64,000 nt of DNA from Planctomycetia bacterium (GTDB lineage: Bacteria > Planctomycetota > Planctomycetia > Pirellulales > UBA1268): positions 62,001 through 126,000 of the forward strand of contig BJHK01000004.1 of NCBI GenBank assembly GCA_014192425.1, written 5' to 3'. The notes beneath the pieces were generated by a model. The model made no database searches. It had not been told where the DNA came from and saw nothing but the letters and a program-made list of their open reading frames with translations. The stretch's first letter is position 1, and every line of letters starts with the position of its first letter. Below are positions 1-64,000 of the stretch, in pieces. The position numbers and the translations under genes are program-made.

Positions 1-1307
1 AGGCCCTTGCCGACGACCATCTTGCCACCGACCACGCCGATCGAGCCGGTGAGGGTGCCCGGCGCGGCCACCACCCGGTCGGCCGCGACGGCGATGTAGT
101 AGCCGCCGCTGGCGGCGATGTCGGACAGGCTCGCCACCACCGGCTTGCGGGCCCGCTCGGCCTCGCGCCAGATCAGGTCGCTGGCCAGCGCCGATCCGCC
201 GGGGGAGTCGATCCGCAGCACGATCGCCACGACGTCGTCGTTCTTCTCCGCCTCGCGGATCGCCTCGATCACGGTGTCGGAGCCGGCCGCACCGCCGCCG
301 AGCAGGTCGTCCTTCCCCTTGCCCCCCTGGATGGCGCCGCTGACGTGCACCACTGCGACCCGCTTTCCCTTGCCGCCGGCCTTGTCCTGGCGCTGCCCGG
401 AGAGCATCTCCACCAGCTTCACGAGACCGCCGACGCCGGAAAAGTCCTTGTCAAGCTTCCGCTCGCCATAGTCGCGCACCAGCCGCGGGCCCTCGACCTT
501 GGCCCGCCGGGCGAGGGCGTCGAACGCCTCGTCTTCGTAGGCAACGGCGTCGATCAGTTTCGCCTCGACGGCCGCCGCGGGCGTGAACACACCGGTGTCG
601 ACCAGTTCGCGGACCCGGGCGACGGGCAGGCCCCGGCCGACCGCAATCCCCTCGACGAGCTGCTCGTAGAGGTCGCCGATCCAGCGCTCGTACTGCTGCC
701 GCAGCTGCGGGCTCATGCCGTCGCGGGTCAGCGGCTCGGCCGCTCCCTTGAACTCTCCCACCTGGAGGATCTCCGCCTGCAATCCAAGCCGGTCGAGCAT
801 CGACTTGAAGAACGTCATCTCGGCCCGCACGCCGGTGATCTCCAGCGTCGCCGCCGGCGGCATGGCGATCGAGTCGCAGGCCAAGGCCACGGCATAATGC
901 ACCGGATCAGCGCTGACGAGGTGGGCGGCCACGGGCTTGCCCGCCTTGCGAACGCGGCCGATCGCCGCGCGGATCTCGTCCCCCCGCGCCCGCCCCAGGT
1001 CCGGGCCGTCGATGGAGAGCAGGAGCCCCTGCACCCGCTCGTCCTTGGCGACCTTCTCGATTCGCTCCACAATGCGGTGGAGGTGCGGCCTGACGTCGGC
1101 CAGCATGCCCCCCTGCCCGACGCCCTCGGGCATGCGTCCGGCGAGGCTGATGTGGGCGATCGAGCTGGTGGGCTTGCGCCGCTGCGGCTCGGCGGTCGTG
1201 ACGGGCGATTCCCGGTCGGCGACGGCAGCCGGTGCATCCGCCCCCGGGGCGACCTGCCAGCAGGGGGCGACCACAATCGCGACGAGGACCAGGGTGCGGA
1301 TCGACAT
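1..1307 (-). CDS. sppA: Signal peptide peptidase SppA (partial, C-terminus beyond window edge)
   Basis: Envelope serine protease of the S49 family, which degrades cleaved signal peptides in the membrane. About 435 residues are visible; the C-terminus lies outside the window. An N-terminal hydrophobic segment (MSIRTLVLVAIVVAPCW) looks like a signal or anchor. The first half carries the lysine of the Ser-Lys dyad in GEFKGAAEPL (about residue 186). The second half has the nucleophile region SDIAASGGYYIA (Ser about 400) and GTLTGSIGV. The K-then-S spacing matches the long, two-domain 67-kDa form rather than the short SppA36K form. The ATG at 1307 is chosen because it is followed directly by the hydrophobic segment. 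Confidence 0.9.
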   Translation of the reverse strand, partial: MSIRTLVLVAIVVAPCWQVAPGADAPAAVADRESPVTTAEPQRRKPTSSIAHISLAGRMPEGVGQGGMLADVRPHLHRIVERIEKVAKDERVQGLLLSIDGPDLGRARGDEIRAAIGRVRKAGKPVAAHLVSADPVHYAVALACDSIAMPPAATLEITGVRAEMTFFKSMLDRLGLQAEILQVGEFKGAAEPLTRDGMSPQLRQQYERWIGDLYEQLVEGIAVGRGLPVARVRELVDTGVFTPAAAVEAKLIDAVAYEDEAFDALARRAKVEGPRLVRDYGERKLDKDFSGVGGLVKLVEMLSGQRQDKAGGKGKRVAVVHVSGAIQGGKGKDDLLGGGAAGSDTVIEAIREAEKNDDVVAIVLRIDSPGGSALASDLIWREAERARKPVVASLSDIAASGGYYIAVAADRVVAAPGTLTGSIGVVGGKMVVGKG

Positions 1308-1614
1308 GGTGACTCCGTGACGGCGGGGGGAAAGGCGGTGGCAACCAGACGGGACTTCGGTAACCGGACTCTGTCAGGCTACTCCCGCGTCGCGATCGCG
1401 TTCAACCCGGGGGGCCCGGCAGCGACATGTGCCGGGCCGGAAAATTCTCGCCGCCCCTCTTGAAAATGAACGGCCGTATAGTAAGATACCGACGTCCAGA
1501 ATCAGTTCGCGGCCGCTCCCGAGCCCCTGAATCCAAGCCCCTGAATCCACGAATCCCCAACCCCCCCGACCCATCTAGTCCCCGTATCCCAAGGAGTGCG
1601 GATTTTCCGCAGAC
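1308..1614. other. Intergenic region between divergent sppA and lexA
   Basis: No gene is supported here. It must hold the promoters of both divergent genes. It contains a candidate lexA operator/-10 near 1476-1489 and a short imperfect direct repeat of AGCCCCTGAATCCA (about 1524-1552). A purine-rich AAGGAG lies at 1590-1595, about 19 nt before the lexA ATG, which is longer than the usual RBS spacing. Confidence 0.6.
1476..1489 (+). promoter_or_regulatory. Candidate lexA operator: GTAT-N6-ATAC palindrome containing a -10-like TATAGT
   Basis: The 14-mer GTATAGTAAGATAC is an inverted repeat with 4-bp arms and a 6-nt spacer. The hexamer TATAGT (1477-1482) inside it resembles a sigma70 -10. LexA normally represses its own gene, so a palindrome over the -10 is the expected geometry. 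The -35 is not recognisable, and I do not know the LexA box of this lineage. Inference only. Confidence 0.3.
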
Positions 1615-2385
1615 ATGATCATGGTCAAGCGAAAGGCATCGCCTCGTACCAGTTCCCACCGCGCCAGCTCCAGCAGTTCCGCCCCCCGTGGTCGGTCCGG
1701 GAAGGGCCGGCCCGGACCGGCTCGGACGGCGGCCGCACTGGCCGCCATTCGCCGCGATCCGTTCGGGCTCCAGGTGACGAAGGATGCCAACGACGGCGAC
1801 GCTCCCACGGAGCGACAGATGGAGATTTACGCCTTCATCCGCGACAAGATCCACTCCCGTGGCTATGGACCAACGGTCCGCGAGATCGGCCAGGCATTCA
1901 AGATCAAGTCACCCAACGGCGTCGTCTGCCACCTCAAGGCCCTGGAGCGCAAAGGGCTGATCACCCGCGGCAAGAACATCTCCCGGGCGATCGAACTGGT
2001 GACCGAGCCGGCCCACCTCCGCGGCCTGCAACTCGCGGGCTGGGTCGCAGCGGGCACGCTGCGGACGGCTGAAGAGCAAACGGAACGGATCGACTTCACC
2101 GACCTCTTCAACCGGGACAATCACTTCGTCCTCAAGGTGATGGGCGATTCGATGATCGACGCCCAGATCGCCGACGGCGACTGGGTGATCATCCACAAGA
2201 AGCAGTCGGCCCATGCCGGCGACATCGTCGTCGCCCAGACCGAGGACGGCGAGGCGACGCTGAAATACTGGCATCCGGAGCGGGATCGGATCCGACTCCA
2301 ACCGGCAAACTCCTCGATGAAGCCGATCTACGTCAAGAATGCCCGCGTGCTCGGGGTGCTGGTCGGCGTGGTTCGCAAGATGTAG
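1615..2385 (+). CDS. lexA: LexA repressor (SOS regulator)
   Basis: Transcriptional repressor and autoprotease of the SOS response, inactivated by RecA-stimulated self-cleavage. A winged-helix DNA-binding domain spans about residues 65-130 (ERQMEIYAFIRDKIHSRGYGPTVREIG). An S24 peptidase domain follows. The Ala-Gly cleavage site lies in GWVAAGTL (146-147), the nucleophile Ser in GDSMID (179) and the general base Lys in ATLKYWH (217), so it should be self-cleaving. The first roughly 65 residues are a Ser/Arg/Ala-rich low-complexity extension that typical LexA lacks, so translation may start further downstream, although no better-placed start with an RBS is obvious. A strong hairpin follows the gene. 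Confidence 0.93.
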   Translation: MIMVKRKASPRTSSHRASSSSSAPRGRSGKGRPGPARTAAALAAIRRDPFGLQVTKDANDGDAPTERQMEIYAFIRDKIHSRGYGPTVREIGQAFKIKSPNGVVCHLKALERKGLITRGKNISRAIELVTEPAHLRGLQLAGWVAAGTLRTAEEQTERIDFTDLFNRDNHFVLKVMGDSMIDAQIADGDWVIIHKKQSAHAGDIVVAQTEDGEATLKYWHPERDRIRLQPANSSMKPIYVKNARVLGVLVGVVRKM

Positions 2386-2426
2386 CGTCGCAGCGGGGCG
2401 TGGAACGAGGACGCCGGCGAACTGCT

Positions 2427-2460
2427 CCGCCTGAACGGTCGCCCGCGACCGTTCAGGCGG
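2427..2460 (+). terminator. Strong hairpin terminator after lexA, overlapping the end of the convergent regulator gene
   Basis: A perfect 15-bp stem (left arm 2427-2441 beginning CCGCCTGAACGG, right arm 2446-2460) closes on a 4-nt CCCG loop. It is followed on the + strand by GGCCTTTCG, a short T run. It overlaps the stop codon of the converging NtrC-type gene (2453-2455), so it may serve both directions. Confidence 0.7.
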
Positions 2461-3910
2461 GCCTTTCGAACGATCCTTCCTGCAGTTGGTGCAGCTTGTT
2501 GTAGAGCGTCTTGAGGCTGATCCCCAGTTCCTCCGCGGTCCGCACTTTGTTACCGCGGTTTCGTTCCAAAGCCTCGACGATCGCCTGCATCTCCAGTTCG
2601 CGGAGCTTCACCGGCGGGCGCGATGGCGCTGGACCGTCGGCGGGGAGGGCAGCCTGCGCCGGCGCGACTGGCGCCGCAGTCCGCTGGGCGTCTTCCGGCC
2701 GCTGCGGCTGGCGCAGGCCGCCACCCAACCGTCCCGGCAGATGCTCCGGCTGCAGTGGCAGTTCGTCGCAGAGCACGAGCCCGTGCTCGATGACGTTGGC
2801 GAGTTCGCGGACGTTGCCGGGCCAGTGATGGCCGCGCAACAGGTCCAAGACCGCACCGGTCGCGACCATGGCATCGGGGGGCGTCTGCGGCCGCGACCGC
2901 TGCACGAGGTGCCGCACCAGCCGCGGGATGTCTTCGGTCCGCAGCCGCAGCGGCGGCACCTCGATCTCGAACGTGTTGATGCGGAACAGCAGGTCCTCGC
3001 GAAACTCCCCCGCGGCCACCATCTGCTCCAGCGACCGGTGCGTGGCGCAGACCACGCGGACGTCGACCATGATCGGCTGGTTGTCCCCGACGCGGCGGAT
3101 CTCGCCGCTCTCCAGGGCCCGGAGCAGCCGGGCCTGCAACGGCCGGGGCAGTTCCCCGATCTCGTCGAGGAACAGCGTTCCCCCGTCCGCCACCTCGAAC
3201 AGCCCGGCGCGATGCTCCTCGGCCCCCGTGAAGGCACCCTTGCGGTGGCCGAAGAGCTCGCTCTCCACGAGGTGCTCCGGGAGGGCGCCGCAGTTCACCG
3301 CCACCAGCGGCCCGGCCGCGCGGCCACTCTGCTCGTGGATCGAGCGGGCCACCAGTTCCTTGCCGGTGCCGGTCTCGCCGCGGATCAGCACGGCGGCCGT
3401 GCTCCCCGCCACGCGGGCCACCAGCCGCCGCACCTGCTCCAGCGCTGGCGACTCGCCCACGAGGTGCGTCGCCCCCTCGGCCCGCTGCACCCGGCGCTCC
3501 AGCGCCCGCAGGCGGGCGGTCAGCTCGCGCTTCTTCCGCACCCGTTCCAGCACGGCCTGGATGTCGGCGAGTTTGCAGGGCTTCGTCAGGTAGTCGAACA
3601 CCCCCTGCCGCACCGCGCTGATCGCGCTCTCCACCGACGACTTGCCGGTGATGATCACCGCCTCGCTGTCGGGAGAGATGGCCCGTGCCCGGGTGACGAC
3701 GTCCAGTCCTCCCGCTCCCGGCATGTCGAGGTCGACGATCACGCAGTCGTAGGCGGTGCGCTCCAGAGCGGCGATCGCGGTGCGACCGTCCGGGCAGATC
3801 GTCGCCTCGTGCCCGAGGCGGGGCAGTTCGATCCGCATCAATTCCTGAATCGAGGACTCGTCGTCCGCGAACAGGATCCGCATCGGCCTCGGCGTTGGTC
3901 TGGTCATCAT
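2453..3910 (-). CDS. Sigma-54-dependent response regulator, NtrC/AtoC family
   Basis: Response regulator that activates sigma-54 promoters. The N-terminal receiver domain has the acidic pair D16-D17, phospho-acceptor D60 in VIVDLDMPG and conserved K110. The central AAA+ domain has Walker A GETGTGKE (178-185), the sigma-54 contact loop GAFTGA (225-230) and Walker B FLDEIGE. The C-terminal Fis-type helix-turn-helix ends in [23 protein letters not shown]. All three domains are complete at 485 residues. It lies 13 bp downstream of its presumed histidine kinase on the same strand, so the two form an operon. The target genes are not evident here. Confidence 0.93.
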
Positions 3911-3923
3911 CGCTCCCTCCGTG

Positions 3924-5480
3924 TCACGCCGCCCGATCGGCCGCGTCCCGCGGCAGCGGTCCAGCCGCCCGGCTCGACTCGGCCAGCGGCAGGCGGACGC
4001 GGAACGTCGCCCCCTGACCGGGGCCAGGACTCGTGGCCTCGATCCGGCCGCCGTGGTCGGCGACGATTCGCTGCACGATCGACAGCCCGAGCCCCGTCCC
4101 CTGCCCCGCCCGGCGCCGGGTGAAGAAGGGCTCGAAGAGGTGCTCCAGCACCTCCTCCGTCATGCCGCAGCCGTCGTCCGTGACGACGAGCACGCCTTCG
4201 CCGGCGCCGCGGCGGACCTCGACCCGCACCCGCCCCTGCTCGTCGATCGAATCGAGGGCGTTGACGAGGAGGTTGAGCACGACCTGCTTGATCTCCTGCG
4301 GGTTGGCCATCACCAGCGCGTCCTGCTCGCGGGCGATGTCGACGGTCCGGCCGGCGAACCGGCCGACGTGACGGAGCATCTCCGCGACGTCCGCGACCAG
4401 CGGGACGAGGGCCGTCGCCTGACGCCGAACCTCCCCCAGCCGGGAGAAGTCGAGCAGCTTTTCCGTGATTCCCTTGCAGCGGAAGGCCTCGGCCTGAATG
4501 AGCTCGAGGTAGCGGCGGGTCACCTGGGCGGCGCCGTCGTCGGCGCCGGGGTCGCCGAGCCGCCCCTCCAGCGATTCGGCGCACATGGCGATCGATGCCA
4601 GCGGGTTGTTGATCTCGTGGGCCACCCCCGCGGCGAGGAAGCCGACGCTCGCCAGCTGCTCGCTGCGGATCACCTCCCGGGTCCGCAGCTGCACCTGGCG
4701 GTCGAGGTCGTCGCGGATCTCCTGAAACCGCTCGGTCATGTCGTTGAGGGCGTCGGCCAGCTCCGCCATTTCGTCGCGGGTATCGAGCCGGATGCGATAC
4801 CCGAAATCGCCCGCCGCCACCCGGCGCGAGCCATGGCCGAGGAGGCGAAGCGGCCGGAAGATCCAGCGGTAGGTGACGACCGCGATCGCCGCCAGCAGCG
4901 TCGCCGCCGCCAACGCGGCGACAGACGTCGTGAAGATGAGCGTGTGATACCCGCTACGAACCTCCCGCGACAGGTCGTGGAGCCCGTCCTGGAGGAAGGT
5001 GGGGAGTTCGGCGGTCAGCGACGAGAGCCGCTCCAAGTGCGGCCCCGCCTCCGACAGCATCGGCTGGCCGTCGCCGTCGGCCGCGAGCCGCGTCAGCGCT
5101 CCGAGGCAGGCGGCGATGCTGGCCACCGTGGCCCGCTCCCGGCTCCGGTCGCCGAACGGCATCGTCTCGATCTCCCCCTCGTCGAGCACGTCCCGGTAGT
5201 GGTCGAGGAGCACGTGCGCCTCGCGCAGGCCGTCGCGCCATTCGGCGATCCGCGATTCCTCGCCCGACAGGGCCCGGGCCTGGGCGAGCCGCAGTCCGGC
5301 GACGCAGCCGCCGAGTTCGCTGGCCCGGGGCAGTTCGGCGGCCCGGCAGGAGAGCGCCCGCACGAGCTTTCGGTAGGAGTAGATGCCGACGAAGCTCGAC
5401 GCCGAGAGCACGACGACCATGACGCCGAGCAGCAGGGCGCAGAGCACCAGTTTCTCGCGGATCGGCCGACTGTGTTGCAC
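3924..5480 (-). CDS. Membrane sensor histidine kinase (NtrB/AtoS-like)
   Basis: Sensor partner of the adjacent NtrC-type regulator. From a GTG start at 5480 it has 518 residues: TM1 (about 11-34), a periplasmic sensor region of about 145 residues without a recognised domain, TM2 (about 179-205), HAMP, and HisKA with phospho-accepting His in [12 protein letters not shown] (about H288). An HATPase domain follows with the N box (NLLVNALDS), G1 (VTDDGCGM) and G2 (GTGLGLSIV). The GTG is preferred over an ATG 39 codons upstream because GGGAGGT sits 5 nt before it and the extra residues lack family character. The ligand is unknown. Confidence 0.9.
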
Positions 5481-5721
5481 GACCGACCTCCCTGTCGGCG
5501 ACTGGGCGCCGCGCGAGACTGCGCGGGGCGGGAAAGATAGCAGCCCACCCGCGCCGGCCCTAGATGGATATTCAGCCGGTCCTCTGCCCTGTCCCATGAA
5601 AAGTCAGGGACGACTCCCGCCCGCTTTCCAGCGCACCAGGCTCTCAGCCCCGCGCGGGTTGGGCGCGTCGGCAGGCGGCGGCCGGCATCCCAGCGCACCA
5701 GGCTCTCAGACCCGTCAGCGC

Positions 5722-5855
5722 GGGGCTGCCCATGGCCCGGGGAGCCGGCGTGAGCTGCCAAGCGCAGGCAGGATGCCGGAGCGCAGGCAGGTCCGAGTGA
5801 GCGAAGCCCAGGATGGGCGTAGCGAACGTCCGGCGACCGGGGCGTGGGCAGCCCC
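5722..5855. repeat. Dispersed ~132-bp repeat with palindromic ends, copy 1
   Basis: Begins GGGGCTGCCCATGGCCC and ends GGGGCGTGGGCAGCCCC, which are near-perfect reverse complements. The interior (GCGCAGGCAGGATGCCGGAGC type) matches two further copies at 55518-55649 and 55713-55844. It has no coding capacity that I can support. The form suggests a MITE- or REP-like non-autonomous element. Confidence 0.75.
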
Positions 5856-5870
5856 GCGCGGGTTGGGCGC

Positions 5871-5920
5871 GGCGACCGGCGGCGACCGGCGGCGACCGGC
5901 GGCGACCGGCGGCAACCGCG
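5871..5920. repeat. Tandem array of 10-bp unit GGCGACCGGC
   Basis: Four exact head-to-tail copies of GGCGACCGGC (5871-5910) are followed by a degenerate fifth, GGCAACCGCG. It lies 26 bp beyond the stop codon of the downstream-reading VWA gene. This is likely a slippage-prone spacer repeat; no function is evident. Confidence 0.8.
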
Positions 5921-5945
5921 GCACGGGCTCGACGCGCGACGCCCC

Positions 5946-8261
5946 TCAGACCAGTCCCCAGCGCTTGCGCAAAAACCATTCGCCGCACATGCACGCCGCG
6001 AGCAGGAGGAACATCGGCCACTTGTCCCAGGGCGTGTACGACCACTGTTCCTCCGTCTCGAAGGCGGCGGGCCGCTCGGCGATCTCCGTGAAGATCGCGG
6101 CCAGTTCCTCCGGCTGACGCACGCCTCCCGGCGTCGACTCGGCCAGCTGCCGCATGAGGAGCGGATTGGCCCGCGGGTTGGCGAGTTCCAGGTCCTGGCG
6201 GAAGACCGTGAACCGCTGCGACTTCTCCTGCGAACCGGCCGCGCCGAGCCGGATCGCCTTGACGACCAGCCGCCAATCGCCCGGCTCCGCGCAGTCGGTG
6301 ATCGTGCCTGCCCACGAATCCCCCTGCTTGGCCAGCCGGACCGTCCGCTTCTCCTTGCTCGGTCCCTCCCGCTCGCCGGGACCCTCGAGCGTTCCCTCCA
6401 GGACCGCGTCGGCAACCGGTGTGCCATCCCCCCGCACGATGCCGGCGTTGAATTCGAGGGGCGTGCCCGGCGAGATGCGGCGCTGTGCCAGCCGCACCCA
6501 GAGCCTGTCCTCCTTGGCGTCGTCCTGCTTCGCCAGCCAGAGGACGACCTGGCGCCAGAACCGCTTGTATTGCTCGGCCGCGCCCGCCATCTCCCAGCGC
6601 CAGGTCTCGTCGGCCGCGCAGGCCAGCACCCGGCCGTCGCCATACTCGCGGACAACCGCCAACGGCCGGCCGTCGGCCGTCACCGCCACCGGCCGGGCCG
6701 TCGCGGTGAGCCGGCCGAGATCGTTGGCCCATGGCAGGGGCGGAAGCGACTCCCACACGGCCCGCGAGTCGCCGCCTGTCTTGCCCAGCCGCATGAACGA
6801 GATGTCGCCGAACCGCTCGTGCGGCAGCATCCGCAGCGGCCCCTTGAGGTGCAGTCCCTCGCGGACCGGCTCGTCGAACGGCTGCCGGGCGAGCCGGTCC
6901 ACATCAAAGGGCACGAGCGGCCCCAGCGCCGAGGATCCCCAGCCCCCGGCCTCGAAGGCGTGCAGGCCGCCGAGCAGCCCGATCCCGGCTCCGCGTTCCA
7001 CGCGGCCGAGGATCGTCCGCAGGTCTTCGGGCCGCAAGGCCGCCGAATCGAGGTCGCCGATCAGGTACACGGCGTGCTCCTTGTCCAGCGTCCTGGCCAG
7101 ATTCACCGGCCAGTTGCGCCGCTGCGCGGAGTTGATCAGTTCGTAATCCACCTGCATCTCCGCGATCGAGGCCAAGGCCCGGCGCAGCCGGGTCTGCTCG
7201 AATCGCGGCGTGCCCTCGAGGTACAGGACCCGCAGCCCGCCATCGACGACGTCGACGAACGTCGACAGCTCGTTGTTGGCGACGACGACCTCCCCGTCGA
7301 GCCGGTCCACAACGAGCGACAGTTTGCGTTCGCCCACGGTCTTGGGAGTCCAGGCGAGCCGCACCGGCTCCTCACCGGCTTCGGCGCCGGCCTTGACGGT
7401 CGTCCGCGCCACCTCCTCCAGCGCGCCGGCGTCGGTCTCGGCGAGCAGCCGCACGACGGCGCTGCTCCCCGCCAGCCCCTCGAGCCGGACGCGGCCCTCG
7501 ACCTCGAGCGTGTTCCTCACCGACACCCGCTCCGCCGCCTGGAGGTTGAGGATGGCCGCATCCCGCCCTTGCCCCGCACCGCGCTGCTGCCCGAACGTGA
7601 CGGTCCACAGCGGCGTCCCCATGTCGCCGAGCCGGCGGGCCGTCGTCTGCGGCGGCACGTCCCGGGGTGCATAGGCCTGCTGCGCGCCGTCGCTGAGCAG
7701 GATCACGCCGGCGAGCGTTCGGCCGGCCAGCGCCCGCAAACCGTCGTCGAGGGCAGCGCCGATCGCGGTCTCGTCCGTCGAGTCGGCAGCGCGCCACTCG
7801 CCGAGCGGAAAGGGATCGTCCCCGACGGGGGCCAGGGCCTGGAATTCGCGGTCGAACCGCCAGACGGCGACGTCAAATCCCCCCTCGTCGATGAGTCCGC
7901 GGGCCACCGGCCGCGCCGCTGCCAGCGCGTCGGTCATCTCGCGCCACCGCGTCCGGCCCCCCGGCCCATCGGCCACGGTCATGCTCTCCGACGCGTCGGC
8001 GAGCACGAGCACCGTCCCCTGCTGCCGGGCCTTCTTCGTGGCCACGAACGTTGGTCGGACGAGGCACAGCACGACCGCGAGGAAGGCCGCCAGCCGCAGG
8101 AGCGTGAGCATCAGCACCTGCTGTCGCGAGACCCGCGACCTGTCGGGAGGGACGGCCAGCAGCACGGCCAGCAGCGCGGCCGTCACGAGGCCGACGCCGA
8201 GCCACGAGCCCACCGGCTCGAACTGCAGGGACACCTCCTCGAGCATGGTCGCGGCGATCAT
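5946..8261 (-). CDS. Membrane VWA / glutamine-amidotransferase-like protein of the BatA-type cluster
   Basis: A 771-residue membrane protein. Two TM segments near the N-terminus (GVGLVTAALLAVLLAVP and LLRLAAFLAVVLCLV) precede a von Willebrand A domain with an intact MIDAS start, VLVLADASESM. The C-terminal half holds a class I glutamine-amidotransferase-like fold segment (GAGIGLLGGLHAFEAGGWG) without an obvious catalytic Cys, then a final hydrophobic segment MFLLLAACMCGEWFL. It overlaps the stop of the upstream BatA-type gene by one base, so the two are translationally coupled. Known planctomycete clusters of this kind encode moxR, DUF58 and several VWA proteins. A role in envelope assembly or stress is inferred, not shown. 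Confidence 0.75.
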   Translation of the reverse strand: MIAATMLEEVSLQFEPVGSWLGVGLVTAALLAVLLAVPPDRSRVSRQQVLMLTLLRLAAFLAVVLCLVRPTFVATKKARQQGTVLVLADASESMTVADGPGGRTRWREMTDALAAARPVARGLIDEGGFDVAVWRFDREFQALAPVGDDPFPLGEWRAADSTDETAIGAALDDGLRALAGRTLAGVILLSDGAQQAYAPRDVPPQTTARRLGDMGTPLWTVTFGQQRGAGQGRDAAILNLQAAERVSVRNTLEVEGRVRLEGLAGSSAVVRLLAETDAGALEEVARTTVKAGAEAGEEPVRLAWTPKTVGERKLSLVVDRLDGEVVVANNELSTFVDVVDGGLRVLYLEGTPRFEQTRLRRALASIAEMQVDYELINSAQRRNWPVNLARTLDKEHAVYLIGDLDSAALRPEDLRTILGRVERGAGIGLLGGLHAFEAGGWGSSALGPLVPFDVDRLARQPFDEPVREGLHLKGPLRMLPHERFGDISFMRLGKTGGDSRAVWESLPPLPWANDLGRLTATARPVAVTADGRPLAVVREYGDGRVLACAADETWRWEMAGAAEQYKRFWRQVVLWLAKQDDAKEDRLWVRLAQRRISPGTPLEFNAGIVRGDGTPVADAVLEGTLEGPGEREGPSKEKRTVRLAKQGDSWAGTITDCAEPGDWRLVVKAIRLGAAGSQEKSQRFTVFRQDLELANPRANPLLMRQLAESTPGGVRQPEELAAIFTEIAERPAAFETEEQWSYTPWDKWPMFLLLAACMCGEWFLRKRWGLV

Positions 8262-10612
8262 CAGCCGACCCTCTGCATCGGCACGGGTGGGGGCACCGGC
8301 GGCGGCCCGACGGGGGGCCCGCCGGGGGGCACGGCCGGGGGGACGGCGGGCGGCAGCGGCGCGGTCGGACCGGGGGCCGGGCCGGCGAACGAGTCCGCGA
8401 TCGCCGCGACCGTTCCCTGCCCCTCCGCTGCCCGCGGCGCGTAGAACCGGTTGGCGACCATCCAGTCGGCTGCCATCGCCAGGGCGGCAAGGAGGATGAT
8501 CCAGCCGGAGAGCTCGGCACCGACCCGTTCGAGGTTCACGTCGCGCACGAGGTCGGCCTCGCTGCGGGCCAGCCGATGTCCCGGACCGAGCAGGGGCGCG
8601 AGTCGTTCGTCGTCGAGCCGTTTGAAATCGGTGCTGGCCGCCGCCAGGTTGGCGCTGAAGCCCCGGCTCACGCCGCCCACCTCGCCGCCGACGCGGACTG
8701 CATAGTTGCCCGGCACCTGCGTCGCCGTGACGGTCACCGTGCCGCGGCGCTGGTCCACGGCGGCGGGAAACTCGTCACCGGTGGGCGTGCGCACGAAGGC
8801 CGTGTTCGCGTCGCGCCGGTCGAGGTGCAGCACGGCCGGAGTGCCGGCCGTGACGTTGCGGTCGTCGGACGTGTCGATCGCCCGCAGGACCGTCTCGTTG
8901 GCGAGGATCAGAAACGGCCACGGGGCCTCGTCGAGGCCGCCGGTCAGCATGTTCCAGGCATCGGGATCGGCGGCGGCCTGCGACACGGGGGTGGTGACGA
9001 CGATCACGGTGCCCTGTCCGACCCGGCGCTCGAGCAGCGCCGGCAGCCCGTTGCGATAGGCCGCCACCACCGTGGCCGTGTCCGCCTGATCGGCGGCCGG
9101 GCCGGCCGGCGGTTCGTCCGCCGCGAACTCCCAGTGCTTCCAGACCGGAAAGTCCTGCCACGGGACAGCATCGCCGACTCGCCGGAAGACGGCGAGCAAG
9201 GGGTGATCGAGTGCCACCGGGGCGAGGTAGTTGAAGTCCGGATCGGCGCCGCCGCGGCCCGCCGACCGCCAGACGCGGACGATCCGCCCGCCGAGCACCC
9301 GGCGCGAGGCGTCGGAGTTGAACCGACCCGGATCGCCGGCCCGGGGCCCGAGCCAGACGACCAGCCCGCGGCCCGCCGCAATCCACTGCTCGAGCTTCTC
9401 CCACGTCCGCGGCGCGAGCGGCGGCGGATCGACGAGCACCATGCCGCGGGCCTCGTCCCAGCCGCCCGCATCGAGCGTCGCCACGTCGACGATTCCGGCG
9501 TCGAACCGGGCCCGCCCCGTCTTGCGCATCGCCGCCGGCGCGATCGCCTCGGCCACGAAGAACCCGGTCCGCGCCGCCGGGGCCGGCGCCGCGACGACGA
9601 TCCGGGCCGGCGCTCCCACCTCGACGGTGAACGACCGGATGTTGTCCGCCTCCAGTTCGTCGCTCCCTTCGAGGACGACGCGTCCCTGGCGCAGCCCCGG
9701 CTCGAGGCCGGCGATCTCGAACTCGATCCGCTGTGATTCGTTCCCGCGCCACGTCACCGGCTTGACCGCCCGGCGGGCGTAGCGGCCGTCCGCTCCGAGC
9801 ACCTCCACCGCCACCGGCCGCACCGCCTCCGGGCCGGTCCGCTCCAGGTCGGCCGCGACCGTGAGCGAGGTGCCGGCTGCGATCCGCTCGTTCGACAGGT
9901 CCACGGCACCGATCGCGAAGTTCCGCGGCTGCGGCACGGAGACGTCGATGAACAGCACGCTCGTGCCGGGATGCGACTTCGCCACGTCGACGGGGGGGGC
10001 GTTGTCCCAGGCGCCGTGCGAGCAGTCGGTGAACACGTACAACTCCTTGCGGGCCAGCGGCGACGTCTCCAGCAGTCGCAGTCCCTCGTCGATCGCCCCG
10101 CGGAGCGTGATCGCCGGGGTGCCGACCGCGAGCCGGTCGATCCGGGCGGCCACGGCGGCAAGCAGCGGCGCGAAGGCGGCCGCGCCGCCGCCGGTGTCGA
10201 GTGTCGCCACCTTGCTCGACGGCGGCAGTTTGGCGAGGAGCACCCGCGCCAGGTCCGCCGCCCGCTCCAGCCCCGTCCGGTTCGCCTCGCGGAGCGCCAG
10301 CCGCGGCGCCGTGTCGAAGACGAACACCGCCGCCACCGGCCCTTCCCGGTCACCGAGCCAGCCGGCGCCGCGCAGCACGGGGCGGGCCAGCGCCAGCGCG
10401 ACCAGCGCGATGGCCGCCATGCGCACCAGCAGCAGCAGCAGGTGCTGGAGCCGGAGCCGACGCCGGTTCGCCTGGATCCGCGCCTGGAGGAACCGCAGCG
10501 CCGGAAAGTCGTGCTTCACGGGCTTGCGCCGCATGAGCAGGTGGAGCACGATCGGCACGGCGACGAGCGCCGCACCGCCGAGCAAAAGCGGCGTGAGAAA
10601 CGACAGGCCCAT
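8261..10612 (-). CDS. BatA-domain membrane protein with degenerate VWA domain
   Basis: A 783-residue protein opening with the double-TM BatA N-terminal domain (FLTPLLLGGAALVAVPIVLHLL, then MAAIALVALALARPVL). A VWA-like domain follows, but its metal site reads VFDTAPRLAL instead of DxSxS, so metal binding is probably lost. A GATase-like segment (GRGLVVWLGPRAGDPG) and a late TM helix (WIILLAALAMAADWMV) come next. The tail is Pro/Gly-rich (PPVGPPPVPPPVP). It sits between the DUF58 gene and the second VWA gene and overlaps the latter by one base. Family assignment is firm for the N-terminal domain; function is inferred from the cluster. Confidence 0.78.
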   Translation of the reverse strand: MGLSFLTPLLLGGAALVAVPIVLHLLMRRKPVKHDFPALRFLQARIQANRRRLRLQHLLLLLVRMAAIALVALALARPVLRGAGWLGDREGPVAAVFVFDTAPRLALREANRTGLERAADLARVLLAKLPPSSKVATLDTGGGAAAFAPLLAAVAARIDRLAVGTPAITLRGAIDEGLRLLETSPLARKELYVFTDCSHGAWDNAPPVDVAKSHPGTSVLFIDVSVPQPRNFAIGAVDLSNERIAAGTSLTVAADLERTGPEAVRPVAVEVLGADGRYARRAVKPVTWRGNESQRIEFEIAGLEPGLRQGRVVLEGSDELEADNIRSFTVEVGAPARIVVAAPAPAARTGFFVAEAIAPAAMRKTGRARFDAGIVDVATLDAGGWDEARGMVLVDPPPLAPRTWEKLEQWIAAGRGLVVWLGPRAGDPGRFNSDASRRVLGGRIVRVWRSAGRGGADPDFNYLAPVALDHPLLAVFRRVGDAVPWQDFPVWKHWEFAADEPPAGPAADQADTATVVAAYRNGLPALLERRVGQGTVIVVTTPVSQAAADPDAWNMLTGGLDEAPWPFLILANETVLRAIDTSDDRNVTAGTPAVLHLDRRDANTAFVRTPTGDEFPAAVDQRRGTVTVTATQVPGNYAVRVGGEVGGVSRGFSANLAAASTDFKRLDDERLAPLLGPGHRLARSEADLVRDVNLERVGAELSGWIILLAALAMAADWMVANRFYAPRAAEGQGTVAAIADSFAGPAPGPTAPLPPAVPPAVPPGGPPVGPPPVPPPVPMQRVG

Positions 10613-10700
10613 GATTCGATTGTACCGGCGGCCGCTCCGATCCGGACCGCGGCCGGCGGCCGTTCGGCCCGACCGTGCCCGCGGCGCCCCGGCGCCGCCG

Positions 10701-11600
10701 TCAGAACCGGTTGCGTCGGCTGACGAGGTAGCCCATCAGGGCCTTGTCAAACTGCATGCTCGTGTCGAGGGGCACGTAGTCGATGCCGGCCTGGAAGCAG
10801 GAGCGGCGGTAGTCCTCGCGAAACGCCTCCACGGCGGCCACGTACTCCTTCCGGGCCGCGTCGGCGTCGATCACCAGCCGGTCTCCCGCCTCCGGCTCGG
10901 TGAGCTCCACCATGCCGTCGAAGGGAAACGTCACCTCCGCCTCGTCGAGGACGTGGAACAGGATCACGTCGTGGCCGCGGTGCCGGAGCCGGAGCAGGGC
11001 TTCGCGGACGGGGGCCGGGTCGCCGAGCAGGTCGCTGAACACCATCACCAGCGACCGGTGCCGGAGCATCGCCGCCACCTGGACGAGGCTCCGGGCGATG
11101 TCGGTGCGGCCCGACGGCCTGATCTTCGCCAGCACGGAGAGCACCTGGGCGATCTGCGACCGGCGCGACCGGGCCGGCAGCGAGGCGTGGAGCTTCTCGT
11201 CGAAGACCAGCAGGCCGCAGGGGTCCTGCTGGTGGACCATCAGCCAGCACAGCGCGGCGGCCAGCGAGATCGAGTAGTCGAGCTTCGTGAGCTGCTGGCT
11301 GTAGGTATAGGCCATCGAGGCGCTCGTGTCGACGACGAGGTAGCCGGTGATGTTGGTCTCGGCCTCGAACTTCTTGACGTAGTGCTTGTCGGTCTTGGCG
11401 TAGACGAGCCAATCGATGTCCTTGGGATCGTCGCCGGGGGCGTACTTGCGATGCTCGCTGAACTCGACCGAGAAGCCCTGGTAGGGACTGGCGTGCAGCC
11501 CCTGGAGGAATCCCTTGACGATGAACTGGGCGCGGAGGTCGAGGCGGCTGATCTGCCGCACCACTTCCGGCTTCAGGTATTCCTCGACGGCGCGCGGCAT
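10701..11600 (-). CDS. DUF58 domain-containing protein
   Basis: A 299-residue protein of the DUF58 family, a VWA-like fold that accompanies MoxR ATPases. The conserved core is EFSEHRKYAPGDDPKDIDWLVYAKTDK, followed by the MIDAS-like LVVDTSASMAYT. No TM segment is present, so it is probably cytosolic and may be the client or adaptor of the neighbouring MoxR ATPase. It starts 22 bp after the moxR stop on the same strand, so it is co-transcribed. The protein's role is not established for the family. Confidence 0.9.
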   Translation of the reverse strand: MPRAVEEYLKPEVVRQISRLDLRAQFIVKGFLQGLHASPYQGFSVEFSEHRKYAPGDDPKDIDWLVYAKTDKHYVKKFEAETNITGYLVVDTSASMAYTYSQQLTKLDYSISLAAALCWLMVHQQDPCGLLVFDEKLHASLPARSRRSQIAQVLSVLAKIRPSGRTDIARSLVQVAAMLRHRSLVMVFSDLLGDPAPVREALLRLRHRGHDVILFHVLDEAEVTFPFDGMVELTEPEAGDRLVIDADAARKEYVAAVEAFREDYRRSCFQAGIDYVPLDTSMQFDKALMGYLVSRRNRF

Positions 11601-11622
11601 GGCACGACCTCCCCGACGGCCG

Positions 11623-12648
<1,026 letters not shown>

Positions 12649-12855
12649 GCCTGCCTGCTTTCCTGACCGAACGGATTTTTTGACCGAGCGGACTGGGTGA
12701 TGCGTCGGACCCGAACCCCCAGTATCGCGCTCCGCTGCCCTTCCGGCAATCGGTGGCCGGACTGTTCGCCGGTTTTCCGCACAGGCCAACCGACAGCCCG
12801 ATGGTAGACTTGGAATAACCGGCTCCGCTTCTCGAGTCCGCATCCGGAGGACACC

Positions 12856-15240
12856 ATGCGATCGCCGTTGCACACCGGGTTCCGGCCGCTCGTTGCCCTG
12901 CTCGGAATCCTGCTCATCCCGACACCCGGCCTGCGGGCCGAGGACCCGGCGGCCCAGCGAATTCGCCCCGAGCAGATCCAGCGCTCGATCGACAAGGCCC
13001 GTGACTGGCTCCTCAAGCAGCAGCAGCCGGACGGCTCCTGGCCGACGGTGCGCATGCCCTTGCCCGTCGGCTCCAGCGCGCTGACGATGCTCGCCCTGGC
13101 CAACGCCGGCATCGACGCCGACAACCTCAACATGCAGCGCGCCCTGAAGTGGCTGCGCATGCAGGAGCCGAAGGACACCTATTCCGTGTCGCTGCAGACG
13201 ATGGCACTGGCGATGCTCGCGCCCGACGCGGACCGGAAGATCATCCAGCGGAACGTCGAGTGGCTGGAACGGATGCAGATCCGCGGCGGCCCGAACGAGG
13301 GAGCCTGGAACTACGGCGACCGGCAGGGAGCAGGCGACCCGTCCAACTCCCAGTTCGCCCTCCTCGCCCTGCACGAGGCGGCGCGGGTCGGCGTCCGCGT
13401 CCGCGACGACACCTGGAAGCAGGCCCAGCAGTACTGGGTCGACATCGCCAACGCCGACGGATCGTGGGGCTACGGGGCGCGGACGCCCGGCACCGGCAGC
13501 ATGACCTGCGCCGGCATCAGCAGCCTGTGGATCACCACCGAGCACATCGGTCTGCCGGACGCCCGGGCCCAGCAGGAGTCGGTCTCCTGCTGCGGCGGCG
13601 GCACGAACCCGAAGCTCATCGAAAGCGGCCTCGCCTGGCTGGGAAAGCGGTTCACCGTCCGGCAGAACCCGGGTGTCGGCAGCGCCGGCTGGCTCTTCTA
13701 CTACGTCTACGGCCTGGAGCGTGTCGGCCGGTTCACGGCCCGGCGATTCATCGGCGAGCATGACTGGTATCTGGAGGGTGCGGGGATGCTCGTCCAGATC
13801 CAGGACGATCTCACCGGCCGGTTCGTCTCCCAGGTCAACGAGGAGCCGATCGTCGCCACGAACTTCGCGCTCCTGTTCCTCGCCAAGGGGCGGCGACCGG
13901 TGATCGTCGGCAAGAGCCGCCACGACCCGGTCGCCGACTGGAACCGGCACGGCCACGACATCGCCCACCTCGTGGAGCACGTCGAGGGACGGTGGAAGAA
14001 GGACTATCCCGCTGGCCTTTCCTGGCACGTCGTCGACACGCCCTCGGCCACGGTGGCCGACCTGCTCCAGGCGCCGGTCTTCTGGCTCTCGGGCAAAACC
14101 CTCTTCGACCTCGGGCCCGACGCCGGCAAGCGGCTCCGGCAGTACATCGACGAGGGGGGCTTCGTGTTCGCCGAGGCCTGCTGCCCCAAGAGCGGCGAGT
14201 TCGACCGCCGCTTCCGCCAGCTCGTCGCCGAGATCTTTCCCGAGCCCGAGTACCGGCTGCGGCTCCTGCCCGCCGAGCATCCCGCCTGGCATGCCGAGGA
14301 GATCGTGCCGCCGGAGCTCCACCGGCCGCTCCTCGGCGTCGACTACGGCTGCCGCACGAGCCTGATCTACGCGCCGCCGACCGACCTCGAAGCCGGCGGC
14401 CAGCCGATGCCGAGCCTGTCCTGCCTGTGGGAACTCGGCGGATACTCCCGCAAGTCGCTCCCGGCACCGGTGCAACGCGAGGTCGAGGCCGCGCTTGCCA
14501 TCGGCACCAACGTCCTCGCCTACGCCACCAACCGCGAGCTGAAGCGGAAGGACGAGCTCCTCGCCGTCGCCCCGCGCGAGGCGGCCGCGCCGGCCCGCGG
14601 TGGCCGCGGCCAGCTGGCCCTCGTCAAGCTCAAGCACTCGGGGATGTGCGATGCCGCCCCGGCGGCGTTGGCCAACATCCTCCGCGCCGCCGCCCGCGAG
14701 CTCGGCACCCCGGTGAGCGAGACGCCCGGCCAGATCGATCCTCTCGACGCCGCCCTCTTCGACCACCACTTCGTGTTCATGCACGGCCGCCAGGGTTTCT
14801 CCTTCGACCAGCCCCGGCGCGAGCGGATCGCCCGGTTCATCGACCGTGGCGGCACGCTCCTCGCCGACAGCGTCTGCGCCTCGGCCGGCTTCAGCCAGGC
14901 GTTTCGCGCCGAGATCGCCGCCATCCTCCCCGACCACAAGCTCGAGGAGATTCCCGCCGCCGACCCGATCTTCACGGCCCGCGACTACGGCGGCTACGAC
15001 ATCCGCGAAGTCACGCTCCGCGAGCCGGCCGGCGGCGACGGCCCGCTCGGCGTCCGGCGCCGGAAGATCACGCCCCGGCTGGAGGGGGTCAGGATCAAGG
15101 ACCGCTGGGCCGTGATCTTCTCCCCGTTCGACATCTCCTGCGCCCTCGAGAAGCAGAACTCGATGGAGTGCACCGGCTACAGCCGCGAGGACGCCGAGAA
15201 GATCGCCCTCAACGTGCTGCTGTATTCGATCAACCGCTGA
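12856..15240 (+). CDS. Exported DUF4159 protein with N-terminal cyclase-like repeat domain
   Basis: A 794-residue exported protein. The signal peptide is MRSPLHTGFRPLVALLGILLIPTPGLRA, cut before ED. Residues about 35-340 show alpha/alpha repeats of the terpene cyclase/prenyltransferase type (KQQQPDGSWPTV, WNYGDRQGAGDPSNSQFALLAL, NADGSWGYG). After this come two DUF4159-like segments (FDLGPDAGKRLRQYIDEGGFVFAEACC, then a second copy with FIDRGGTLLADSVCASAGF). ATG 12856 has a GGAGGA RBS. It is transcribed divergently from moxR, and in planctomycetes DUF4159 proteins accompany this cluster, so it probably belongs to the same envelope module. No enzymatic function can be claimed. Confidence 0.82.
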   Translation: MRSPLHTGFRPLVALLGILLIPTPGLRAEDPAAQRIRPEQIQRSIDKARDWLLKQQQPDGSWPTVRMPLPVGSSALTMLALANAGIDADNLNMQRALKWLRMQEPKDTYSVSLQTMALAMLAPDADRKIIQRNVEWLERMQIRGGPNEGAWNYGDRQGAGDPSNSQFALLALHEAARVGVRVRDDTWKQAQQYWVDIANADGSWGYGARTPGTGSMTCAGISSLWITTEHIGLPDARAQQESVSCCGGGTNPKLIESGLAWLGKRFTVRQNPGVGSAGWLFYYVYGLERVGRFTARRFIGEHDWYLEGAGMLVQIQDDLTGRFVSQVNEEPIVATNFALLFLAKGRRPVIVGKSRHDPVADWNRHGHDIAHLVEHVEGRWKKDYPAGLSWHVVDTPSATVADLLQAPVFWLSGKTLFDLGPDAGKRLRQYIDEGGFVFAEACCPKSGEFDRRFRQLVAEIFPEPEYRLRLLPAEHPAWHAEEIVPPELHRPLLGVDYGCRTSLIYAPPTDLEAGGQPMPSLSCLWELGGYSRKSLPAPVQREVEAALAIGTNVLAYATNRELKRKDELLAVAPREAAAPARGGRGQLALVKLKHSGMCDAAPAALANILRAAARELGTPVSETPGQIDPLDAALFDHHFVFMHGRQGFSFDQPRRERIARFIDRGGTLLADSVCASAGFSQAFRAEIAAILPDHKLEEIPAADPIFTARDYGGYDIREVTLREPAGGDGPLGVRRRKITPRLEGVRIKDRWAVIFSPFDISCALEKQNSMECTGYSREDAEKIALNVLLYSINR

Positions 15241-15254
15241 GCCGCTGGCCGCCG

Positions 15255-15956
15255 TCAGCCCTCGTCGTTGCCCGAACCGCCGGAGGTGAGGAAGCTCGCG
15301 TAATACAGGAGCGTGAGCACGCTCTGCAGGGTCGCCGCCACGTAGGTCCAGGCGGCCGCGTTGAGGACACTGTTGACGGCCGGCATGTCGGCCTGCGGAA
15401 CGATTCCCAGCGTCACGAGCTGGGCCTTGGCCCGGTTGCTGGCGTCGAGCTCGACCGGCAGGTTGACGAGCTGGAAGAACACCGTCGCCCCGAACAGCGC
15501 GATGCCCAGCCAGGCCAGCGGCTTGAGGGCCACGCCGAGGCCGATCATGAACACGAGCAGCCCGAAGCCGCTGCCGATGTTGGCCACGCCCACGGCGGCG
15601 TTGCGGATCGCCATCAGCGAATAGCCCTGGGCGTCCTGGAGGGCGTGCCCGGCCTCGTGGGCGGCGATGCCCACGGCGGCCAGCGACCGCTCGCCATAAA
15701 CCTGCTCGGAGAGCCGCAGCACCTTGGCCTGCGGGTCGTAGTGGTCGCTGAGCTGGCCGGCTGTCGGCTCGATGTCGACGTCGGTGGCACCGGCCGAGTC
15801 GAGGATGTGCCGGGCGGCGGCAGCGCCGGACAGCGGCGCCGGCTCCCGGGCGGCGGCGGCGAACGACGCGTGGACCTTCCACTGGGCCCACATCGCCAGG
15901 AGCAGCGCCGGGGCGATGGCGAGGAAGTAGTTCGGGTCGAAGTAGAAAAAAGGCAT
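15255..15956 (-). CDS. Membrane zinc metallopeptidase (Zn_peptidase_2/YugP family)
   Basis: A 233-residue membrane protease of the PF04298 type. The zinc motif HEAGH lies in VGIAAHEAGHALQDAQGY. Hydrophobic segments include FLAIAPALLLAMWAQW at the N-terminus, GFGLLVFMIGLGVAL and ALFGATVFFQLVNL. The ATG at 15956 is chosen over one 14 codons upstream because GGAGA sits about 8-9 nt before it and MPFFYFDPNYF is the usual family start. It converges on the DUF4159 gene with a 14-bp gap. The substrate is unknown. Confidence 0.88.
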   Translation of the reverse strand: MPFFYFDPNYFLAIAPALLLAMWAQWKVHASFAAAAREPAPLSGAAAARHILDSAGATDVDIEPTAGQLSDHYDPQAKVLRLSEQVYGERSLAAVGIAAHEAGHALQDAQGYSLMAIRNAAVGVANIGSGFGLLVFMIGLGVALKPLAWLGIALFGATVFFQLVNLPVELDASNRAKAQLVTLGIVPQADMPAVNSVLNAAAWTYVAATLQSVLTLLYYASFLTSGGSGNDEG

Positions 15957-16016
15957 GCACGCATTCTCCACGGCGGGCGGCCGGAACGGCTCATCCAACG
16001 AGGGTATTCTACCCGG

Positions 16017-17168
16017 ATGCCCGTTCCCGACCCTGACGCACCGTCTCGTTTCTACGCAGCCCGCCGGCGCCTGGTTCTGCCAGCGGCATGCAGCCTATTG
16101 GCCCTGACCGCGGGCGGCTGCGGCCGGGCTCCCGTGGCCGACGTGCCGGCGGCACCGACTGCGGCCACGGCGGCCACGATCTGCGGCCGGATCGACGCGG
16201 CGCTGGCCCACGCCCGTGACGGCCGGCGGCTCAATGCCGCCGTCCACGGCGCCTGGCAGGTGGTGCACGGCGTGCTCGCCTTCGGTCCGGAGTTTCCGCT
16301 CGAGCACGACGGAAAAGTCGCGCCGGCCCTCGACCATCTTCTCGGCGGGGGGCCGATCAGCGGCTGGAAGCTGCGGCCGGGCCGCCCCGGCGTCGTGGCC
16401 CTCGTCGAGGAGGGGAGCACGATGGGACAGGGTCATCCCGACCAGTGGCTCGGCTACCTGTCGCAGTGCGGCGTGGCCGGCGGTCCGCAGGGCCGCGGCG
16501 GCATCCCGCTCGACACCCGGCTCGTGGTCGCCGGCCGCGACCGGACCGTCGCCGACCTGCTCGCGCAGGCCAAGCACGACATCCGGCCGGGCCAGGAAGC
16601 GACCTGGACGCTGATGGCGCTGGCGACCTACCTGCCGACGACCGCCACGTGGACAGCCGGCGACGGCACGCCCTGGTCCGTCGAGCGGGTCGTGGGGATG
16701 GAGGCGGAGGCCGACATCTTCGGGGCGGCCTGCGGCGGGGCCCACCGCCTCTATGCCCTGGCCGTCGCCCGTGCCGCGCGCCGTGCCGAGGGAGCGGTTC
16801 CCGCCGCCGACTCGACCGCCGCCGGCGACTCCGGCTGGTCGGCCGCCGACACGGTGCTGGAGGACTGCATCGACAGGGCGCGCAGGTTCCAGCAGGCCGA
16901 CGGCTGCTTCTCGATCCATTCCTTCGATCGGCCGGGAACCTCGCCGGACGTTGGTGCCCGGCTATCGGCGACGGGCCACGTGTTCGAGGTGCTCGCGCTG
17001 GCGCTCGACGACGAGCGGCTCCGCGAGCCGTGGGTGACGCGGGCCGCCGACCGGCTCACGACGCTCCTCGAGCGGACGGCCGACGTGGCCGTCGAGTGCG
17101 GCGGCCTGTATCACGCCTGCCACGGCCTGGCGATCTACCGGCGGCGCGTCTGCGGCCCGGCGCCGTGA
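16017..17168 (+). CDS. Predicted lipoprotein, uncharacterised
   Basis: A 383-residue predicted lipoprotein. A positively charged start (AARRRLVL) is followed by a hydrophobic segment and the lipobox-like LTAGGC. The rest is probably an extracytoplasmic alpha-rich domain with conserved-looking stretches HPDQWLGYLSQCG, TWTAGDGTPWSVERVVG and CGGAHRLYALAVA. Similar proteins occur in planctomycete genomes under unreliable names; I do not assign a function. It converges with hisS, leaving a 22-bp gap. The start codon at 16017 lies 60 bp from the divergent peptidase start. Confidence 0.75.
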   Translation: MPVPDPDAPSRFYAARRRLVLPAACSLLALTAGGCGRAPVADVPAAPTAATAATICGRIDAALAHARDGRRLNAAVHGAWQVVHGVLAFGPEFPLEHDGKVAPALDHLLGGGPISGWKLRPGRPGVVALVEEGSTMGQGHPDQWLGYLSQCGVAGGPQGRGGIPLDTRLVVAGRDRTVADLLAQAKHDIRPGQEATWTLMALATYLPTTATWTAGDGTPWSVERVVGMEAEADIFGAACGGAHRLYALAVARAARRAEGAVPAADSTAAGDSGWSAADTVLEDCIDRARRFQQADGCFSIHSFDRPGTSPDVGARLSATGHVFEVLALALDDERLREPWVTRAADRLTTLLERTADVAVECGGLYHACHGLAIYRRRVCGPAP

Positions 17169-17190
17169 AGTCGCCGTCAGGCCGGCCGCC

Positions 17191-18528
17191 TCAACGGCGG
17201 CCGAGTCCACGCAGCGTCGCGAGCACCATCTCCACGATCACGGCGTGGTCGCCCTGCCAGTCGATGGTCAGGCTCTCCTCGCTGGCCAGCTTTTTGAGCT
17301 GGGCTGTGCCCTTGGTGAACTCGTCTTCGCCCATGATCAGCGCCAGCGGGAAGCCGCGCTGCGCGGCGAGCTTGAGCTGCTGCCCCAGCCGCTTCGGCTC
17401 CGGAAAGAATTCCACCGCCACCCCCTGCCCGCGCAGGGCGGCGGCGATCCGCAGGTAGTCGTGCAGGTGCTGCGCCGAAAAGTGAACGAGGAACAGTTCG
17501 GCAGGCGTCTCGGCCGTGGTCAGCCGGCCGAGCTCCTCGAGCCCGGCGAGCAGCCGATCGATGCCGAGCGACGCCCCCACTCCGGGCAGCGGCTGCTTCG
17601 TATACAGCCCGGCGAGGTTGTCGTAGCGGCCGCCGGAGCAGATGCTTCCCAGCCCGGGCAGGTCGTCGAGAAAGCTCTCCAGCACGATGCCGGTGTAGTA
17701 GTCGAGGCCGCGGGCGATCGAGGGGTCGATGACGACGCGGCCGTCCGCCACGCCGGCCGCCCGCGTGCCGTCGACGATGCCGCGGAGCGCGGCCACGCCG
17801 GCCCGACCGGCGGCGTCCTCCGCCACGAGCGATTCCAGCCGGGCGAGCACGTCGGCCGATGGACCGGCGAGTGCCGCCATCTCGAGGAGACTCCGCGCGG
17901 CGGCTGCCGGGACACCCTGCCCCTCGAGTTCGGCCGCCACGGCCGCGGGCATCGCCTTGCCGAGCTTGTCGAGGCTGCGAAGCACGCCCGCGGACCGGTC
18001 GGCGAGGCCGAGCGTCCCGAGCACGCCCCCGAGCACGCGCCGGTCGTTGATCCGGATCGTGAACGGCGTCGCTCCGACGGCGGCCAGCAGGTCGTGGACC
18101 ACGAGCACCATCTCCAGGTCGGCCACCGGGCTCGTCGTGCCGATCGTGTCGAAGTCGCACTGCATGAACTCGCGGTACCGGCCGCGCTGCGTGTTCTCGC
18201 CGCGCCACACGCTGGCCATGTGGTAGCGCTTGAAGGGGAGCCCCAGCTGGTGGACGTGCTGGGCCGCGAACCTGGCGAAGGGCACGGTGAGGTCGAACCG
18301 CATCCCCACCTCCCGGCCACCGTGGTCGGTGAACCGGTACATCTGCTTGTCGGTCTCCTCGCTCCCCTTGCCGGTGAGGATCTCCAGGTATTCGAGCGCC
18401 GGCGTGTCGATCGGCGCGAAGCCGTAGCCGCGGTAGACGCGCCGGACGACGTCGAGGACCTGCTCCCGGGCCAGCGCCTGCGCGGGCAGGTGGTCGCGGA
18501 AGCCCTTCAGCGTGCGCGGTTCGATCAT
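17191..18528 (-). CDS. hisS: Histidine--tRNA ligase
   Basis: Class II aminoacyl-tRNA synthetase that charges tRNA-His in the cytosol. At 445 residues it has the N-terminal MIEPRTLKGFRDHLP, motif 2 region KRYHMASVWRGENTQRGRYREFMQCDFD, the histidine-A loop ARGLDYYTGIVLE, motif 3 GVGASLGIDRLL, and a C-terminal anticodon-binding domain. ATG 18528 is the family start. It follows the YkgJ-type gene by 16 bp on the same strand, so the two are probably co-transcribed. Confidence 0.95.
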   Translation of the reverse strand: MIEPRTLKGFRDHLPAQALAREQVLDVVRRVYRGYGFAPIDTPALEYLEILTGKGSEETDKQMYRFTDHGGREVGMRFDLTVPFARFAAQHVHQLGLPFKRYHMASVWRGENTQRGRYREFMQCDFDTIGTTSPVADLEMVLVVHDLLAAVGATPFTIRINDRRVLGGVLGTLGLADRSAGVLRSLDKLGKAMPAAVAAELEGQGVPAAAARSLLEMAALAGPSADVLARLESLVAEDAAGRAGVAALRGIVDGTRAAGVADGRVVIDPSIARGLDYYTGIVLESFLDDLPGLGSICSGGRYDNLAGLYTKQPLPGVGASLGIDRLLAGLEELGRLTTAETPAELFLVHFSAQHLHDYLRIAAALRGQGVAVEFFPEPKRLGQQLKLAAQRGFPLALIMGEDEFTKGTAQLKKLASEESLTIDWQGDHAVIVEMVLATLRGLGRR

Positions 18529-18544
18529 GGACGCATGGCCTCGG

Positions 18545-19039
18545 TCAGAGGATCGGCAGCAGGGGGGGCTTGGCACTGCGGATCGAGCGGCCGCGGTTCT
18601 TCTTCCGCCGGCCGTCGCCCACGTGCTCGCCGCCGGGTCCGAGGACGGCGTCCATGTACTCCTCGACCTGCTCGGGCGTCTCGAAGTACTGGTCGTAGAC
18701 CCAGTCGTCCTCGTACTCGCACTCCTTCGTCGTGTACTCCCGGCAGATCTGCGGCCGGGTGTCGTAGATGCCGCAGCGCTGGTCGTCGCGGAGATGCTTG
18801 CAGACGGTGTGCACGCAGACGTACCAGTCCCCCTCCTCGGTGAACACGGTGGCCTGGTCGTGGAGCAGGAACCAGCGGATGTACTCGAACTCCTCGCGGG
18901 TCGTCGGCGCCTCCAGCGGAAGGGCGAAGTAGCGGCAGCACTTCGCCGTGCAGTGCTCGCAGAGCACCTGGTCGGCGGGCACGGTGTTCCGGCTCGGCTT
19001 GTGCGGCAGCACGGGGAGGGGCAGGTCGGCGGTCGGCAT
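18545..19039 (-). CDS. YkgJ-family cysteine-cluster protein
   Basis: A 164-residue cytosolic protein of the YkgJ/zinc- or iron-chelating CxxCxxCC family. Cys residues lie in VLCEHCTAKCCRYFALP, then CVHTVCKHL, RCGIY, and ICREYTTKEC. The biochemical role of the family is unsettled. An RBS-like GAGGAG lies about 5 nt before the ATG. It is upstream of hisS and divergent from recJ, with about 165 bp between the starts. Confidence 0.85.
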   Translation of the reverse strand: MPTADLPLPVLPHKPSRNTVPADQVLCEHCTAKCCRYFALPLEAPTTREEFEYIRWFLLHDQATVFTEEGDWYVCVHTVCKHLRDDQRCGIYDTRPQICREYTTKECEYEDDWVYDQYFETPEQVEEYMDAVLGPGGEHVGDGRRKKNRGRSIRSAKPPLLPIL

Positions 19040-19204
19040 CGGCGTCTCCTCTTCGCTTCATCGCCCGCATTCGCGCGGCGACGAGCGGGACAATATAGCG
19101 TTCCGCATCGCGTCCCGCGCGCTGCTTCGGGGGCCTGCCGCGACCGCTATACTGCCGGTCGCGTCTGCGGACCGGAGACGCATGTTGCGGAAGGGAATCA
19201 CACC

Positions 19205-20989
19205 GTGCCGAAGCGCTGGCATATCAGTCCCCACGACCGTGCGGCGGTCGCGGCCCTGGAGCGGTCGGCCGGGATACCGGGCGTCGTAGCCAGCCTGCTC
19301 GTCGCCCGTGGCGTCACCGACGCGGCCACCGCCCGCACCTTCCTCGGCGGCACGATGTCCGACCTGCGCGACCCCGAGCTGCTCCCCGGCGTGCCCGCCG
19401 CAGCCGAGCGGATCCTCGCCGCCGCGCGGGCGGGGCGGAAGATCGTCGTCTACGGCGACTACGACGCCGACGGCATGTGCGCCACGGCGATTCTCATGGG
19501 CTGCCTCGAGGCGATCGACGCCAAGGCGAGCTGGTACGTGCCCGACCGTGTGGAGGAGGGATACGGGCTCAACGTCCAGGCCCTCGATTCTCTGGCCGCC
19601 GACGGTGCGAGCCTGGTGGTCACCGTCGACTGCGGCATCGCCAGCGTGGCCGAGGCGGCCCGGGCCCGCGAACTGGGCCTGGAGCTGATCGTCACCGATC
19701 ACCACTCCTTCGCCGACACGCTCCCCGCGGCTGACGTGCTCGTCCATCCGCGGCTCCCGGGGGCGGGCTACCCGTTCGGCGAATTGTGCGGTGCCGGCGT
19801 GGCCTTCAAGCTCGCCTGGGCGATCGCCACGCGGGCCAGCGGCGCCCGGCAGGTGACGCCGCGGCTGCGGGCGATGCTCCTCCGCGGCATGGGCCTGGCG
19901 GCGCTGGGCACCGTCGCCGACGTCGTGCCGCTCCTCGACGAGAACCGAATCTACGTCAAGCACGGCCTGGAGTGCCTGCGGCAGCGCGGCGGCGCCGGCA
20001 TCACACGGCTCATCGAGCTCGCCGGTCTCCACGAGAAATCTTCGCTCGAGAGCGAGGACGTGGCCTTCCGGCTGGCACCGCGGCTCAACGCGGCCGGCCG
20101 GCTCGGCCAGGCGGCCTGCGGCATCGAACTGTTGACGACGGCCGACGAGGCCCGGGCCGTGAGCCTCGCCGACTACCTCCACGAGCTCAACGCCCAGCGC
20201 GAGACCGAGGAGCGGAGCATCCAGCTGGCGGCGACGAAGCAGGCCAAGGAGCAGTTCGATCCGCTGGCCGATCCGGCGCTCGTCCTCGCCGACCGCGGCT
20301 GGCATGCCGGCGTGATCGGCATCGTCGCTGGCCGGCTCGCCGACCGCTGGCACCGGCCGGTGGTGATGATCGCCCAGGACATGCATCAGGGACGGCCGGC
20401 GATCGGCAGCCTCCGCAGCGTGCCAGGATTCGACGTCCACGCGCCGCTCATGGCCTGTCGCGGGCTGCTCGTCAGCTGCGGGGGTCACGCCGCGGCCGCC
20501 GGCCTGCGGATCGACGACGCCAACATCGACGCCTTCCGGGCGGCGTTCTGCGCCGCGGTCGACGAGCGGCTGCCGGCGACGCTCCGCCGTGCCCAGATCA
20601 CGATCGAGGGGGAGACGACGCTCGCCGGCCTGACGCTCGACACGGTCAACCAGCTCGAGCGGCTGGCGCCGTTCGGGCAGGGCAACCGCCGGCCGATCCT
20701 CTGCGCCTCGAGCGTCCGGCTCGCCGAGGCCCCGCGGGCGATCGGTGCCGGCGGCAAGCACCTGGCGATGCAGTTCGTCCAGCACGGCGCGAAGATCCGC
20801 GGCGTCGCCTTCGGCGCCGCCGAGTGGCTCCCCCATCTCCCCGCGCCGGGCCAGCCGTTCCACGTCGCCTTCAAGCCCAAGATCAACGAGTTCAAGGGGC
20901 GACGGACCGCCGAGATGGAGGTCATCGACTGGCGTCCGGAGGGGATCGACGTCGCCGCCGACCTGCCGGAACTGGTCGCGGCGTCGTAG
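19205..20989 (+). CDS. recJ: Single-stranded-DNA-specific exonuclease RecJ
   Basis: 5'-3' ssDNA exonuclease of the DHH phosphoesterase superfamily, acting in recombination and mismatch repair. At 594 residues it has motif I VVYGDYDADGM (80-91), VDCGIA, DHH in VTDHHSF (165-167), and DHHA1 signature CGGHAAAAG (about 430), then the OB-fold C-terminal domain. The start is GTG 19205, preceded by GGAAGGGAA. Longer upstream reading in this frame overlaps the divergent YkgJ gene and is excluded. A TATACT at 19148-19153 could be its -10. Confidence 0.95.
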   Translation: MPKRWHISPHDRAAVAALERSAGIPGVVASLLVARGVTDAATARTFLGGTMSDLRDPELLPGVPAAAERILAAARAGRKIVVYGDYDADGMCATAILMGCLEAIDAKASWYVPDRVEEGYGLNVQALDSLAADGASLVVTVDCGIASVAEAARARELGLELIVTDHHSFADTLPAADVLVHPRLPGAGYPFGELCGAGVAFKLAWAIATRASGARQVTPRLRAMLLRGMGLAALGTVADVVPLLDENRIYVKHGLECLRQRGGAGITRLIELAGLHEKSSLESEDVAFRLAPRLNAAGRLGQAACGIELLTTADEARAVSLADYLHELNAQRETEERSIQLAATKQAKEQFDPLADPALVLADRGWHAGVIGIVAGRLADRWHRPVVMIAQDMHQGRPAIGSLRSVPGFDVHAPLMACRGLLVSCGGHAAAAGLRIDDANIDAFRAAFCAAVDERLPATLRRAQITIEGETTLAGLTLDTVNQLERLAPFGQGNRRPILCASSVRLAEAPRAIGAGGKHLAMQFVQHGAKIRGVAFGAAEWLPHLPAPGQPFHVAFKPKINEFKGRRTAEMEVIDWRPEGIDVAADLPELVAAS

Positions 20990-21042
20990 CATTCAACGTC
21001 CGGCGCGTCCCATCCCTCTGCGTTACCCCGAGGAGTCAGCCC

Positions 21043-22416
21043 GTGTCCGAAGCCAATCTTTCGACCGCGACCCGCGGCTGGCGGCTGACGATCACGGCCT
21101 GCCTGCTCGCCGCCCTGCCCGTGGCCTGCCGTGGCGACGACTGGCCACAGTGGCGCGGGCCGCGCCGCGACGGCGTCTGGCGGGAGCGCGGCATCGTGGC
21201 GACGATCCCGGCGGCGGGGCTGCCGGTGAAGTGGCGGACCGCGGTCGGCGGGGGCTACGGCGGCCCGGCCGTCGCCGGCGGCCGCGTCTACCTGCTCGAC
21301 TACGTGCGGCGCGAGGGGACGGTGGCCAACGCCCCCAACGAGCGGACCGCGCTCGCCGGCAACGAGCGCGTCCTGTGCTTCGACGCTGCCAACGGCCAGC
21401 TTGTCTGGAAGCACGAGTACGACTGCCCGTATTCGATCTCCTACGCGTCGGGTCCGCGCTGCACGCCGACGGTCGCCGACGGCCGCGTCTATGCGCTCGG
21501 CGCCGAGGGACGGCTCTGCTGCCTCGACGCGAACGACGGCACGGTCGTCTGGGAAAAGGACCTGAACCGCGACTATGGGGCGCCGGTGCCGCTGTGGGGC
21601 TTCTGCGGCCATCCGCTGGTCGAGGGAGACGCTCTGGTCTGCCTCGTCGGCGGCCCGGGCAGCGTGGCGGTGGCGTTCGACCGGCGCACGGGCCGCGAAC
21701 TCTGGAAGGCGCTGACGGCCAGCGAGTCGGGCTACTGCCCGCCGACGATGATCGAGGCGGCGGGTGTCCGGCAGCTGCTGATCTGGGATGCCGACAAGCT
21801 CAACAGCCTCGACCCGCGAACCGGGTCCGTCCACTGGTCGCAGCCGCTCAAGCCGATGTACGGGATGTCGATCATGGCCCCGCAGGTTGCCGACGGTCCG
21901 GACGGCAAGGTGCTGTTCGCAAGCGGCATCGGCCGGGTCGGCGCCCTCTTCAAGCTTGCGGCCGACAAGCCCGGCGCCGCGGTCCTGTGGCGCGGCGAGC
22001 CGAAGTCGGCGGTGTACTGTGCCAACAGCACGCCGTTCATCGCGGGCGACACGCTCTACGGCTGCGACTGCGACACCGGCATGCTCACGGCGGTTGACCT
22101 GTCGACGGGCCGGCGGCTCTGGGAGACGGCGGCCCCGACGACGGGCAACAGGCGCGGCAAACATGGCACGGCGTTCCTCGTCCGCGAGGAGTCGGCGGCG
22201 GGGCCGGTGCGGGTCTGGCTGTTCTCCGAGACGGGCGACCTGGTCCTCGCCCGGCTGTCGGCGGAGAAGTACGAGGAGATCGGGCGGACGCACCTCGTCG
22301 AGCCTACGAACGAGTGCTTCGGCCGCGAGGTGGTGTGGAGTCATCCGGCCTTCGCAGGCGGCTGCATCGTCGTCCGCAACGACAGGGAACTGGTCTGCGT
22401 GCGGGCGGCCGAGTGA
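21043..22416 (+). CDS. Exported PQQ-type beta-propeller protein
   Basis: A 457-residue protein with a signal sequence (LTITACLLAALPVACRG) and PQQ-like beta-propeller blades: DDWPQWRGPRRDGVW, LDYVRREGTV, CFDAANGQLVWKHEY, CLDANDGTVVWEKDL, FDRRTGRELWKAL, LDPRTGSVHWSQPL, VDLSTGRRLWETA. Such outer-membrane or periplasmic propellers are abundant in planctomycetes and are often scaffolds, not dehydrogenases; no quinone-binding residues are claimed. The GTG at 21043 is chosen because GAGGAG lies 7 nt upstream. It follows recJ by 53 bp. Confidence 0.85.
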   Translation: MSEANLSTATRGWRLTITACLLAALPVACRGDDWPQWRGPRRDGVWRERGIVATIPAAGLPVKWRTAVGGGYGGPAVAGGRVYLLDYVRREGTVANAPNERTALAGNERVLCFDAANGQLVWKHEYDCPYSISYASGPRCTPTVADGRVYALGAEGRLCCLDANDGTVVWEKDLNRDYGAPVPLWGFCGHPLVEGDALVCLVGGPGSVAVAFDRRTGRELWKALTASESGYCPPTMIEAAGVRQLLIWDADKLNSLDPRTGSVHWSQPLKPMYGMSIMAPQVADGPDGKVLFASGIGRVGALFKLAADKPGAAVLWRGEPKSAVYCANSTPFIAGDTLYGCDCDTGMLTAVDLSTGRRLWETAAPTTGNRRGKHGTAFLVREESAAGPVRVWLFSETGDLVLARLSAEKYEEIGRTHLVEPTNECFGREVVWSHPAFAGGCIVVRNDRELVCVRAAE

Positions 22417-22490
22417 CGGCCGCTGGCGGCCGGTGCGGCCGGTGCGGCCGACGCACGGGGCCGGCAGAACCCGAAAAAACGAAAGCGGCG

Positions 22491-22519
22491 TTGTCCCGCG
22501 GCCGGCCTGCGGGTACCCT
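22491..22519 (+). promoter_or_regulatory. Candidate promoter of tRNA-Pro
   Basis: TTGTCC (22491-22496), a 17-nt spacer and TACCCT (22514-22519), about 50 bp upstream of the tRNA. The -10 is a moderate match. The CCGGC-TTCG-GCCGG hairpin just upstream of the tRNA could act in processing. Confidence 0.35.
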
Positions 22520-22570
22520 TAGAAGCCTGTTCCCTGCGGGGTCCGGCTTCGGCCGGGATGCCACGCGAAT

Positions 22571-22645
22571 CGGGGCGTAGCTCAGCCTGGCTAGAGCGCT
22601 ACGTTCGGGACGTAGAGGTCGCATGTTCGAATCATGTCGCCCCGA
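22571..22645 (+). tRNA. tRNA-Pro (anticodon CGG)
   Basis: 75-nt cloverleaf: acceptor stem CGGGGCG (22571-22577) pairs with CGCCCCG (22638-22644), with discriminator A. The anticodon stem CTACG/CGTAG holds loop TTCGGGA, giving anticodon CGG (22606-22608), so Pro for CCG codons. The T arm is GCATG-TTCGAAT-CATGT. CCA is not encoded. The debris of an integrase and of an IS91 element begins about 140 bp downstream, consistent with use of this tRNA as an integration site. Confidence 0.93.
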
Positions 22646-22684
22646 CTCGGTTGGAATGGTCTGAAAGCTGGCTCAGCTCGCTAC

Positions 22685-22701
22685 CTGCCGACGGTCGGCA
22701 G
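22685..22701 (+). terminator. Palindrome after tRNA-Pro (possible terminator or element end)
   Basis: CTGCCGAC-G-GTCGGCAG, 8-bp perfect arms, 40 bp after the tRNA. No U tract follows. A second perfect inverted repeat, AAACGGTGA-A-TCACCGTTT, lies at 22736-22754, just before the integrase remnant, with an extra CACCGTTT copy next to it. Either could be an operator or element end. Confidence 0.35.
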
Positions 22702-22784
22702 TGCCTTCGGGAAGCACCGATATTCGGTGAACGGTAAACGGTGAATCACCGTTTCACCGTTTCTGCTTCAAGGAGGTATCTGTC

Positions 22785-22972
22785 ATGGCTCGTCGCCCCA
22801 AGCCTCTCCACCCCCATCCCCCCTGCACGCAGACTCCGGGCACGCTCGGGTTCGAATCGCCGGCGAGGAGTTCTGGCTCGGTCACTACGGCAGTCCGCAG
22901 GCTTGCGTGGCAGGACCGGGCAATCTTTCAGGCGTCACCGGACGAGCTGCCCGTGATCGATATCCACATCCT
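22785..22972 (+). pseudogene. Chimeric debris: integrase N-terminus remnant joined to IS91 transposase C-terminus
   Basis: A strong AAGGAGGT lies 8 nt before ATG 22785, which opens MARRPKPLHPHPP, the typical start of planctomycete tyrosine integrases. After the poly-C run the family sequence continues in another frame (LHADSGHARVRIAGEEFWLGHYGSP, about 22825-22903), so it is frameshifted. From about 22911 the frame reads RAIFQASPDELPVIDIHIL, which I recognise as the extreme C-terminus of an IS91-family transposase. So a broken integrase start is joined to an IS91 end. Neither is functional. Confidence 0.65.
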
Positions 22973-22980
22973 GTGCCGGG

Positions 22981-23031
22981 ATCCCATGTCACGATGCGGA
23001 GAGACAGCGAGAAGAGCGGTTTCAAGGCCGG
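22981..23031 (+). mobile_element. IS91-family 3' end sequence, + orientation
   Basis: Contains CCATG-CACG-TGCGGA and the block GCGAGAAGAGCGGTTT followed by AAGGCCGG. The same pattern occurs in inverted orientation at 25180-25229, each time just beyond IS91 transposase C-terminal coding sequence. This marks it as the conserved downstream end of one element family. Confidence 0.6.
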
Positions 23032-23111
23032 CCTGCGCCGACACGGCAAATCCGGCCTTGAGCGTGGATAGGAAACTCCTTGGCAGCCCCAAGCGGGTGC
23101 CACATCCAGCC

Positions 23112-23711
23112 CTAACTGTCGAGTCCCATCCGCAAGGATCCCCGTGGCGAACCAAAGGCCGTTTCGATCTGGGCGAGCACCGCTTGCTCGGCGGGTGAGA
23201 CCCTCTTGCCGAAGCCGAGGAGGCCGCCGCTGACGCGGGCGACCTCACCGGCACGGTCTAGTATCTCGCGGCGCAAGGCCTCCAAGTCCTCGGCGGCCAT
23301 CCTTTCGCTCAAATGCTTGATATAGTCCCGCCAAGCCGCGAACATTTCGGGCGCGGGCCGGCGCTTCAGCCAATGCTCAAGGACCGGATAACGGCCGTTC
23401 TGCTGCCCGATGCCGGCGGCCTGGGCCATGGCCACGATTCGATCCCGTTCCTTGGCGGCCACCTCGCCGTCGGCCCAGGCAACCCAGACCAGCGGCACCA
23501 GCCCTAAAGCCGCAAGACTTTCCGCCGTGATCCCCAACCCTAGGAATCGATCCAGGATCGCTTCGTCGCGGATGCCCGAGACATGCGCAAGCTGCTGGCG
23601 GCGTTCACACTGATCGAGACGCTCGCGAAAAGCCTCGACGAGGTGCTTCTCGCGATTGTGAAATACGGCATCGATCAGAATACTCTGTTGGCTGCGAGAA
23701 GGGGTGGGCAT
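23112..23711 (-). CDS. TerB-like domain protein, uncharacterised
   Basis: A 199-residue soluble protein. The segment VPLVWVAWADGEVAAKERDRIVAMAQAAGI resembles the tellurite-resistance TerB fold (acidic metal-binding helix motif AWADGEV..ER). Flanks are helical and charged. ATG 23711 has a strong AAAGGAG RBS 6 nt upstream, so it is probably expressed. No other ter genes are nearby. It lies between two inverted IS91 ends, so it may have arrived with them. Confidence 0.6.
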   Translation of the reverse strand: MPTPSRSQQSILIDAVFHNREKHLVEAFRERLDQCERRQQLAHVSGIRDEAILDRFLGLGITAESLAALGLVPLVWVAWADGEVAAKERDRIVAMAQAAGIGQQNGRYPVLEHWLKRRPAPEMFAAWRDYIKHLSERMAAEDLEALRREILDRAGEVARVSGGLLGFGKRVSPAEQAVLAQIETAFGSPRGSLRMGLDS

Positions 23712-24138
23712 CGATTGCTCCTTTCAACGTACGGGGGCGTGCGGTCGTCGCGACAAGCGACAGACACCAGCCCCGGATTGCGGCCACCCACGGGCGGTTG
23801 GCACGGCTTGGGGCATCGTCGTGACTCGGCAACTGCATCGGCATTTTCCCAATCCGGAATCGCGACTCTCACCGAGCGGCCGGTGACGTGGCTCCGGATA
23901 CTGACGTCCGGTATGCCTGGATTCGTCGATCCCGAAGTCGCCCGATGTGGTCGGGAAGGGTCGCGGGATACGGCGTGCCCTGGTCCCTGAGAAGCCACTC
24001 CATTGATCGCCCTCCTGTGGGTTCGTTGTTCATGGTGGACGCTTCTATTCTTCGCCGCCCGCCATGAAAAAAACCCTCGATACTTTCTGGCCAACACATC
24101 GGAAATTCCTATGATTGGTCAGCCGTCGGGAGCACGCC
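23712..24138. other. Intergenic region with one small ORF and a LysR-type control region
   Basis: Apart from the 44-codon ORF at 23869-24003 no gene is supported. The 135 bp between that ORF and the divergent LysR-type gene would hold both promoters. It includes a palindrome-like ATCGGAAATTCCTATGAT at about 24098-24115, which has the size and dyad expected of a LysR-type site, but this is speculative. Confidence 0.5.
23869..24003 (-). CDS. Small ORF with strong RBS, unknown (possibly a truncated gene)
   Basis: A 44-codon frame, MEWLLRDQGTPYPATLPDHIG..., with GGAGGG 6 nt before ATG 24003. It is divergent from the LysR-type regulator and upstream of the TerB-like gene on the same strand. LysR regulators usually control the divergent gene, so this could be the remnant of the ancestral target or a genuine small protein. 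I do not recognise it. Confidence 0.35.
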   Translation of the reverse strand: MEWLLRDQGTPYPATLPDHIGRLRDRRIQAYRTSVSGATSPAAR

Positions 24139-25041
24139 ATGCACTGGCTCAACTACCACCACCTTCTCTATTTCTGGATGGCCGCGCGGGAGGGCAGCAT
24201 CTCGCGGGCCTGTCGCGCCCTGCATCTCACGCAGCCGACGGTGAGCGGCCAGATTCGCGAGCTCGAGCGGGCCCTTAAGACCAAGCTCTTCGAGCGGTCC
24301 GGCAGGTCGATCGCGCTCACCGACACGGGCCGGCTGGTCTATCGCTACGCCGACGAGATCTTCGCTCTGGGCCGTGACTTGCAGGATGCGCTGCACGACC
24401 GCCCACGCGGCCAGCCGTTGCGCTTCGCCGTGGGCGTGGCGGACACGCTGCCCAAGGTTCTCGTTCATCGCCTGCTCGCGCCGGCCTCGACGCTCCGCGA
24501 GGAGGTGCGGATCACGTGCATCGACGGACAGCCCGATCGCCTCTTGGCCGAGTTGGCGCTGCACGAATTAGATCTCGTCATCAGCGACTATCCGGCGCAG
24601 CCACGGCCCGGACTGAAGCTCTTCAATCACATGCTCGGCGAATGCGGGGTTAGTTTCTGTGCCACGCCGGCGCTCGCCAGACGACATCGGCGTGGATTCC
24701 CCCGCTCATTGTCCGGAGCGCCATTCCTGCTGCCGTATGGCAACACGGTGCTGCGCCGGTCGCTCGACCAGTGGTTCGACGACAACGGCATTCATCCCAC
24801 GGTCCGCGCCGAATTCGCCGACAGCGGGCTGTTGAAGGCGTTCGGCGCCTCCGGCGACGGCCTTTTCGCCGTGCCCACCGCGGTGGAGGCCGATGTGATC
24901 CGCGCCTACGGCGTGCGCGTGATTGGCCGAGAGAAGTCGATTCGGGAACGTTACTACGCGATCTCGGTGGAAAAACGGATCAAGCACCCGGCGGTCGTGG
25001 CGATCACGAGGGCCGCCAGGGGGATCCTGTCGGCGGAGTGA
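24139..25041 (+). CDS. LysR-family transcriptional regulator, NhaR-like
   Basis: A 300-residue LysR-type regulator. The N-terminus MHWLNYHHLLYFWMAAREGSI plus LTQPTVSGQIRELE is the winged HTH, with the NYHHLLYFW start typical of NhaR, the Na+-responsive activator of nhaA. The C-terminal effector-binding domain begins near PLRFAVGVADTLPK. ATG 24139 has GGGAG 6-7 nt upstream; a TTG at 24115 is less likely. No antiporter gene is nearby, so the regulon is unknown. It is bracketed by inverted IS91 ends. Confidence 0.85.
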   Translation: MHWLNYHHLLYFWMAAREGSISRACRALHLTQPTVSGQIRELERALKTKLFERSGRSIALTDTGRLVYRYADEIFALGRDLQDALHDRPRGQPLRFAVGVADTLPKVLVHRLLAPASTLREEVRITCIDGQPDRLLAELALHELDLVISDYPAQPRPGLKLFNHMLGECGVSFCATPALARRHRRGFPRSLSGAPFLLPYGNTVLRRSLDQWFDDNGIHPTVRAEFADSGLLKAFGASGDGLFAVPTAVEADVIRAYGVRVIGREKSIRERYYAISVEKRIKHPAVVAITRAARGILSAE

Positions 25042-25049
25042 CGCGGCAT

Positions 25050-25180
25050 TCAGGGGGCGCGTTGTCGCCGGCCGGTCAGGACGCGGAAGATTTCGCCGAT
25101 CGAGTGCCCGGACTCCAGCGAACGCCGCAAGAGCTGAGAAGAGTCCACCGCGTAGGTGCTGTTCTTCTCGATATACGTTC
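25050..25180 (-). pseudogene. C-terminal fragment of an unidentified gene
   Basis: On the minus strand, following the IS91 end, the frame reads GTYIEKNSTYAVDSSQLLRR, then SIGEIFRVLTGRRQRAP and a stop at 25050. It has normal protein-like composition but no start of its own, so it looks like the tail of a gene cut by the IS91 insertion. Product unknown. Confidence 0.35.
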
Positions 25181-25229
25181 CGGCCTTAAACCGCTCTTCT
25201 CGCGGGCCGTCCGCACCGTGGCATGGAAT
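25180..25229 (-). mobile_element. IS91-family 3' end sequence, - orientation
   Basis: Reverse complement carries ATGCCACGGTGCGGA and GCGAGAAGAGCGGTTTAAGG, matching 22981-23031 with a few substitutions and one indel. It follows the IS91 transposase remnant encoded to its right on the minus strand. Confidence 0.6.
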
Positions 25230-25851
25230 GCCGACAGAGGCAGTGGATGTCGCCACCACACCCCGGGCACTCCAGCGGAAAATCCTCGTCCACCCGCGCC
25301 AGCAGTTTCGCCCAGGCTTTTGCCTGACGTGTCGTGGGAGCGGGGTTTGTGATTGGCGTCGCCGCAGCCTTCCGCGACGCGTCCGCCGACTGCATGCCCG
25401 CCGGTCGCGTCCTCGCCGCGCTTGCCAATGTTCCCTTTTTCGCCAGCGATGTGACGGCTTTCCGCAGCCGGTGATTCGGGGCAAACACCCCGTGGCAGCG
25501 GTGCCGGTGTTTTCGCGGCGGCGGCACAAGGTCCGCCACACGATCAATGAACTCACACGGCGACAGCTCGACCATGTTGTCGTCGTTCGGATCCCTGCAT
25601 TCCCGCAGTCGGGTCGTCACGACCACTTCTTCGGCATCGCGAATGGATGCGGCAAGAAACTCCAATCGCTGCTCCTCGCTCACATACCGGGCGACCTTCG
25701 GCCGTCGCAGCCCATCGTCCAGTTCCTCGAGCGTCGCTTCGGAAACCAGCAACTGACCTCGTTCCCGCGCCCGTTCAAACGCTCGCCTGGGCGGCGAGCC
25801 GGAGAGCATGAGCGGGCTGACGACGACATTCGTGTCGAATACGAATCGCAC
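25186..25851 (-). pseudogene. PIN-domain gene truncated and fused in frame to an IS91 transposase remnant
   Basis: From GTG 25851 the first ~93 residues are a PIN-family toxin: VRFVFDTNVVVSPLMLSG, then LVSEATLEELDDGLRR and TTRLRECRDPNDD. The expected continuation after RDPNDDN (the third acidic site and C-terminal helix) is replaced from about 25572 by IS91 transposase sequence: FIDRVADLVPPPRKHRHRCH, GVFAPNHRLR, then AWAKLLARVDEDFPLECPGC and GGDI. The frame stays open to 25186. Upstream, separated from the GTG by one base, a frame ends GLPSESLTAILDER*, which looks like the tail of the cognate antitoxin. The PIN nuclease is probably inactive. Confidence 0.65.
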
Positions 25852-25931
25852 GTCACCGCTCGTCGAGAATCGCCGTGAGCGACTCGGACGGCAGGCCTTT
25901 CTCCGCCGCCGAACGCCCCACCTCGTCCTTT

Positions 25932-25957
25932 CCCAGATTTGGTGGCTGGCACCTTTT
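25932..25957. repeat. Solo copy of the RAYT element end
   Basis: 26 bp beginning CCCAGATTTGGTGGCTGG and continuing CACCTTTT, identical to the core of the 31-bp inverted repeats that flank the RAYT gene at 47797-48605. No transposase and no inverted partner are nearby. It lies between the broken PIN module and the intact Phd/PIN module. Confidence 0.8.
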
Positions 25958-25969
25958 TCCGCCCGTGCC

Positions 25970-25998
25970 TTGCCGCTCGTACACTGGTCATGTACACT
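25970..25998 (+). promoter_or_regulatory. Candidate promoter of the Phd/PIN operon
   Basis: TTGCCG (25970-25975), a 17-nt spacer and TACACT (25993-25998). Transcription would start near 26005, the A of the antitoxin ATG, giving a leaderless mRNA; no RBS is seen before that ATG. The -10 lies inside the second tandem repeat, so binding there would repress. Confidence 0.45.
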
Positions 25999-26004
25999 GG
26001 TCAT
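25979..26004 (+). repeat. 13-bp tandem direct repeat abutting the antitoxin start: likely autoregulatory operator
   Basis: GTACACTGGTCAT occurs twice head to tail (25979-25991 and 25992-26004), ending exactly at the ATG. Phd/YefM antitoxins repress their own operon by binding repeated sites at the promoter, so this is the expected operator position. The role is inferred. Confidence 0.6.
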
Positions 26005-26229
26005 ATGAAAATCTCCGCTTCTGAATTCAAGGCCCGTTGCCTGCGTCTCCTCGACCAGGTCAGTCGCACGGGCGAGGAACTGGTCATTCTCAAGCGCGGG
26101 CGGCCTGTTGCCCGCGTGGTGCCGGCCCGCGAGGACAAGCCCTGGCTGGCGCTTCGCGGCCGAGGGGCGTTCGTCGGCGATCCATTCGCGCCCGTGATCG
26201 CCGCGGCGGAGATCGAAGCCCTGCGATGA
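26005..26229 (+). CDS. Type II antitoxin, Phd/YefM family
   Basis: A 74-residue antitoxin that neutralises the adjacent PIN nuclease and should repress the operon. The N-terminal DNA-binding fold reads MKISASEFKARCLRLLDQVSRTGEELVILKRGRPVARVVP, the Phd/YefM signature; the C-terminal tail (about residues 50-74) would wrap the toxin. It overlaps the toxin start by 4 bp (ATGA), giving translational coupling. An in-frame open region extends 22 codons upstream but only through the operator repeats, so it is excluded. Confidence 0.88.
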   Translation: MKISASEFKARCLRLLDQVSRTGEELVILKRGRPVARVVPAREDKPWLALRGRGAFVGDPFAPVIAAAEIEALR

Positions 26230-26630
26230 CCAGGCCGCTCCTCGACACCCACGTCTGGGTCTGGTGGATGCTCGGCGATCCGCGGCTCCCGGACCGGGAA
26301 CGCGACCAACTCGACAGGCTGCCCGCCGCTCGCCGTCCCCTGCTCTGCGATATCAGCCTCTGGGAAGTCTCGCTGCTCGTGCAGTTCGGCCGGCTCGAAC
26401 TCGCCGATGATCTGGAGTCCTGGCTGGGGATCGCCGCGTCTCCCGCCACGGTCGAGGTTCAGCCGATCACGTCCGCGGCAGTCGTGACGATGACGAAACT
26501 GCCCAGGAGTTTTCACCAGGACCCGGCCGACCGCCTGATCGTGGCGACGGCCCGGGCACTCGATGTCCCGCTCGCCACGCACGATTCGCTCATCCGCCGG
26601 TCGCGGCTCGTGCCGCTCTGGACCGCCTGA
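26226..26630 (+). CDS. Type II toxin, PIN-domain ribonuclease (VapC-like)
   Basis: A 134-residue PIN-domain RNase, the toxin of the preceding antitoxin. Acidic residues are in the expected places: LLDTHVWVWW (Asp), DISLWEVSLL (Glu), and DPADRLIVATARALDVPLATHD (Asp pair), so the nuclease should be active. It overlaps the antitoxin by 4 bp. This PIN subgroup pairs with Phd antitoxins and typically cleaves tRNA or rRNA; the exact target is unknown. Confidence 0.88.
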   Translation: MTRPLLDTHVWVWWMLGDPRLPDRERDQLDRLPAARRPLLCDISLWEVSLLVQFGRLELADDLESWLGIAASPATVEVQPITSAAVVTMTKLPRSFHQDPADRLIVATARALDVPLATHDSLIRRSRLVPLWTA

Positions 26631-27015
26631 GCCGGCCGGGAACTTTTGGGGACCGTTGCGGAAGTGCCATTGACCGGGCTATCCCGCCCACCCGCGGCCC
26701 GTGCGGCCGCGGCAGCCTCGTCGCGGTTCGCGAAATCGTAGGCCCGCAAGACCGTGCCGCGGCTGCCGTTCATCTCCCGGGCCAGCCGGTCGAAACCCTC
26801 GTTCGCCCAGCCGCAGCGACTCGAACGTGTTGCGGTTCATGCGGATACCCTCGAGAAGATGCTGGCCCACGACGGGCCGACGGGATATCGGCAGACCAGC
26901 CGCCGGAACGGTGCCGGGTCCGCTTCCGGTTCAGTTCGGAACGTACGCTCGATATGATGGCCACGAGACCCATTCCGGCATGCAATCATGCCGCAGACCA
27001 CCGAGGAACCCGCCG
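26631..27015. other. Intergenic region with a possible HTH gene remnant (minus strand)
   Basis: No intact gene. On the minus strand around 26690-26815 a frame reads GWANEGFDRLAREMNGSRGT followed by VLRAYDFANRDEAAAAA, which resembles the last helix-turn-helix of a recombinase or regulator, but it runs out into unrelated sequence. I treat it as a possible remnant. Confidence 0.35.
26930..26958 (+). promoter_or_regulatory. Candidate promoter of the DUF3088 gene
   Basis: TTCAGT (26930-26935), 17-nt spacer, TATGAT (26953-26958), 57 bp upstream of the ATG. The -10 matches consensus at five of six positions. Confidence 0.35.
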
Positions 27016-27363
27016 ATGACCGCGACCGCCAAGCCGATCCTGTTTCTCCTTCGCGCCGGATTCCCCGATGCCACGCGGGGCCCGGGCGGGTTCTTCTGCC
27101 CCGAGTGCGCGACCATCGCCGGGCTTCTCTACTACTATCCGCAGTTGACGGAGGCACTCGACGTCAGGCAGGTCGATGCCCCGCGGCCCCGCCCCGACGT
27201 CGTGGCGCTCGTCGGCGCCGAGAACCAGTCCTGCCCGGTGCTGGTCCTGCCGCCGGGCGACCTCCCCGCCGGCGTCCCGCTGGCCAACGGCCGGGCCTTC
27301 GTCTCGGGCCCCACGGCGATCGTGGCCTTCCTCGCCGACCGCTACGGCACGGCCCGCGGCTGA
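27016..27363 (+). CDS. DUF3088 family protein
   Basis: A 115-residue soluble protein of the DUF3088 family, thioredoxin-like by size and by the motif GGFFCPECATIAGLLYYYP. Other conserved stretches are RPDVVALVGAENQSCPVLVLP and FVSGPTAIVAFLADRYG. No reaction is established for the family; redox or glutathione-transferase-like roles are speculation. ATG 27016 has GAGGA about 8 nt upstream. It stands alone between the toxin-antitoxin module and the recC operon. Confidence 0.85.
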   Translation: MTATAKPILFLLRAGFPDATRGPGGFFCPECATIAGLLYYYPQLTEALDVRQVDAPRPRPDVVALVGAENQSCPVLVLPPGDLPAGVPLANGRAFVSGPTAIVAFLADRYGTARG

Positions 27364-27610
27364 CGCGGCCGCCTCGCCCTCGGTGCCAGGCACCGGGCCC
27401 GACGGCGTCTGCCGCCGTGTATGACACGAACCATCTGGCGGCCTGTCGCGTATACTCGTGCAAGCATCCGTCTCGAATCGGGCACCCCACGCGGGTGTCC
27501 GTGCCAACCTGCCCGTAAAGGTGGCGTCGGTGGTCCGGCAACGGCCCCGAGGATGTGCGCTGGAAGCGGTTTCCGGCGAAACGCGAACCCCTGAATTCAG
27601 GAGCCTGCAC

Positions 27611-27934
27611 ATGACCCTCGGCCACCTCTCCCCCCGAACCCCCGACGCCGGTGATCGGCACCACCTCTGGAACAACAACGGCACCTGGTGGGTGCACTAC
27701 ACCCTGCACTTCGGCCATCGCAAGCGCCGCATCCGCCGGTCGCTCAAGACGCGGTCGCTCGCGGAGGCGATTTGTAGCCGTGACGAGCTCTTCGCCCGCA
27801 TCGCCCGCGACGGCGAGTGGGTCGCGGACCGCGGCGATGACATGCGGCGCATGCTGTTCCTCGGCCCGGATCACCTGGCCGGCACCGATCCCGCGACTGC
27901 GCGGCCGCGCAGCGTCGGTGCGGCGGCGGCGTAG
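27611..27934 (+). CDS. Small hypothetical protein, integrase arm-domain-like
   Basis: A 107-residue protein, MTLGHLSPRTPDAGDRHHLW, then NGTWWVHYTLHFGHRKRRIRRSLKTRSLAEAICSRDELF. The aromatic beta strands followed by a basic TRSLAEA helix resemble the arm-binding N-terminal domain of tyrosine recombinases, without a catalytic domain. It may be a stand-alone DNA-binding protein or the stub of an integrase. ATG 27611 has no strong RBS. It lies about 100 bp upstream of recC. Confidence 0.5.
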   Translation: MTLGHLSPRTPDAGDRHHLWNNNGTWWVHYTLHFGHRKRRIRRSLKTRSLAEAICSRDELFARIARDGEWVADRGDDMRRMLFLGPDHLAGTDPATARPRSVGAAAA

Positions 27935-27965
27935 ACAGCGTTCTCGGGTGCCGTTGCCCCGATGG

Positions 27966-27995
27966 TTGGCCCGTCCGACCGGGTTGTTCCATACT
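27966..27995 (+). promoter_or_regulatory. Candidate promoter of the recCBD operon
   Basis: TTGGCC (27966-27971), 18-nt spacer, CATACT (27990-27995), 41 bp upstream of the recC ATG. Moderate match; no LexA-like palindrome is visible here. Confidence 0.3.
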
Positions 27996-28036
27996 GCTCC
28001 TCGCCCCCCGACCGGGGTGGCAGCCGAGGAACCGAC

Positions 28037-31000
28037 ATGCCCCTGAAAACTTCCTACGTCGAACGGCTCGAGGACGTGCTCGGCCCGGCCCGCGAGTTTC
28101 TCTCGCGGGCCGGCGACCTGTTCGCGCGGCCGCGGATCGTTGTCCCCACGGCGGGGGCGAAGGCCTGGCTGGCGAGCGAACTGGCACGCACGCTGGGGGC
28201 GAGCCCCGGGGCCGGCGGCGCCGGGCAGCCCGCGGGCGACGGCATCGTCGCCAACGTCGAGATCTCGTATCCCGGCACGATCCTCGGCCTGCTCCAGCCG
28301 CCGCGCGGGATCGAGCCCGATCCGTGGTCGTTCGACCGGCTGACGTTCACGGTCCTCGACGTGATCACGGGGCCGGGAGCGGCGGACCTCGGGATCCCGT
28401 TCGACGTCGGCCGCGAGCCGCTCCTCGCGGCCCGGCGGATCGCCGGGTTCTTCGACAACTACCACGTCCGCCGGCCGGGGATGATCCTGCGCTGGGAACA
28501 GGGTCACGCGCACTTGAGCCCCGTGGCGACCAACGCCCGGGACAAGGACGGCGACTGGGCGGCGGACGCGCTGGACGCCGGCGATGACTGGCAATTCCGC
28601 GTCTGGAGAGCCGTCCGCGACCGGATCGGCACGCCAAGCCCCACGAGTCGCGCGGGGTTCACGTCGTCGCCTTCGGGCCAGCAGGGGAGCTCCGGCCGGG
28701 CCGCTCCGCCGCTGCCAGCGAAGATCGCGTGCCCCCAGCCGGTGCTCGTGGCCGGTCTGCAGTCGCTCTCACTCGCGCAGCTCACCGCCCTGCGCACGCT
28801 CGGGGCGACGACCGACGTGCACGCGATCCTCGTTCATCCCTCGGCGACCCTGCGGTCGCACTGGGCGGCGACGACGCCCCCCGTCTCACTCGACGTGCCG
28901 CCGCTGCGCCCGCCGGCCGAACTGCCCGAGGATCTCGACCCGCTCGTCGCGACCTGGCTCCATGGCGCCCGTGAGACGCAGATCTTGCTCGCATCACAGG
29001 GCATCACACCGACGCACGAGCGCCCGCCTGCCGGCCCGGTCGAGTCGGCCGGCCCAGAGGCCTCGTCGCTCCTCGTCCGCCTGCAGGGATCGATCAGGAC
29101 GGCCGCCAAGCCCGAACCGCAGAAGCACGAACTCGCCTCCGATTCATCCGTCACGATCCACCGCTGCCACACGCTCTCCCGGCAGGCCGAGGTCCTCCAC
29201 GACGCCCTGCTCCACGCCTTTCACGACCTCCACGACCTCCGCCCGCACGACGTCGTGATCGTCAGCCCGTGCCTCGACCGGCTTGCCCCGCACCTCGAGG
29301 CCGTGTTCGCCCGCGCGGTCGTCGGCCGCGACGGCCGGACGGTGAAACTGCCGCTGCTGGTGGCCGACCGCGGCCTGCACGAGCTGAGCGACGCGGCCCA
29401 GCTGCTCATCGACGTCATGCGTCTCGTCGGCTCACGGTGCTCCGTCGAGGACTTTCTCGCCGTCGCCGAGCATCCGCTCGTGACCGGCCACTTGCGTATC
29501 GACGACGACATGACCCGCTGCTGGGACGGGCTCATCGAGCGGACGACGATCCACTGGGGCTTCGACGCCGCGCAGCGGGTGCGCGAGGAGCTGCCGGCGG
29601 AGGCCGCGGAGCCGCACACCTGGCGTGCCGGCATCGAACGCATGCTGCTCGGCGCCGTGCTGCCCCCCGCCACCGGCGGCCACGAGTCGCAGGCGACGAT
29701 CCCGCTCGAGCACGTGCCGCTCGGCTCGCTGGCGGCGATCGAGACCCTCGCCCAAATCCACGAGGTCGTCCGCACGCTCGACGACGCCTGTCACGACAGC
29801 TCCGCCACGCGGCCCGTGGCGGAATGGTGCGCCGCCATCGAGGAAGCGATGTTCGGCCTCTGCGGGCCCGACGCCGGTGATCTGGCCGAGCCGCTGCGGG
29901 CGGTGCGGCAGCTTCGTGACGCGGCGTCGGCCACGCCCGTGCCGTTTCACGACGTGCGGACGCTGCTCGAGGAGTCGCTGACGTCGATCGTCGGTCGCCA
30001 GCCGCTCCGCACCGGTGCGATCACGGCCACGTCGATGGTGCCGCTCCGCGACGTCCCGTTCCGGGTGGTCTGCATTGCGGGCTACGACGACCGTGCCGTC
30101 TCCGTCGCGGAGTCGCCGGGAGACGACCTCGCGGCGCGGCAGCAGATCGCCGGCGACGGCGACCCGCGGATCGACACCCGGCGGGCCCTGCTCGACTGCG
30201 CCCTCGCCGCCCGCGACCGGCTGCTCGTGACCTGCACCGGCATGGACATCCGCACGAACAAATCCTTGCCGCTCGTCACGCCGCTCTCCGAGCTCGTCGA
30301 CTTCGCGATCCGCCACGGTGTGCGGCCGGCCGGGGGCGACGAGCCGAGCGGCATCGAGATCCGCCACCCACGACATGCCGTCGGTCGGCGCAACTTCGAG
30401 CCAGGTGCGGTCCAGCCCGGCCGCTGCTGGAGCCATGACCCGACCGCCCTGGCGGCGTCGCAGGGCCTCGGTCTCGACGCCCCGCTGCCGGTCACCCGTG
30501 TCGCAGCGCTGGCCGACGTGCCCGTCATCGAGCTCGCGCTGCTCGAGGAAATGGTCCGCAACCCGCTCGCGCTGTATCTCAAGAAGTCTCTCGGCGTCAG
30601 CACGTGGCGCGACGACGAGGAGTTTCCCGCGGCCACGTTCCCGCTGACGTTGTCGTCCACGCAATCGCGCACGCTGGCCGGGAGCCTGCTGCGCCATCGC
30701 GTCGACACAGGCGGATCCGCCGATGAATGGATTCGAGCAGCCCGGGCAACGGGGCGGATTCCGTTCGGCAGGTACGGGGACGAATCCCTTCGCGAGATCG
30801 TCGCGCTGGTGGACGGCATCATTTCGCTCGCCGCGAATCCGGCGGATCCCGTGCCCCTGCGCGGCTTGTCCGCCATGCCCATCCGGCTCCACACCGCCGG
30901 CAAGCTTCTTTCCGGCACTCTGAAAGGCTACCACCCGGACCCTGCGGGCGCTGCCGACGATCTGCTCGTCGATGTTCGTGTCACGAGGGGAGAACGGGAT

Positions 31001-31483
31001 ACCTGGGACCGGCCCCTGCACATCGCCGCGCTTCGCCTGCTCGTCGCATGGGCGTCAGGCAGCACGCCGCAACGCGCGGTCGTGATCGCCCGACACCAGA
31101 ACTGGAAACCCCCTGTGTTCCCCGGGCCCGCCGCGATCCGGCGGACCGTCATACTGGCCGACGCGCTCCGCGACAGGGCCGCCGCCGCCGAGCGATTGGC
31201 AGGCATCTGCGCGCTTCTGCCGCAGGCGCTCGCCACGCCCTGCAGCCGATTCGGCGGGACACTGGCATCGATCGCCGAGAAACTCGCAGCCAACGACGAG
31301 GCCGGCGCGCGACAGGCGTTTGCCAATTATGTCGGGTATTCGCACGCCGGCTCGAACGAGGCGCTGGTGTACGGCACGAGCCCCCGCTTTGAAGACATCT
31401 TCGTGCCGGGTGCTCCGGAACTGGCGTTTCACGCGGCGTTCGAGCAGCTGTTCACGATCGGGGCCGGATACACATTGTCATGA
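28037..31483 (+). CDS. recC: Exodeoxyribonuclease V subunit gamma (RecC)
   Basis: RecC subunit (1148 residues) of the RecBCD helicase-nuclease that processes double-strand breaks and recognises Chi-like sites. The N-terminal inactive-helicase region contains RIVVPTAGAKAWLASELART and the central part MVPLRDVPFRVVCIAGYDDRA. The C-terminal region starts near LLEEMVRNPLALYLKKSLG, the typical RecC nuclease-like fold. ATG 28037 follows GAGGAA. The next gene begins inside the stop codon (ATGA), so recC-recB-recD are translationally coupled. Like other RecC proteins it should not itself be catalytic. Confidence 0.9.
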   Translation: MPLKTSYVERLEDVLGPAREFLSRAGDLFARPRIVVPTAGAKAWLASELARTLGASPGAGGAGQPAGDGIVANVEISYPGTILGLLQPPRGIEPDPWSFDRLTFTVLDVITGPGAADLGIPFDVGREPLLAARRIAGFFDNYHVRRPGMILRWEQGHAHLSPVATNARDKDGDWAADALDAGDDWQFRVWRAVRDRIGTPSPTSRAGFTSSPSGQQGSSGRAAPPLPAKIACPQPVLVAGLQSLSLAQLTALRTLGATTDVHAILVHPSATLRSHWAATTPPVSLDVPPLRPPAELPEDLDPLVATWLHGARETQILLASQGITPTHERPPAGPVESAGPEASSLLVRLQGSIRTAAKPEPQKHELASDSSVTIHRCHTLSRQAEVLHDALLHAFHDLHDLRPHDVVIVSPCLDRLAPHLEAVFARAVVGRDGRTVKLPLLVADRGLHELSDAAQLLIDVMRLVGSRCSVEDFLAVAEHPLVTGHLRIDDDMTRCWDGLIERTTIHWGFDAAQRVREELPAEAAEPHTWRAGIERMLLGAVLPPATGGHESQATIPLEHVPLGSLAAIETLAQIHEVVRTLDDACHDSSATRPVAEWCAAIEEAMFGLCGPDAGDLAEPLRAVRQLRDAASATPVPFHDVRTLLEESLTSIVGRQPLRTGAITATSMVPLRDVPFRVVCIAGYDDRAVSVAESPGDDLAARQQIAGDGDPRIDTRRALLDCALAARDRLLVTCTGMDIRTNKSLPLVTPLSELVDFAIRHGVRPAGGDEPSGIEIRHPRHAVGRRNFEPGAVQPGRCWSHDPTALAASQGLGLDAPLPVTRVAALADVPVIELALLEEMVRNPLALYLKKSLGVSTWRDDEEFPAATFPLTLSSTQSRTLAGSLLRHRVDTGGSADEWIRAARATGRIPFGRYGDESLREIVALVDGIISLAANPADPVPLRGLSAMPIRLHTAGKLLSGTLKGYHPDPAGAADDLLVDVRVTRGERDTWDRPLHIAALRLLVAWASGSTPQRAVVIARHQNWKPPVFPGPAAIRRTVILADALRDRAAAAERLAGICALLPQALATPCSRFGGTLASIAEKLAANDEAGARQAFANYVGYSHAGSNEALVYGTSPRFEDIFVPGAPELAFHAAFEQLFTIGAGYTLS

Positions 31484-34400
31484 ACCAGCAGAACGCCACA
31501 GACCAGGCACGCAAGGGCCCGTACCCTTTCGACTACACGGAATATCCCCTGCCCATCGGCACGGTCGTCGATGCCAGCGCCGGCACGGGCAAGACCTATG
31601 CCGTCGCGGCGCACGTCACGCTCGCGCTGGCGACGAACGATTCGCTGTCGATCGGCAAGATCCTCGTCACCACGTTCACGCGCAACGCGGCCGCGGAGCT
31701 CCGCGACCGCGTCCGACAGCGAATCATCAGCACGGCGGCGCTGCTCCGCGGCGCCTCCCGCGAGCCGGCCGACGATCTCGACCGCCACCTGCTCGATGGC
31801 AAGGCGGGCGAGCGGGCCGTCGTCGCCGGCCGGCTCGAGCGGGCGGCGGCCGAGTTCGACACGGCCACGATCGCCACGATCCACGCCGTCTGCTCGCGGG
31901 TGCTCGCCTGCGCCGGCCGGCAGGTGCAGTATGAAAACCGCGAGGATGCCCGCGACCGGATCGTCGCCGAGGTGGTCAACGACGAACTCGTCCGCGAGTC
32001 CATGGCCGGCCGGGTGTGGCCGGAGGACCGGATCGTCACGCTCGTGACAAAAGCGGCCAGCGACCCATTCATGGAGCACTGGATCGAGCCCGCCACCACG
32101 CCCGAGTCAGCCGAGGCGCAGGCGGACCGCGGGCTGCTGGAGACGGTCGGCGGCGTCATCACGCGCTGCGTCGCACGGGTCCATCGGGCGATGGCGGCGC
32201 AGCCCAGCTACGACGACCTGCTTCGGCTCGCCTGGGAGGCCGTCAAGGACGGCAGCGAGGCGGTGCTCACGCAACTCCGCGACCGGTTCACGCTCGCCAT
32301 CGTCGACGAGGCCCAGGACACCGATCCCCTGCAGTGGAAACTGTTCCGCAAGCTCTTCCCCGGCGACGACGAGCGCCGGCTGATCACGGTCGGCGACCCG
32401 AAGCAGGCGATCTACGGATTCCGCGGTGCCGATGTCAACGCCTACGTCGCCTTCACGGGCGACGCCGCGCGCCGCACGCTGCCGGTGAATCGGCGTTCCG
32501 ACCGCCCGATCATCGACACGCTCAACGCCGTCATGGACGGGGCGGTGTTCCTCGCCAATCCACACGACCCCGCCACGCCGCACGTGCGGTACGAGCCGGT
32601 GGCGGCGGCGGACCCGCAGGGCGGCGCGCGGATCGAAGGGCCGAAACCCGTCGAGTTTCTGTCCGTGGGACAGACCGGCAACCAGAACGCCCTGACGGAA
32701 CCCGTCGCCCGCCGGATCGTCGCGCTGCTCGACGAGAAGACGACCCGGTTGCGTCAGGGCGATTCCTCGCGACCGGTGAAACCCGGCGACATCGCCGTCA
32801 TCGTGCGGACGAATTCGGTCGGCAACCAGATCGCGAACCGCCTCGGGCAGCTCAGCATCCCGGTCGTCACGGCCGGCGTGACCAGCGTGATGAAGGGCGA
32901 GATGGCGGACGCGATTCGTGACCTGCTCGAGGCGATGGCCCGTCCCTCGAACCCGGGCCGCATCCGCCGGGTCGCAGCCACCCGCTTCTTCGGCACCCAT
33001 TCGCTCCGCGACGCCGGGTCGCTCTCCGACGAGGCGATCCGCCCGGTGCAGGACACGATCGCCAGCCTGGTGGCGGTCGTGCAACGGCGCGGCATCGCCG
33101 CCTGCGGCGCGGCGATCACGGCCGACGCCGACATGATGCGCTGCCTGACGGCCGGCACGGCCGGGCAGCGGCACCTCGCCGATTTCGCGCACATCATCGA
33201 GCTCCTCCACGAGCACGGCCCTGCCGGCGGCTGCCGACCCGACGCCCTGCTCGCCGCGTTCGCCCGCCTCCAGAAGCTCGACGACGAGCACGAGACGGTC
33301 GTGCGACGTGTCGAGACCGACGACGATGCGGTGAAGATCATGACCGTGCATTCGGCGAAGGGGCTCGAATTCCCCTGCGTGATCGTTGCCGACCTGTGGA
33401 AGGGGGAGCGGTCGCCGCACGAAAAGGACAATCCCGGCGTGTTCCACGACCATCGCGGAGCACGCAGGCTCGATCTCGCCTTTGCGATCCGCAAGGAGTC
33501 GCCGACGGCGACGGTCGCGCTCGACAGGCTGTGCCGCGAGGAACGCAAGCGGCTCCTGTACGTCGCCGTCACGCGGGCCCAGCATTTCCTCTGCGTGCTG
33601 ACGGCCGATGCCAAGAAGAAGAAACCCGACGAGCCGGCCGCGGGCACGCCGCCGGCCAAGCCGCGGAAGAAAAAGGCAGAGACGCAGGAGTCGCCCGTTG
33701 AGGACCCGGCAGCACAGTTCATCCTTTCCGAGGTGCTCCGCTCCGACAAGATCGGGCCGCCGCGGCTCGTCGCCGATCTGCCTGCGCTCCCCGATCGCTG
33801 GGAAAATCCGGAACACGCCAGGCCCGCAGCGCACGTCGACGTCGCGCCGCTGCCTGCCGAAGAAGTCCGCCAGACGTATGAGCGGACATCGTTCAGCGGG
33901 ATCACGGCCCGGCGCAAGAAGCAGGCGGCGGACTTCGCCGACACCGCCGGCGGCAGCGACGAGGAATCGGATGGACCGCCGCTCGCGGCCGACGAGGCCG
34001 AGGCCGAGGCCGCAGCCGCGACCGGCGCTCCAGGCGCCGGGGCCGCGACGGAGTTCGTCGTACCCGACCTGCCGGCCGGCAAGACGTTCGGCACCGTCGT
34101 CCACGAGATCTTCGAGCGGGTCGATCCCGGGCTGCCGCTGGAGGCGCACGTCAGGGCGGTGGTCGGGGCGACCGCCACGTCGCAGATGTTCGCCGGCCAT
34201 CACGACGCAGTCGCCGAGATGATCGTGCGGGCCATGCGGACGCCGTTCGGCGGCCCGCTCGGCGACCTGTGTTTTGCGGGATTCGCGGCCGCGGATCGAC
34301 TCGTGGAGATGAACTTCGAGATGGGCCTCGCCGACATGACCGCCGGCGTGCGGGCGTGCGACGTGGGCCGCGTTCTCGCGGACGTCCTGCCGGCGAGCGA

Positions 34401-34875
34401 CCCGTTCCGCGGCAGCGGCTATCTCGGCGACCTCGGCGGCCCGACGTTCGACATCCCGCTCGCGGGACTGATCAACGGCTCGATCGACGCCGTGCTGCGG
34501 ATCGACGGCGGCCCGGGCGCACGGCCGCGGCTCGTGATCGCCGACTACAAGACGAACAAGCTCCATAGCGCCGCTGCGGCACGGCCAGCCGCGGCCTACG
34601 CGCCCGATCGGCTCGTGACCGCGATGGAGGAGCATCACTATCCCCTCCAGGCGGCAATCTACGGCACGGCGGTCTATCGGATGCTCCGCTGGCGGCTGCG
34701 CGAGGACGATCCCTCCGACTGCCTTGCCGGCATCGTCTACGCCTTCATCCGCGGGACCCGCGGCGCGGACGCGCCGGCGGACGCGGCGGGCCGCCGCCAC
34801 GGCATGTTCGTCTGGCAGCCGCCGGCCGTCCTCTGGCCGCGGCTGAGCAGCCTTTTCGCAGGAGCCAGGCCATGA
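31480..34875 (+). CDS. recB: Exodeoxyribonuclease V subunit beta (RecB)
   Basis: RecB (1131 residues): 3'-5' SF1 helicase plus nuclease. Helicase motifs: Walker A DASAGTGKTYAVAAH near residue 32, Walker B and motif III (VDEAQDTDPLQW, TVGDPKQAIYGFRGADV), motif V MTVHSAKGLEFPCVIV. The C-terminal PD-(D/E)xK nuclease has GKTFGTVVHEIFE and LVIADYKTNKLHS, so it is catalytically complete. A Lys/Glu-rich linker (PAKPRKKKAETQE) separates the halves. It overlaps recC and recD by 4 bp each. Confidence 0.93.
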   Translation: MNQQNATDQARKGPYPFDYTEYPLPIGTVVDASAGTGKTYAVAAHVTLALATNDSLSIGKILVTTFTRNAAAELRDRVRQRIISTAALLRGASREPADDLDRHLLDGKAGERAVVAGRLERAAAEFDTATIATIHAVCSRVLACAGRQVQYENREDARDRIVAEVVNDELVRESMAGRVWPEDRIVTLVTKAASDPFMEHWIEPATTPESAEAQADRGLLETVGGVITRCVARVHRAMAAQPSYDDLLRLAWEAVKDGSEAVLTQLRDRFTLAIVDEAQDTDPLQWKLFRKLFPGDDERRLITVGDPKQAIYGFRGADVNAYVAFTGDAARRTLPVNRRSDRPIIDTLNAVMDGAVFLANPHDPATPHVRYEPVAAADPQGGARIEGPKPVEFLSVGQTGNQNALTEPVARRIVALLDEKTTRLRQGDSSRPVKPGDIAVIVRTNSVGNQIANRLGQLSIPVVTAGVTSVMKGEMADAIRDLLEAMARPSNPGRIRRVAATRFFGTHSLRDAGSLSDEAIRPVQDTIASLVAVVQRRGIAACGAAITADADMMRCLTAGTAGQRHLADFAHIIELLHEHGPAGGCRPDALLAAFARLQKLDDEHETVVRRVETDDDAVKIMTVHSAKGLEFPCVIVADLWKGERSPHEKDNPGVFHDHRGARRLDLAFAIRKESPTATVALDRLCREERKRLLYVAVTRAQHFLCVLTADAKKKKPDEPAAGTPPAKPRKKKAETQESPVEDPAAQFILSEVLRSDKIGPPRLVADLPALPDRWENPEHARPAAHVDVAPLPAEEVRQTYERTSFSGITARRKKQAADFADTAGGSDEESDGPPLAADEAEAEAAAATGAPGAGAATEFVVPDLPAGKTFGTVVHEIFERVDPGLPLEAHVRAVVGATATSQMFAGHHDAVAEMIVRAMRTPFGGPLGDLCFAGFAAADRLVEMNFEMGLADMTAGVRACDVGRVLADVLPASDPFRGSGYLGDLGGPTFDIPLAGLINGSIDAVLRIDGGPGARPRLVIADYKTNKLHSAAAARPAAAYAPDRLVTAMEEHHYPLQAAIYGTAVYRMLRWRLREDDPSDCLAGIVYAFIRGTRGADAPADAAGRRHGMFVWQPPAVLWPRLSSLFAGARP

Positions 34876-36629
34876 CGACCACCAGCGGAACACCCCCCGT
34901 GTCGACCGTTTCCCCGGCGATTGAAGACTACTGCACGGCCCGCGTAATCGCGTTCGCGGACGTCACGGCGGCCCGCATGCTCGTCGGCATCGCCCGCAAG
35001 GCGACCACGGTGGCCGAGCCCTCCCTGCTCGCGTGGCTCGGCATGTGCCTCGCCCTGCGCACGCCCCGCGACGGCCACACCTGCGTACATTTCGGCCGGA
35101 TCGCCGACTGGGCCGGCAGCATCGACTGCGACGGCGTTGACCCGCTCCCCTGGCCACGGGAGCCGCAGCCGTGGATCGACGCGCTGCGGATGATTCCCGC
35201 GCTCGTGGGCGATCCCGGCGCGACGAAGCCCTTCATCCTCGCCGGCACCGACTCACCGCGGGGCCGCGACGCCCGCCTGTACCTCGGTCAGGCCTACGCC
35301 GAGGAGGAAGCGATCGCGGCGACGCTCCTGCGCGACGGCTCGCGGCACGTCAGCATCCTGCTCGGCGGCCCGGGCTCGGGCAAGACGTACACGCTCGCCA
35401 AGGACCTCATCGAGCAGTGCGAGCGGTCGGCGACGGCGCCGCGCATCGCGCTGGCCGCGCCGACCGGCAAGGCTGCAGCCCGGATGACAAAGGCTCTGGA
35501 GGAGCGGTGCGTCAAGGCCAAGGCCTCCGACGAGATTCTCAAGGCCGTGCGGGCCGCTCCGGCCACGACGATCCATCGCCTGCTCGGTTACAACCCATAC
35601 GGGGCACCGCAGTTCGCCTACGGACCGGCCAATCCGCTCGACTACGATCTCGTGGTGATCGACGAGGTGTCGATGGTGTCGAGTTCGATGCTGCACGCCC
35701 TTCTTGGGGCGGTCGGCCCGAAGACGGAAGTCCGGCTCGTGGGCGACCCCGACCAATTGGCGAGCGTCGAGGCGGGTTCGGTGCTCGGTGACATCGCACT
35801 GGCCTGCGAAAGGCCGGGGGCACCGCTTCACGGCCGCTGCCGCAGGCTCACCGGGCAGCATCGCTACTCAGTCGATTCGGCGATCGCCCGGCTCGCGACC
35901 GCGATCCGCGCAGGCGACGCCGCCACTGCGTTCTCAATCCTCGCCGCCGGCAGCGACGACGTTTCGTGGATCACGCCCGGCGATGCCGCGGCGCTCGCGG
36001 GCAGCACGGCACTGGCGCGGCGGCATGCCGCGCGTCTCCGGTCGCTGGCCAAGGACGGAACGCCCGATTCCGACGCGACCGCGCAGCGGGTGCTCGAGGC
36101 GCAGGCGGAGCTGCAGGTGCTCTGCGCGCGGCGGACGGGCCCGATGGGCGTGAGTGGCTGGAATCAGCGGATCGAGAGGGGTCTCGCACTCGGCCCCGCA
36201 CCGGGATGGTACTCCGGCCGTCCCGTCATGATCACGAAGAACAACCCGGACCTGCGGCTGTTCAACGGCGACGTGGGGGTCGTCGTTGCCGCGCACGAGG
36301 CCGGCGGCCCGGCAGCGACCAGCCCGCGGAAAGACGCCGTCTTCGCCCTCGGCGACGAGCTCATTCGGGTGCCGGTGACGCGGCTCGAGGACGTGGAAAC
36401 CGTCCACGCTCTCACGATCCACAAGAGCCAGGGCTCGGAATACGGGCATGCGATCGTGGTGCTGCCCGAACGGACGAGCCGCCTGCTGACGCGCGAGCTT
36501 CTTTACACGGGCATCACGCGGGCCAGCAAGCAGGTGACGATCATCGGCTCCCGCGCGGTGATCGAGGCCGCGATCCGCACGCCGATCCGGCGCGCCACCG
36601 GCCTGGCGGACCGGCTGACGGGGGGCTGA
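34872..36629 (+). CDS. recD: Exodeoxyribonuclease V subunit alpha (RecD)
   Basis: RecD (585 residues): 5'-3' SF1 helicase of RecBCD. Walker A LLGGPGSGKTYTLAKDL, Walker B LVVIDEVSMVSSSMLHALL, motif III RLVGDPDQLASVEAGSVLGDI, and motif V/VI VHALTIHKSQGSEY plus ELLYTGITRA are all present. It completes the three-gene operon with a 4-bp overlap to recB. The gene order recC-recB-recD lacks the ptr gene found between recC and recB in enterobacteria. Confidence 0.93.
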   Translation: MTTTSGTPPVSTVSPAIEDYCTARVIAFADVTAARMLVGIARKATTVAEPSLLAWLGMCLALRTPRDGHTCVHFGRIADWAGSIDCDGVDPLPWPREPQPWIDALRMIPALVGDPGATKPFILAGTDSPRGRDARLYLGQAYAEEEAIAATLLRDGSRHVSILLGGPGSGKTYTLAKDLIEQCERSATAPRIALAAPTGKAAARMTKALEERCVKAKASDEILKAVRAAPATTIHRLLGYNPYGAPQFAYGPANPLDYDLVVIDEVSMVSSSMLHALLGAVGPKTEVRLVGDPDQLASVEAGSVLGDIALACERPGAPLHGRCRRLTGQHRYSVDSAIARLATAIRAGDAATAFSILAAGSDDVSWITPGDAAALAGSTALARRHAARLRSLAKDGTPDSDATAQRVLEAQAELQVLCARRTGPMGVSGWNQRIERGLALGPAPGWYSGRPVMITKNNPDLRLFNGDVGVVVAAHEAGGPAATSPRKDAVFALGDELIRVPVTRLEDVETVHALTIHKSQGSEYGHAIVVLPERTSRLLTRELLYTGITRASKQVTIIGSRAVIEAAIRTPIRRATGLADRLTGG

Positions 36630-36716
36630 TCCGGAACACACATGACCGCTTCCCGTGGTGACGGCCGCCGTTCTGCCGGCAAATCGTCCCGGTCCTGAAC
36701 GAGCCTTCGCGGGCGG

Positions 36717-37493
36717 GTATTCTTCGCTGCCCTGGATCAGCACCTCCGTCCGCCCGTCCTGACCGTCGTCATCCCCTGCTTCAACGAGCGGGCGACGATC
36801 CGCGACATCGTCCAACGCGTGCGCTAGCAGCCGCTCGCGGACGTGGAGATCATCGTCGTCGACGACGGCTCGGAGGACGGCACCCGCGACCTGCTGCCGG
36901 GGATCTGCGCGGAATTCGACGCCCGCCTGATCTTCCAGCCGCGCAACATGGAAAAGGGGGCCGCACTGCGGACCGGCTTTGGCGCGGCGACCGGCGACAT
37001 CGTGATCGTCCAGGACGCCGACCTCGAATACGACCCGGGGGAATATGGCCGGATCATCGCAGAGATTCTCGAGGGCCGGGCGGATGTCGTCTACGGGTCG
37101 CGGTTCGTCGGCGGGCAGGCCCACCGCGCCGTCTACTTCTGGCACATGGTGGGCAACAGGTTCCTGACGCTGCTCTCGAACATGCTGACCAACATCAACC
37201 TCACCGACATGGAGACCTGCTTCAAGGCCTTCCGGCGGGAACTGATCCAGGGCATCTGCATCGAGGAGGACCGGTTCGGAGTCGAGCCGGAGATCACGGC
37301 GAAGGTGGCCCGGTCCCGGGCACGCATCCATGAAGTGGGCATCTCCTACTACGGCCGAACGTACGCGGAAGGGAAGAAGATCGGCTGGCGGGACGGCCTC
37401 CGGGCGATCTACGCCATCCTGCGCTACAACCTCTTTCCCGGCCCGGCTCCGACGCCGCCACGACGCCTGCCCCCGGCGGGCCCCACGACCTGA
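36717..37493 (+). pseudogene. Family 2 glycosyltransferase interrupted by an in-frame amber codon
   Basis: The frame VLTVVIPCFNERATIRDIVQ is the N-terminal beta-strand/alpha-helix of a GT2 dolichol-phosphate-mannose-type transferase. It is followed in the same frame by TAG at 36825-36827 and continues immediately as [57 protein letters not shown]. There is also no ATG, GTG or TTG in frame between the preceding stop (36696-36698) and the TAG. An ATG at 36843 could start a 216-residue product lacking the first nucleotide-binding strand, which would be inactive. The intact part is well conserved, so the lesion looks recent, or is a sequencing error. Confidence 0.75.
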
Positions 37494-37643
37494 CGCCGTG
37501 CGGCCGCGCCGGCCCGGACCCTTGTCTCCCCCCGGGCCGCCATGCTTGAATCCGGTCCTGTCGCCGGGCCACGCGTCTCAGGCCCACAAGCCACGCGCCT
37601 CAGCCCACGAGCCACGCCCCTTCTGGAACCGGAGCCTCTCGCC

Positions 37644-38495
37644 ATGAAGTACGGACTCAACCTCCTCCTCTGGACCGACCATATGCACGACGGCATGCTG
37701 CCGATCGTGGAGAAGATCAAGGCCCTCGGCTACCACGGCATCGAGATGCCGATCTTCGTACCCGACGAGGCCCTGCACCGGCAGTGGGGCAAGCGGCTCG
37801 ACGACCTCGGCCTGGAGCGGACGGCCGTCACCATCCGCGATGCCGACGGCAACCCGATCAGCCCCTCGGCTTCGGTGCGGGCCGCCGCCGTCGATGCCAT
37901 GAAGAAGACGCTCGATTGCTGCCACGCTGCCGGCGTCAAGATCCTCTGCGGACCGACCCACTCGGCCATCGGCCAGTTCAGCGGCAACGGGCCGACCGAG
38001 GACGAGTTCAAGTGGGGCGTGGACACGATGCGGCAGGTGGCCGCCCACGCCGCCCAGGCGGGGGTGACGATCGCCACGGAATATCTCAACCGCTTCGAGA
38101 ACTACTTCCTCACCAGCGTCGAGCAGACGGTGCGGTTCGTGCAGGCGGTCGATCATCCGCACGTGCGGATGATGTACGACACGTTCCACGCCAACATCGA
38201 GGAGAAGAACCTGACGGCCGCGATCCACGCCGCCGCCCCGTGGACGGCGCTCGTCCACATCTCGGAGAACGACCGCAGCATCCCCGGCACCGGACACGTC
38301 CACTGGGACGAGTCGTTCGACGCCCTCAAGGCGGCCGGCTACGACGGCTGGATGGTGGTCGAGGCCTTCGGCCTGGCGCTGCCCGGCATCGCGGCGGCGA
38401 CGAAGATCTGGCGGAAGATGTTTCCGTCGGAAGACCAGCTCGCGACCGACTCGCTGGCCTTCATGAAGAAGCACGTCCAGCGCCGCTGGGGGTGA
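37644..38495 (+). CDS. Sugar-phosphate isomerase/epimerase, hydroxypyruvate isomerase / ketose 3-epimerase-like
   Basis: A 283-residue TIM-barrel enzyme of the AP-endonuclease-2 superfamily. The start MKYGLNLLLWTDHMHDGMLP and the metal ligands in TIATEYLNRFENYF, MMYDTFHANIEE, LVHISENDR and GWMVVEAF match the D-tagatose/D-psicose 3-epimerase and hydroxypyruvate isomerase branch. The exact sugar substrate cannot be decided. ATG 37644 follows a weak RBS (GGAGCC). Upstream, about 37565-37615, there are three imperfect ~20-bp repeats of CCACGCGCCTCAGCCCACGAG type. Confidence 0.85.
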   Translation: MKYGLNLLLWTDHMHDGMLPIVEKIKALGYHGIEMPIFVPDEALHRQWGKRLDDLGLERTAVTIRDADGNPISPSASVRAAAVDAMKKTLDCCHAAGVKILCGPTHSAIGQFSGNGPTEDEFKWGVDTMRQVAAHAAQAGVTIATEYLNRFENYFLTSVEQTVRFVQAVDHPHVRMMYDTFHANIEEKNLTAAIHAAAPWTALVHISENDRSIPGTGHVHWDESFDALKAAGYDGWMVVEAFGLALPGIAAATKIWRKMFPSEDQLATDSLAFMKKHVQRRWG

Positions 38496-38525
38496 CGATC
38501 GGGGCGCGCTGGAGGGACCCCGTGG

Positions 38526-39722
38526 ATGCCGCATGCAGCACCCGGCCCGCCGCGGCCCCCCCTGCCCCCGGCAGTCCGCGGACTCGGCTGGACGAGTTTC
38601 CTCACCGACCTCTCCAGCGAGGCGATCTATCCGCTCCTGCCGGCGTTCATCACCCGTGAGCTCGGCGGCTCCGCGCTGAGCGTCGGCCTCATCGACGGCA
38701 TCGCCAATGCCGTGGCCGCGATCAGCCGGCTCCCGGCGGGGTGGCTCTCGGATCGGATCGGCCGCCGGCCGCTGATCCTCGTCGGCTATGGACTGTCGGC
38801 GATCGTCCGCCCGCTGATGGGGCTCGTCGGCTCCCCGCTGGGGGCGCTGGCCGTGCGGGCGACCGACCGGCTCGGCAAGGGGATCCGCTCCGCCCCCCGC
38901 GACGCCCTTGTCACCGACCTCGTCGAGCCCGTCGATCGCGGCCGTGCCTTCGGCCACATCCGCGCCCTCGACCACCTTGGCGCGGCGCTCGGCCCGCTGG
39001 TGGCGCTCGGCTTCTTGTGGTTCTTTCCCGGCCGCGAGCGGATGCTGTTTCTGCTCAGCCTGATCCCCGGCCTGGCCACGCTGGCGATCATCCGCGGCAC
39101 CGTCCGCGATGCGGCACGCCCCGCTGCGGCGGCCGTGGCACCGGCCCCCATGCCCAGCCTCGACCGGCCGCAGAAGCTGCTTCTGGGCTGCGTGGCCGTC
39201 TGGGCGCTCGCCGCATCGAGCGAGCAGTTTTTGCTGCTCCGGGCAGCGTCGCTCGGCGTCCCCGCGGCGCTCGTACCCGCGGTCTGGTTCGGCATCGGCA
39301 TCACGAAGAGCCTGGCGGCCCGGCTCGCGGCCCCGGTGATCGATCGGCTGTCGCCGCGGCTGGCGGTCGTCTGCGGCTGGCTCGTGTTCATGGCCGGCTA
39401 CGCCGGGCTCGCCCTGGCAGGCGGCCTCCCCGCCGCGCTCGCGGCGATGGCGGTCGTCGCCGCCGGCTACGGCCTCATCGAGCCCGCGGAGCGGTCGCTC
39501 GTCGCCCAGCTCTCCCCCGCCGGTCGGCAGGGGGCGAGCTTCGGCTGGTATTCGCTCGTGCAGGGATTGATGGCGATCCCGGCCGGCCTGCTGACCGGCT
39601 GGTTGTGGAGCGCGGGGGGCGGCGCGACCGCGGCGTTCGCCACGAGCGCCGCCCTGGCGGGCCTGGCCGCAACCCTGCTCGCCCTCCTCGTCCGCCCGCC
39701 GCTCCCCGCGCCGGGCCACTGA
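38526..39722 (+). CDS. MFS transporter
   Basis: A 398-residue major facilitator with about 12 hydrophobic segments. The loop 2-3 signature is present: RLPAGWLSDRIGRRPLILVG. The start SFLTDLSSEAIYPLLPAF and ATDRLGKGIRSAPRDALVTD are typical of a bacterial MFS subgroup with uncharacterised substrates. It lies 30 bp downstream of the epimerase on the same strand, so co-transcription is possible and a sugar-like substrate can be guessed, but nothing in the sequence proves it. Confidence 0.9.
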   Translation: MPHAAPGPPRPPLPPAVRGLGWTSFLTDLSSEAIYPLLPAFITRELGGSALSVGLIDGIANAVAAISRLPAGWLSDRIGRRPLILVGYGLSAIVRPLMGLVGSPLGALAVRATDRLGKGIRSAPRDALVTDLVEPVDRGRAFGHIRALDHLGAALGPLVALGFLWFFPGRERMLFLLSLIPGLATLAIIRGTVRDAARPAAAAVAPAPMPSLDRPQKLLLGCVAVWALAASSEQFLLLRAASLGVPAALVPAVWFGIGITKSLAARLAAPVIDRLSPRLAVVCGWLVFMAGYAGLALAGGLPAALAAMAVVAAGYGLIEPAERSLVAQLSPAGRQGASFGWYSLVQGLMAIPAGLLTGWLWSAGGGATAAFATSAALAGLAATLLALLVRPPLPAPGH

Positions 39723-39749
39723 GCCTGAGTCGCCGCAGCGTCCGTTCCG

Positions 39750-42500
39750 TCAGCGCGGCCGCGGGATCCACTTCGCCACCTCGATCACCGTCACCGGCAC
39801 CAGCGCCAGGCCGAGCACCGCCAGCCACTCGCTCCCCAGCCCGCGCGGCACGTCGAACACCGGTCGGGTCACGGGCAGCATGACCACGGCGATCTGCAGC
39901 AGGCCGGAGAGCACGATCGCCACGAGCAAGGCGGGATTGCGCCAGAACCCGATCGCGAAGGCGGTGAACCGGTCGCTGCGGCAGCCGATGGCGAAGAGCA
40001 ACTGGGCAAACGCGGCCACGCAGAAGGTCACGGCCTGGGCATGCGCGATCACGGCCGGGTCGTCACTGCCGCGCCAGCTCCACCAGAAGCCGGCGGTGCA
40101 GACCGCGGCCACCACCGCCCCGTGGGCGACGACCGTCAGGCCGCGGGCCCAGGTCAGCACCGGCGCCTGCGGCGGCCGCGGCGGCCGCTCCATGATGTCC
40201 CGCTCGGCGGGCTCGAGCCCGAGCGCCAGCGCGGGCAGCCCGTCGGTGACGAGGTTCAGCCAGAGGATCTGGATCGCGGCCAGCGGGGGCGGCCAGCCGA
40301 GCAGCGCCGCCACGAGCATGAGCAGCACCTCACCGGCGTTGCAGGCGAGGAGGTAGTGCATGAACTTCTGGATGTTGTCGTAGATGCCGCGGCCCTCCTC
40401 GACGGCGCTGACGATCGAGGCGAAGTCGTCGTTGGTGAGCACCATGTCGGAGGCCTCCTTCGTCACGTCGGTGCCGGTGATGCCCATCGCGATCCCGATG
40501 TCGGCGGCCTGCACCGCCGGGGCGTCGTTGACCCCGTCGCCCGTCATCGCCACCACCGCGCCGTGCCGCTGCCAGGCGCGCACGACCCGCAGCTTGTGCT
40601 CGGCGCTGACGCGGGCGTAGATCGCGATCTCCGCGACCTCGTCAGCGAGTCGCTCGTCCGACAGGGCATCGATGTCGGCGCCCGTGACCACGCGACCGCC
40701 GGCCGGGCCGCCGTCTGTAAGCCCCAGTTCCCGCCCCACGGCGCGCGCCGTGGCCGGGTGGTCGCCGGTGATCATCACCGGGCGGATGCCCGCCGAACGG
40801 CAGCGGTCCACTGCCGTCCGCGCCTCGTCCCGGGGCGGATCGAGGAGCGCGGCCAGGCCGACGTGGACGAGGTCGCGTTCGATGCGGTCCGCATCGGAGT
40901 CGGGCGTCTCCCCGGTCGGCAGGTCGCGGCAGGCCAGCGACAACACCCGCAGCGCCCGGTCGGCGAGCCCCGCCGCGGCGGCGAGGATCTCCCCGCGGCG
41001 CGCGGCCGTGAGCAGCACCGGCCGCCCGGCGTGGAGTTCGGCGACGCAGCGGGCGAGCACCGCCTCCGTCGCCCCCTTGGTCTCCAGGACGCGGCTGCCA
41101 TCATGCCGGCGCACGACCACGCTCATGAGTTTCCGGGAAGAGTCGAAGGGAAGCTCGTAGACGACCGGTTCACGCGCGTCCGCGGCCACGCCCCCCTTGA
41201 GCGCCGCCACGACGAGCGCCCCTTCCGTGGGGTCGCCGACCACCTCCCAATCGCCGCCATCCGCGCCGGGCCGGACGCTGGCGTTGGTGCAGCGGGCACC
41301 GATCACGAGCAGCCGCCCGAGATCGGGCTCGGTCGCGACCGTCACCGGCGTCTCCGCAGCGCCGACGAGCCGGCGAAACTCCCCCTGCGGTACGTAGCCG
41401 ACGCCGCTGACGCGAAACCGGTCGCCGGCAGTGACGATCTCGCGCAGTGTCATCTCGTTGCGGGTCAGCGTGCCGGTCTTGTCGGAGCAGATCACGGTCA
41501 CCGAGCCGAGCGTCTCCACGCTCGGCAGCCGGCGGACGATCGCCCCGCGGGCCACCATCCGCTGCAGGCCGAGCGAGAGCACGAGCGTGACCACGGCCGG
41601 CAGTCCCTCCGGCACGGCGGCCACGGCGAGGCTCAGGCTGCGGAGCAGCACCTCCCCCAGCAGCCCCTCGCGCGACAGACCCGCGAAGCCACCGCCACGC
41701 CACAGCTCGACGGCGAAGATCAGCCCCACCACGGCGAGGCAGACGACGACGAGCAGCCGCCCCAATTCCGCGAGCCGGCGCTCGAGCGTCGTCGGCTCGG
41801 GCGTCACGCGCTCGAGCAACCCCGCGATCCGGCCGAGTTCGGTCCGCATCCCCGTCTCGACGACGACCGCGGCGCCCCGGCCGGCGGCCACGACCGTGCC
41901 GGCGTGAACCATCGACCGCCGGTCACCGAGCGGCGTCGCGGCCGGCAGGCTCTCGGCTGGCCCCTTCTCCACCGCGGCGCTCTCCCCCGTCAGCGCCGCC
42001 TCCTGGACGAGGAGCCCGTAGGCCTCGAGCAGCCGGGCATCGGCCGGCACCCGGTCGCCGGCCTCGAGCAGAATCCTGTCGCCGGGCACGAGGTGCCGGG
42101 CAGGAACGGTCTGCGGACTCCCCCCGCGCACGGCCCGCGCCAGGGGCGCGGCCATTCGCTCCAGTGCCGCCAGCGCCCGATACGCCCGCTCCTCCTGGAG
42201 GAAGCCGATCAGCGCATTGACGAGCACGATGGCCACGATCGCGGCGGTGTCGGCCCAGTCGCCGAGCGCCGCCGAGAGCCCCGCGGCCACCAGCAGGATG
42301 CCGATGACGAGCTCGCGAAACTGCCGCAGGAACGTCCGCCACCAGGGCCGCCGCGCCGGTTCATGCAGGGCGTTCTCGCCGTGCTCGGCCAGCCTCCGCT
42401 CCGCCTCCGCCTCGTCGAGGCCGAGCCGCGGATCGCACCCCAGCCGGACCGCGACCTCGGTCGGCGTGAGGGCGTGCCAGGGCGTGTGCGCGGGCTCCAT
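39750..42500 (-). CDS. P-type cation-transporting ATPase, Ca2+/SERCA-type (P2A)
   Basis: A 916-residue inner-membrane cation pump. Actuator loop TGES (171-174), phosphorylated Asp340 in CSDKTGTLT, hinge ITGDHPATA and MTGDGVNDAPA. The ion-binding M4 motif PEGLP (297-301) and C-terminal segments LLACNAGEVLLML and ILWLNLVTDGLPALALG point to Ca2+ or another divalent cation (P2A). ATG 42500 gives the standard start. It lies 10 bp downstream of the rhomboid gene and is likely co-transcribed. The specific ion is inferred. Confidence 0.9.
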   Translation of the reverse strand: MEPAHTPWHALTPTEVAVRLGCDPRLGLDEAEAERRLAEHGENALHEPARRPWWRTFLRQFRELVIGILLVAAGLSAALGDWADTAAIVAIVLVNALIGFLQEERAYRALAALERMAAPLARAVRGGSPQTVPARHLVPGDRILLEAGDRVPADARLLEAYGLLVQEAALTGESAAVEKGPAESLPAATPLGDRRSMVHAGTVVAAGRGAAVVVETGMRTELGRIAGLLERVTPEPTTLERRLAELGRLLVVVCLAVVGLIFAVELWRGGGFAGLSREGLLGEVLLRSLSLAVAAVPEGLPAVVTLVLSLGLQRMVARGAIVRRLPSVETLGSVTVICSDKTGTLTRNEMTLREIVTAGDRFRVSGVGYVPQGEFRRLVGAAETPVTVATEPDLGRLLVIGARCTNASVRPGADGGDWEVVGDPTEGALVVAALKGGVAADAREPVVYELPFDSSRKLMSVVVRRHDGSRVLETKGATEAVLARCVAELHAGRPVLLTAARRGEILAAAAGLADRALRVLSLACRDLPTGETPDSDADRIERDLVHVGLAALLDPPRDEARTAVDRCRSAGIRPVMITGDHPATARAVGRELGLTDGGPAGGRVVTGADIDALSDERLADEVAEIAIYARVSAEHKLRVVRAWQRHGAVVAMTGDGVNDAPAVQAADIGIAMGITGTDVTKEASDMVLTNDDFASIVSAVEEGRGIYDNIQKFMHYLLACNAGEVLLMLVAALLGWPPPLAAIQILWLNLVTDGLPALALGLEPAERDIMERPPRPPQAPVLTWARGLTVVAHGAVVAAVCTAGFWWSWRGSDDPAVIAHAQAVTFCVAAFAQLLFAIGCRSDRFTAFAIGFWRNPALLVAIVLSGLLQIAVVMLPVTRPVFDVPRGLGSEWLAVLGLALVPVTVIEVAKWIPRPR

Positions 42501-42510
42501 GACCGCCCCC

Positions 42511-43290
42511 TCAGGGACGCCTGTGCCGCAGCACCACCAGCGGGTCCGCATCCTCGCGCACGCTCCGGTAGCTCATCGGCTTGGCGAGGATCATGCCGGC
42601 CACGAATCCGGCGATGTGGGCCGAGTAGGCGACGCCGCCGCCGGTGCCTCCCTGATCGAAGAAGCTGCTGACGATCTGGAACAGGAACCAGATGCCGACG
42701 GCCACGTAGCCCGGCACGTCGACCATCATCCGCAGCAGGATCACGCTCACGCGGCGCTGCGGGTGGAGCACGAGGTACGCCCCGAGCACGCCCGAGATCG
42801 CCCCCGAGGCGCCGAGGCAGGGCGTCAGCGCCGCCTCACCGCTGCGGTTCAAGACCACGAACGTCAGCGAGGCGATGACGCCCGTGGCGATGTAGAAGAG
42901 CAGGTACTTGAAGTGCCCCATGTCGTCCTCGATGTTGTCGCCGAAGATCCACAGGAACCACATGTTGCCGGCGAGGTGCATGAGGCTGCCGTGCATGAAG
43001 ATGGCGGTCAGCAGCGTCAGCCAGGGAGGAATCGGCGTCGGCTCCAGGCCGGGCACCGCAACGCGGAAATCCCCCTGCGGCGTGTGCACCGTGCGCTCCT
43101 CCGGCTCGGTGACGACGTCGCGGCCGGAGAGGATCTCGGCGGGCACCTGCACGTAGGCCATCGTGAACTTCTCGTTGCTCCCCATCCCCTGGAGGACGAC
43201 GAACACGAAAATGTTGGCCGCAAGGAGCGCGATCGTGACGAACGGGAACGTGCGACGGTCGGAGTTGTCGTCGCCGACGGGAAAGACCAT
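42511..43290 (-). CDS. Rhomboid family intramembrane serine protease
   Basis: A 259-residue intramembrane protease. The catalytic Ser162 sits in LGASGAISGVLGAYL and the His225 partner in GVAYSAHIAGFVAGMIL. The membrane entry motif FMHGSLMHLAGNMWFLWIFGDNIED is classic rhomboid. A roughly 55-residue hydrophilic insertion (SGRDVVTEPEERTVHTPQG) lies between TM1 and TM2. The active residues are intact. It precedes the P-type ATPase by 10 bp. Substrates are unknown. Confidence 0.93.
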   Translation of the reverse strand: MVFPVGDDNSDRRTFPFVTIALLAANIFVFVVLQGMGSNEKFTMAYVQVPAEILSGRDVVTEPEERTVHTPQGDFRVAVPGLEPTPIPPWLTLLTAIFMHGSLMHLAGNMWFLWIFGDNIEDDMGHFKYLLFYIATGVIASLTFVVLNRSGEAALTPCLGASGAISGVLGAYLVLHPQRRVSVILLRMMVDVPGYVAVGIWFLFQIVSSFFDQGGTGGGVAYSAHIAGFVAGMILAKPMSYRSVREDADPLVVLRHRRP

Positions 43291-43326
43291 GCGGAACCTC
43301 GGAGGTGGGTGGGCGGTTGAAACCGC

Positions 43327-44523
43327 TCAGCGGGTGAAGCGATGGACCATCGTATGCCGGTAGGTGCTTCCCGGGTCGAGCCGGGCAGACGGCCAGTCGG
43401 GATGGTGGACGCAGTCTGGATAGGCCTGCGTCTCCAGGCACAGGGCGGCATTGGGACCGTAGACGGCCCCGGCCTTGCCGGTCAGCGTGCCGTCGAGGAA
43501 GTTCCCCATGTAGACCTGGATGCCGGGCTGGTCGGTGAGCACCTCGAGCGTGCGGCCGCTGGCCGGGTCGCGGAGCGTGGCGGCGGACCGCAGTTTGCCG
43601 TCGGGTTTCCAATCGCGAACCAGAAAGTTGTGGTCCACGCCGCGGGGCGTGCCCGGCTTCGCGTCGGGGGGCACCCGTTCGATGGCCCGGCCCACCGAGG
43701 CCCACGGCTTCCGCTCGGGGCGGAAGTCGAAGGGGGTGTTTTCCACGGGGGCGAATTCCCCGGTGGGAATGCTGCCTGCATCGACCGGCATGTAGCGGTC
43801 GGCGGCGACGGCCAGCTCGTGGCCGGCCACCGACCCGGAGCCCTGGCCGGCGAGGTTCCAATAGGAGTGGTGGGCGAGGTTGCAGACGGTCGGCTTGTCG
43901 GTGGTCGCCGCCATCTCCACGATCAGTTCGCCGGCGGGGGTGAGCGTGTAGGTGACCGTGGCGGTGAGCCGGCCCGGATAGCCCTCGTCGCCGTCGGGGG
44001 ACACCACCGTGAACTCGACCGCCGGGCCGCGGTCGGTGCGGCACGGCGTCCCCTTCCAGAGCAGCTTGTCGAAGCCGACGGTGCCGCCGTGGAGGTGGTG
44101 GCCGTTGTTGTTGGTGACGAGCGTGTAAGCCGTGCCGTCGAGCTCGAACCGGCCGTTGGCGATCCGGTTGGCGAACCGGCCGCAGATCGCGCCAAAGTAC
44201 GGATGCCCGCCCAGGTAGCCGGCCAGCGTGTCGAAGCCGAGCACCACGTCCACCGGCTTGGCTCCTGCCGCGCCGTCCCGCGGGGGCACGAGAAAGCTGG
44301 TGACGATCGCGCCGTAGTCGGTGATCGTCGTCTTCCAGCCCCCCGGCACCTCGAGCGTGTAGAGCTGCGCCTGGCGGCCGTCGGGCAGCGTGCCGAACGG
44401 CGCCACGGTCGGTTCCCCGGCCATCCTCGTCTCCTTGTCGGCCGCGGCCGCTCGGCCGCAGACCACGGCTGCGACCAGCACCAGCGCGAGCCCGTTCCAG
44501 GCCTTGCTCATCGCTTTGCTCAT
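43327..44523 (-). CDS. galM: Aldose 1-epimerase (mutarotase), exported
   Basis: A 398-residue galactose mutarotase-type enzyme. A signal sequence (GLALVLVAAVVCGRAAAA) suggests a periplasmic location. Conserved features: DYGAIVTSFLVP, PYFGAICGRFANRIANGRF, NNNGHHLHGGTVGFDKLLW (catalytic His), NLAHHSYWNLAGQGSG (second His) and CLETQAYPDCVHHPDWPS (Glu region). ATG 44523 has GGGGAG 8 nt upstream. Sugar specificity is not determinable. Confidence 0.9.
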   Translation of the reverse strand: MSKAMSKAWNGLALVLVAAVVCGRAAAADKETRMAGEPTVAPFGTLPDGRQAQLYTLEVPGGWKTTITDYGAIVTSFLVPPRDGAAGAKPVDVVLGFDTLAGYLGGHPYFGAICGRFANRIANGRFELDGTAYTLVTNNNGHHLHGGTVGFDKLLWKGTPCRTDRGPAVEFTVVSPDGDEGYPGRLTATVTYTLTPAGELIVEMAATTDKPTVCNLAHHSYWNLAGQGSGSVAGHELAVAADRYMPVDAGSIPTGEFAPVENTPFDFRPERKPWASVGRAIERVPPDAKPGTPRGVDHNFLVRDWKPDGKLRSAATLRDPASGRTLEVLTDQPGIQVYMGNFLDGTLTGKAGAVYGPNAALCLETQAYPDCVHHPDWPSARLDPGSTYRHTMVHRFTR

Positions 44524-44560
44524 CGTGTCTGCTCCCCCTGCCATCACGCCCGCGTGGTGG

Positions 44561-45049
44561 TCATCCCTGTGTCGGCTTGGCGCTGACGCGGGGCTTCGCC
44601 GGCGCCGACTCGGCCTCCGCCTGCTTGAGATCGATCCAGCCGTCCACGCTCCACGGCCCGCCGCCGAAGGCCATCAGCGACAACAGCCCGCCACCGATGG
44701 CGACGTTCTTCATGAATTGGATCGTCTGCAGCTGCCGTGGGCCGGGGTCGGAGATGGTCCAGAAATCATGGAAGTAGTAGGTGGCCGCCGCCAGAAAGAC
44801 GAAGAGAAAGATCGCTCCGAACCTCGTCCAGGCGCCGAGGGCGACCGACAGGCTGCCGATGAGCAGCAGTCCGATCGCGCCAAAAAGGGCGAACTTCGGG
44901 TTCGGCACGCCCTCCGCGGCCATGTAGTCGGCCGTCGCCTGGAAGTTTGGGATCTTGCTGAAGACCGTGCTCATGAAAAAGATGAGTACGATCATCAGCC
45001 TGCCGAGGAGCGACACGAGCCCCTGCACCACCGCCGCGAACTGTTCCAT
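44561..45049 (-). CDS. DoxX family membrane protein
   Basis: A 162-residue membrane protein with about four hydrophobic segments (LMIVLIFFMSTVFSKI, FALFGAIGLLLIGSLSVALG, AIFLFVFLAAATYYFHDFW, NVAIGGGLLSLMAFGGGPWSV). The layout matches DoxX/DoxD-like proteins, whose role in oxidoreduction or transport is poorly defined. ATG 45049 (MEQFAAVVQ) is the family start. It precedes the mutarotase by 37 bp on the same strand. Confidence 0.85.
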   Translation of the reverse strand: MEQFAAVVQGLVSLLGRLMIVLIFFMSTVFSKIPNFQATADYMAAEGVPNPKFALFGAIGLLLIGSLSVALGAWTRFGAIFLFVFLAAATYYFHDFWTISDPGPRQLQTIQFMKNVAIGGGLLSLMAFGGGPWSVDGWIDLKQAEAESAPAKPRVSAKPTQG

Positions 45050-45265
45050 GCCGTCCCTTTCCACCCGCTTGTCGCCGGAACTACGGACTCCGAGATCGTC
45101 GCGGATCGGCCGCCCCCAGGGCAAGCCCAGCCCGTTTGGGGAAAGACCGGGTGAACCGGGGCACGGCCGGGCATGCCGCTGGTTGCGAACCGGTTCAGGA
45201 CCGGGCTATCCTCCAGGAATAGCTGCAAGAGCTGCAACCACCCAACGAACGGAAAAGGAAACACC

Positions 45266-45739
45266 ATGCCGCGTCTGCAGCCGCCCCGAGCGGGGAGCGA
45301 ATCGTCACATGCACGCTGGGGCTGGCTCGCTGTCGTCGCCGCGATGGCTGCGGCCGCGGTCGCGACCACGGCCCTCCCACCATCGGCCGCCCCTCCGGCG
45401 GCCGACGCTCCGGCAGTCGAGCCCGACAAGGTCGGGGTCTTCATGCGGGCCAAGCTCGGCCACGGCCAGAAGGTGCTCGAGGGGCTGACGGTCGAGGACT
45501 ACGACCTGATCGAGAAGGGGGCCCACGACCTGGCGCTCGCCAGCCAGGATTCGAGCTGGCAGGTGCTGCAGACGGAGGACTACGCCCGGCAGAGCGACGA
45601 ATTCCGCCGGTCCTGCAACGCGCTCCGCGCGGCCGCCAAGGCCCGCAACCTCGACGGCGCGGCGCTGGCCTGGATGGAGGTGACGATGAAGTGCATCCAG
45701 TGCCACAAGTACGTCCGCGACACCCGCCGCGAGCCGTGA
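45266..45739 (+). CDS. Exported c-type cytochrome-like protein
   Basis: A 157-residue exported protein: N-terminal hydrophobic segment WGWLAVVAAMAAAAVATTAL, then a helical bundle, and a single heme-binding CxxCH in MKCIQCHKYVRD near the C-terminus. The C-terminal CxxCH after three helices resembles cytochrome c' (class II). ATG 45266 follows AAAAGGAAA. Redox partner is unknown. Confidence 0.82.
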   Translation: MPRLQPPRAGSESSHARWGWLAVVAAMAAAAVATTALPPSAAPPAADAPAVEPDKVGVFMRAKLGHGQKVLEGLTVEDYDLIEKGAHDLALASQDSSWQVLQTEDYARQSDEFRRSCNALRAAAKARNLDGAALAWMEVTMKCIQCHKYVRDTRREP

Positions 45740-45822
45740 CGGTGTGGCCGGCGCCGATCTCCCCCGTACCCTGCTCGTCATCGCGCCGGGCCGGGCAACC
45801 CCTGGCGTTGACTAGGCCGGGC

Positions 45823-46914
45823 CTAGAGTGACGAGGCCACGGAGGGCTCGTCACGCGTGATGCAATGCAAGCCGCCGCGGCCCCTGACGATCGCCGTGCA
45901 GTCCACCGGCTCGATCCGCCGGCCGGGAAAGCAGGCGGCGAGCGTCGCCAGCGCCGCGTCGTCGGTCCGGGCCCCGAACACCGGCACGCCCACGAAGCCG
46001 TTGCCGACGTAAAAGTTCAGGTGACTCGCCGGCAGCTGTGTCCCCGCGAACGCATACCGCGGCGGGATGTCGATCGGGATCACCTCCAGCCGCCGGCCCC
46101 GGGCGTCGACGTGTCCGCGCAGCAGGTCGAGATTGGCCGCGAGCGCCGCATGGTTCGGATCGAGCGGGTCGGGCTGCCGCGCCGCCACGACGCGGCCCGG
46201 GGCCACGAACCGGGCGAGCTGGTCGATGTGGCCGTCGGTGTCGTCGCCTGACAGATCGCCGCCGACCCACAGCACCCGCTCGACGGCGAGAAAGTCACGC
46301 AGGATCCGCTCCGTGCCGTCCCGGTCGAGTCCGGGGTTGCGCCGCGGATCGACGACGCACCGCTCGTTCGCCAGCAGCGTGCCGTCGCCGTCGGTCTCGA
46401 TCGCTCCCCCTTCGAGCACGATGCCGGGGGAAAAAGTCCGCAGGCCGAGTCGCGCCGCGATCGTGCCGGCGACACGGGCGTCGTCGTCCCACGGCGGATA
46501 CTTGCCCCCCCAGGCATTCCACTCCCAGGCCACCGCCGCGATGCCGCCGGCGGCGCCGGTCGGCGCCCGTCCCGCGTCCCGGTCGCGCGGCAGGAGAAAC
46601 ACCGGACCCGTGTCGCGGATCCAGGAGTCGTTGGTGGGGATGTCCACGAACGTGACGTTGGCGACCGGGGCGAGGAATTTTTGCGCCTCGTCGAGCGCCG
46701 GCCCGCTCCCCACGATCCGCACCGGCTCGTGGGCGGCGATCTGCATGGCGACGCGGGCGTAGGCCGCGGGGATGGCCGCGAAGTCGCCGAGCCAAGTGGC
46801 CCGCCGGTGCGGCCAGGCGAGCCAGGTGGCTGCGTGCGGCTCCCACTCGGCGGGGAGCCGGTAGCCGAGTGCGGCCGGCCGCGGCGCGACGGATGGTGGG
46901 CGGTCGGCCGGCAT
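45823..46914 (-). CDS. aguA: Agmatine deiminase family protein
   Basis: A 363-residue guanidino-group-modifying enzyme that converts agmatine to N-carbamoylputrescine. Conserved: EWEPHAATWLAWPHRRATW, PTNDSWIRDTGPVFLL, EWNAWGGKYPPWDDD, GIVLEGGAIETDGDGTLL, SGDDTDGHIDQLARF and the catalytic Cys351 in RGRGGLHCITRDEP. The nitrilase-type amidase gene ends 4 bp upstream, so both steps of the agmatine-to-putrescine route are encoded together. Confidence 0.92.
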   Translation of the reverse strand: MPADRPPSVAPRPAALGYRLPAEWEPHAATWLAWPHRRATWLGDFAAIPAAYARVAMQIAAHEPVRIVGSGPALDEAQKFLAPVANVTFVDIPTNDSWIRDTGPVFLLPRDRDAGRAPTGAAGGIAAVAWEWNAWGGKYPPWDDDARVAGTIAARLGLRTFSPGIVLEGGAIETDGDGTLLANERCVVDPRRNPGLDRDGTERILRDFLAVERVLWVGGDLSGDDTDGHIDQLARFVAPGRVVAARQPDPLDPNHAALAANLDLLRGHVDARGRRLEVIPIDIPPRYAFAGTQLPASHLNFYVGNGFVGVPVFGARTDDAALATLAACFPGRRIEPVDCTAIVRGRGGLHCITRDEPSVASSL

Positions 46915-46918
46915 GCCC

Positions 46919-47782
46919 TCACCCTCCCCAGCGGTCGAGCAGTTTTCCGTAGGCGTCGATCCGCCGGTCGCGGAAAAATGGCCAGCGGGTCCGCGACCAC
47001 TCGATGCGGTCGAGGTCGCACTCGCAGACGAGCGTCTCGGGGGCGTCGTGCGAGGCCTTGACGAGGCATTGGCCGTTCGGGGCGTAGACGATGCTCGCGC
47101 CCCAGAACCTCAAGCTGCCCTCGCGGCCGGTGCGGTTGACAGCCACCACGAACACGCCGTTGGCGATGGCGTGGCTCCTGAGCATCGTGTCCCACGACTC
47201 ATACTGCTCGCGGTGCAGCGACTCCTCGCCGTCGAGCCAGCCGATCGCCGTGGGGTAGAAGAGCGCCTGGGCGCCGGCCAGGGCCGTGAGCCGCGCCGCC
47301 TCGGGGTACCATTGGTCCCAGCAGACGAGCGGCCCGACGGCGAGCCGGCTCGTGGGGATGCTCATGAAGCCCGTATCGCCGGGGGCGAAGTAGAACTTCT
47401 CGTAGTAGTGCGGGTCGTCGGGGATGTGCATCTTGCGATACACGCCCGCCGTCGAGCCGTCGGCGTCGAGGACCACGGCCGTGTTGTGGAACAGCCCCGC
47501 CGTGCGCCGCTCGAACGCGCTCCCCACGAGCACCACGCCGTGCTGCTTCGCGGCGGCGGCCAGCCGCTCCGTCAGCGGCCCGGGCACCGTCTCCGCCTCG
47601 GCAAACTTCCCATGATCCTCGCTCTGGCAGGGATACTCGCCGGCGAACAGTTCCTGGAGGCAGACGACCTCGGCGCCGCCGGCCGCCGCGTCGGCGATCC
47701 CCGCGATCGCCTGCGCGACGTTCGCCTCCCGGTCGCCGCCGCAGGCCGACTGCACGATGCCAATCCGCACCACTCGTTTCAT
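46919..47782 (-). CDS. aguB: Carbon-nitrogen hydrolase, N-carbamoylputrescine amidase
   Basis: A 287-residue nitrilase-fold amidase. The Glu-Lys-Cys triad is E44 (VVCLQELFAGEYP), K117 (VYRKMHIPDD) and C154 (LVCWDQWYPEAARL). The FYFAPGDTGF and WRKMH-type motifs are those of plant and bacterial AguB. It hydrolyses N-carbamoylputrescine to putrescine, CO2 and ammonia. It is upstream of aguA, 4 bp apart. Its ATG lies 14 bp from the left end of the RAYT element, so that insertion may have replaced the native promoter region. Confidence 0.92.
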   Translation of the reverse strand: MKRVVRIGIVQSACGGDREANVAQAIAGIADAAAGGAEVVCLQELFAGEYPCQSEDHGKFAEAETVPGPLTERLAAAAKQHGVVLVGSAFERRTAGLFHNTAVVLDADGSTAGVYRKMHIPDDPHYYEKFYFAPGDTGFMSIPTSRLAVGPLVCWDQWYPEAARLTALAGAQALFYPTAIGWLDGEESLHREQYESWDTMLRSHAIANGVFVVAVNRTGREGSLRFWGASIVYAPNGQCLVKASHDAPETLVCECDLDRIEWSRTRWPFFRDRRIDAYGKLLDRWGG

Positions 47783-47796
47783 CCCCGTATCGTACG

Positions 47797-47827
47797 GAAA
47801 AGGTGCCAGCCACCAAATCTGGGTAAT
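47797..47827 (+). repeat. Left 31-bp terminal inverted repeat of the RAYT element
   Basis: Starts GAAAAGGTGCCAGCCACC and is the exact reverse complement of 48575-48605. A solo core copy lies at 25932-25957. Confidence 0.88.
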
Positions 47828-47839
47828 CTGGAGGCTGAC

Positions 47840-48538
47840 TCAGCCGGCCCAGGCGGCCCGCTCGGCGACGCCGGGCCGTCCCCGCCGTCGCAGCGTCGCG
47901 CCCAAGTCGAGATTGGCGGCGATCTGCTGCACCCATGCGTCGTCCCCGAATGGCCTGCCGCGCATCGCACACGTTCGCAGACCCTGGAGTTCTCCCTCGG
48001 TCTGCGGCCCGTTGACCCATTCGATCCACTGCTCGCCATGCCGCTGCGCCGGCGGCGGAACCGGCCACGCGGCGAGCGGAATCGGGTCACTCAACGACGC
48101 TTGCCCCAGGCTCGACCACGGCCAGTCTTCGGCCCGGGCGACGAGATTGGCTCGCAGCGGATTCCGCTCCACATAACGCATGACGGTCTGAAAATACGCA
48201 TCGGTCTGGACAGGAAATGACTTGTATCGTCCCTGGTACAGGTGCCCCTCGCCGATTTCCTGGTGCGCCTTCTTCCAACGCTTCACGTGCATATTCGAGA
48301 CGTGCTGGACGAACGCCGGCAAATCGCCGTCACGCTCGGGCCACAGCACCATGTGCCAGTGATTCGGCATCACACAGTACCCGCAGATCCGCATCGGGCG
48401 GGTCCGCAGGGCCTCCGCCACGATGTCCACGAATGCCGTGTAGTCGCCCGCCGACTCAAAAATGGTCCGTCGCCCCACCGCGCGGTTCAGCACGTGGAAC
48501 GGTAATCCTCCGGGGGCGACTCGACGCGGGCGTGGCAT
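47840..48538 (-). CDS. REP-associated tyrosine transposase (RAYT, TnpA_REP)
   Basis: A 232-residue Y1 HuH-like transposase. Start MPRPRRVAPGGLPFHVLNRA, the HuH region YCVMPNHWHMVLWP, and QHVSNMHVKRWKKAHQ, GEGHLYQGRYKSFPVQTDAY (active Tyr region) with FQTVMRYVERNPLRANLV are all family signatures. The enzyme acts on single-stranded REP-like DNA and here probably on its own terminal repeats. ATG 48538 is the family start. The gene is intact. Confidence 0.92.
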   Translation of the reverse strand: MPRPRRVAPGGLPFHVLNRAVGRRTIFESAGDYTAFVDIVAEALRTRPMRICGYCVMPNHWHMVLWPERDGDLPAFVQHVSNMHVKRWKKAHQEIGEGHLYQGRYKSFPVQTDAYFQTVMRYVERNPLRANLVARAEDWPWSSLGQASLSDPIPLAAWPVPPPAQRHGEQWIEWVNGPQTEGELQGLRTCAMRGRPFGDDAWVQQIAANLDLGATLRRRGRPGVAERAAWAG

Positions 48539-48574
48539 GAACTCATGTATAGTTCCTTGCCCGCAACGGGTCAA

Positions 48575-48605
48575 ATTACCCAGATTTGGTGGCTGGCACC
48601 TTTTC
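48575..48605 (+). repeat. Right 31-bp terminal inverted repeat of the RAYT element
   Basis: Begins ATTACCCAGATTTGGTGG and ends CACCTTTTC; perfect inverted partner of 47797-47827. It touches the glyA stop codon (48605-48607). Confidence 0.88.
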
Positions 48606-49867
48606 TAGCCCGCCACCGCCTCCTCGAGCCGGGCCGCCGGCACGGGGTACTGCTCGGCGAGCTCCGCCACCTCGCGGCGGGTCGTCTCGACCACGTCCGC
48701 ATCGCCCGGGCTCTTGAGCGCCCGGAGGATCCACGTGGCGATCCGCCGCATCTCGTCGGCGCCCATGCCGCGGGTCGTCAGCGCCGGCGTTCCCAGACGG
48801 ATGCCGGAGGGATCCATCGGCTTCCGCTCGTCGTAGGGGATCATGTTCTTGTTGCAGGTGATGCCGCAGCGGTCGAGCGTCTCCTCGGCGAGCCTGCCGC
48901 CGATGCCCAGCGGCGTGACGTCGACGAGCATCAGGTGGTTGTCGGTGCCGCCACTGACCAGCCGCACGCCGCCGGCGGCGAGCGCCTCGGCGAGCGCCTT
49001 GGCGTTGGCGATCACGTGCCTGCCGTACGCCTTGAACTCGGGCCGCAGTGCCTCGGCGAAGGCCACGGCCTTGCCCGCGATGACGTGCATCAGCGGGCCG
49101 CCCTGCTGGCCGGGAAACACGGAGCGGTCGAGCATCTTCGCGTCGGCCGCCCGGCACATGGCGATCCCGCCGCGCGGGCCGCGGAGCGTCTTGTGGGTCG
49201 TGCTCGTGACGAAGTCGGCGACCGGCACGGGGTTGTCGTGCAGGCCGGCGGCGACCAGCCCCGCGTAGTGGGCCATGTCCACCATCAGCTTGGCGCCGAC
49301 CTCGCGGGCGATCTCGGCGAACGTCCCATGGGGAATCTCGCGCGGATAGGCGCTCGCGCCGGCCACGATCAGCTTCGGCTTGTGCTCCCGGGCCAGCCGG
49401 GCGATCTGGTCGAAGTCGAGCCGGTGATCCTCGCGACGGACCCCGTAGTGGACGAACTTGTAGAGCACGCCCGAGGCGTTGAGCTTCATGCCGTGCGTGA
49501 GGTGGCCGCCGTGGGCGAGATCGAAGGCGAGCACGGTGTCGCCCGGGACGATGGCCGTCATGTAGACGGCCGCGTTGGCCTGGCTGCCCGAGTGCGGCTG
49601 GACGTTGACGTGCTCGGCGCCGAACAGCGCCTTGAGCCGCTCGCGGGCCATGTCCTCGACCTTGTCCACGAACTCGCAGCCGCCGTAGTAGCGGTGGCCG
49701 GGATAGCCCTCGGCGTACTTGTTGGTGAGCACGCTGCCCACGGCCTGCATGACGGCCGGGCTGGTGAAGTTCTCGCTGGCGATCATCTCCAGGCCGTCCT
49801 GCTGCCGCACCTGCTCGGCGGCGATGGCCGACCACACTTCCGGATCCTCCGCGGCGACGAAATTCAC
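48605..49867 (-). CDS. glyA: Serine hydroxymethyltransferase
   Basis: PLP enzyme interconverting serine and glycine with tetrahydrofolate, cytosolic. 420 residues from GTG 49867, which has AGGAGG 6 nt upstream. Signatures: [34 protein letters not shown], the PLP lysine K226 in [14 protein letters not shown], and [16 protein letters not shown] much longer open frame extends upstream but overlaps the separate site-2 protease gene and is excluded. The stop directly abuts the RAYT element. Confidence 0.96.
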
Positions 49868-50001
49868 GCTGTTCCTCCTTCGTGAGTCGATCGAACTACC
49901 CTCGATTCTGGACGCCGCCGGGGCCGCGGTCAACGAATCACCGGCAAACGCGGGCCCTGCGGCCGAGCGACGCCGTGCGGCCGCAGCCCGGCCCGGCACG
50001 C

Positions 50002-50907
50002 TCACAACCCGACCAGCGGCTCGGGCATGAAGGTTACGATCGGGATCAGGAACGAGCACCAGCCGAGGAACGTGCGGACCGGACCGGGAGAGCGGTCCTC
50101 GTCGCGGACCGGCGGGTGATCGACGCCGATGAGCGTCACCACGACGAGCATCGCCACCCAGTTGTACTGGCCGCGGACGATCACCAGGGCCATCGCCGCC
50201 AGCAGCGTCGCCCGCGCCAGCCAGTTGCCGCGCCGGCCGAGAACGGCGTGGGCGACGTGGCCGCCGTCGAGCTGGCTGATGGGGATCATGTTCAGGCCGG
50301 TGACCAGCAGGCCGACCCAGCCGGCCATGAACAGGGCGTTGGGCGCGATCGTCTCGCCGGCCGGCAGGTCGGGCCGCACGAGCCCGAGCAGCCACTGCGC
50401 CACGAGCGGCAGGGCGAACGGGTTGTCGCTGGCGCGGTCCGCATGCCACATGCCGAGGGCCAGCAGCGGCAGCGCCACGACGAGCCCCGCCACCGGCCCG
50501 GCGAGGGCGATGTCGAAGAGCTGACGCCGATTGGCCCGCGAGCCCTCCATGCCGATCACGGCGCCGAGCGTGCCGGTGAGCAGGACGGGCATGGGAATGA
50601 AGTAGGGGAGCGTCGCCGGAATGCCGTGGAACCGCGCGGCGACGACGTGCCCGGCCTCGTGTGCGCCGAGCACCGTCATCACCGCGGCCATGTAGGCCAG
50701 GCCGCGCCGCCAGTGCAGGCCGATCGACGCGCCGATCGCGTCGTCGATCCCGAGCAGCATCGGCTGCCAGCCGACCGCCCCCGCGGCGAATGTGGTCGCC
50801 GCCGTGAGCACGAGCAGCAGGCACTGCAGCCGGACGCCGGGCGAATGCCGGGGCCGCGCCGCGGCCCCGGCGGGAATGGGCTCGTGGAAAGCGTGGGGCA
50901 TGGTCAT
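50002..50907 (-). CDS. Site-2 protease (M50) family membrane metallopeptidase
   Basis: A 301-residue intramembrane zinc protease. The zinc motif HEAGH (H83, E84, H87) lies in a hydrophobic segment ([22 protein letters not shown]), and the third ligand motif LDGGH lies in [19 protein letters not shown]. Several further TM segments follow. No PDZ domain is visible. M50 proteases release membrane-bound regulators by intramembrane cleavage; the substrate here is unknown. The start could be 50907 or the ATG two codons later. Confidence 0.9.
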
Positions 50908-51055
50908 GCGGCGGCGGCTGGCAGCATACCAATCCTTCCGCTCTCGATGTTCGCCGGCAGGCGGATGTGTTACGATTTTCCCGCTCGGCGGACGCGGTCG
51001 CTCGCGTTGCCTGTCCGACGGCCCCGCCCCTTCCCCATCCGCAGAGGATCGTTCG

Positions 51056-52744
51056 ATGTCCGTCCGCCCCCTGGCCTGTTTTGCCGTCGTCGCCGTCAGC
51101 CTGACGTTCGCCAGCGGCCTTGTGTCAGCTCCGCCGGCCCGCGCCGCCGACGAGCCTGTCGTGCTCGCCGTCGCCGCCTGCGACCCCTACGCCGATCTGA
51201 AGAAGCAGGTCCGCTGGGTGGGGGGACTCGTCGATCAGCCCGGCCTCGACGCCCTCGTCGAGACGCCGCTCATGATGGCGACGCAGTTCAAGGGTCTCGC
51301 CGGCCTCGACGTCGGCCGTCCGGCCGGCGTGGTCGTCACGGCGGAGGGCCCCGCCGCCGCTCCGGTGGTGCGCGGTTTCGTGCCGGTGAAGGATCTGAAA
51401 AAACTCGTTGAATCGCTCGCACCGGTCCTCGGCGATGTCGAGGAGCGGGACGGCGTGATGACGTTCATGCCCAATGGCATGCCGCCGCTGCAGATCGTCG
51501 AGAAGGAGGGCTGGGCGATCGTCTCGCTGCAGGGGATGCCCGCCGCGCCGGCCGGACTCGAACAACAACTCGATCCCGTCGTGAAGATGTTCTCGGTCGG
51601 CGCGAAGCTGTTTCCAGCGCGGTTGCCCGAGCAACTGCAGGCCCAACTCCAGGCCGTGCTCGGACAGGCCGCGGCCATGCAGGGGCAGAACGTGGACGCG
51701 GAAGCCCTGACCCGCCAGATCGCCGCCCTGGAGACGCTGATGCTGGGGCTGACGCTCGACATCGAGAAGGCACGGGCGTTCGTCGAGCTGCGGCAGTCGA
51801 TGACGGCCGGCTCGGCCGAAGGCAAGCTCTTTGACGACATGGCCCAGGCCACGCTCACGGCGCCGACTGCCGCCACCGCCGACGGCAATCCGGCGGCCAT
51901 ATCGGGCCACGCCGCCGTCGCGATTCCTGAGTCGCTGCGGAAGGATGCAGCGGCGGCGCTCGAGCTGCCCGCCGCCGACCCGGTCGGCACCGCGCTGGTC
52001 GCCGTGCTGCGCCAGATCGTGCCGTCGATGCTCGACGCCGGCGCTATCGACGCCTCGCTGACGGTCGACACCGCGGCGGCCAATCCCGAAGCCGGCCAGC
52101 CGGTTCCGGCCGTGACGGCCTGCATGAAGCTCAAGGACGGCCGGGCGGTCGAAGCCGCCGTGAAGAAGGCCCTCGGCGCGGCGGACGCCCTGCCCGCGGG
52201 CGTGAGCGTCAGGTTCGACACCGGCAAGGCGGGCGCCGCCACGCTCCACACCGTGGAGGTCGATCTGAGTGCGGACCGCGCGCTGTCGGAGATGCTGGGC
52301 AAGAACCTCGGGATCACGCTCGGCATGACCCCCGATCGCGCCATCGTGGCGCTGGGTGGCGGAGCCGAGAAGCGAATCGCGGCGCTCACCGACGCAGCGC
52401 CGCCAGGCGAGACCGCCAAGCCGTTCGGCGGGCTCGACGTGTCGCTGGTGCCGCTGCTCCGTTATTCCGCGGCGCTGCCCACGGCAGCGGGCAACCCGGC
52501 AGCGCTGGAGGCGCTCAACGCCGCACTCGACAAGGCCGCCACGCTGCCATCGTCGGCCCTGCAATTGCTCGTCCGGCCGCTCGAACGCGGCATGGCCCTG
52601 CGGCTCTCGGCCGACGCGGGGGCGATCAGGCTTCTCAAGGACGTGTTCACGATGCAGGCCGTGAGCCCGGCACCGGTCCAGCCCGGCCTCGGCCGCCGGC
52701 CGCCGAAGCCGAACGCCATCCCTCTGCCCGACCTCGCCCCCTGA
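51056..52744 (+). CDS. Exported protein of unknown function
   Basis: A 562-residue exported protein: signal peptide ([29 protein letters not shown], cut before AD), then alternating beta/alpha sequence rich in Ala. Segments such as [20 protein letters not shown] and a similar late region suggest internal repeats of a domain, with no catalytic motif I recognise. The C-terminus is Pro-rich ([19 protein letters not shown]). ATG 51056 has GAGGATC about 7 nt upstream. Ends 4 bp before lysA. Confidence 0.7.
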
Positions 52745-52748
52745 GGCC

Positions 52749-54041
52749 ATGACCACAGACACCCCCCGCCCCCCGATCCGCCGCGACATAGCCGGCGCCT
52801 CCGTCGCCGACATGGCCCGCGAGTTCGGCACGCCGCTGTACGTCTACGACGCCGAGACGATCCGGCGCCGCTGCCGCGACCTCGGCGCCTGGGACACGAT
52901 CCGCTTCGCCCAGAAGGCCTGCTCCAACCTCGCCATCCTGGCCCTGATGCGCCGCGAGGGTGTGCTCGTTGACGCGGTGAGCACGGGGGAGATCCACCGC
53001 GCCCTCGTCGCCGGCTACGCGCCGCACGCCGCCCCCGGCGCCGCCACGGCCGCCGATCTCCCCCCCGCCCATCCGATCGTTTACACGGCGGACATCTTCG
53101 ACCGTGAATCCATCGACGCCGTCGCCCGGCACGGGATCCACGTCAACTGCGGCTCGGCCGACATGATCGAGCAACTCGCGGAGCGGGTGCCCGGCGCGAG
53201 CATCACGCTCCGCGTCAATCCGGGGTTCGGCCACGGCCACAGCCAGAAGACGAACACCGGCGGCGAGGGCTCGAAGCACGGCATCTGGCATGCCGACATC
53301 CCCGACGTGCTGCGCCGGGCGGAGTGGGCGGGGCTTTCCGTCACCGGGCTGCACATGCACATCGGCAGCGGCACCGATCTGGCCCACCTCGCCGAAGTGG
53401 CCGGCGCGCTCGACCGCGTCGCCCGCGAGATCGGCCGGTCGCTGACGACCATCTCGGCCGGCGGCGGCCTGCCGGTGCCCTATCGGCCGGGCGAGGTGCA
53501 TGCCGACTTGTCGGGCTACTTCACGCTCTGGGACGGCACCCGCCGGAAGCTCGAGGACGCCTTCGGCCACCGCATCCGCCTGGAGATCGAGCCTGGCCGC
53601 TACCTGACCGCCGAGAGCGGCTTCGTGGTCACCGAGATCCGGGCCGTGAAGAATCAGGGGAGCCGGAAGTACGTGCTCGTGGACGCGGGCTTCAACACGC
53701 TCGCTCGTCCCGTGCTCTACGGCTCCTACCATCCGATGAGTCTCTGCCCCCGGGACGGGGCCGCGGCCGACACCGAGGAGGTGGCCGTGGGGGGGCCGCT
53801 CTGCGAGTCGGGCGACATCTTCACGCAGACCGACGGCGGCTTCGTCGCCACCCGCAGCCTGCCGGCGGCCCAGGTCGGCGACCTGCTCGTGATCGAGATC
53901 GCCGGCGCCTACGGCTTCGTGATGGCGAGCAACTACAACTCCAAGCCGCTGCCCGCCGAGGTGCTCGTCGACGGCGGCGGCCCGCGGCTCATCCGCGCCC
54001 GGCAGACCCCCGAGGACCTCGTCCGCGGCGAGCGGCTGTAG
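52749..54041 (+). CDS. lysA: Diaminopimelate decarboxylase
   Basis: PLP enzyme catalysing the last step of lysine synthesis (meso-diaminopimelate to lysine). 430 residues. The PLP lysine K56 is in RFAQKACSN, a variant of the usual YAxKAN motif. HGIHVNCGSADM, NPGFGHGHSQKTNTGGEGSKHG, LHMHIGSGTD, EPGRYLTAESG and LCESGDIF match the family. ATG 52749 directly follows the preceding gene. Confidence 0.93.
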   Translation: MTTDTPRPPIRRDIAGASVADMAREFGTPLYVYDAETIRRRCRDLGAWDTIRFAQKACSNLAILALMRREGVLVDAVSTGEIHRALVAGYAPHAAPGAATAADLPPAHPIVYTADIFDRESIDAVARHGIHVNCGSADMIEQLAERVPGASITLRVNPGFGHGHSQKTNTGGEGSKHGIWHADIPDVLRRAEWAGLSVTGLHMHIGSGTDLAHLAEVAGALDRVAREIGRSLTTISAGGGLPVPYRPGEVHADLSGYFTLWDGTRRKLEDAFGHRIRLEIEPGRYLTAESGFVVTEIRAVKNQGSRKYVLVDAGFNTLARPVLYGSYHPMSLCPRDGAAADTEEVAVGGPLCESGDIFTQTDGGFVATRSLPAAQVGDLLVIEIAGAYGFVMASNYNSKPLPAEVLVDGGGPRLIRARQTPEDLVRGERL

Positions 54042-54135
54042 GGGGCTGCGCGGCGTCTGCCCGCGGAGACCGGACGGTTTTTCTGGGGAAATTTTGCACT
54101 ATCCCCGCCGGCGGCCGTCGTCGATCATCCCGGCC

Positions 54136-54816
54136 ATGCTCATCTCCCACAGCCACCACTTCGCTTTCGTCCACGTGCCGAAGACCGGCGGGTCGAGCAT
54201 CTTCTCGGCGCTCGCGCCATACGGCGATCATCCCGACGGCTACTGGGCCAATCGCGGCCTCGCGCTGGTCGGCATCCACGTCAATCACTACGCGCCGTGG
54301 CGGCTGCGGAAGTTTCGCACCCACACGCCGGCCGACACGCTGCGCCGTCACCTGCCCGCCGGCGTGTTCGATGACCTGTTCACGTTCGCCTTCGTCCGCA
54401 ACCCGTGGGACCTGCTGGTCTCGTACTACCATTTTCTCGTCGCCCGGCAGGAGCGCATGACGCACTTCAATCATCGCCGCCGGCTCATCGGCCGGCTGCC
54501 CGACTTCGAGTCGTACGTCCGCTACGAGATCCGGCGCGGCAAGATCTCCCAGACGCGGATGGTGGCCGACCGGCGCGGCCGCGTCCTCGTCACGTTCCTC
54601 GGCCGCTACGAGTCGCTGGGAACGGACTTCGCCCACGTCTGCCGCCGGCTCGACGTGGTCGCCCCGCTGGGACGGAGCAATCGGAGTTCCCGCGGCGACT
54701 ACCGCGACTATTACGCGCCCCGCCTGGCCGCCCTCGTCCGCGATCACTTCGCCGAGGACGTGGAACGCTTCGGCTACGCCTTCGAAGAGGCCGCCCCCCT
54801 GCGCCGGGCCGCCTGA
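54136..54816 (+). CDS. Sulfotransferase family 2 domain protein
   Basis: A 226-residue enzyme with the 5'-PSB PAPS-binding motif in FAFVHVPKTGGSSIFSAL and the 3'-PB type FAFVRNPWDLLVSYYHF. Its size and start MLISHSHHFAFVHVPKTGG resemble bacterial sulfotransferases that modify surface carbohydrates. The acceptor is unknown. ATG 54136 (no clear RBS) is chosen because the family begins there; an upstream ATG at 54094 adds 14 residues without family character. Confidence 0.85.
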   Translation: MLISHSHHFAFVHVPKTGGSSIFSALAPYGDHPDGYWANRGLALVGIHVNHYAPWRLRKFRTHTPADTLRRHLPAGVFDDLFTFAFVRNPWDLLVSYYHFLVARQERMTHFNHRRRLIGRLPDFESYVRYEIRRGKISQTRMVADRRGRVLVTFLGRYESLGTDFAHVCRRLDVVAPLGRSNRSSRGDYRDYYAPRLAALVRDHFAEDVERFGYAFEEAAPLRRAA

Positions 54817-54835
54817 CGGAGCTGGACCGCGGGTT

Positions 54836-54863
54836 TTGACGGACGCGGCAGCGCGGCTACGAT
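54836..54863 (+). promoter_or_regulatory. Promoter of the ferredoxin gene
   Basis: TTGACG (54836-54841), 16-nt spacer, TACGAT (54858-54863), 42 bp before the ATG. A good sigma70-type match. Confidence 0.5.
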
Positions 54864-54905
54864 ACCACTGAGTTCTTCATTCCTCCCCGAGCAGACACCC
54901 CAACC

Positions 54906-55301
54906 ATGGCCAAGGCCGGACCCCGCAAGAAGCTGCCCAAGGAACTGGCGGTCATCAACGCCGACAACTGCACAGGCTGCGAGAGTTGCCTGGAGGTCTG
55001 CCCGGTGGACTGCATCGTGAAGGTGCAGCAGTACGACAAGTTCCACAACCTGCAGAGCTGGTGCGAGATCGACATCGAGCGCTGCGTGGGCTGCGAGGTC
55101 TGCGTCCACATTCCGGGGAAGAAGTCGAACCCCTACGACCTCAAGGTCTGCCCGTGGGATGCGATCGAGATGGTGCCCACGGAGGAGGTGGCCGAGGTCG
55201 TCGCCCAGATCGGCGGCCCGCCGGAGTACGTGGAGAAGAATTGGGACCGGCTCGTGAACACGGCCCAGCATCTGGCAGAGCTGAAGGCAGCAGCGGGCTA
55301 G
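54906..55301 (+). CDS. Two-cluster ferredoxin-type 4Fe-4S protein
   Basis: A 131-residue electron-transfer protein. Cluster I is classic: CTGCESCLEVCPVDC. Cluster II is unusual: CVGCEVC, then 13 residues (VHIPGKKSNPYDL..) before the last CP (KVCPWDAIEMV), instead of the usual 3, so a loop is inserted between the third and fourth cysteines. An acidic C-terminal helix (VAEVVAQIGG...) follows. Its stop codon lies inside a 22-bp palindrome that is repeated 121 bp downstream. Confidence 0.88.
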   Translation: MAKAGPRKKLPKELAVINADNCTGCESCLEVCPVDCIVKVQQYDKFHNLQSWCEIDIERCVGCEVCVHIPGKKSNPYDLKVCPWDAIEMVPTEEVAEVVAQIGGPPEYVEKNWDRLVNTAQHLAELKAAAG

Positions 55302-55311
55302 AGCCCGCTGC
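55290..55311. repeat. 22-bp palindrome (GCAGCGGGCT-AG-arm) over the ferredoxin stop, copy 1
   Basis: Perfect 10-bp arms GCAGCGGGCT/AGCCCGCTGC around AG; contains the stop TAG. It may act as terminator, being immediately followed by a second hairpin, GGCCTGCAATG...CATTGCAGGCC (about 55313-55345). Confidence 0.75.
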
Positions 55312-55410
55312 GCGGCCTGCAATGCCCTTCGTGGCCATTGCAGGCCAGATCGGTCGCCAGCAACGCCGAGGGTTGCAGCGACCGCAAGCCGTCGCATCCC
55401 GCGACGGGCA

Positions 55411-55432
55411 GCAGCGGGCTAGAGCCCGCTGC
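55411..55432. repeat. 22-bp palindrome, copy 2
   Basis: Identical arms to 55290-55311, and the following ~25 bp (GCGGCATGTAATGCCCTCCATGGC) also resembles the sequence after copy 1 (GCGGCCTGCAATGCCCTTCGTGGC). So a roughly 50-bp unit is duplicated. Confidence 0.75.
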
Positions 55433-55517
55433 GCGGCATGTAATGCCCTCCATGGCTTGAACGGCTCACACTTGAGACTCGCGCTCGAAACGAGACTTGT
55501 GGAATAGAAGACGGGGC

Positions 55518-55649
55518 GGGGCTGCCCGTGCCCCAGGAGCCGGCTTGAGCGGCCCAGCGCAGCCAGGATGGCGGAGCGCAGGCCGGTCTGAGTGAACGGA
55601 TGCCACGAAGGCATCCGTGAACGCCCGGCGATGGGGCATGGGCAGCCCC
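55518..55649. repeat. Dispersed ~132-bp repeat, copy 2
   Basis: Begins GGGGCTGCCCGTGCCCC and ends GGGGCATGGGCAGCCCC (inverted ends with one mismatch). The interior, including CGGATGCCACGAAGGCATCCG (itself a palindrome), matches copy 3 almost base for base and copy 1 more loosely. Confidence 0.8.
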
Positions 55650-55712
55650 GCCCAGCATCCCGCACAAGGCTCAAGTGTGAGCCGTACGACAGAGGCGTTG
55701 GGCGTTTCGGCA

Positions 55713-55844
55713 GGGGCTGCCCGTGCCCCAGGAGCCGGCTTGAGCGGCCCAGCGCAGCCAGGATGGCGGAGCGCAGGCCGGTCTGAGTGAACGGATGCCA
55801 CGAAGGCATCCGTGACCGCCCGGCGACGGGGCATGGGCAGCCCC
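55713..55844. repeat. Dispersed ~132-bp repeat, copy 3
   Basis: Same ends and length as copy 2, in the same orientation, 63 bp further on. The two differ at few positions, indicating recent duplication or transposition. Confidence 0.8.
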
Positions 55845-55875
55845 TGCCGCGGCGAGCGAGGCGCAGCGAACCGCC

Positions 55876-56970
55876 TCAGGCGATCTTCTCGAGCCTCGTC
55901 ACGCGGCCCGGCTCGACCCATTCCGCCACGAAGATGTCCCCCGCCGGAGAGAAGCAGGCGTCGTGCGGGTGAACGAACTCGCCGTCCCGCCACTGGTCGG
56001 GCTTCGTCCGCAGGTCCTTGATCGCGTCGAGCCGCTCCGGCGCCCGACCGAGCCGGGCGACGACCGTGTTCTTGTCGTCGAGCAGCGTCACGCAGGCTTT
56101 CAATTCGGGCACGAGCATCAGGCCGCCGTGCGTATCGATGTTGGCCGGCAGGCCGAAGCCGGGGATCGTCTCCTTGTAGGTGCCGTCGAGGGCGAGGACC
56201 TGCAGCGTGCCGTGCGCCCGGTCGGTGACCACGATCGCCGGGTCACGCCCCGGCCGGCGGTCGATCCACAGGCCGTGGGGCGTGTTGAAGGTGCCCTTGC
56301 CCGGTCCGACGCCGCCGAAGCTCCCCAGCCACTTCGCCTCCTTGTCGTAACGATGGATGCGATACGTGCCGTAGCCGTCGGCCAGCAGAAAACCGCCGTC
56401 GTCGAGGAAGGCGACGTTCGTGGGCAGGAATCCCGTGCGGCTCCAGTTGCGCGTCGTTGAAACGTCCTCGTCGGCCGCGTATCCGCCCGCCTCCATCGGC
56501 GCCTTGCGAAACCAGACGATCTCCCCGTCGAGACTCAGCTTGGCGAACGCCTTCACCTGCTGGTAGCCGCAGACGTAGAGGTATTCCCCGTCGGCTTCCT
56601 TCCGAACCTCGATGCCGTGGCCGCCCCCCTGAAACTGCGCCCCGAAGGCCCGCACGAACGCCCCCTGCGGATCGAACACGAAGATCGCCGGATGGTCCTT
56701 GCGGTCCCTGCGCCCCTCGTGGATCACGTACAGGTTGCCGGCCGCGTCGAGCGCCACGCCATGCGTCGTCTGCCAGCTGAACCGGTCCGGAAGCTGCGGA
56801 AAGTGGTGGTGCACGCGATACGTGTGGCTCCCCGCGCCGACGATCGTCTCCGTGCCGAGCCGACGGGCCCGGGCCGACGCGGGGGCCGCGAGGGTGGCGA
56901 TGGAGGCCGTGGCGGCGGCGACGAAGCCGCGCCGGGCGAGCCGGGGATGGGATTGCGACGCCGACGACAT
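55876..56970 (-). CDS. Exported NHL-repeat / six-bladed propeller protein (Tat signal)
   Basis: A 364-residue exported protein. The N-terminus LARRGFVAAATASIATLAAPASA carries an RRxF-type twin-arginine signal. Beta-propeller NHL-like blades follow: THGVALDAAGNLYVIHEG, FVFDPQGAFVRAFGAQFQGGGHGIEV, NVAFLDDGGFLLADGYGTYRI, FNTPHGLWIDRRPGRDPAIVV, EFVHPHDACFSPAGDIFVAEW. Possibly a peptidylglycine-lyase-like or scaffolding protein; no catalytic residues are assigned. It ends 31 bp from copy 3 of the dispersed element. Confidence 0.85.
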   Translation of the reverse strand: MSSASQSHPRLARRGFVAAATASIATLAAPASARARRLGTETIVGAGSHTYRVHHHFPQLPDRFSWQTTHGVALDAAGNLYVIHEGRRDRKDHPAIFVFDPQGAFVRAFGAQFQGGGHGIEVRKEADGEYLYVCGYQQVKAFAKLSLDGEIVWFRKAPMEAGGYAADEDVSTTRNWSRTGFLPTNVAFLDDGGFLLADGYGTYRIHRYDKEAKWLGSFGGVGPGKGTFNTPHGLWIDRRPGRDPAIVVTDRAHGTLQVLALDGTYKETIPGFGLPANIDTHGGLMLVPELKACVTLLDDKNTVVARLGRAPERLDAIKDLRTKPDQWRDGEFVHPHDACFSPAGDIFVAEWVEPGRVTRLEKIA

Positions 56971-56997
56971 GAAAACCTCTTCGGGACCAGCGCCCGC

Positions 56998-58080
56998 TCA
57001 GCCGGCCACGGAGGCCAGGCTCCGGGCGTCGGCGAGCAGTGCGTCGACATCGGCATCCGTGGTCGCCCACGAGCACATGAACCGGCAGCCCCCGGAGCCG
57101 ATGAAGTCGTAGAACATCCAGCCGCGCTGCCGCAGCCCGGCGGCGAGCGGCGAAGACAGACTGGCGAAGACCGCGTTGGCGTCCCGCTGGCCGAGCACCT
57201 CGATGCCCGGGACCTGTCGCAGGCCGCGTTCCAGCCGTGCGGCCGCGGCGTTGGCCCGCTGCGCGTTGGCAAGCCAGCCGCCTCCCTCGAGAAGGCCGAC
57301 CCAGGCCGCCGTGATGAACCGCATTTTGGAGGCCAGCTGGCCCGCCTGCTTGCAGCGGTAGGCGAACTCCGCGGCGAGTTCGGGGCGGAAGAAGATGACC
57401 GCCTCACCGAGTCCCATGCCGTTCTTCGTGCCCCCGAGACAGAGCACGTCCACGCCCGCCTCCCAGGTGATCCGGCGCGGGGCGACATCGAGCGCCGCGA
57501 CGGCGTTCGCGAACCGGGCACCGTCCATGTGGAGCCGGAGCCCGTGCCGCCGGCAGGTGTCGTGGATCGCGGCCAGTTCGTCGAGCGTGTAGACGGTCGA
57601 GAGCTCCGTGGCCTGCGTCACGCTCACGACCCGCGGCTTGGGGTAGTGGATGTCGCGCCGCCGCTCGACCGCGTGCGTGATGCCCTCCGGCGTGAGCTTC
57701 CCGCGATCTCCCGGCAGGAGCAGGAGCTTCGTGCCGTTGGAGAAGAACTCCGGCGCCCCGCACTCGTCGGTCTCGACGTGGGCCAGCTCGTGGCACAGAA
57801 TGGCGTGATACGACTGGCAGATCGCGGCGATCGCCAGCGAGTTCGCCGCCGTCCCGTTGAAGACGAAAAACACCTCCGCCGTCGGGCATTCGAAGACGTC
57901 GCGGATCAGGTCGCAGGCCCGGGACGTCCACCGGTCGTTGCCGTAACTCGCCAGGCTGCCGGCATTCGCCTCCGCGATCGCCTGCCAGGCTTCCGGGCAG
58001 ATGCCGGCCGTGTTGTCGCTGGCGAACTGGCAGCCTGGAACGACGCCGGTCCGAGGATCGCCGGCAATGGGTGTGGGCAT
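56998..58080 (-). CDS. ltaE: Threonine aldolase family PLP enzyme
   Basis: A 360-residue fold-type I PLP enzyme cleaving L-threonine (or allo-threonine) to glycine and acetaldehyde. FASDNTAGICPEAWQAI start, FFVFNGTAANSLAIAAI, LHMDGARFANAVAAL, and the PLP lysine K219 in CLGGTKNGMGLGEA define the beta-eliminating-lyase/threonine aldolase family. The start ATG at 58080 is chosen over longer open sequence upstream that overlaps the dprA side. Divergent from dprA. Confidence 0.9.
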   Translation of the reverse strand: MPTPIAGDPRTGVVPGCQFASDNTAGICPEAWQAIAEANAGSLASYGNDRWTSRACDLIRDVFECPTAEVFFVFNGTAANSLAIAAICQSYHAILCHELAHVETDECGAPEFFSNGTKLLLLPGDRGKLTPEGITHAVERRRDIHYPKPRVVSVTQATELSTVYTLDELAAIHDTCRRHGLRLHMDGARFANAVAALDVAPRRITWEAGVDVLCLGGTKNGMGLGEAVIFFRPELAAEFAYRCKQAGQLASKMRFITAAWVGLLEGGGWLANAQRANAAAARLERGLRQVPGIEVLGQRDANAVFASLSSPLAAGLRQRGWMFYDFIGSGGCRFMCSWATTDADVDALLADARSLASVAG

Positions 58081-58243
58081 GGGTGCGTACTCGCGATGGA
58101 CTCGAGACTCACGATAGCAGATGCCCGCCTGCCCCAGGGTCGCGGGGGAGAATGCCGGGCATTTGACGGCCCCCGCGCCGTGCCATACAAACTCGATATC
58201 CAGAACGCATGTACAGTCTTCCTCTCCCGTCTTCCCCGCTTCC

Positions 58244-59377
58244 ATGACCACGCCCAGCGCCATCGATGCCGACCTGCTCGCCCGTGTCCGTCTCGCCTGC
58301 GTGCCCGGCGTCGGTCCGCGGCTGCGCCAGCTGCTGCTGGAGCGATTCGGCTCCCACAGGGGCGTGTTCGCGGCTGCGGCCGGCGACATCGCGGCCATCC
58401 CGCGCATCGGCCCGAAGACCGCCGCCGCGATCGTCGATCCAGCCCTGGAGCGGACGGCCGGCGCGGTGATCGAGCTCTGCGGCCGCCGGGGCGTGGCGAT
58501 CCTCGCCGTAGGGGAGGAGGACTACCCGCCGCTCGTGTCGCGGATCGACGATCCGCCCGGCATCCTCTTCGTACGCGGCACGATCGAGCGCTGCGACAGC
58601 CTCGCCGTGGCGATCGTCGGCGCCCGGCATGCGACCGCCTACGGCCGCAAGGTCGCCTGGCAGTTGGCCGGCGGCTTGGCGCGTGCCGGCTACACGGTGG
58701 TCAGCGGGCTGGCCCGTGGCATCGATGCCGCCGCCCACCGGGGCGCCCTCGACGCCGGCGGCCGTACGCTGGCGGTCCTCGGCAACGGCGTGCTCCGCGT
58801 CTACCCGCCCGAGCATGCCGATCTGGCCACCGAGGTCGCGGCCCGCGGCGCGGTGATCAGCGAGGCCGTGCCGCTGGCGGAACCGACTCCCGGCTGCTTT
58901 CCCCAGCGCAACCGGTTGATTTCAGGGCTGTCGTTGGGAACCGTCGTCGTCGAGGCGTCGTCCCGGTCCGGCGCCCTGATCACCGCCCGCACGGCCGGCG
59001 AGCAGGGGCGCGAAGTGTTCGCCGTGCCGGGGCCGATCGACTCGCGCATGTCGCGGGGCTGTCACGACCTGATCCGTGACGGGGCCCGGCTGGTCCAGAG
59101 CGTGGACGACGTGCTCGAGGAACTGGGGCCGCTGTTCGAGGCGACGGCGTCGCCCGCCGGCCGGACGATCCAGTCGCCCGCCGAGCTCCAGCTCGACGAC
59201 GTGGAACGCCGGGTGCTCGATGCCTGCGATGCCATCCGCGCGGATGGTCCGGTGCCGATCGACGACGTCGTCGTCGCCTCCGGGCTGGCGGTGTCGCAGG
59301 TGATCGCCACGGTCGGCGTCCTGGAGATGCGGCGGATCATCCGCCGGCTGCCCGGCAACCAGGTGGAGCGCCGGTAA
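58244..59377 (+). CDS. dprA: DNA-processing protein DprA
   Basis: Loads RecA on incoming ssDNA during natural transformation; cytosolic. 377 residues: N-terminal helix-hairpin-helix-like region (LARVRLACVPGVGPRLRQLLL; IPRIGPKTAAAIV), Rossmann core with VAIVGARHATAYG, VSGLARGIDAAAHRGAL, FPQRNRLISGLS, VVEASSRSGALITAR, and a C-terminal winged helix (DDVERRVLDACDAI). ATG 58244 is chosen because it matches the family start. No competence genes are adjacent. Confidence 0.95.
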   Translation: MTTPSAIDADLLARVRLACVPGVGPRLRQLLLERFGSHRGVFAAAAGDIAAIPRIGPKTAAAIVDPALERTAGAVIELCGRRGVAILAVGEEDYPPLVSRIDDPPGILFVRGTIERCDSLAVAIVGARHATAYGRKVAWQLAGGLARAGYTVVSGLARGIDAAAHRGALDAGGRTLAVLGNGVLRVYPPEHADLATEVAARGAVISEAVPLAEPTPGCFPQRNRLISGLSLGTVVVEASSRSGALITARTAGEQGREVFAVPGPIDSRMSRGCHDLIRDGARLVQSVDDVLEELGPLFEATASPAGRTIQSPAELQLDDVERRVLDACDAIRADGPVPIDDVVVASGLAVSQVIATVGVLEMRRIIRRLPGNQVERR

Positions 59378-59513
59378 CGGCACCTGCGGGGCTGGCAAAG
59401 CCGGCTAACCGCACCATCCGGTCGTCGCCGTCCTTGACACCGACAACGCCCCGCCCATGCCGACGCGCAGGAAAGGCTCGCTGACCGACCTATCCGTTCC
59501 GGTGCGGTCCGCG

Positions 59514-59519
59514 TACAAT
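59514..59519 (+). promoter_or_regulatory. Candidate -10 (TACAAT) of prfB
   Basis: TACAAT ends 7 nt before the prfB ATG, and no RBS precedes the ATG, so if used it would give a near-leaderless mRNA. The -35 is weak. Confidence 0.3.
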
Positions 59520-59526
59520 CGGCCCC

Positions 59527-60649
59527 ATGGATACAGCGCTTTTTCATCGTGCCGAGGCGATTCGCGACCGACTCCTCCAGCTGCGAGACTCTCTTTGACT
59601 GGGAGGGGCGCAGGCAGTCCGCGGCCCGGCTCGAAGGGGCGATGACCGCGGCCGACTTCTGGAACAACTCCGACAAGGCCCAGGCCACGGTCGCGGAACT
59701 GAAGAGCGTCAATTCCATCCTCAAGCCGCTCGACGAGGCGCTGGCCGTGGGCCGCGACCTCGAGGCCCTCGAGGAACTGGCCCGCGAGGACCAGTCGCTG
59801 GAAGCGGAGCTCGCCGCCGAGTCGAACCGGCTGGAGAAGCTCGTCGACGCCCTCGAACTGGCGTCGCTCCTCTCGGGTCCCCACGACTCCTGTGACGCGC
59901 TGGTCTCGATCCACGCCCGCGACGGCGGCACCGACGCCAACGACTGGGCCGAGATGCTCCTGCGGATGTACTCGGCCTGGGCCTCGAAGCACGACTACGC
60001 CGTCGAACTGCTCGACCGGCAGGACGACGCCGTGGCGGGCATCCAGAGCGCCACCGTCGCCATCAGGGGGCCGTGGGCCTACGGCTACCTCAAGGGGGAG
60101 ACCGGCATCCACCGGCTGGTGCGGATCAGCCCGTTCAATTCCGAGGGCAAGCGACAGACGAGCTTCTCCGCCGTCGACGTCGCGCCGGAGATAGCCGACG
60201 ACGACACGGAGGTCGAGCTACGCGACGAGGACATCCGCGAGGACGTATTCCGCGCCAGTGGTGCCGGCGGCCAGCACGTCAACAAGACGTCGAGCGCGAT
60301 CCGGCTCACCCACTTCCCCACCGGCATCGTCGTCCAGTGCCAGAGCGAGCGCAGCCAGCACAAGAACCGGGCCACGGCCATCAAGGTGCTGCGCGCCCGC
60401 ATCGCCAGGCTCCAGGAGGAGAAGCGCGAGGCCGAGCAACTGGCCCGCTACAAGCAGCAGCCCAAGACCGGCTTCGGGTCGCAGATCCGCAACTACTTCC
60501 TCCACCCCGACCAGCGGGTCAAGGACCAGCGGACGGGCCACTACGTCGGCAACTTCCAGAGCGTGCTCGACGGTAACCTCGACGGCTTCTTCGACGCTTT
60601 CCTGCGTTGGAAGGCCTCCGGTTCCGCCCCGACGGCTGGCGACGACTGA
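59527..60649 (+). CDS. prfB: Peptide chain release factor 2, with programmed +1 frameshift
   Basis: Class I release factor recognising UGA and UAA. The reading frame begins ATG 59527 ([23 protein letters not shown]), meets in-frame TGA at 59596-59598 in CTT-TGA-C, and continues in the +1 frame as [14 protein letters not shown]. Joined coding is 59527-59595 and 59597-60649, 373 residues. The SPF tripeptide (201-203, ISPFNSEG) identifies RF2 and the GGQ (247-249, [11 protein letters not shown]) hydrolyses the ester bond. The classic CTTTGAC slip site autoregulates RF2; no strong Shine-Dalgarno-like stimulator is seen upstream of it here. Confidence 0.94.
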
Positions 60650-60732
60650 CGGTCTCGACGCGACTGCTGGACCGTCTTCCCGCCGGCCGGTACCATTGGG
60701 CAATTGTTCCCAGCCCCGACCCAGGAAGCTTC

Positions 60733-60954
60733 ATGGCGGAAAAAGAGCAGGCACTCGAGGTGGAGGGTGTCGTCACGCAGGCCCTCGCAAACACACGGTT
60801 TCGTGTCCAGATCACCGGCGGACACATCGTCAACGCCCACGTCGCCGGCCGGATGCGAAAGAACTTCATCCGCATCGTCCCGGGAGACAAGGTGAAGGTG
60901 GAACTCTCCCCCTACGACCTCACCAAGGGGCGGATCACGTTCCGGGAGCGGTAG
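60733..60954 (+). CDS. infA: Translation initiation factor IF-1
   Basis: A 73-residue OB-fold S1-like factor that binds the 30S A site during initiation. [66 protein letters not shown] is full-length and typical. ATG 60733 has AGGAAG 5 nt upstream. Its 3' end overlaps the convergent tex gene by 20 bp. Confidence 0.95.
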
Positions 60955-63586
60955 GCGGCTCGTCGGCTGCCGTGGAAGCCGGTCGATCCGGCTTCGCGCC
61001 GCCCTGCTTCGCCGGCGCGGAGCTCTCCTCCCCCTCATCCTCCGACCGGGTCGCGAAGAACTGCAGCAGGTCGCCGAAGGTCCGCAACGGCTCCTTCCCT
61101 TCGCGCATCGCGTTCGAAAGTGGAGTTGCGGGCCCGGTCGGCCCACGCGCAACGTAGGTCCTGCCCCCCTGCTCCCGGGGCGGACGGCCCGCACGGCGCG
61201 GCGGCCGCCTGCCCGCCGGGGTCGGTGGCTGCCGCTCGCGGCGCGGCGCGGCGGCCGCTTCACGGCCGGCTGCCAGCGGCGGTCCGGCAGACGTCGGTGC
61301 CCGTCCCTGGTCCGCGCCGGTCGGCTGCCGGCTGGCACGTGCCTCGCGCTTCCGCTCCACCTGGCGCTGCTGCCGCTCCCGTTCCGCCGGCGAAATCATC
61401 GTCAGGGCAACGCGGCGCCGGGCCTTGTCGAGCTCCAACACCCAGACCTTCACCATTTGTCCGACGCTGACGACGTCGTGCGGATCACGAACGTAGCGGC
61501 CGGAGAGCTGGCTGATGTGCACGAGGCCGCTGTCGTGCATGCCGATGTCCACGAAGGCACCGAAGTCGACGACGTTGAGCACGGCTCCGTGCAACTCCAT
61601 GCCGACCTCGAGATCGTCGAACTTGATGACCTCCTTCTTGAACATCGGCTTCGGCAGGTCCTCGCGGGGGTCACGGCCCGGGCGGGATAGTTGCTCGATG
61701 ATGTCGGCGAGGAGCAGCCGGCCGACGCCGAACTCCCCGGCCAGGGCCTGCAGGTCGACCGCCGTGCCCCGTGCCCCGGAAAGAGGCTCAGCGAGGCTGC
61801 CGCCGAGCCGGGCCAGCACCTGCTCCGCCACCGGGTAGCTCTCGGGGTGGATCCAGGTGGCGTCGAGCGGCTCGGCACCGCCGGTGATCTTGAGGAAGCC
61901 GGCCGCCTGCACGTACGCGGCCTCGCCGAAGCCCGGCACCTCGAGAAGCTGCCGTCGCGACGTGAACGGGCCGTTCCGCGTGCGCCAGTCGTGGATGTTC
62001 TTGGCCGTCGCCTGGTTGAGGCCCGACACGTACCGCAGCAGCGCGGGGCTCGCCGTGTTCAGATCCACGCCGACGTAGTTCACGCAGCTCTCCACGACGC
62101 GGTCGAGCGAGGCGTGCAGGTGGCGGGCCTTCACGTCATGCTGGTAGAGGCCGACGCCGATGTTGGCCGGCTCGATCTTCACCAGCTCGGAGAGCGGATC
62201 CTGAAGCCGGCGACCGATCGAGATCGCGCCCCGGACGGCGGCCTCGTGCTGCGGCAGCTCCTCGCGACCGTACTGGCTCGTGGAATACACGCTCGCTCCG
62301 GCCTCGTTGACCATCACGTAGGCTACGTCGCGGGCCTGCAGTTCGCCCGCCACCAGTTCCGCCACCAGCGCCTCCGTCTCCCGGCCGGCAGTACCGTTGC
62401 CGATGGCGATCACAGAGCAGTCGTGGCGGCCGACGAGGTCGACGATCTTCCGCCCCGCTTCCGCCCGCCGCTCCTCTTGCCCGATGATGTGCAGGACGGC
62501 GTGTTCCAGGGGCGTGCCGCACGCGTCGATCACGACCGCCTTGCAGCCGCTCTTGAACCCCGGATCGAGCGCCAGCACGCGACGGCCGGGCACCGGGGGT
62601 TGGAGGAACAGGTTCCGCAGGTTGCGGGCGAACACCCCGACGGCGTGCGTCTCGCAGAACTCGGTCATCTCCCGGCGCAGCTCCCGCTCCAGGCTCGGCA
62701 GCACGAGCCTGGCGAGGGCGTCGCGAACGCAGCCGCGCAGGAAGTCGGCATGGACGTGGCCCGGGGGGACGAGCAGCTCCTCGGCCGCGGCCTGCAGCTC
62801 CTCGGCCGGTCCGTCGATCCGCACCTTGAGGAGCTTGGCCCGTTCCCCGCGGTTGATGGCCAGCACGCGGTGCGGCGGTATGCGTTGGACGTGCTCGGCG
62901 TAGTCGAAGTAGTCGCGAAAATGCTTCTCGTCCTTGGAGAGCGACTTGCCGGCGGCCGCGATCCGCTGGCTTGTCAGCCGCGCCTGGCGGTGAAAGATCT
63001 CCCGCAGCCGGCCGCGCACGTCGGCCCGCTCGCTGTATTCGTGGGCGATGATGTGGCCGACGCCGAGGAGCACGTCGGCCACGGCACCGACCTCGACGTC
63101 GGGATCGACGAAGTCGGCCGCCCGCGTCTCGACCTGTGCGGCGGCGGGATCGGCGGCGAGGATCTCCCTGGCGAGCGGCTCGAGCTTTCGCTGCTTGGCG
63201 ATCTCCGCCAGCGACAATTTCCGGGGCTTGAACGGCAGGTACAGGTCCTCGAGCTGCTTGAGGCTCTCGGCGGCCGCGATCCGCCCCTCCAGGGCGGGCG
63301 TCAGCTTTCCCTGGCTCTGGATCGTGCGCTGGATCGTGGCCTTGCGGTCGGCGAGCTGCCGGGCCCGGGCGACGCTCTCGGCGATCACCCTCACCTGCTC
63401 CTCGTCGAGGCCGCCCGTCTGGTCGCGGCGATAGCGGGTGATGAACGGGATCGTGTTGCCCGAATCGAGCAGGTGCACGACCGTCTCGACCCCGGCCACC
63501 GGCAGGTCGAGCCGCTGCGCGATGCGGCCGAGGTCGATGATCGCTGTGGATCCCATCCCGCTCGCAACGGACCGCACGTGTGTCAT
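60935..63586 (-). CDS. tex: Tex-family RNA-binding protein (S1 domain)
   Basis: Transcription accessory protein with N-terminal Tex domain ([32 protein letters not shown]), YqgF/RNase H-like core ([34 protein letters not shown]), two helix-hairpin-helix regions ([36 protein letters not shown]), an S1 domain ([35 protein letters not shown]) and a long Arg/Pro-rich, probably disordered tail (about 110 residues). The ORF start is 63586; the ATG at 63556 (MGSTAIID) is an equally good start. It ends inside the infA 3' end. Confidence 0.93.
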
Positions 63587-63904
63587 GCAGGCCGCCGCGC
63601 GTCTCTCCTCACGATCCCCGGCGGATGCAAACGCACCGTCGCCCGACGGGACCCGGAAATCTGCTTGAATCTATGGCTCCGGGCCGATCGCTGTCAAACG
63701 AGCGAACTTGGAGAACGCGGGGCGGGACCTGCCGCGCCCCCGGCGTGCTCTCCGGAGCCTCGCAAATCATGCCCCGTCAGTGGCCTTGACCCCGACGTGC
63801 GAGAACCCCTATCTCCCCGCAGCAAGGGTTTTCCGGGACAGGATTCCGCCCGGCGGAAACCGCACCAAGAAGTCACCGATTCCACTCCAGCCGGGCGCGG
63901 CCAC
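63587..63904. other. Intergenic region, no gene supported
   Basis: No conserved coding content is seen on either strand. It would carry the tex promoter and perhaps that of a gene starting at the window end. Confidence 0.5.
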
Positions 63905-64000
63905 ATGACGATCACGGAGACCGGACAGCCCGCCACGCGGCGGCCAGATGACCGCGCGGAACGGGAGCCTTCGGGAGCCTGCACGATGATCAGTCGGACG
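63905..64000 (+). CDS. Possible start of a partial gene running off the window
   Basis: An ATG at 63905 opens 32 codons without a stop to the window edge (MTITETGQPATRRPDDRAER..). No motif or RBS is convincing. Could be a chance open frame. Confidence 0.2.
   Translation, partial: MTITETGQPATRRPDDRAEREPSGACTMISRT

Follow-up and report, generated by a model that had tools for sequence, protein, structure and literature searches.

Translational riboswitches and similar leaders form two mutually exclusive pairings, one of which hides the Shine-Dalgarno sequence. Pairs of a tRNA and an integrase gene on the same strand account for 736 of 1273 cases in the part of a survey drawn on here (PMC2951348), according to which those tested are autorepressed, the integrase acting on its own gene at attL. 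Islands of the anticodon type (type A) are catalogued in Islander, where the 3' part of the tRNA is duplicated, a tyrosine integrase lies beside the regenerated tRNA and tandem arrays occur (PMC4383910). The planctomycete family described here resembles these islands in all three respects and adds a structured leader between tRNA and integrase. It also resembles the KplE1 intS/STI pairs, as far as their account in PMC2951348 goes, in that the tRNA precedes a same-strand integrase and control of the integrase would lie in attL; there, however, control is exerted by protein on DNA at the promoter, whereas for the planctomycete leader the evidence favors base pairing of RNA where the ribosome binds. 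With translational riboswitches the leader shares predicted exclusive pairings, the Shine-Dalgarno sequence being hidden in one of them, but it has no assigned ligand or trigger and no match in Rfam 15. The published candidate Rhodopirellula-1, likened to our leader by its table description only, shares the listing of planctomycetes and a cis-regulatory mark (PMC2864571).

We analyzed a 64,000-nucleotide stretch of planctomycete DNA (the window) containing a tRNA-Pro(CGG) gene, the start of an integrase gene and a transposon fragment. The locus is likely the integrase end of a lost or decayed tRNA-targeting element, with a leader that would switch integrase translation. We read the family as tRNA-integrated elements in which an RNA switch probably gates the integrase; in the literature covered, mostly as titles and abstract openings, we found no description of a structured RNA between a tRNA and an integrase.

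The tRNA-Pro(CGG) site and its dead integrase gene

The site comprises the following features, with a related fragment further downstream.

22571..22646, + strand: intact tRNA-Pro(CGG), the host attachment gene (ARAGORN; Rfam tRNA 61.8 bits)
22601..22648, + strand: putative attachment core, from the tRNA anticodon loop to the CT after the tRNA (by analogy with the repeats of relatives)
22770..22777, + strand: Shine-Dalgarno sequence AAGGAGGT (from the sequence)
22785..22910, + strand: integrase N-terminal remnant with a MARRPKP start, a frameshift and then GHARVRIAGEEFWLGHYGSPQA in another frame (profile A1)
22914..23112, + strand: IS91-type (Y2_Tnp) 3'-region fragment lacking both of its ends and its stop codon (repeats in its own genome)
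25180..25252, - strand: second IS91-type fragment in opposite orientation, joined in frame to the end of a PIN-domain frame (25186-26004)

Translated from the ATG at 22785, the integrase remnant reads MARRPKPLHPHPPC and soon loses similarity. Another frame reads GSSPQASPPPSPLHADSGHARVRIAGEEFWLGHYGSPQA, also carries HARVRIAGEEFWLGHYGSPQA, and matches an integrase N-terminal profile (A1, an alignment of 13 integrase N-termini of relatives from which the window was left out) at 22790-22903 with 52 bits and an E value of 2.2e-13. Because it is the non-ATG frame that matches A1, the stub reads as a frameshifted, true integrase N-terminus with its break near the start. The original prediction had already described the tRNA, the strong AAGGAGGT, the MARRPKP start and the early frameshift, and ARAGORN, Rfam, the sequence itself and profile A1 bear it out on these points; it overlooked what matters most here, the leader that separates the tRNA from the start codon. 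After about codon 40 the remnant gives way to a dispersed repeat, and the stub is an N-terminal piece only, without the tyrosine integrase domain (PF00589). Leader, Shine-Dalgarno sequence and ATG are intact although the integrase is dead, which would reflect either recent decay or another use of the leader.

The repeat that follows (22914 to about 23112) has 40 matches in its own genome, that of the window included. Longer copies extend from a reading frame ending in SPDELPVIDIHSL and a stop codon, or from near it; the longest of four such frames scanned contains Y2_Tnp (PF04986), and the three shorter ones have no Pfam match. Similarity of the window fragment ends about 60 bp short of the end common to the other copies. 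The segment matches the 3' region of IS91-type elements, of which one scanned frame contains Y2_Tnp, but the window holds a fragment only, cut at both ends. The integrase tail had been assigned to the last residues of an IS91 transposase: a Y2_Tnp-type fragment is indeed present, but with both ends cut and the stop codon lost. A history of serial insertion and decay, also proposed at the outset, fits the evidence, in an order of events that we infer. Elsewhere in the window, the PIN_3 domain frame (25186-26004, - strand) runs into its Y2_Tnp piece; this IS91-type fragment and the one at 22914-23112 are in facing orientation, with a DUF533-like frame and a LysR-type gene between them. Two genomes of the same genus (loci L056 in G013 and L058 in G020) likewise have IS91-type tail pieces downstream of tRNA-Pro(CGG), and in L075 (G091) such a tail, read by eye, lies between tRNA-Met and an integrase remnant.

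We searched 60 related genomes with the tRNA, obtained matches in 53 and kept 30 loci, including that of the window. In 13 of the 29 other loci the same PQQ-type gene lies upstream, and these are therefore orthologous sites; the downstream side differs. One genome of the same genus (G001, upstream PQQ-type gene 72% identical to that of the window) has an uninterrupted 404-codon integrase frame (L050) that starts 182 nt behind the orthologous tRNA-Pro(CGG) and stays open until the contig stops. PF00589 scores 19.7 bits in this frame, below the curated cut-off, the C-terminus being lost to the contig end. Other integrases of the same type lie at tRNA-Pro genes with CGG, GGG and TGG anticodons. 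In G014 a leader match occurs 17 nt after the tRNA, and a pattern search of the flank found no integrase, a weak negative given that the same search also missed the G001 integrase. Of the 30 loci, 10 have a contig end less than 1.5 kb downstream of the tRNA and 2 have one equally close upstream (Fisher p 0.02), as expected for a variable insertion site.

The original prediction that the tRNA serves as an integration site is supported by these integrases at tRNA-Pro in relatives. It had named two signs to look for. An intact integrase of the same type at tRNA-Pro in relatives was found (G001; CGG, GGG and TGG), so the case in which both signs are missing does not arise. A copy of the tRNA 3' end serving as attR was not: an own-genome search (E <= 10) returned no tRNA-derived repeat downstream on the contig of the window, and the tRNA 3' half shares no exact 12-base word with the downstream part of the window. 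The missing attR is consistent with a remnant.

The integrase family and its attachment sites

Searching 146 genomes of the order with a 25-residue piece of the remnant, we found the family in 17, its own included, although two of these places (L078 and L080) are unrelated to the A1 profile. With profile A1 the counts are 25 of 72 genomes for the family and 33 of 57 for the order, the genome of the window being counted each time. Among 70 unique N-terminus loci outside the window, taken as the best-scoring subsets of these searches, a whole tRNA of the same strand precedes 55, in 54 cases at a distance of 100-240 nt, and these tRNAs are of 17 kinds. In the window the integrase N-terminus is likewise on the strand of the tRNA, with a spacing as in 54 of the 70 relatives. 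PF00589 is found in complete relatives with 55 (L077), 61 (L073), 50.5 (L149) and 39 bits (L069). The L077 integrase, the one searched by tblastn, has no match in the phage and plasmid collections.

In G115 the 3' part of tRNA-Val (46 bp) recurs 41.4 kb downstream, and genes for RND metal efflux and for an ABC-3C component lie on the island so delimited. In G049 a 43-bp piece of tRNA-Asn recurs 15.1 kb downstream, ahead of a second leader and integrase; genes for an integrase, a D5-type primase and a phage portal protein are present on this element. About ten other loci have no more of the tRNA than a 3' half, starting at position 28-35, ahead of leader and integrase. Because the repeats in G115 and G049 and the tRNA 3' halves all start there, we place the crossover of the family in or near the tRNA anticodon loop. 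The attachment core of the window (22601..22648) would follow by analogy with the tRNA repeats of relatives, at positions 31-76 and 32-74, and with the fragments starting at 28-35. The inverted repeat before the Shine-Dalgarno sequence was considered as a crossover site and rejected, because the attachment repeats and the tRNA 3' halves point to the anticodon loop instead. The intact elements in G111 and G159 show no tRNA repeat within 80 kb, and seven intact elements searched over their first 3-20 kb gave no 12-base tRNA repeat; one was found when the search of three was extended to 80 kb.

Several arrangements stand apart. In the genome of the window, a 29-nt copy of the tRNA-Pro(GGG) 3' end lies about 615 bp downstream of that tRNA (L012, C19:50491-51210), delimiting a very small insert, and three integrases are convergent to tRNA-Met(CAT), tRNA-Arg(CCG) and tRNA-Val(CAC) (L006, L007 and L008), where neither R1 nor R2 (see below) matches a leader. 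In L146 (G002:C143) and L147 (G017:C49) the tRNA-Val(CAC) ahead of leader and integrase stops after its first 39 nt; its 3' half is neither restored at the site nor seen in the stretch examined. In L294 (G041:C1) tRNA-Pro(TGG) has a leader and integrase, and an inverted second tRNA 3' half with an integrase follows 11.8 kb on. In five loci (L072, L084, L164, L211 and L282) the leader is preceded by about the last ten bases of tRNA-Pro only; the upstream stretches of L164, L211 and L282 look similar to one another by eye.

Structure and distribution of the leader

The leader of the window contains the following elements.

22647..22784, + strand: integrase leader, from tRNA to start codon, 138 nt (RNA fold; R1 match)
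22680..22715, + strand: junction closed by helix P1, 22680-22682 with 22713-22715 (sequence; covariation in set A7; R2 match)
22685-22691 with 22695-22701, + strand: helix P3 inside the junction (sequence; A7 covariation)
22704-22711, + strand: P4, a CC-UUCG-GG hairpin inside the junction (sequence; A7 covariation)
22701..22716, + strand: shared strand, the 5' side of helix PX, overlapping P4 and the 3' side of P1 (duplex energy)
22730..22762, + strand: second inverted repeat AAACGGTG-AAT-CACCGTTT with outer arms, enclosed by PX (fold)
22764..22779, + strand: 3' side of PX, containing the Shine-Dalgarno core GGAGG at 22772-22776 (duplex; minimum free energy fold)

The leader folds with -61.4 kcal/mol (z -5.15), a value as good being reached by 0 of 200 shuffled sequences. 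Structure search R1, trained without the window, matches 22664-22704 with 23.3 bits (E 0.007), its sole match in the genome; R2, whose training included the window copy, matches 22673-22723. In the window, Rfam 15 recognizes only the tRNA (20000-28000) and nothing above gathering score in 22640-22800; in 18 related loci (E <= 1) or three (E <= 5) it returned tRNAs and chance matches below threshold.

When the stretches between tRNA and integrase are aligned, they show the same order of parts: after the tRNA come CT, a junction that holds hairpin P3 (CTGCCGAC-GGTCGGCAG), GTGCGGC, and a 3' part made of the second inverted repeat, the Shine-Dalgarno sequence, a CGCAC-like string and the start codon. 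RNAalifold by itself recovered P3 only (set A3); the wider structure was drawn by eye and afterwards tested. P1, P2 and P3 covary order-wide, the score being 0.383 compared with 0.159 after shuffling (reached by 0 of 500) and with 0.04-0.10 when the partners are slid, in a kinship-blind test of 31 leaders of which two (L164 and L176) are misplaced by coordinates. For the junction, covariation is 0.213 against 0.087, again kinship-blind, on 78 CM-aligned leaders, 64 of which come from an exact P3-centred pattern and four of which are identical to rows in an earlier CM alignment (A4). The variant in the family of the window consists of P1, P3 and the small CC-UUCG-GG hairpin and covaries with 0.309 against 0.116 in set A7, which holds 12 of 23 drawn leaders, the rest being omitted for differing hairpin lengths; two further measures on A7 are weak (33/500 and 85/500). 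Two other pairings were tried and discarded. A pseudoknot of TAAGT with the P2 loop had little support from A3, where 14 of 500 shuffles do as well, and none from A6 (393/500), and pairing of the tRNA acceptor strand with the leader in an excised circle was dropped by eye, P3 being nearly constant across different tRNAs.

An exact 25-base pattern, ACCTGCCGAYGKTCGGCAGYGCRGC, searched over 84,980 species, occurs in 64 genome stretches, all with planctomycete titles (Kuenenia, a planctomycete, included) except two titled only 'bacterium'; viral contigs have no match to a 22-base form of the pattern. A whole same-strand tRNA lies 25-58 nt upstream at 49 of the 64 (at exactly 35 nt in 27 of these 49), and an integrase N-terminus 53-104 nt downstream at 55, leaving 15 without a whole tRNA and 9 without an integrase. 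In 60 genomes, R1, which had been trained partly on loci that it then found, located 50 places, 41 with a whole tRNA, 6 with a tRNA piece and 3 with neither; 42 have the integrase. At L213, L215 and L222 a leader-like structure follows directly after tRNA-Pro(CGG), tRNA-Pro(GGG) and tRNA-Leu(GAG), respectively, with no recognizable integrase, and we regard these as solo scars.

Competing pairings and proposed control of the integrase

After P3 the leaders carry a strand that reads GUGCGGC in most of the order and GUGCCUUCGGGAA in the family of the window. In minimum free energy folds of single leaders, GUGCGGC tends to pair with the CGCAC-like string rather than with its P1 partner, so that the Shine-Dalgarno sequence is enclosed or paired. 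The corresponding helix PX of the window (22701-22708 with 22772-22779 and 22711-22716 with 22764-22769) has a duplex energy of -20.4 kcal/mol, which 1 of 1000 shuffles reaches. P1 and PX are, on their predicted pairing, mutually exclusive, with one strand in common.

PX was tested by pairing the 18 nt after P3 with the 26 nt that precede the start codon, for the 113 loci where both can be placed, a set that excludes the window because of its broken frame. Order-wide, own partners pair with a mean of -17.5 kcal/mol and exchanged partners with -13.4 (n=92; 0 of 1000 permutations; kinship-blind); in the family of the window exchanged partners reach -15.3 (n=21), and 0 of 1000 permutations were as good as the own pairs. 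Reversed or complemented controls gave z values from -2.4 to +2.2. With one representative per 75% cluster the order-wide result holds (0/2000, n=30), and that in the family is not significant (125/2000, nine representatives). In all 105 loci with a Shine-Dalgarno-like string PX covers the string or lies beyond it, by a generous criterion. Where one base of the shared strand is A instead of G, its P1 partner is T in 13 of 13 leaders (4 of 67 otherwise) and its PX partner T in 12 of 13 (18 of 62 otherwise), both counts being kinship-blind.

Of 113 loci, 91 pair more strongly on the sense than on the antisense strand and 21 less strongly, as expected because G.U pairs are tolerated in RNA. The antisense strand also prefers its own partner over foreign ones (z -11.0 order-wide), as complementarity demands, and therefore only the size of the sense-antisense difference argues for RNA. 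This better sense-strand pairing points to a leader that acts as RNA. Counts of G.U versus A.C favor RNA for P3 (20 versus 1) and lend no support for P1 (9 versus 10) and P2 (22 versus 24); those in best-fit hairpins and in the 7-bp PX core are biased by the fitting score and were excluded from the argument.

From these pairings we infer a translational switch controlling the integrase. The window site would be the attL side of a planctomycete element, of a family seen in relatives, that has since been lost or has decayed. Its tyrosine integrase would cross over in the anticodon loop, the element bringing a new tRNA 3' half, and the integrase gene would follow the regenerated tRNA on the same strand after about 100-150 nt, as in relatives. 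The integrase message may come from read-through of the tRNA, because in the window the gene lies directly behind a same-strand tRNA, with no terminator-like site between them. When the shared strand pairs with its upstream partner (P1) the junction would be closed, presumably the on state; when it pairs with the Shine-Dalgarno region (PX) the site would be hidden, presumably the off state. Some signal, or the order of folding, would set the choice.

Alternatively, the conserved segments could be arm-type sites for integrase or accessory factors, lying in attL over an integrase-repressed promoter as in KplE1 intS. We consider this unlikely, although same-strand integrases preceded by a tRNA are common and the E. 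coli type that was tested is autorepressed through attL in the part of the study used here (PMC2951348), the second inverted repeat is an almost perfect DNA palindrome in many loci, and the G.U and A.C counts of P1 and P2 are neutral. Double-stranded sites predict neither the covariation of nested helices nor one strand covarying with two partners, nor would they account for the excess of sense pairing; no sigma-70-like promoter was found in 22400-22800, but planctomycete promoters may be of another type.

A second alternative concerns novelty rather than mechanism: the leader might be a published RNA candidate under another name, for example Rhodopirellula-1, whose table entry lists Proteobacteria and Planctomycetes, a cis-regulatory role and no Rfam accession (PMC2864571). 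That identity appears a little less probable still, given that the main text of the paper, as distinct from its other parts, links integrases to STAXI only (PMC2864571) and that every one of the exact-pattern records is titled planctomycete or just 'bacterium'.

The leader could also sense the integration state, so that integrase translation would report whether the element is integrated or excised, a variant of the switch to which we give rather low credence. The chromosomal message would follow a whole tRNA, which is cut away to give a leader with a defined 5' end; the message of the excised circle would follow the tRNA 3' half only, and the two contexts would tip the shared strand to different partners.

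Quite improbable is an ordinary decayed integrase start whose leader resembles others through common ancestry alone. The integrase is broken, an IS91-type fragment lies next to it and our tests are blind to kinship, but compensatory changes and the preference for own over foreign partners exceed shuffled, slid and reversed controls, order-wide also after de-replication. Least probable of all is a trailer that serves the tRNA, aiding its 3' processing or insulating it after its native downstream sequence was replaced: the leader does start within about 3-20 nt of the tRNA at most loci and some loci, such as L213 and L222, keep it without a recognizable integrase, but the most constrained partner sits at the integrase Shine-Dalgarno site and the integrase N-terminus is kept at 42 of the 50 places found by structure.

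The translational switch thus remains our preferred reading. Mobile elements need little integrase while integrated and much of it to leave, and the control described for same-strand tRNA-integrase pairs, in the part of the survey cited, is protein on DNA (PMC2951348). The short leader pattern allows such insertions, dead ones included, to be found in draft planctomycete genomes. If our reading is correct, a leader with competing folds at many tRNA genes across the phylum would add an RNA layer to the control of integrases.
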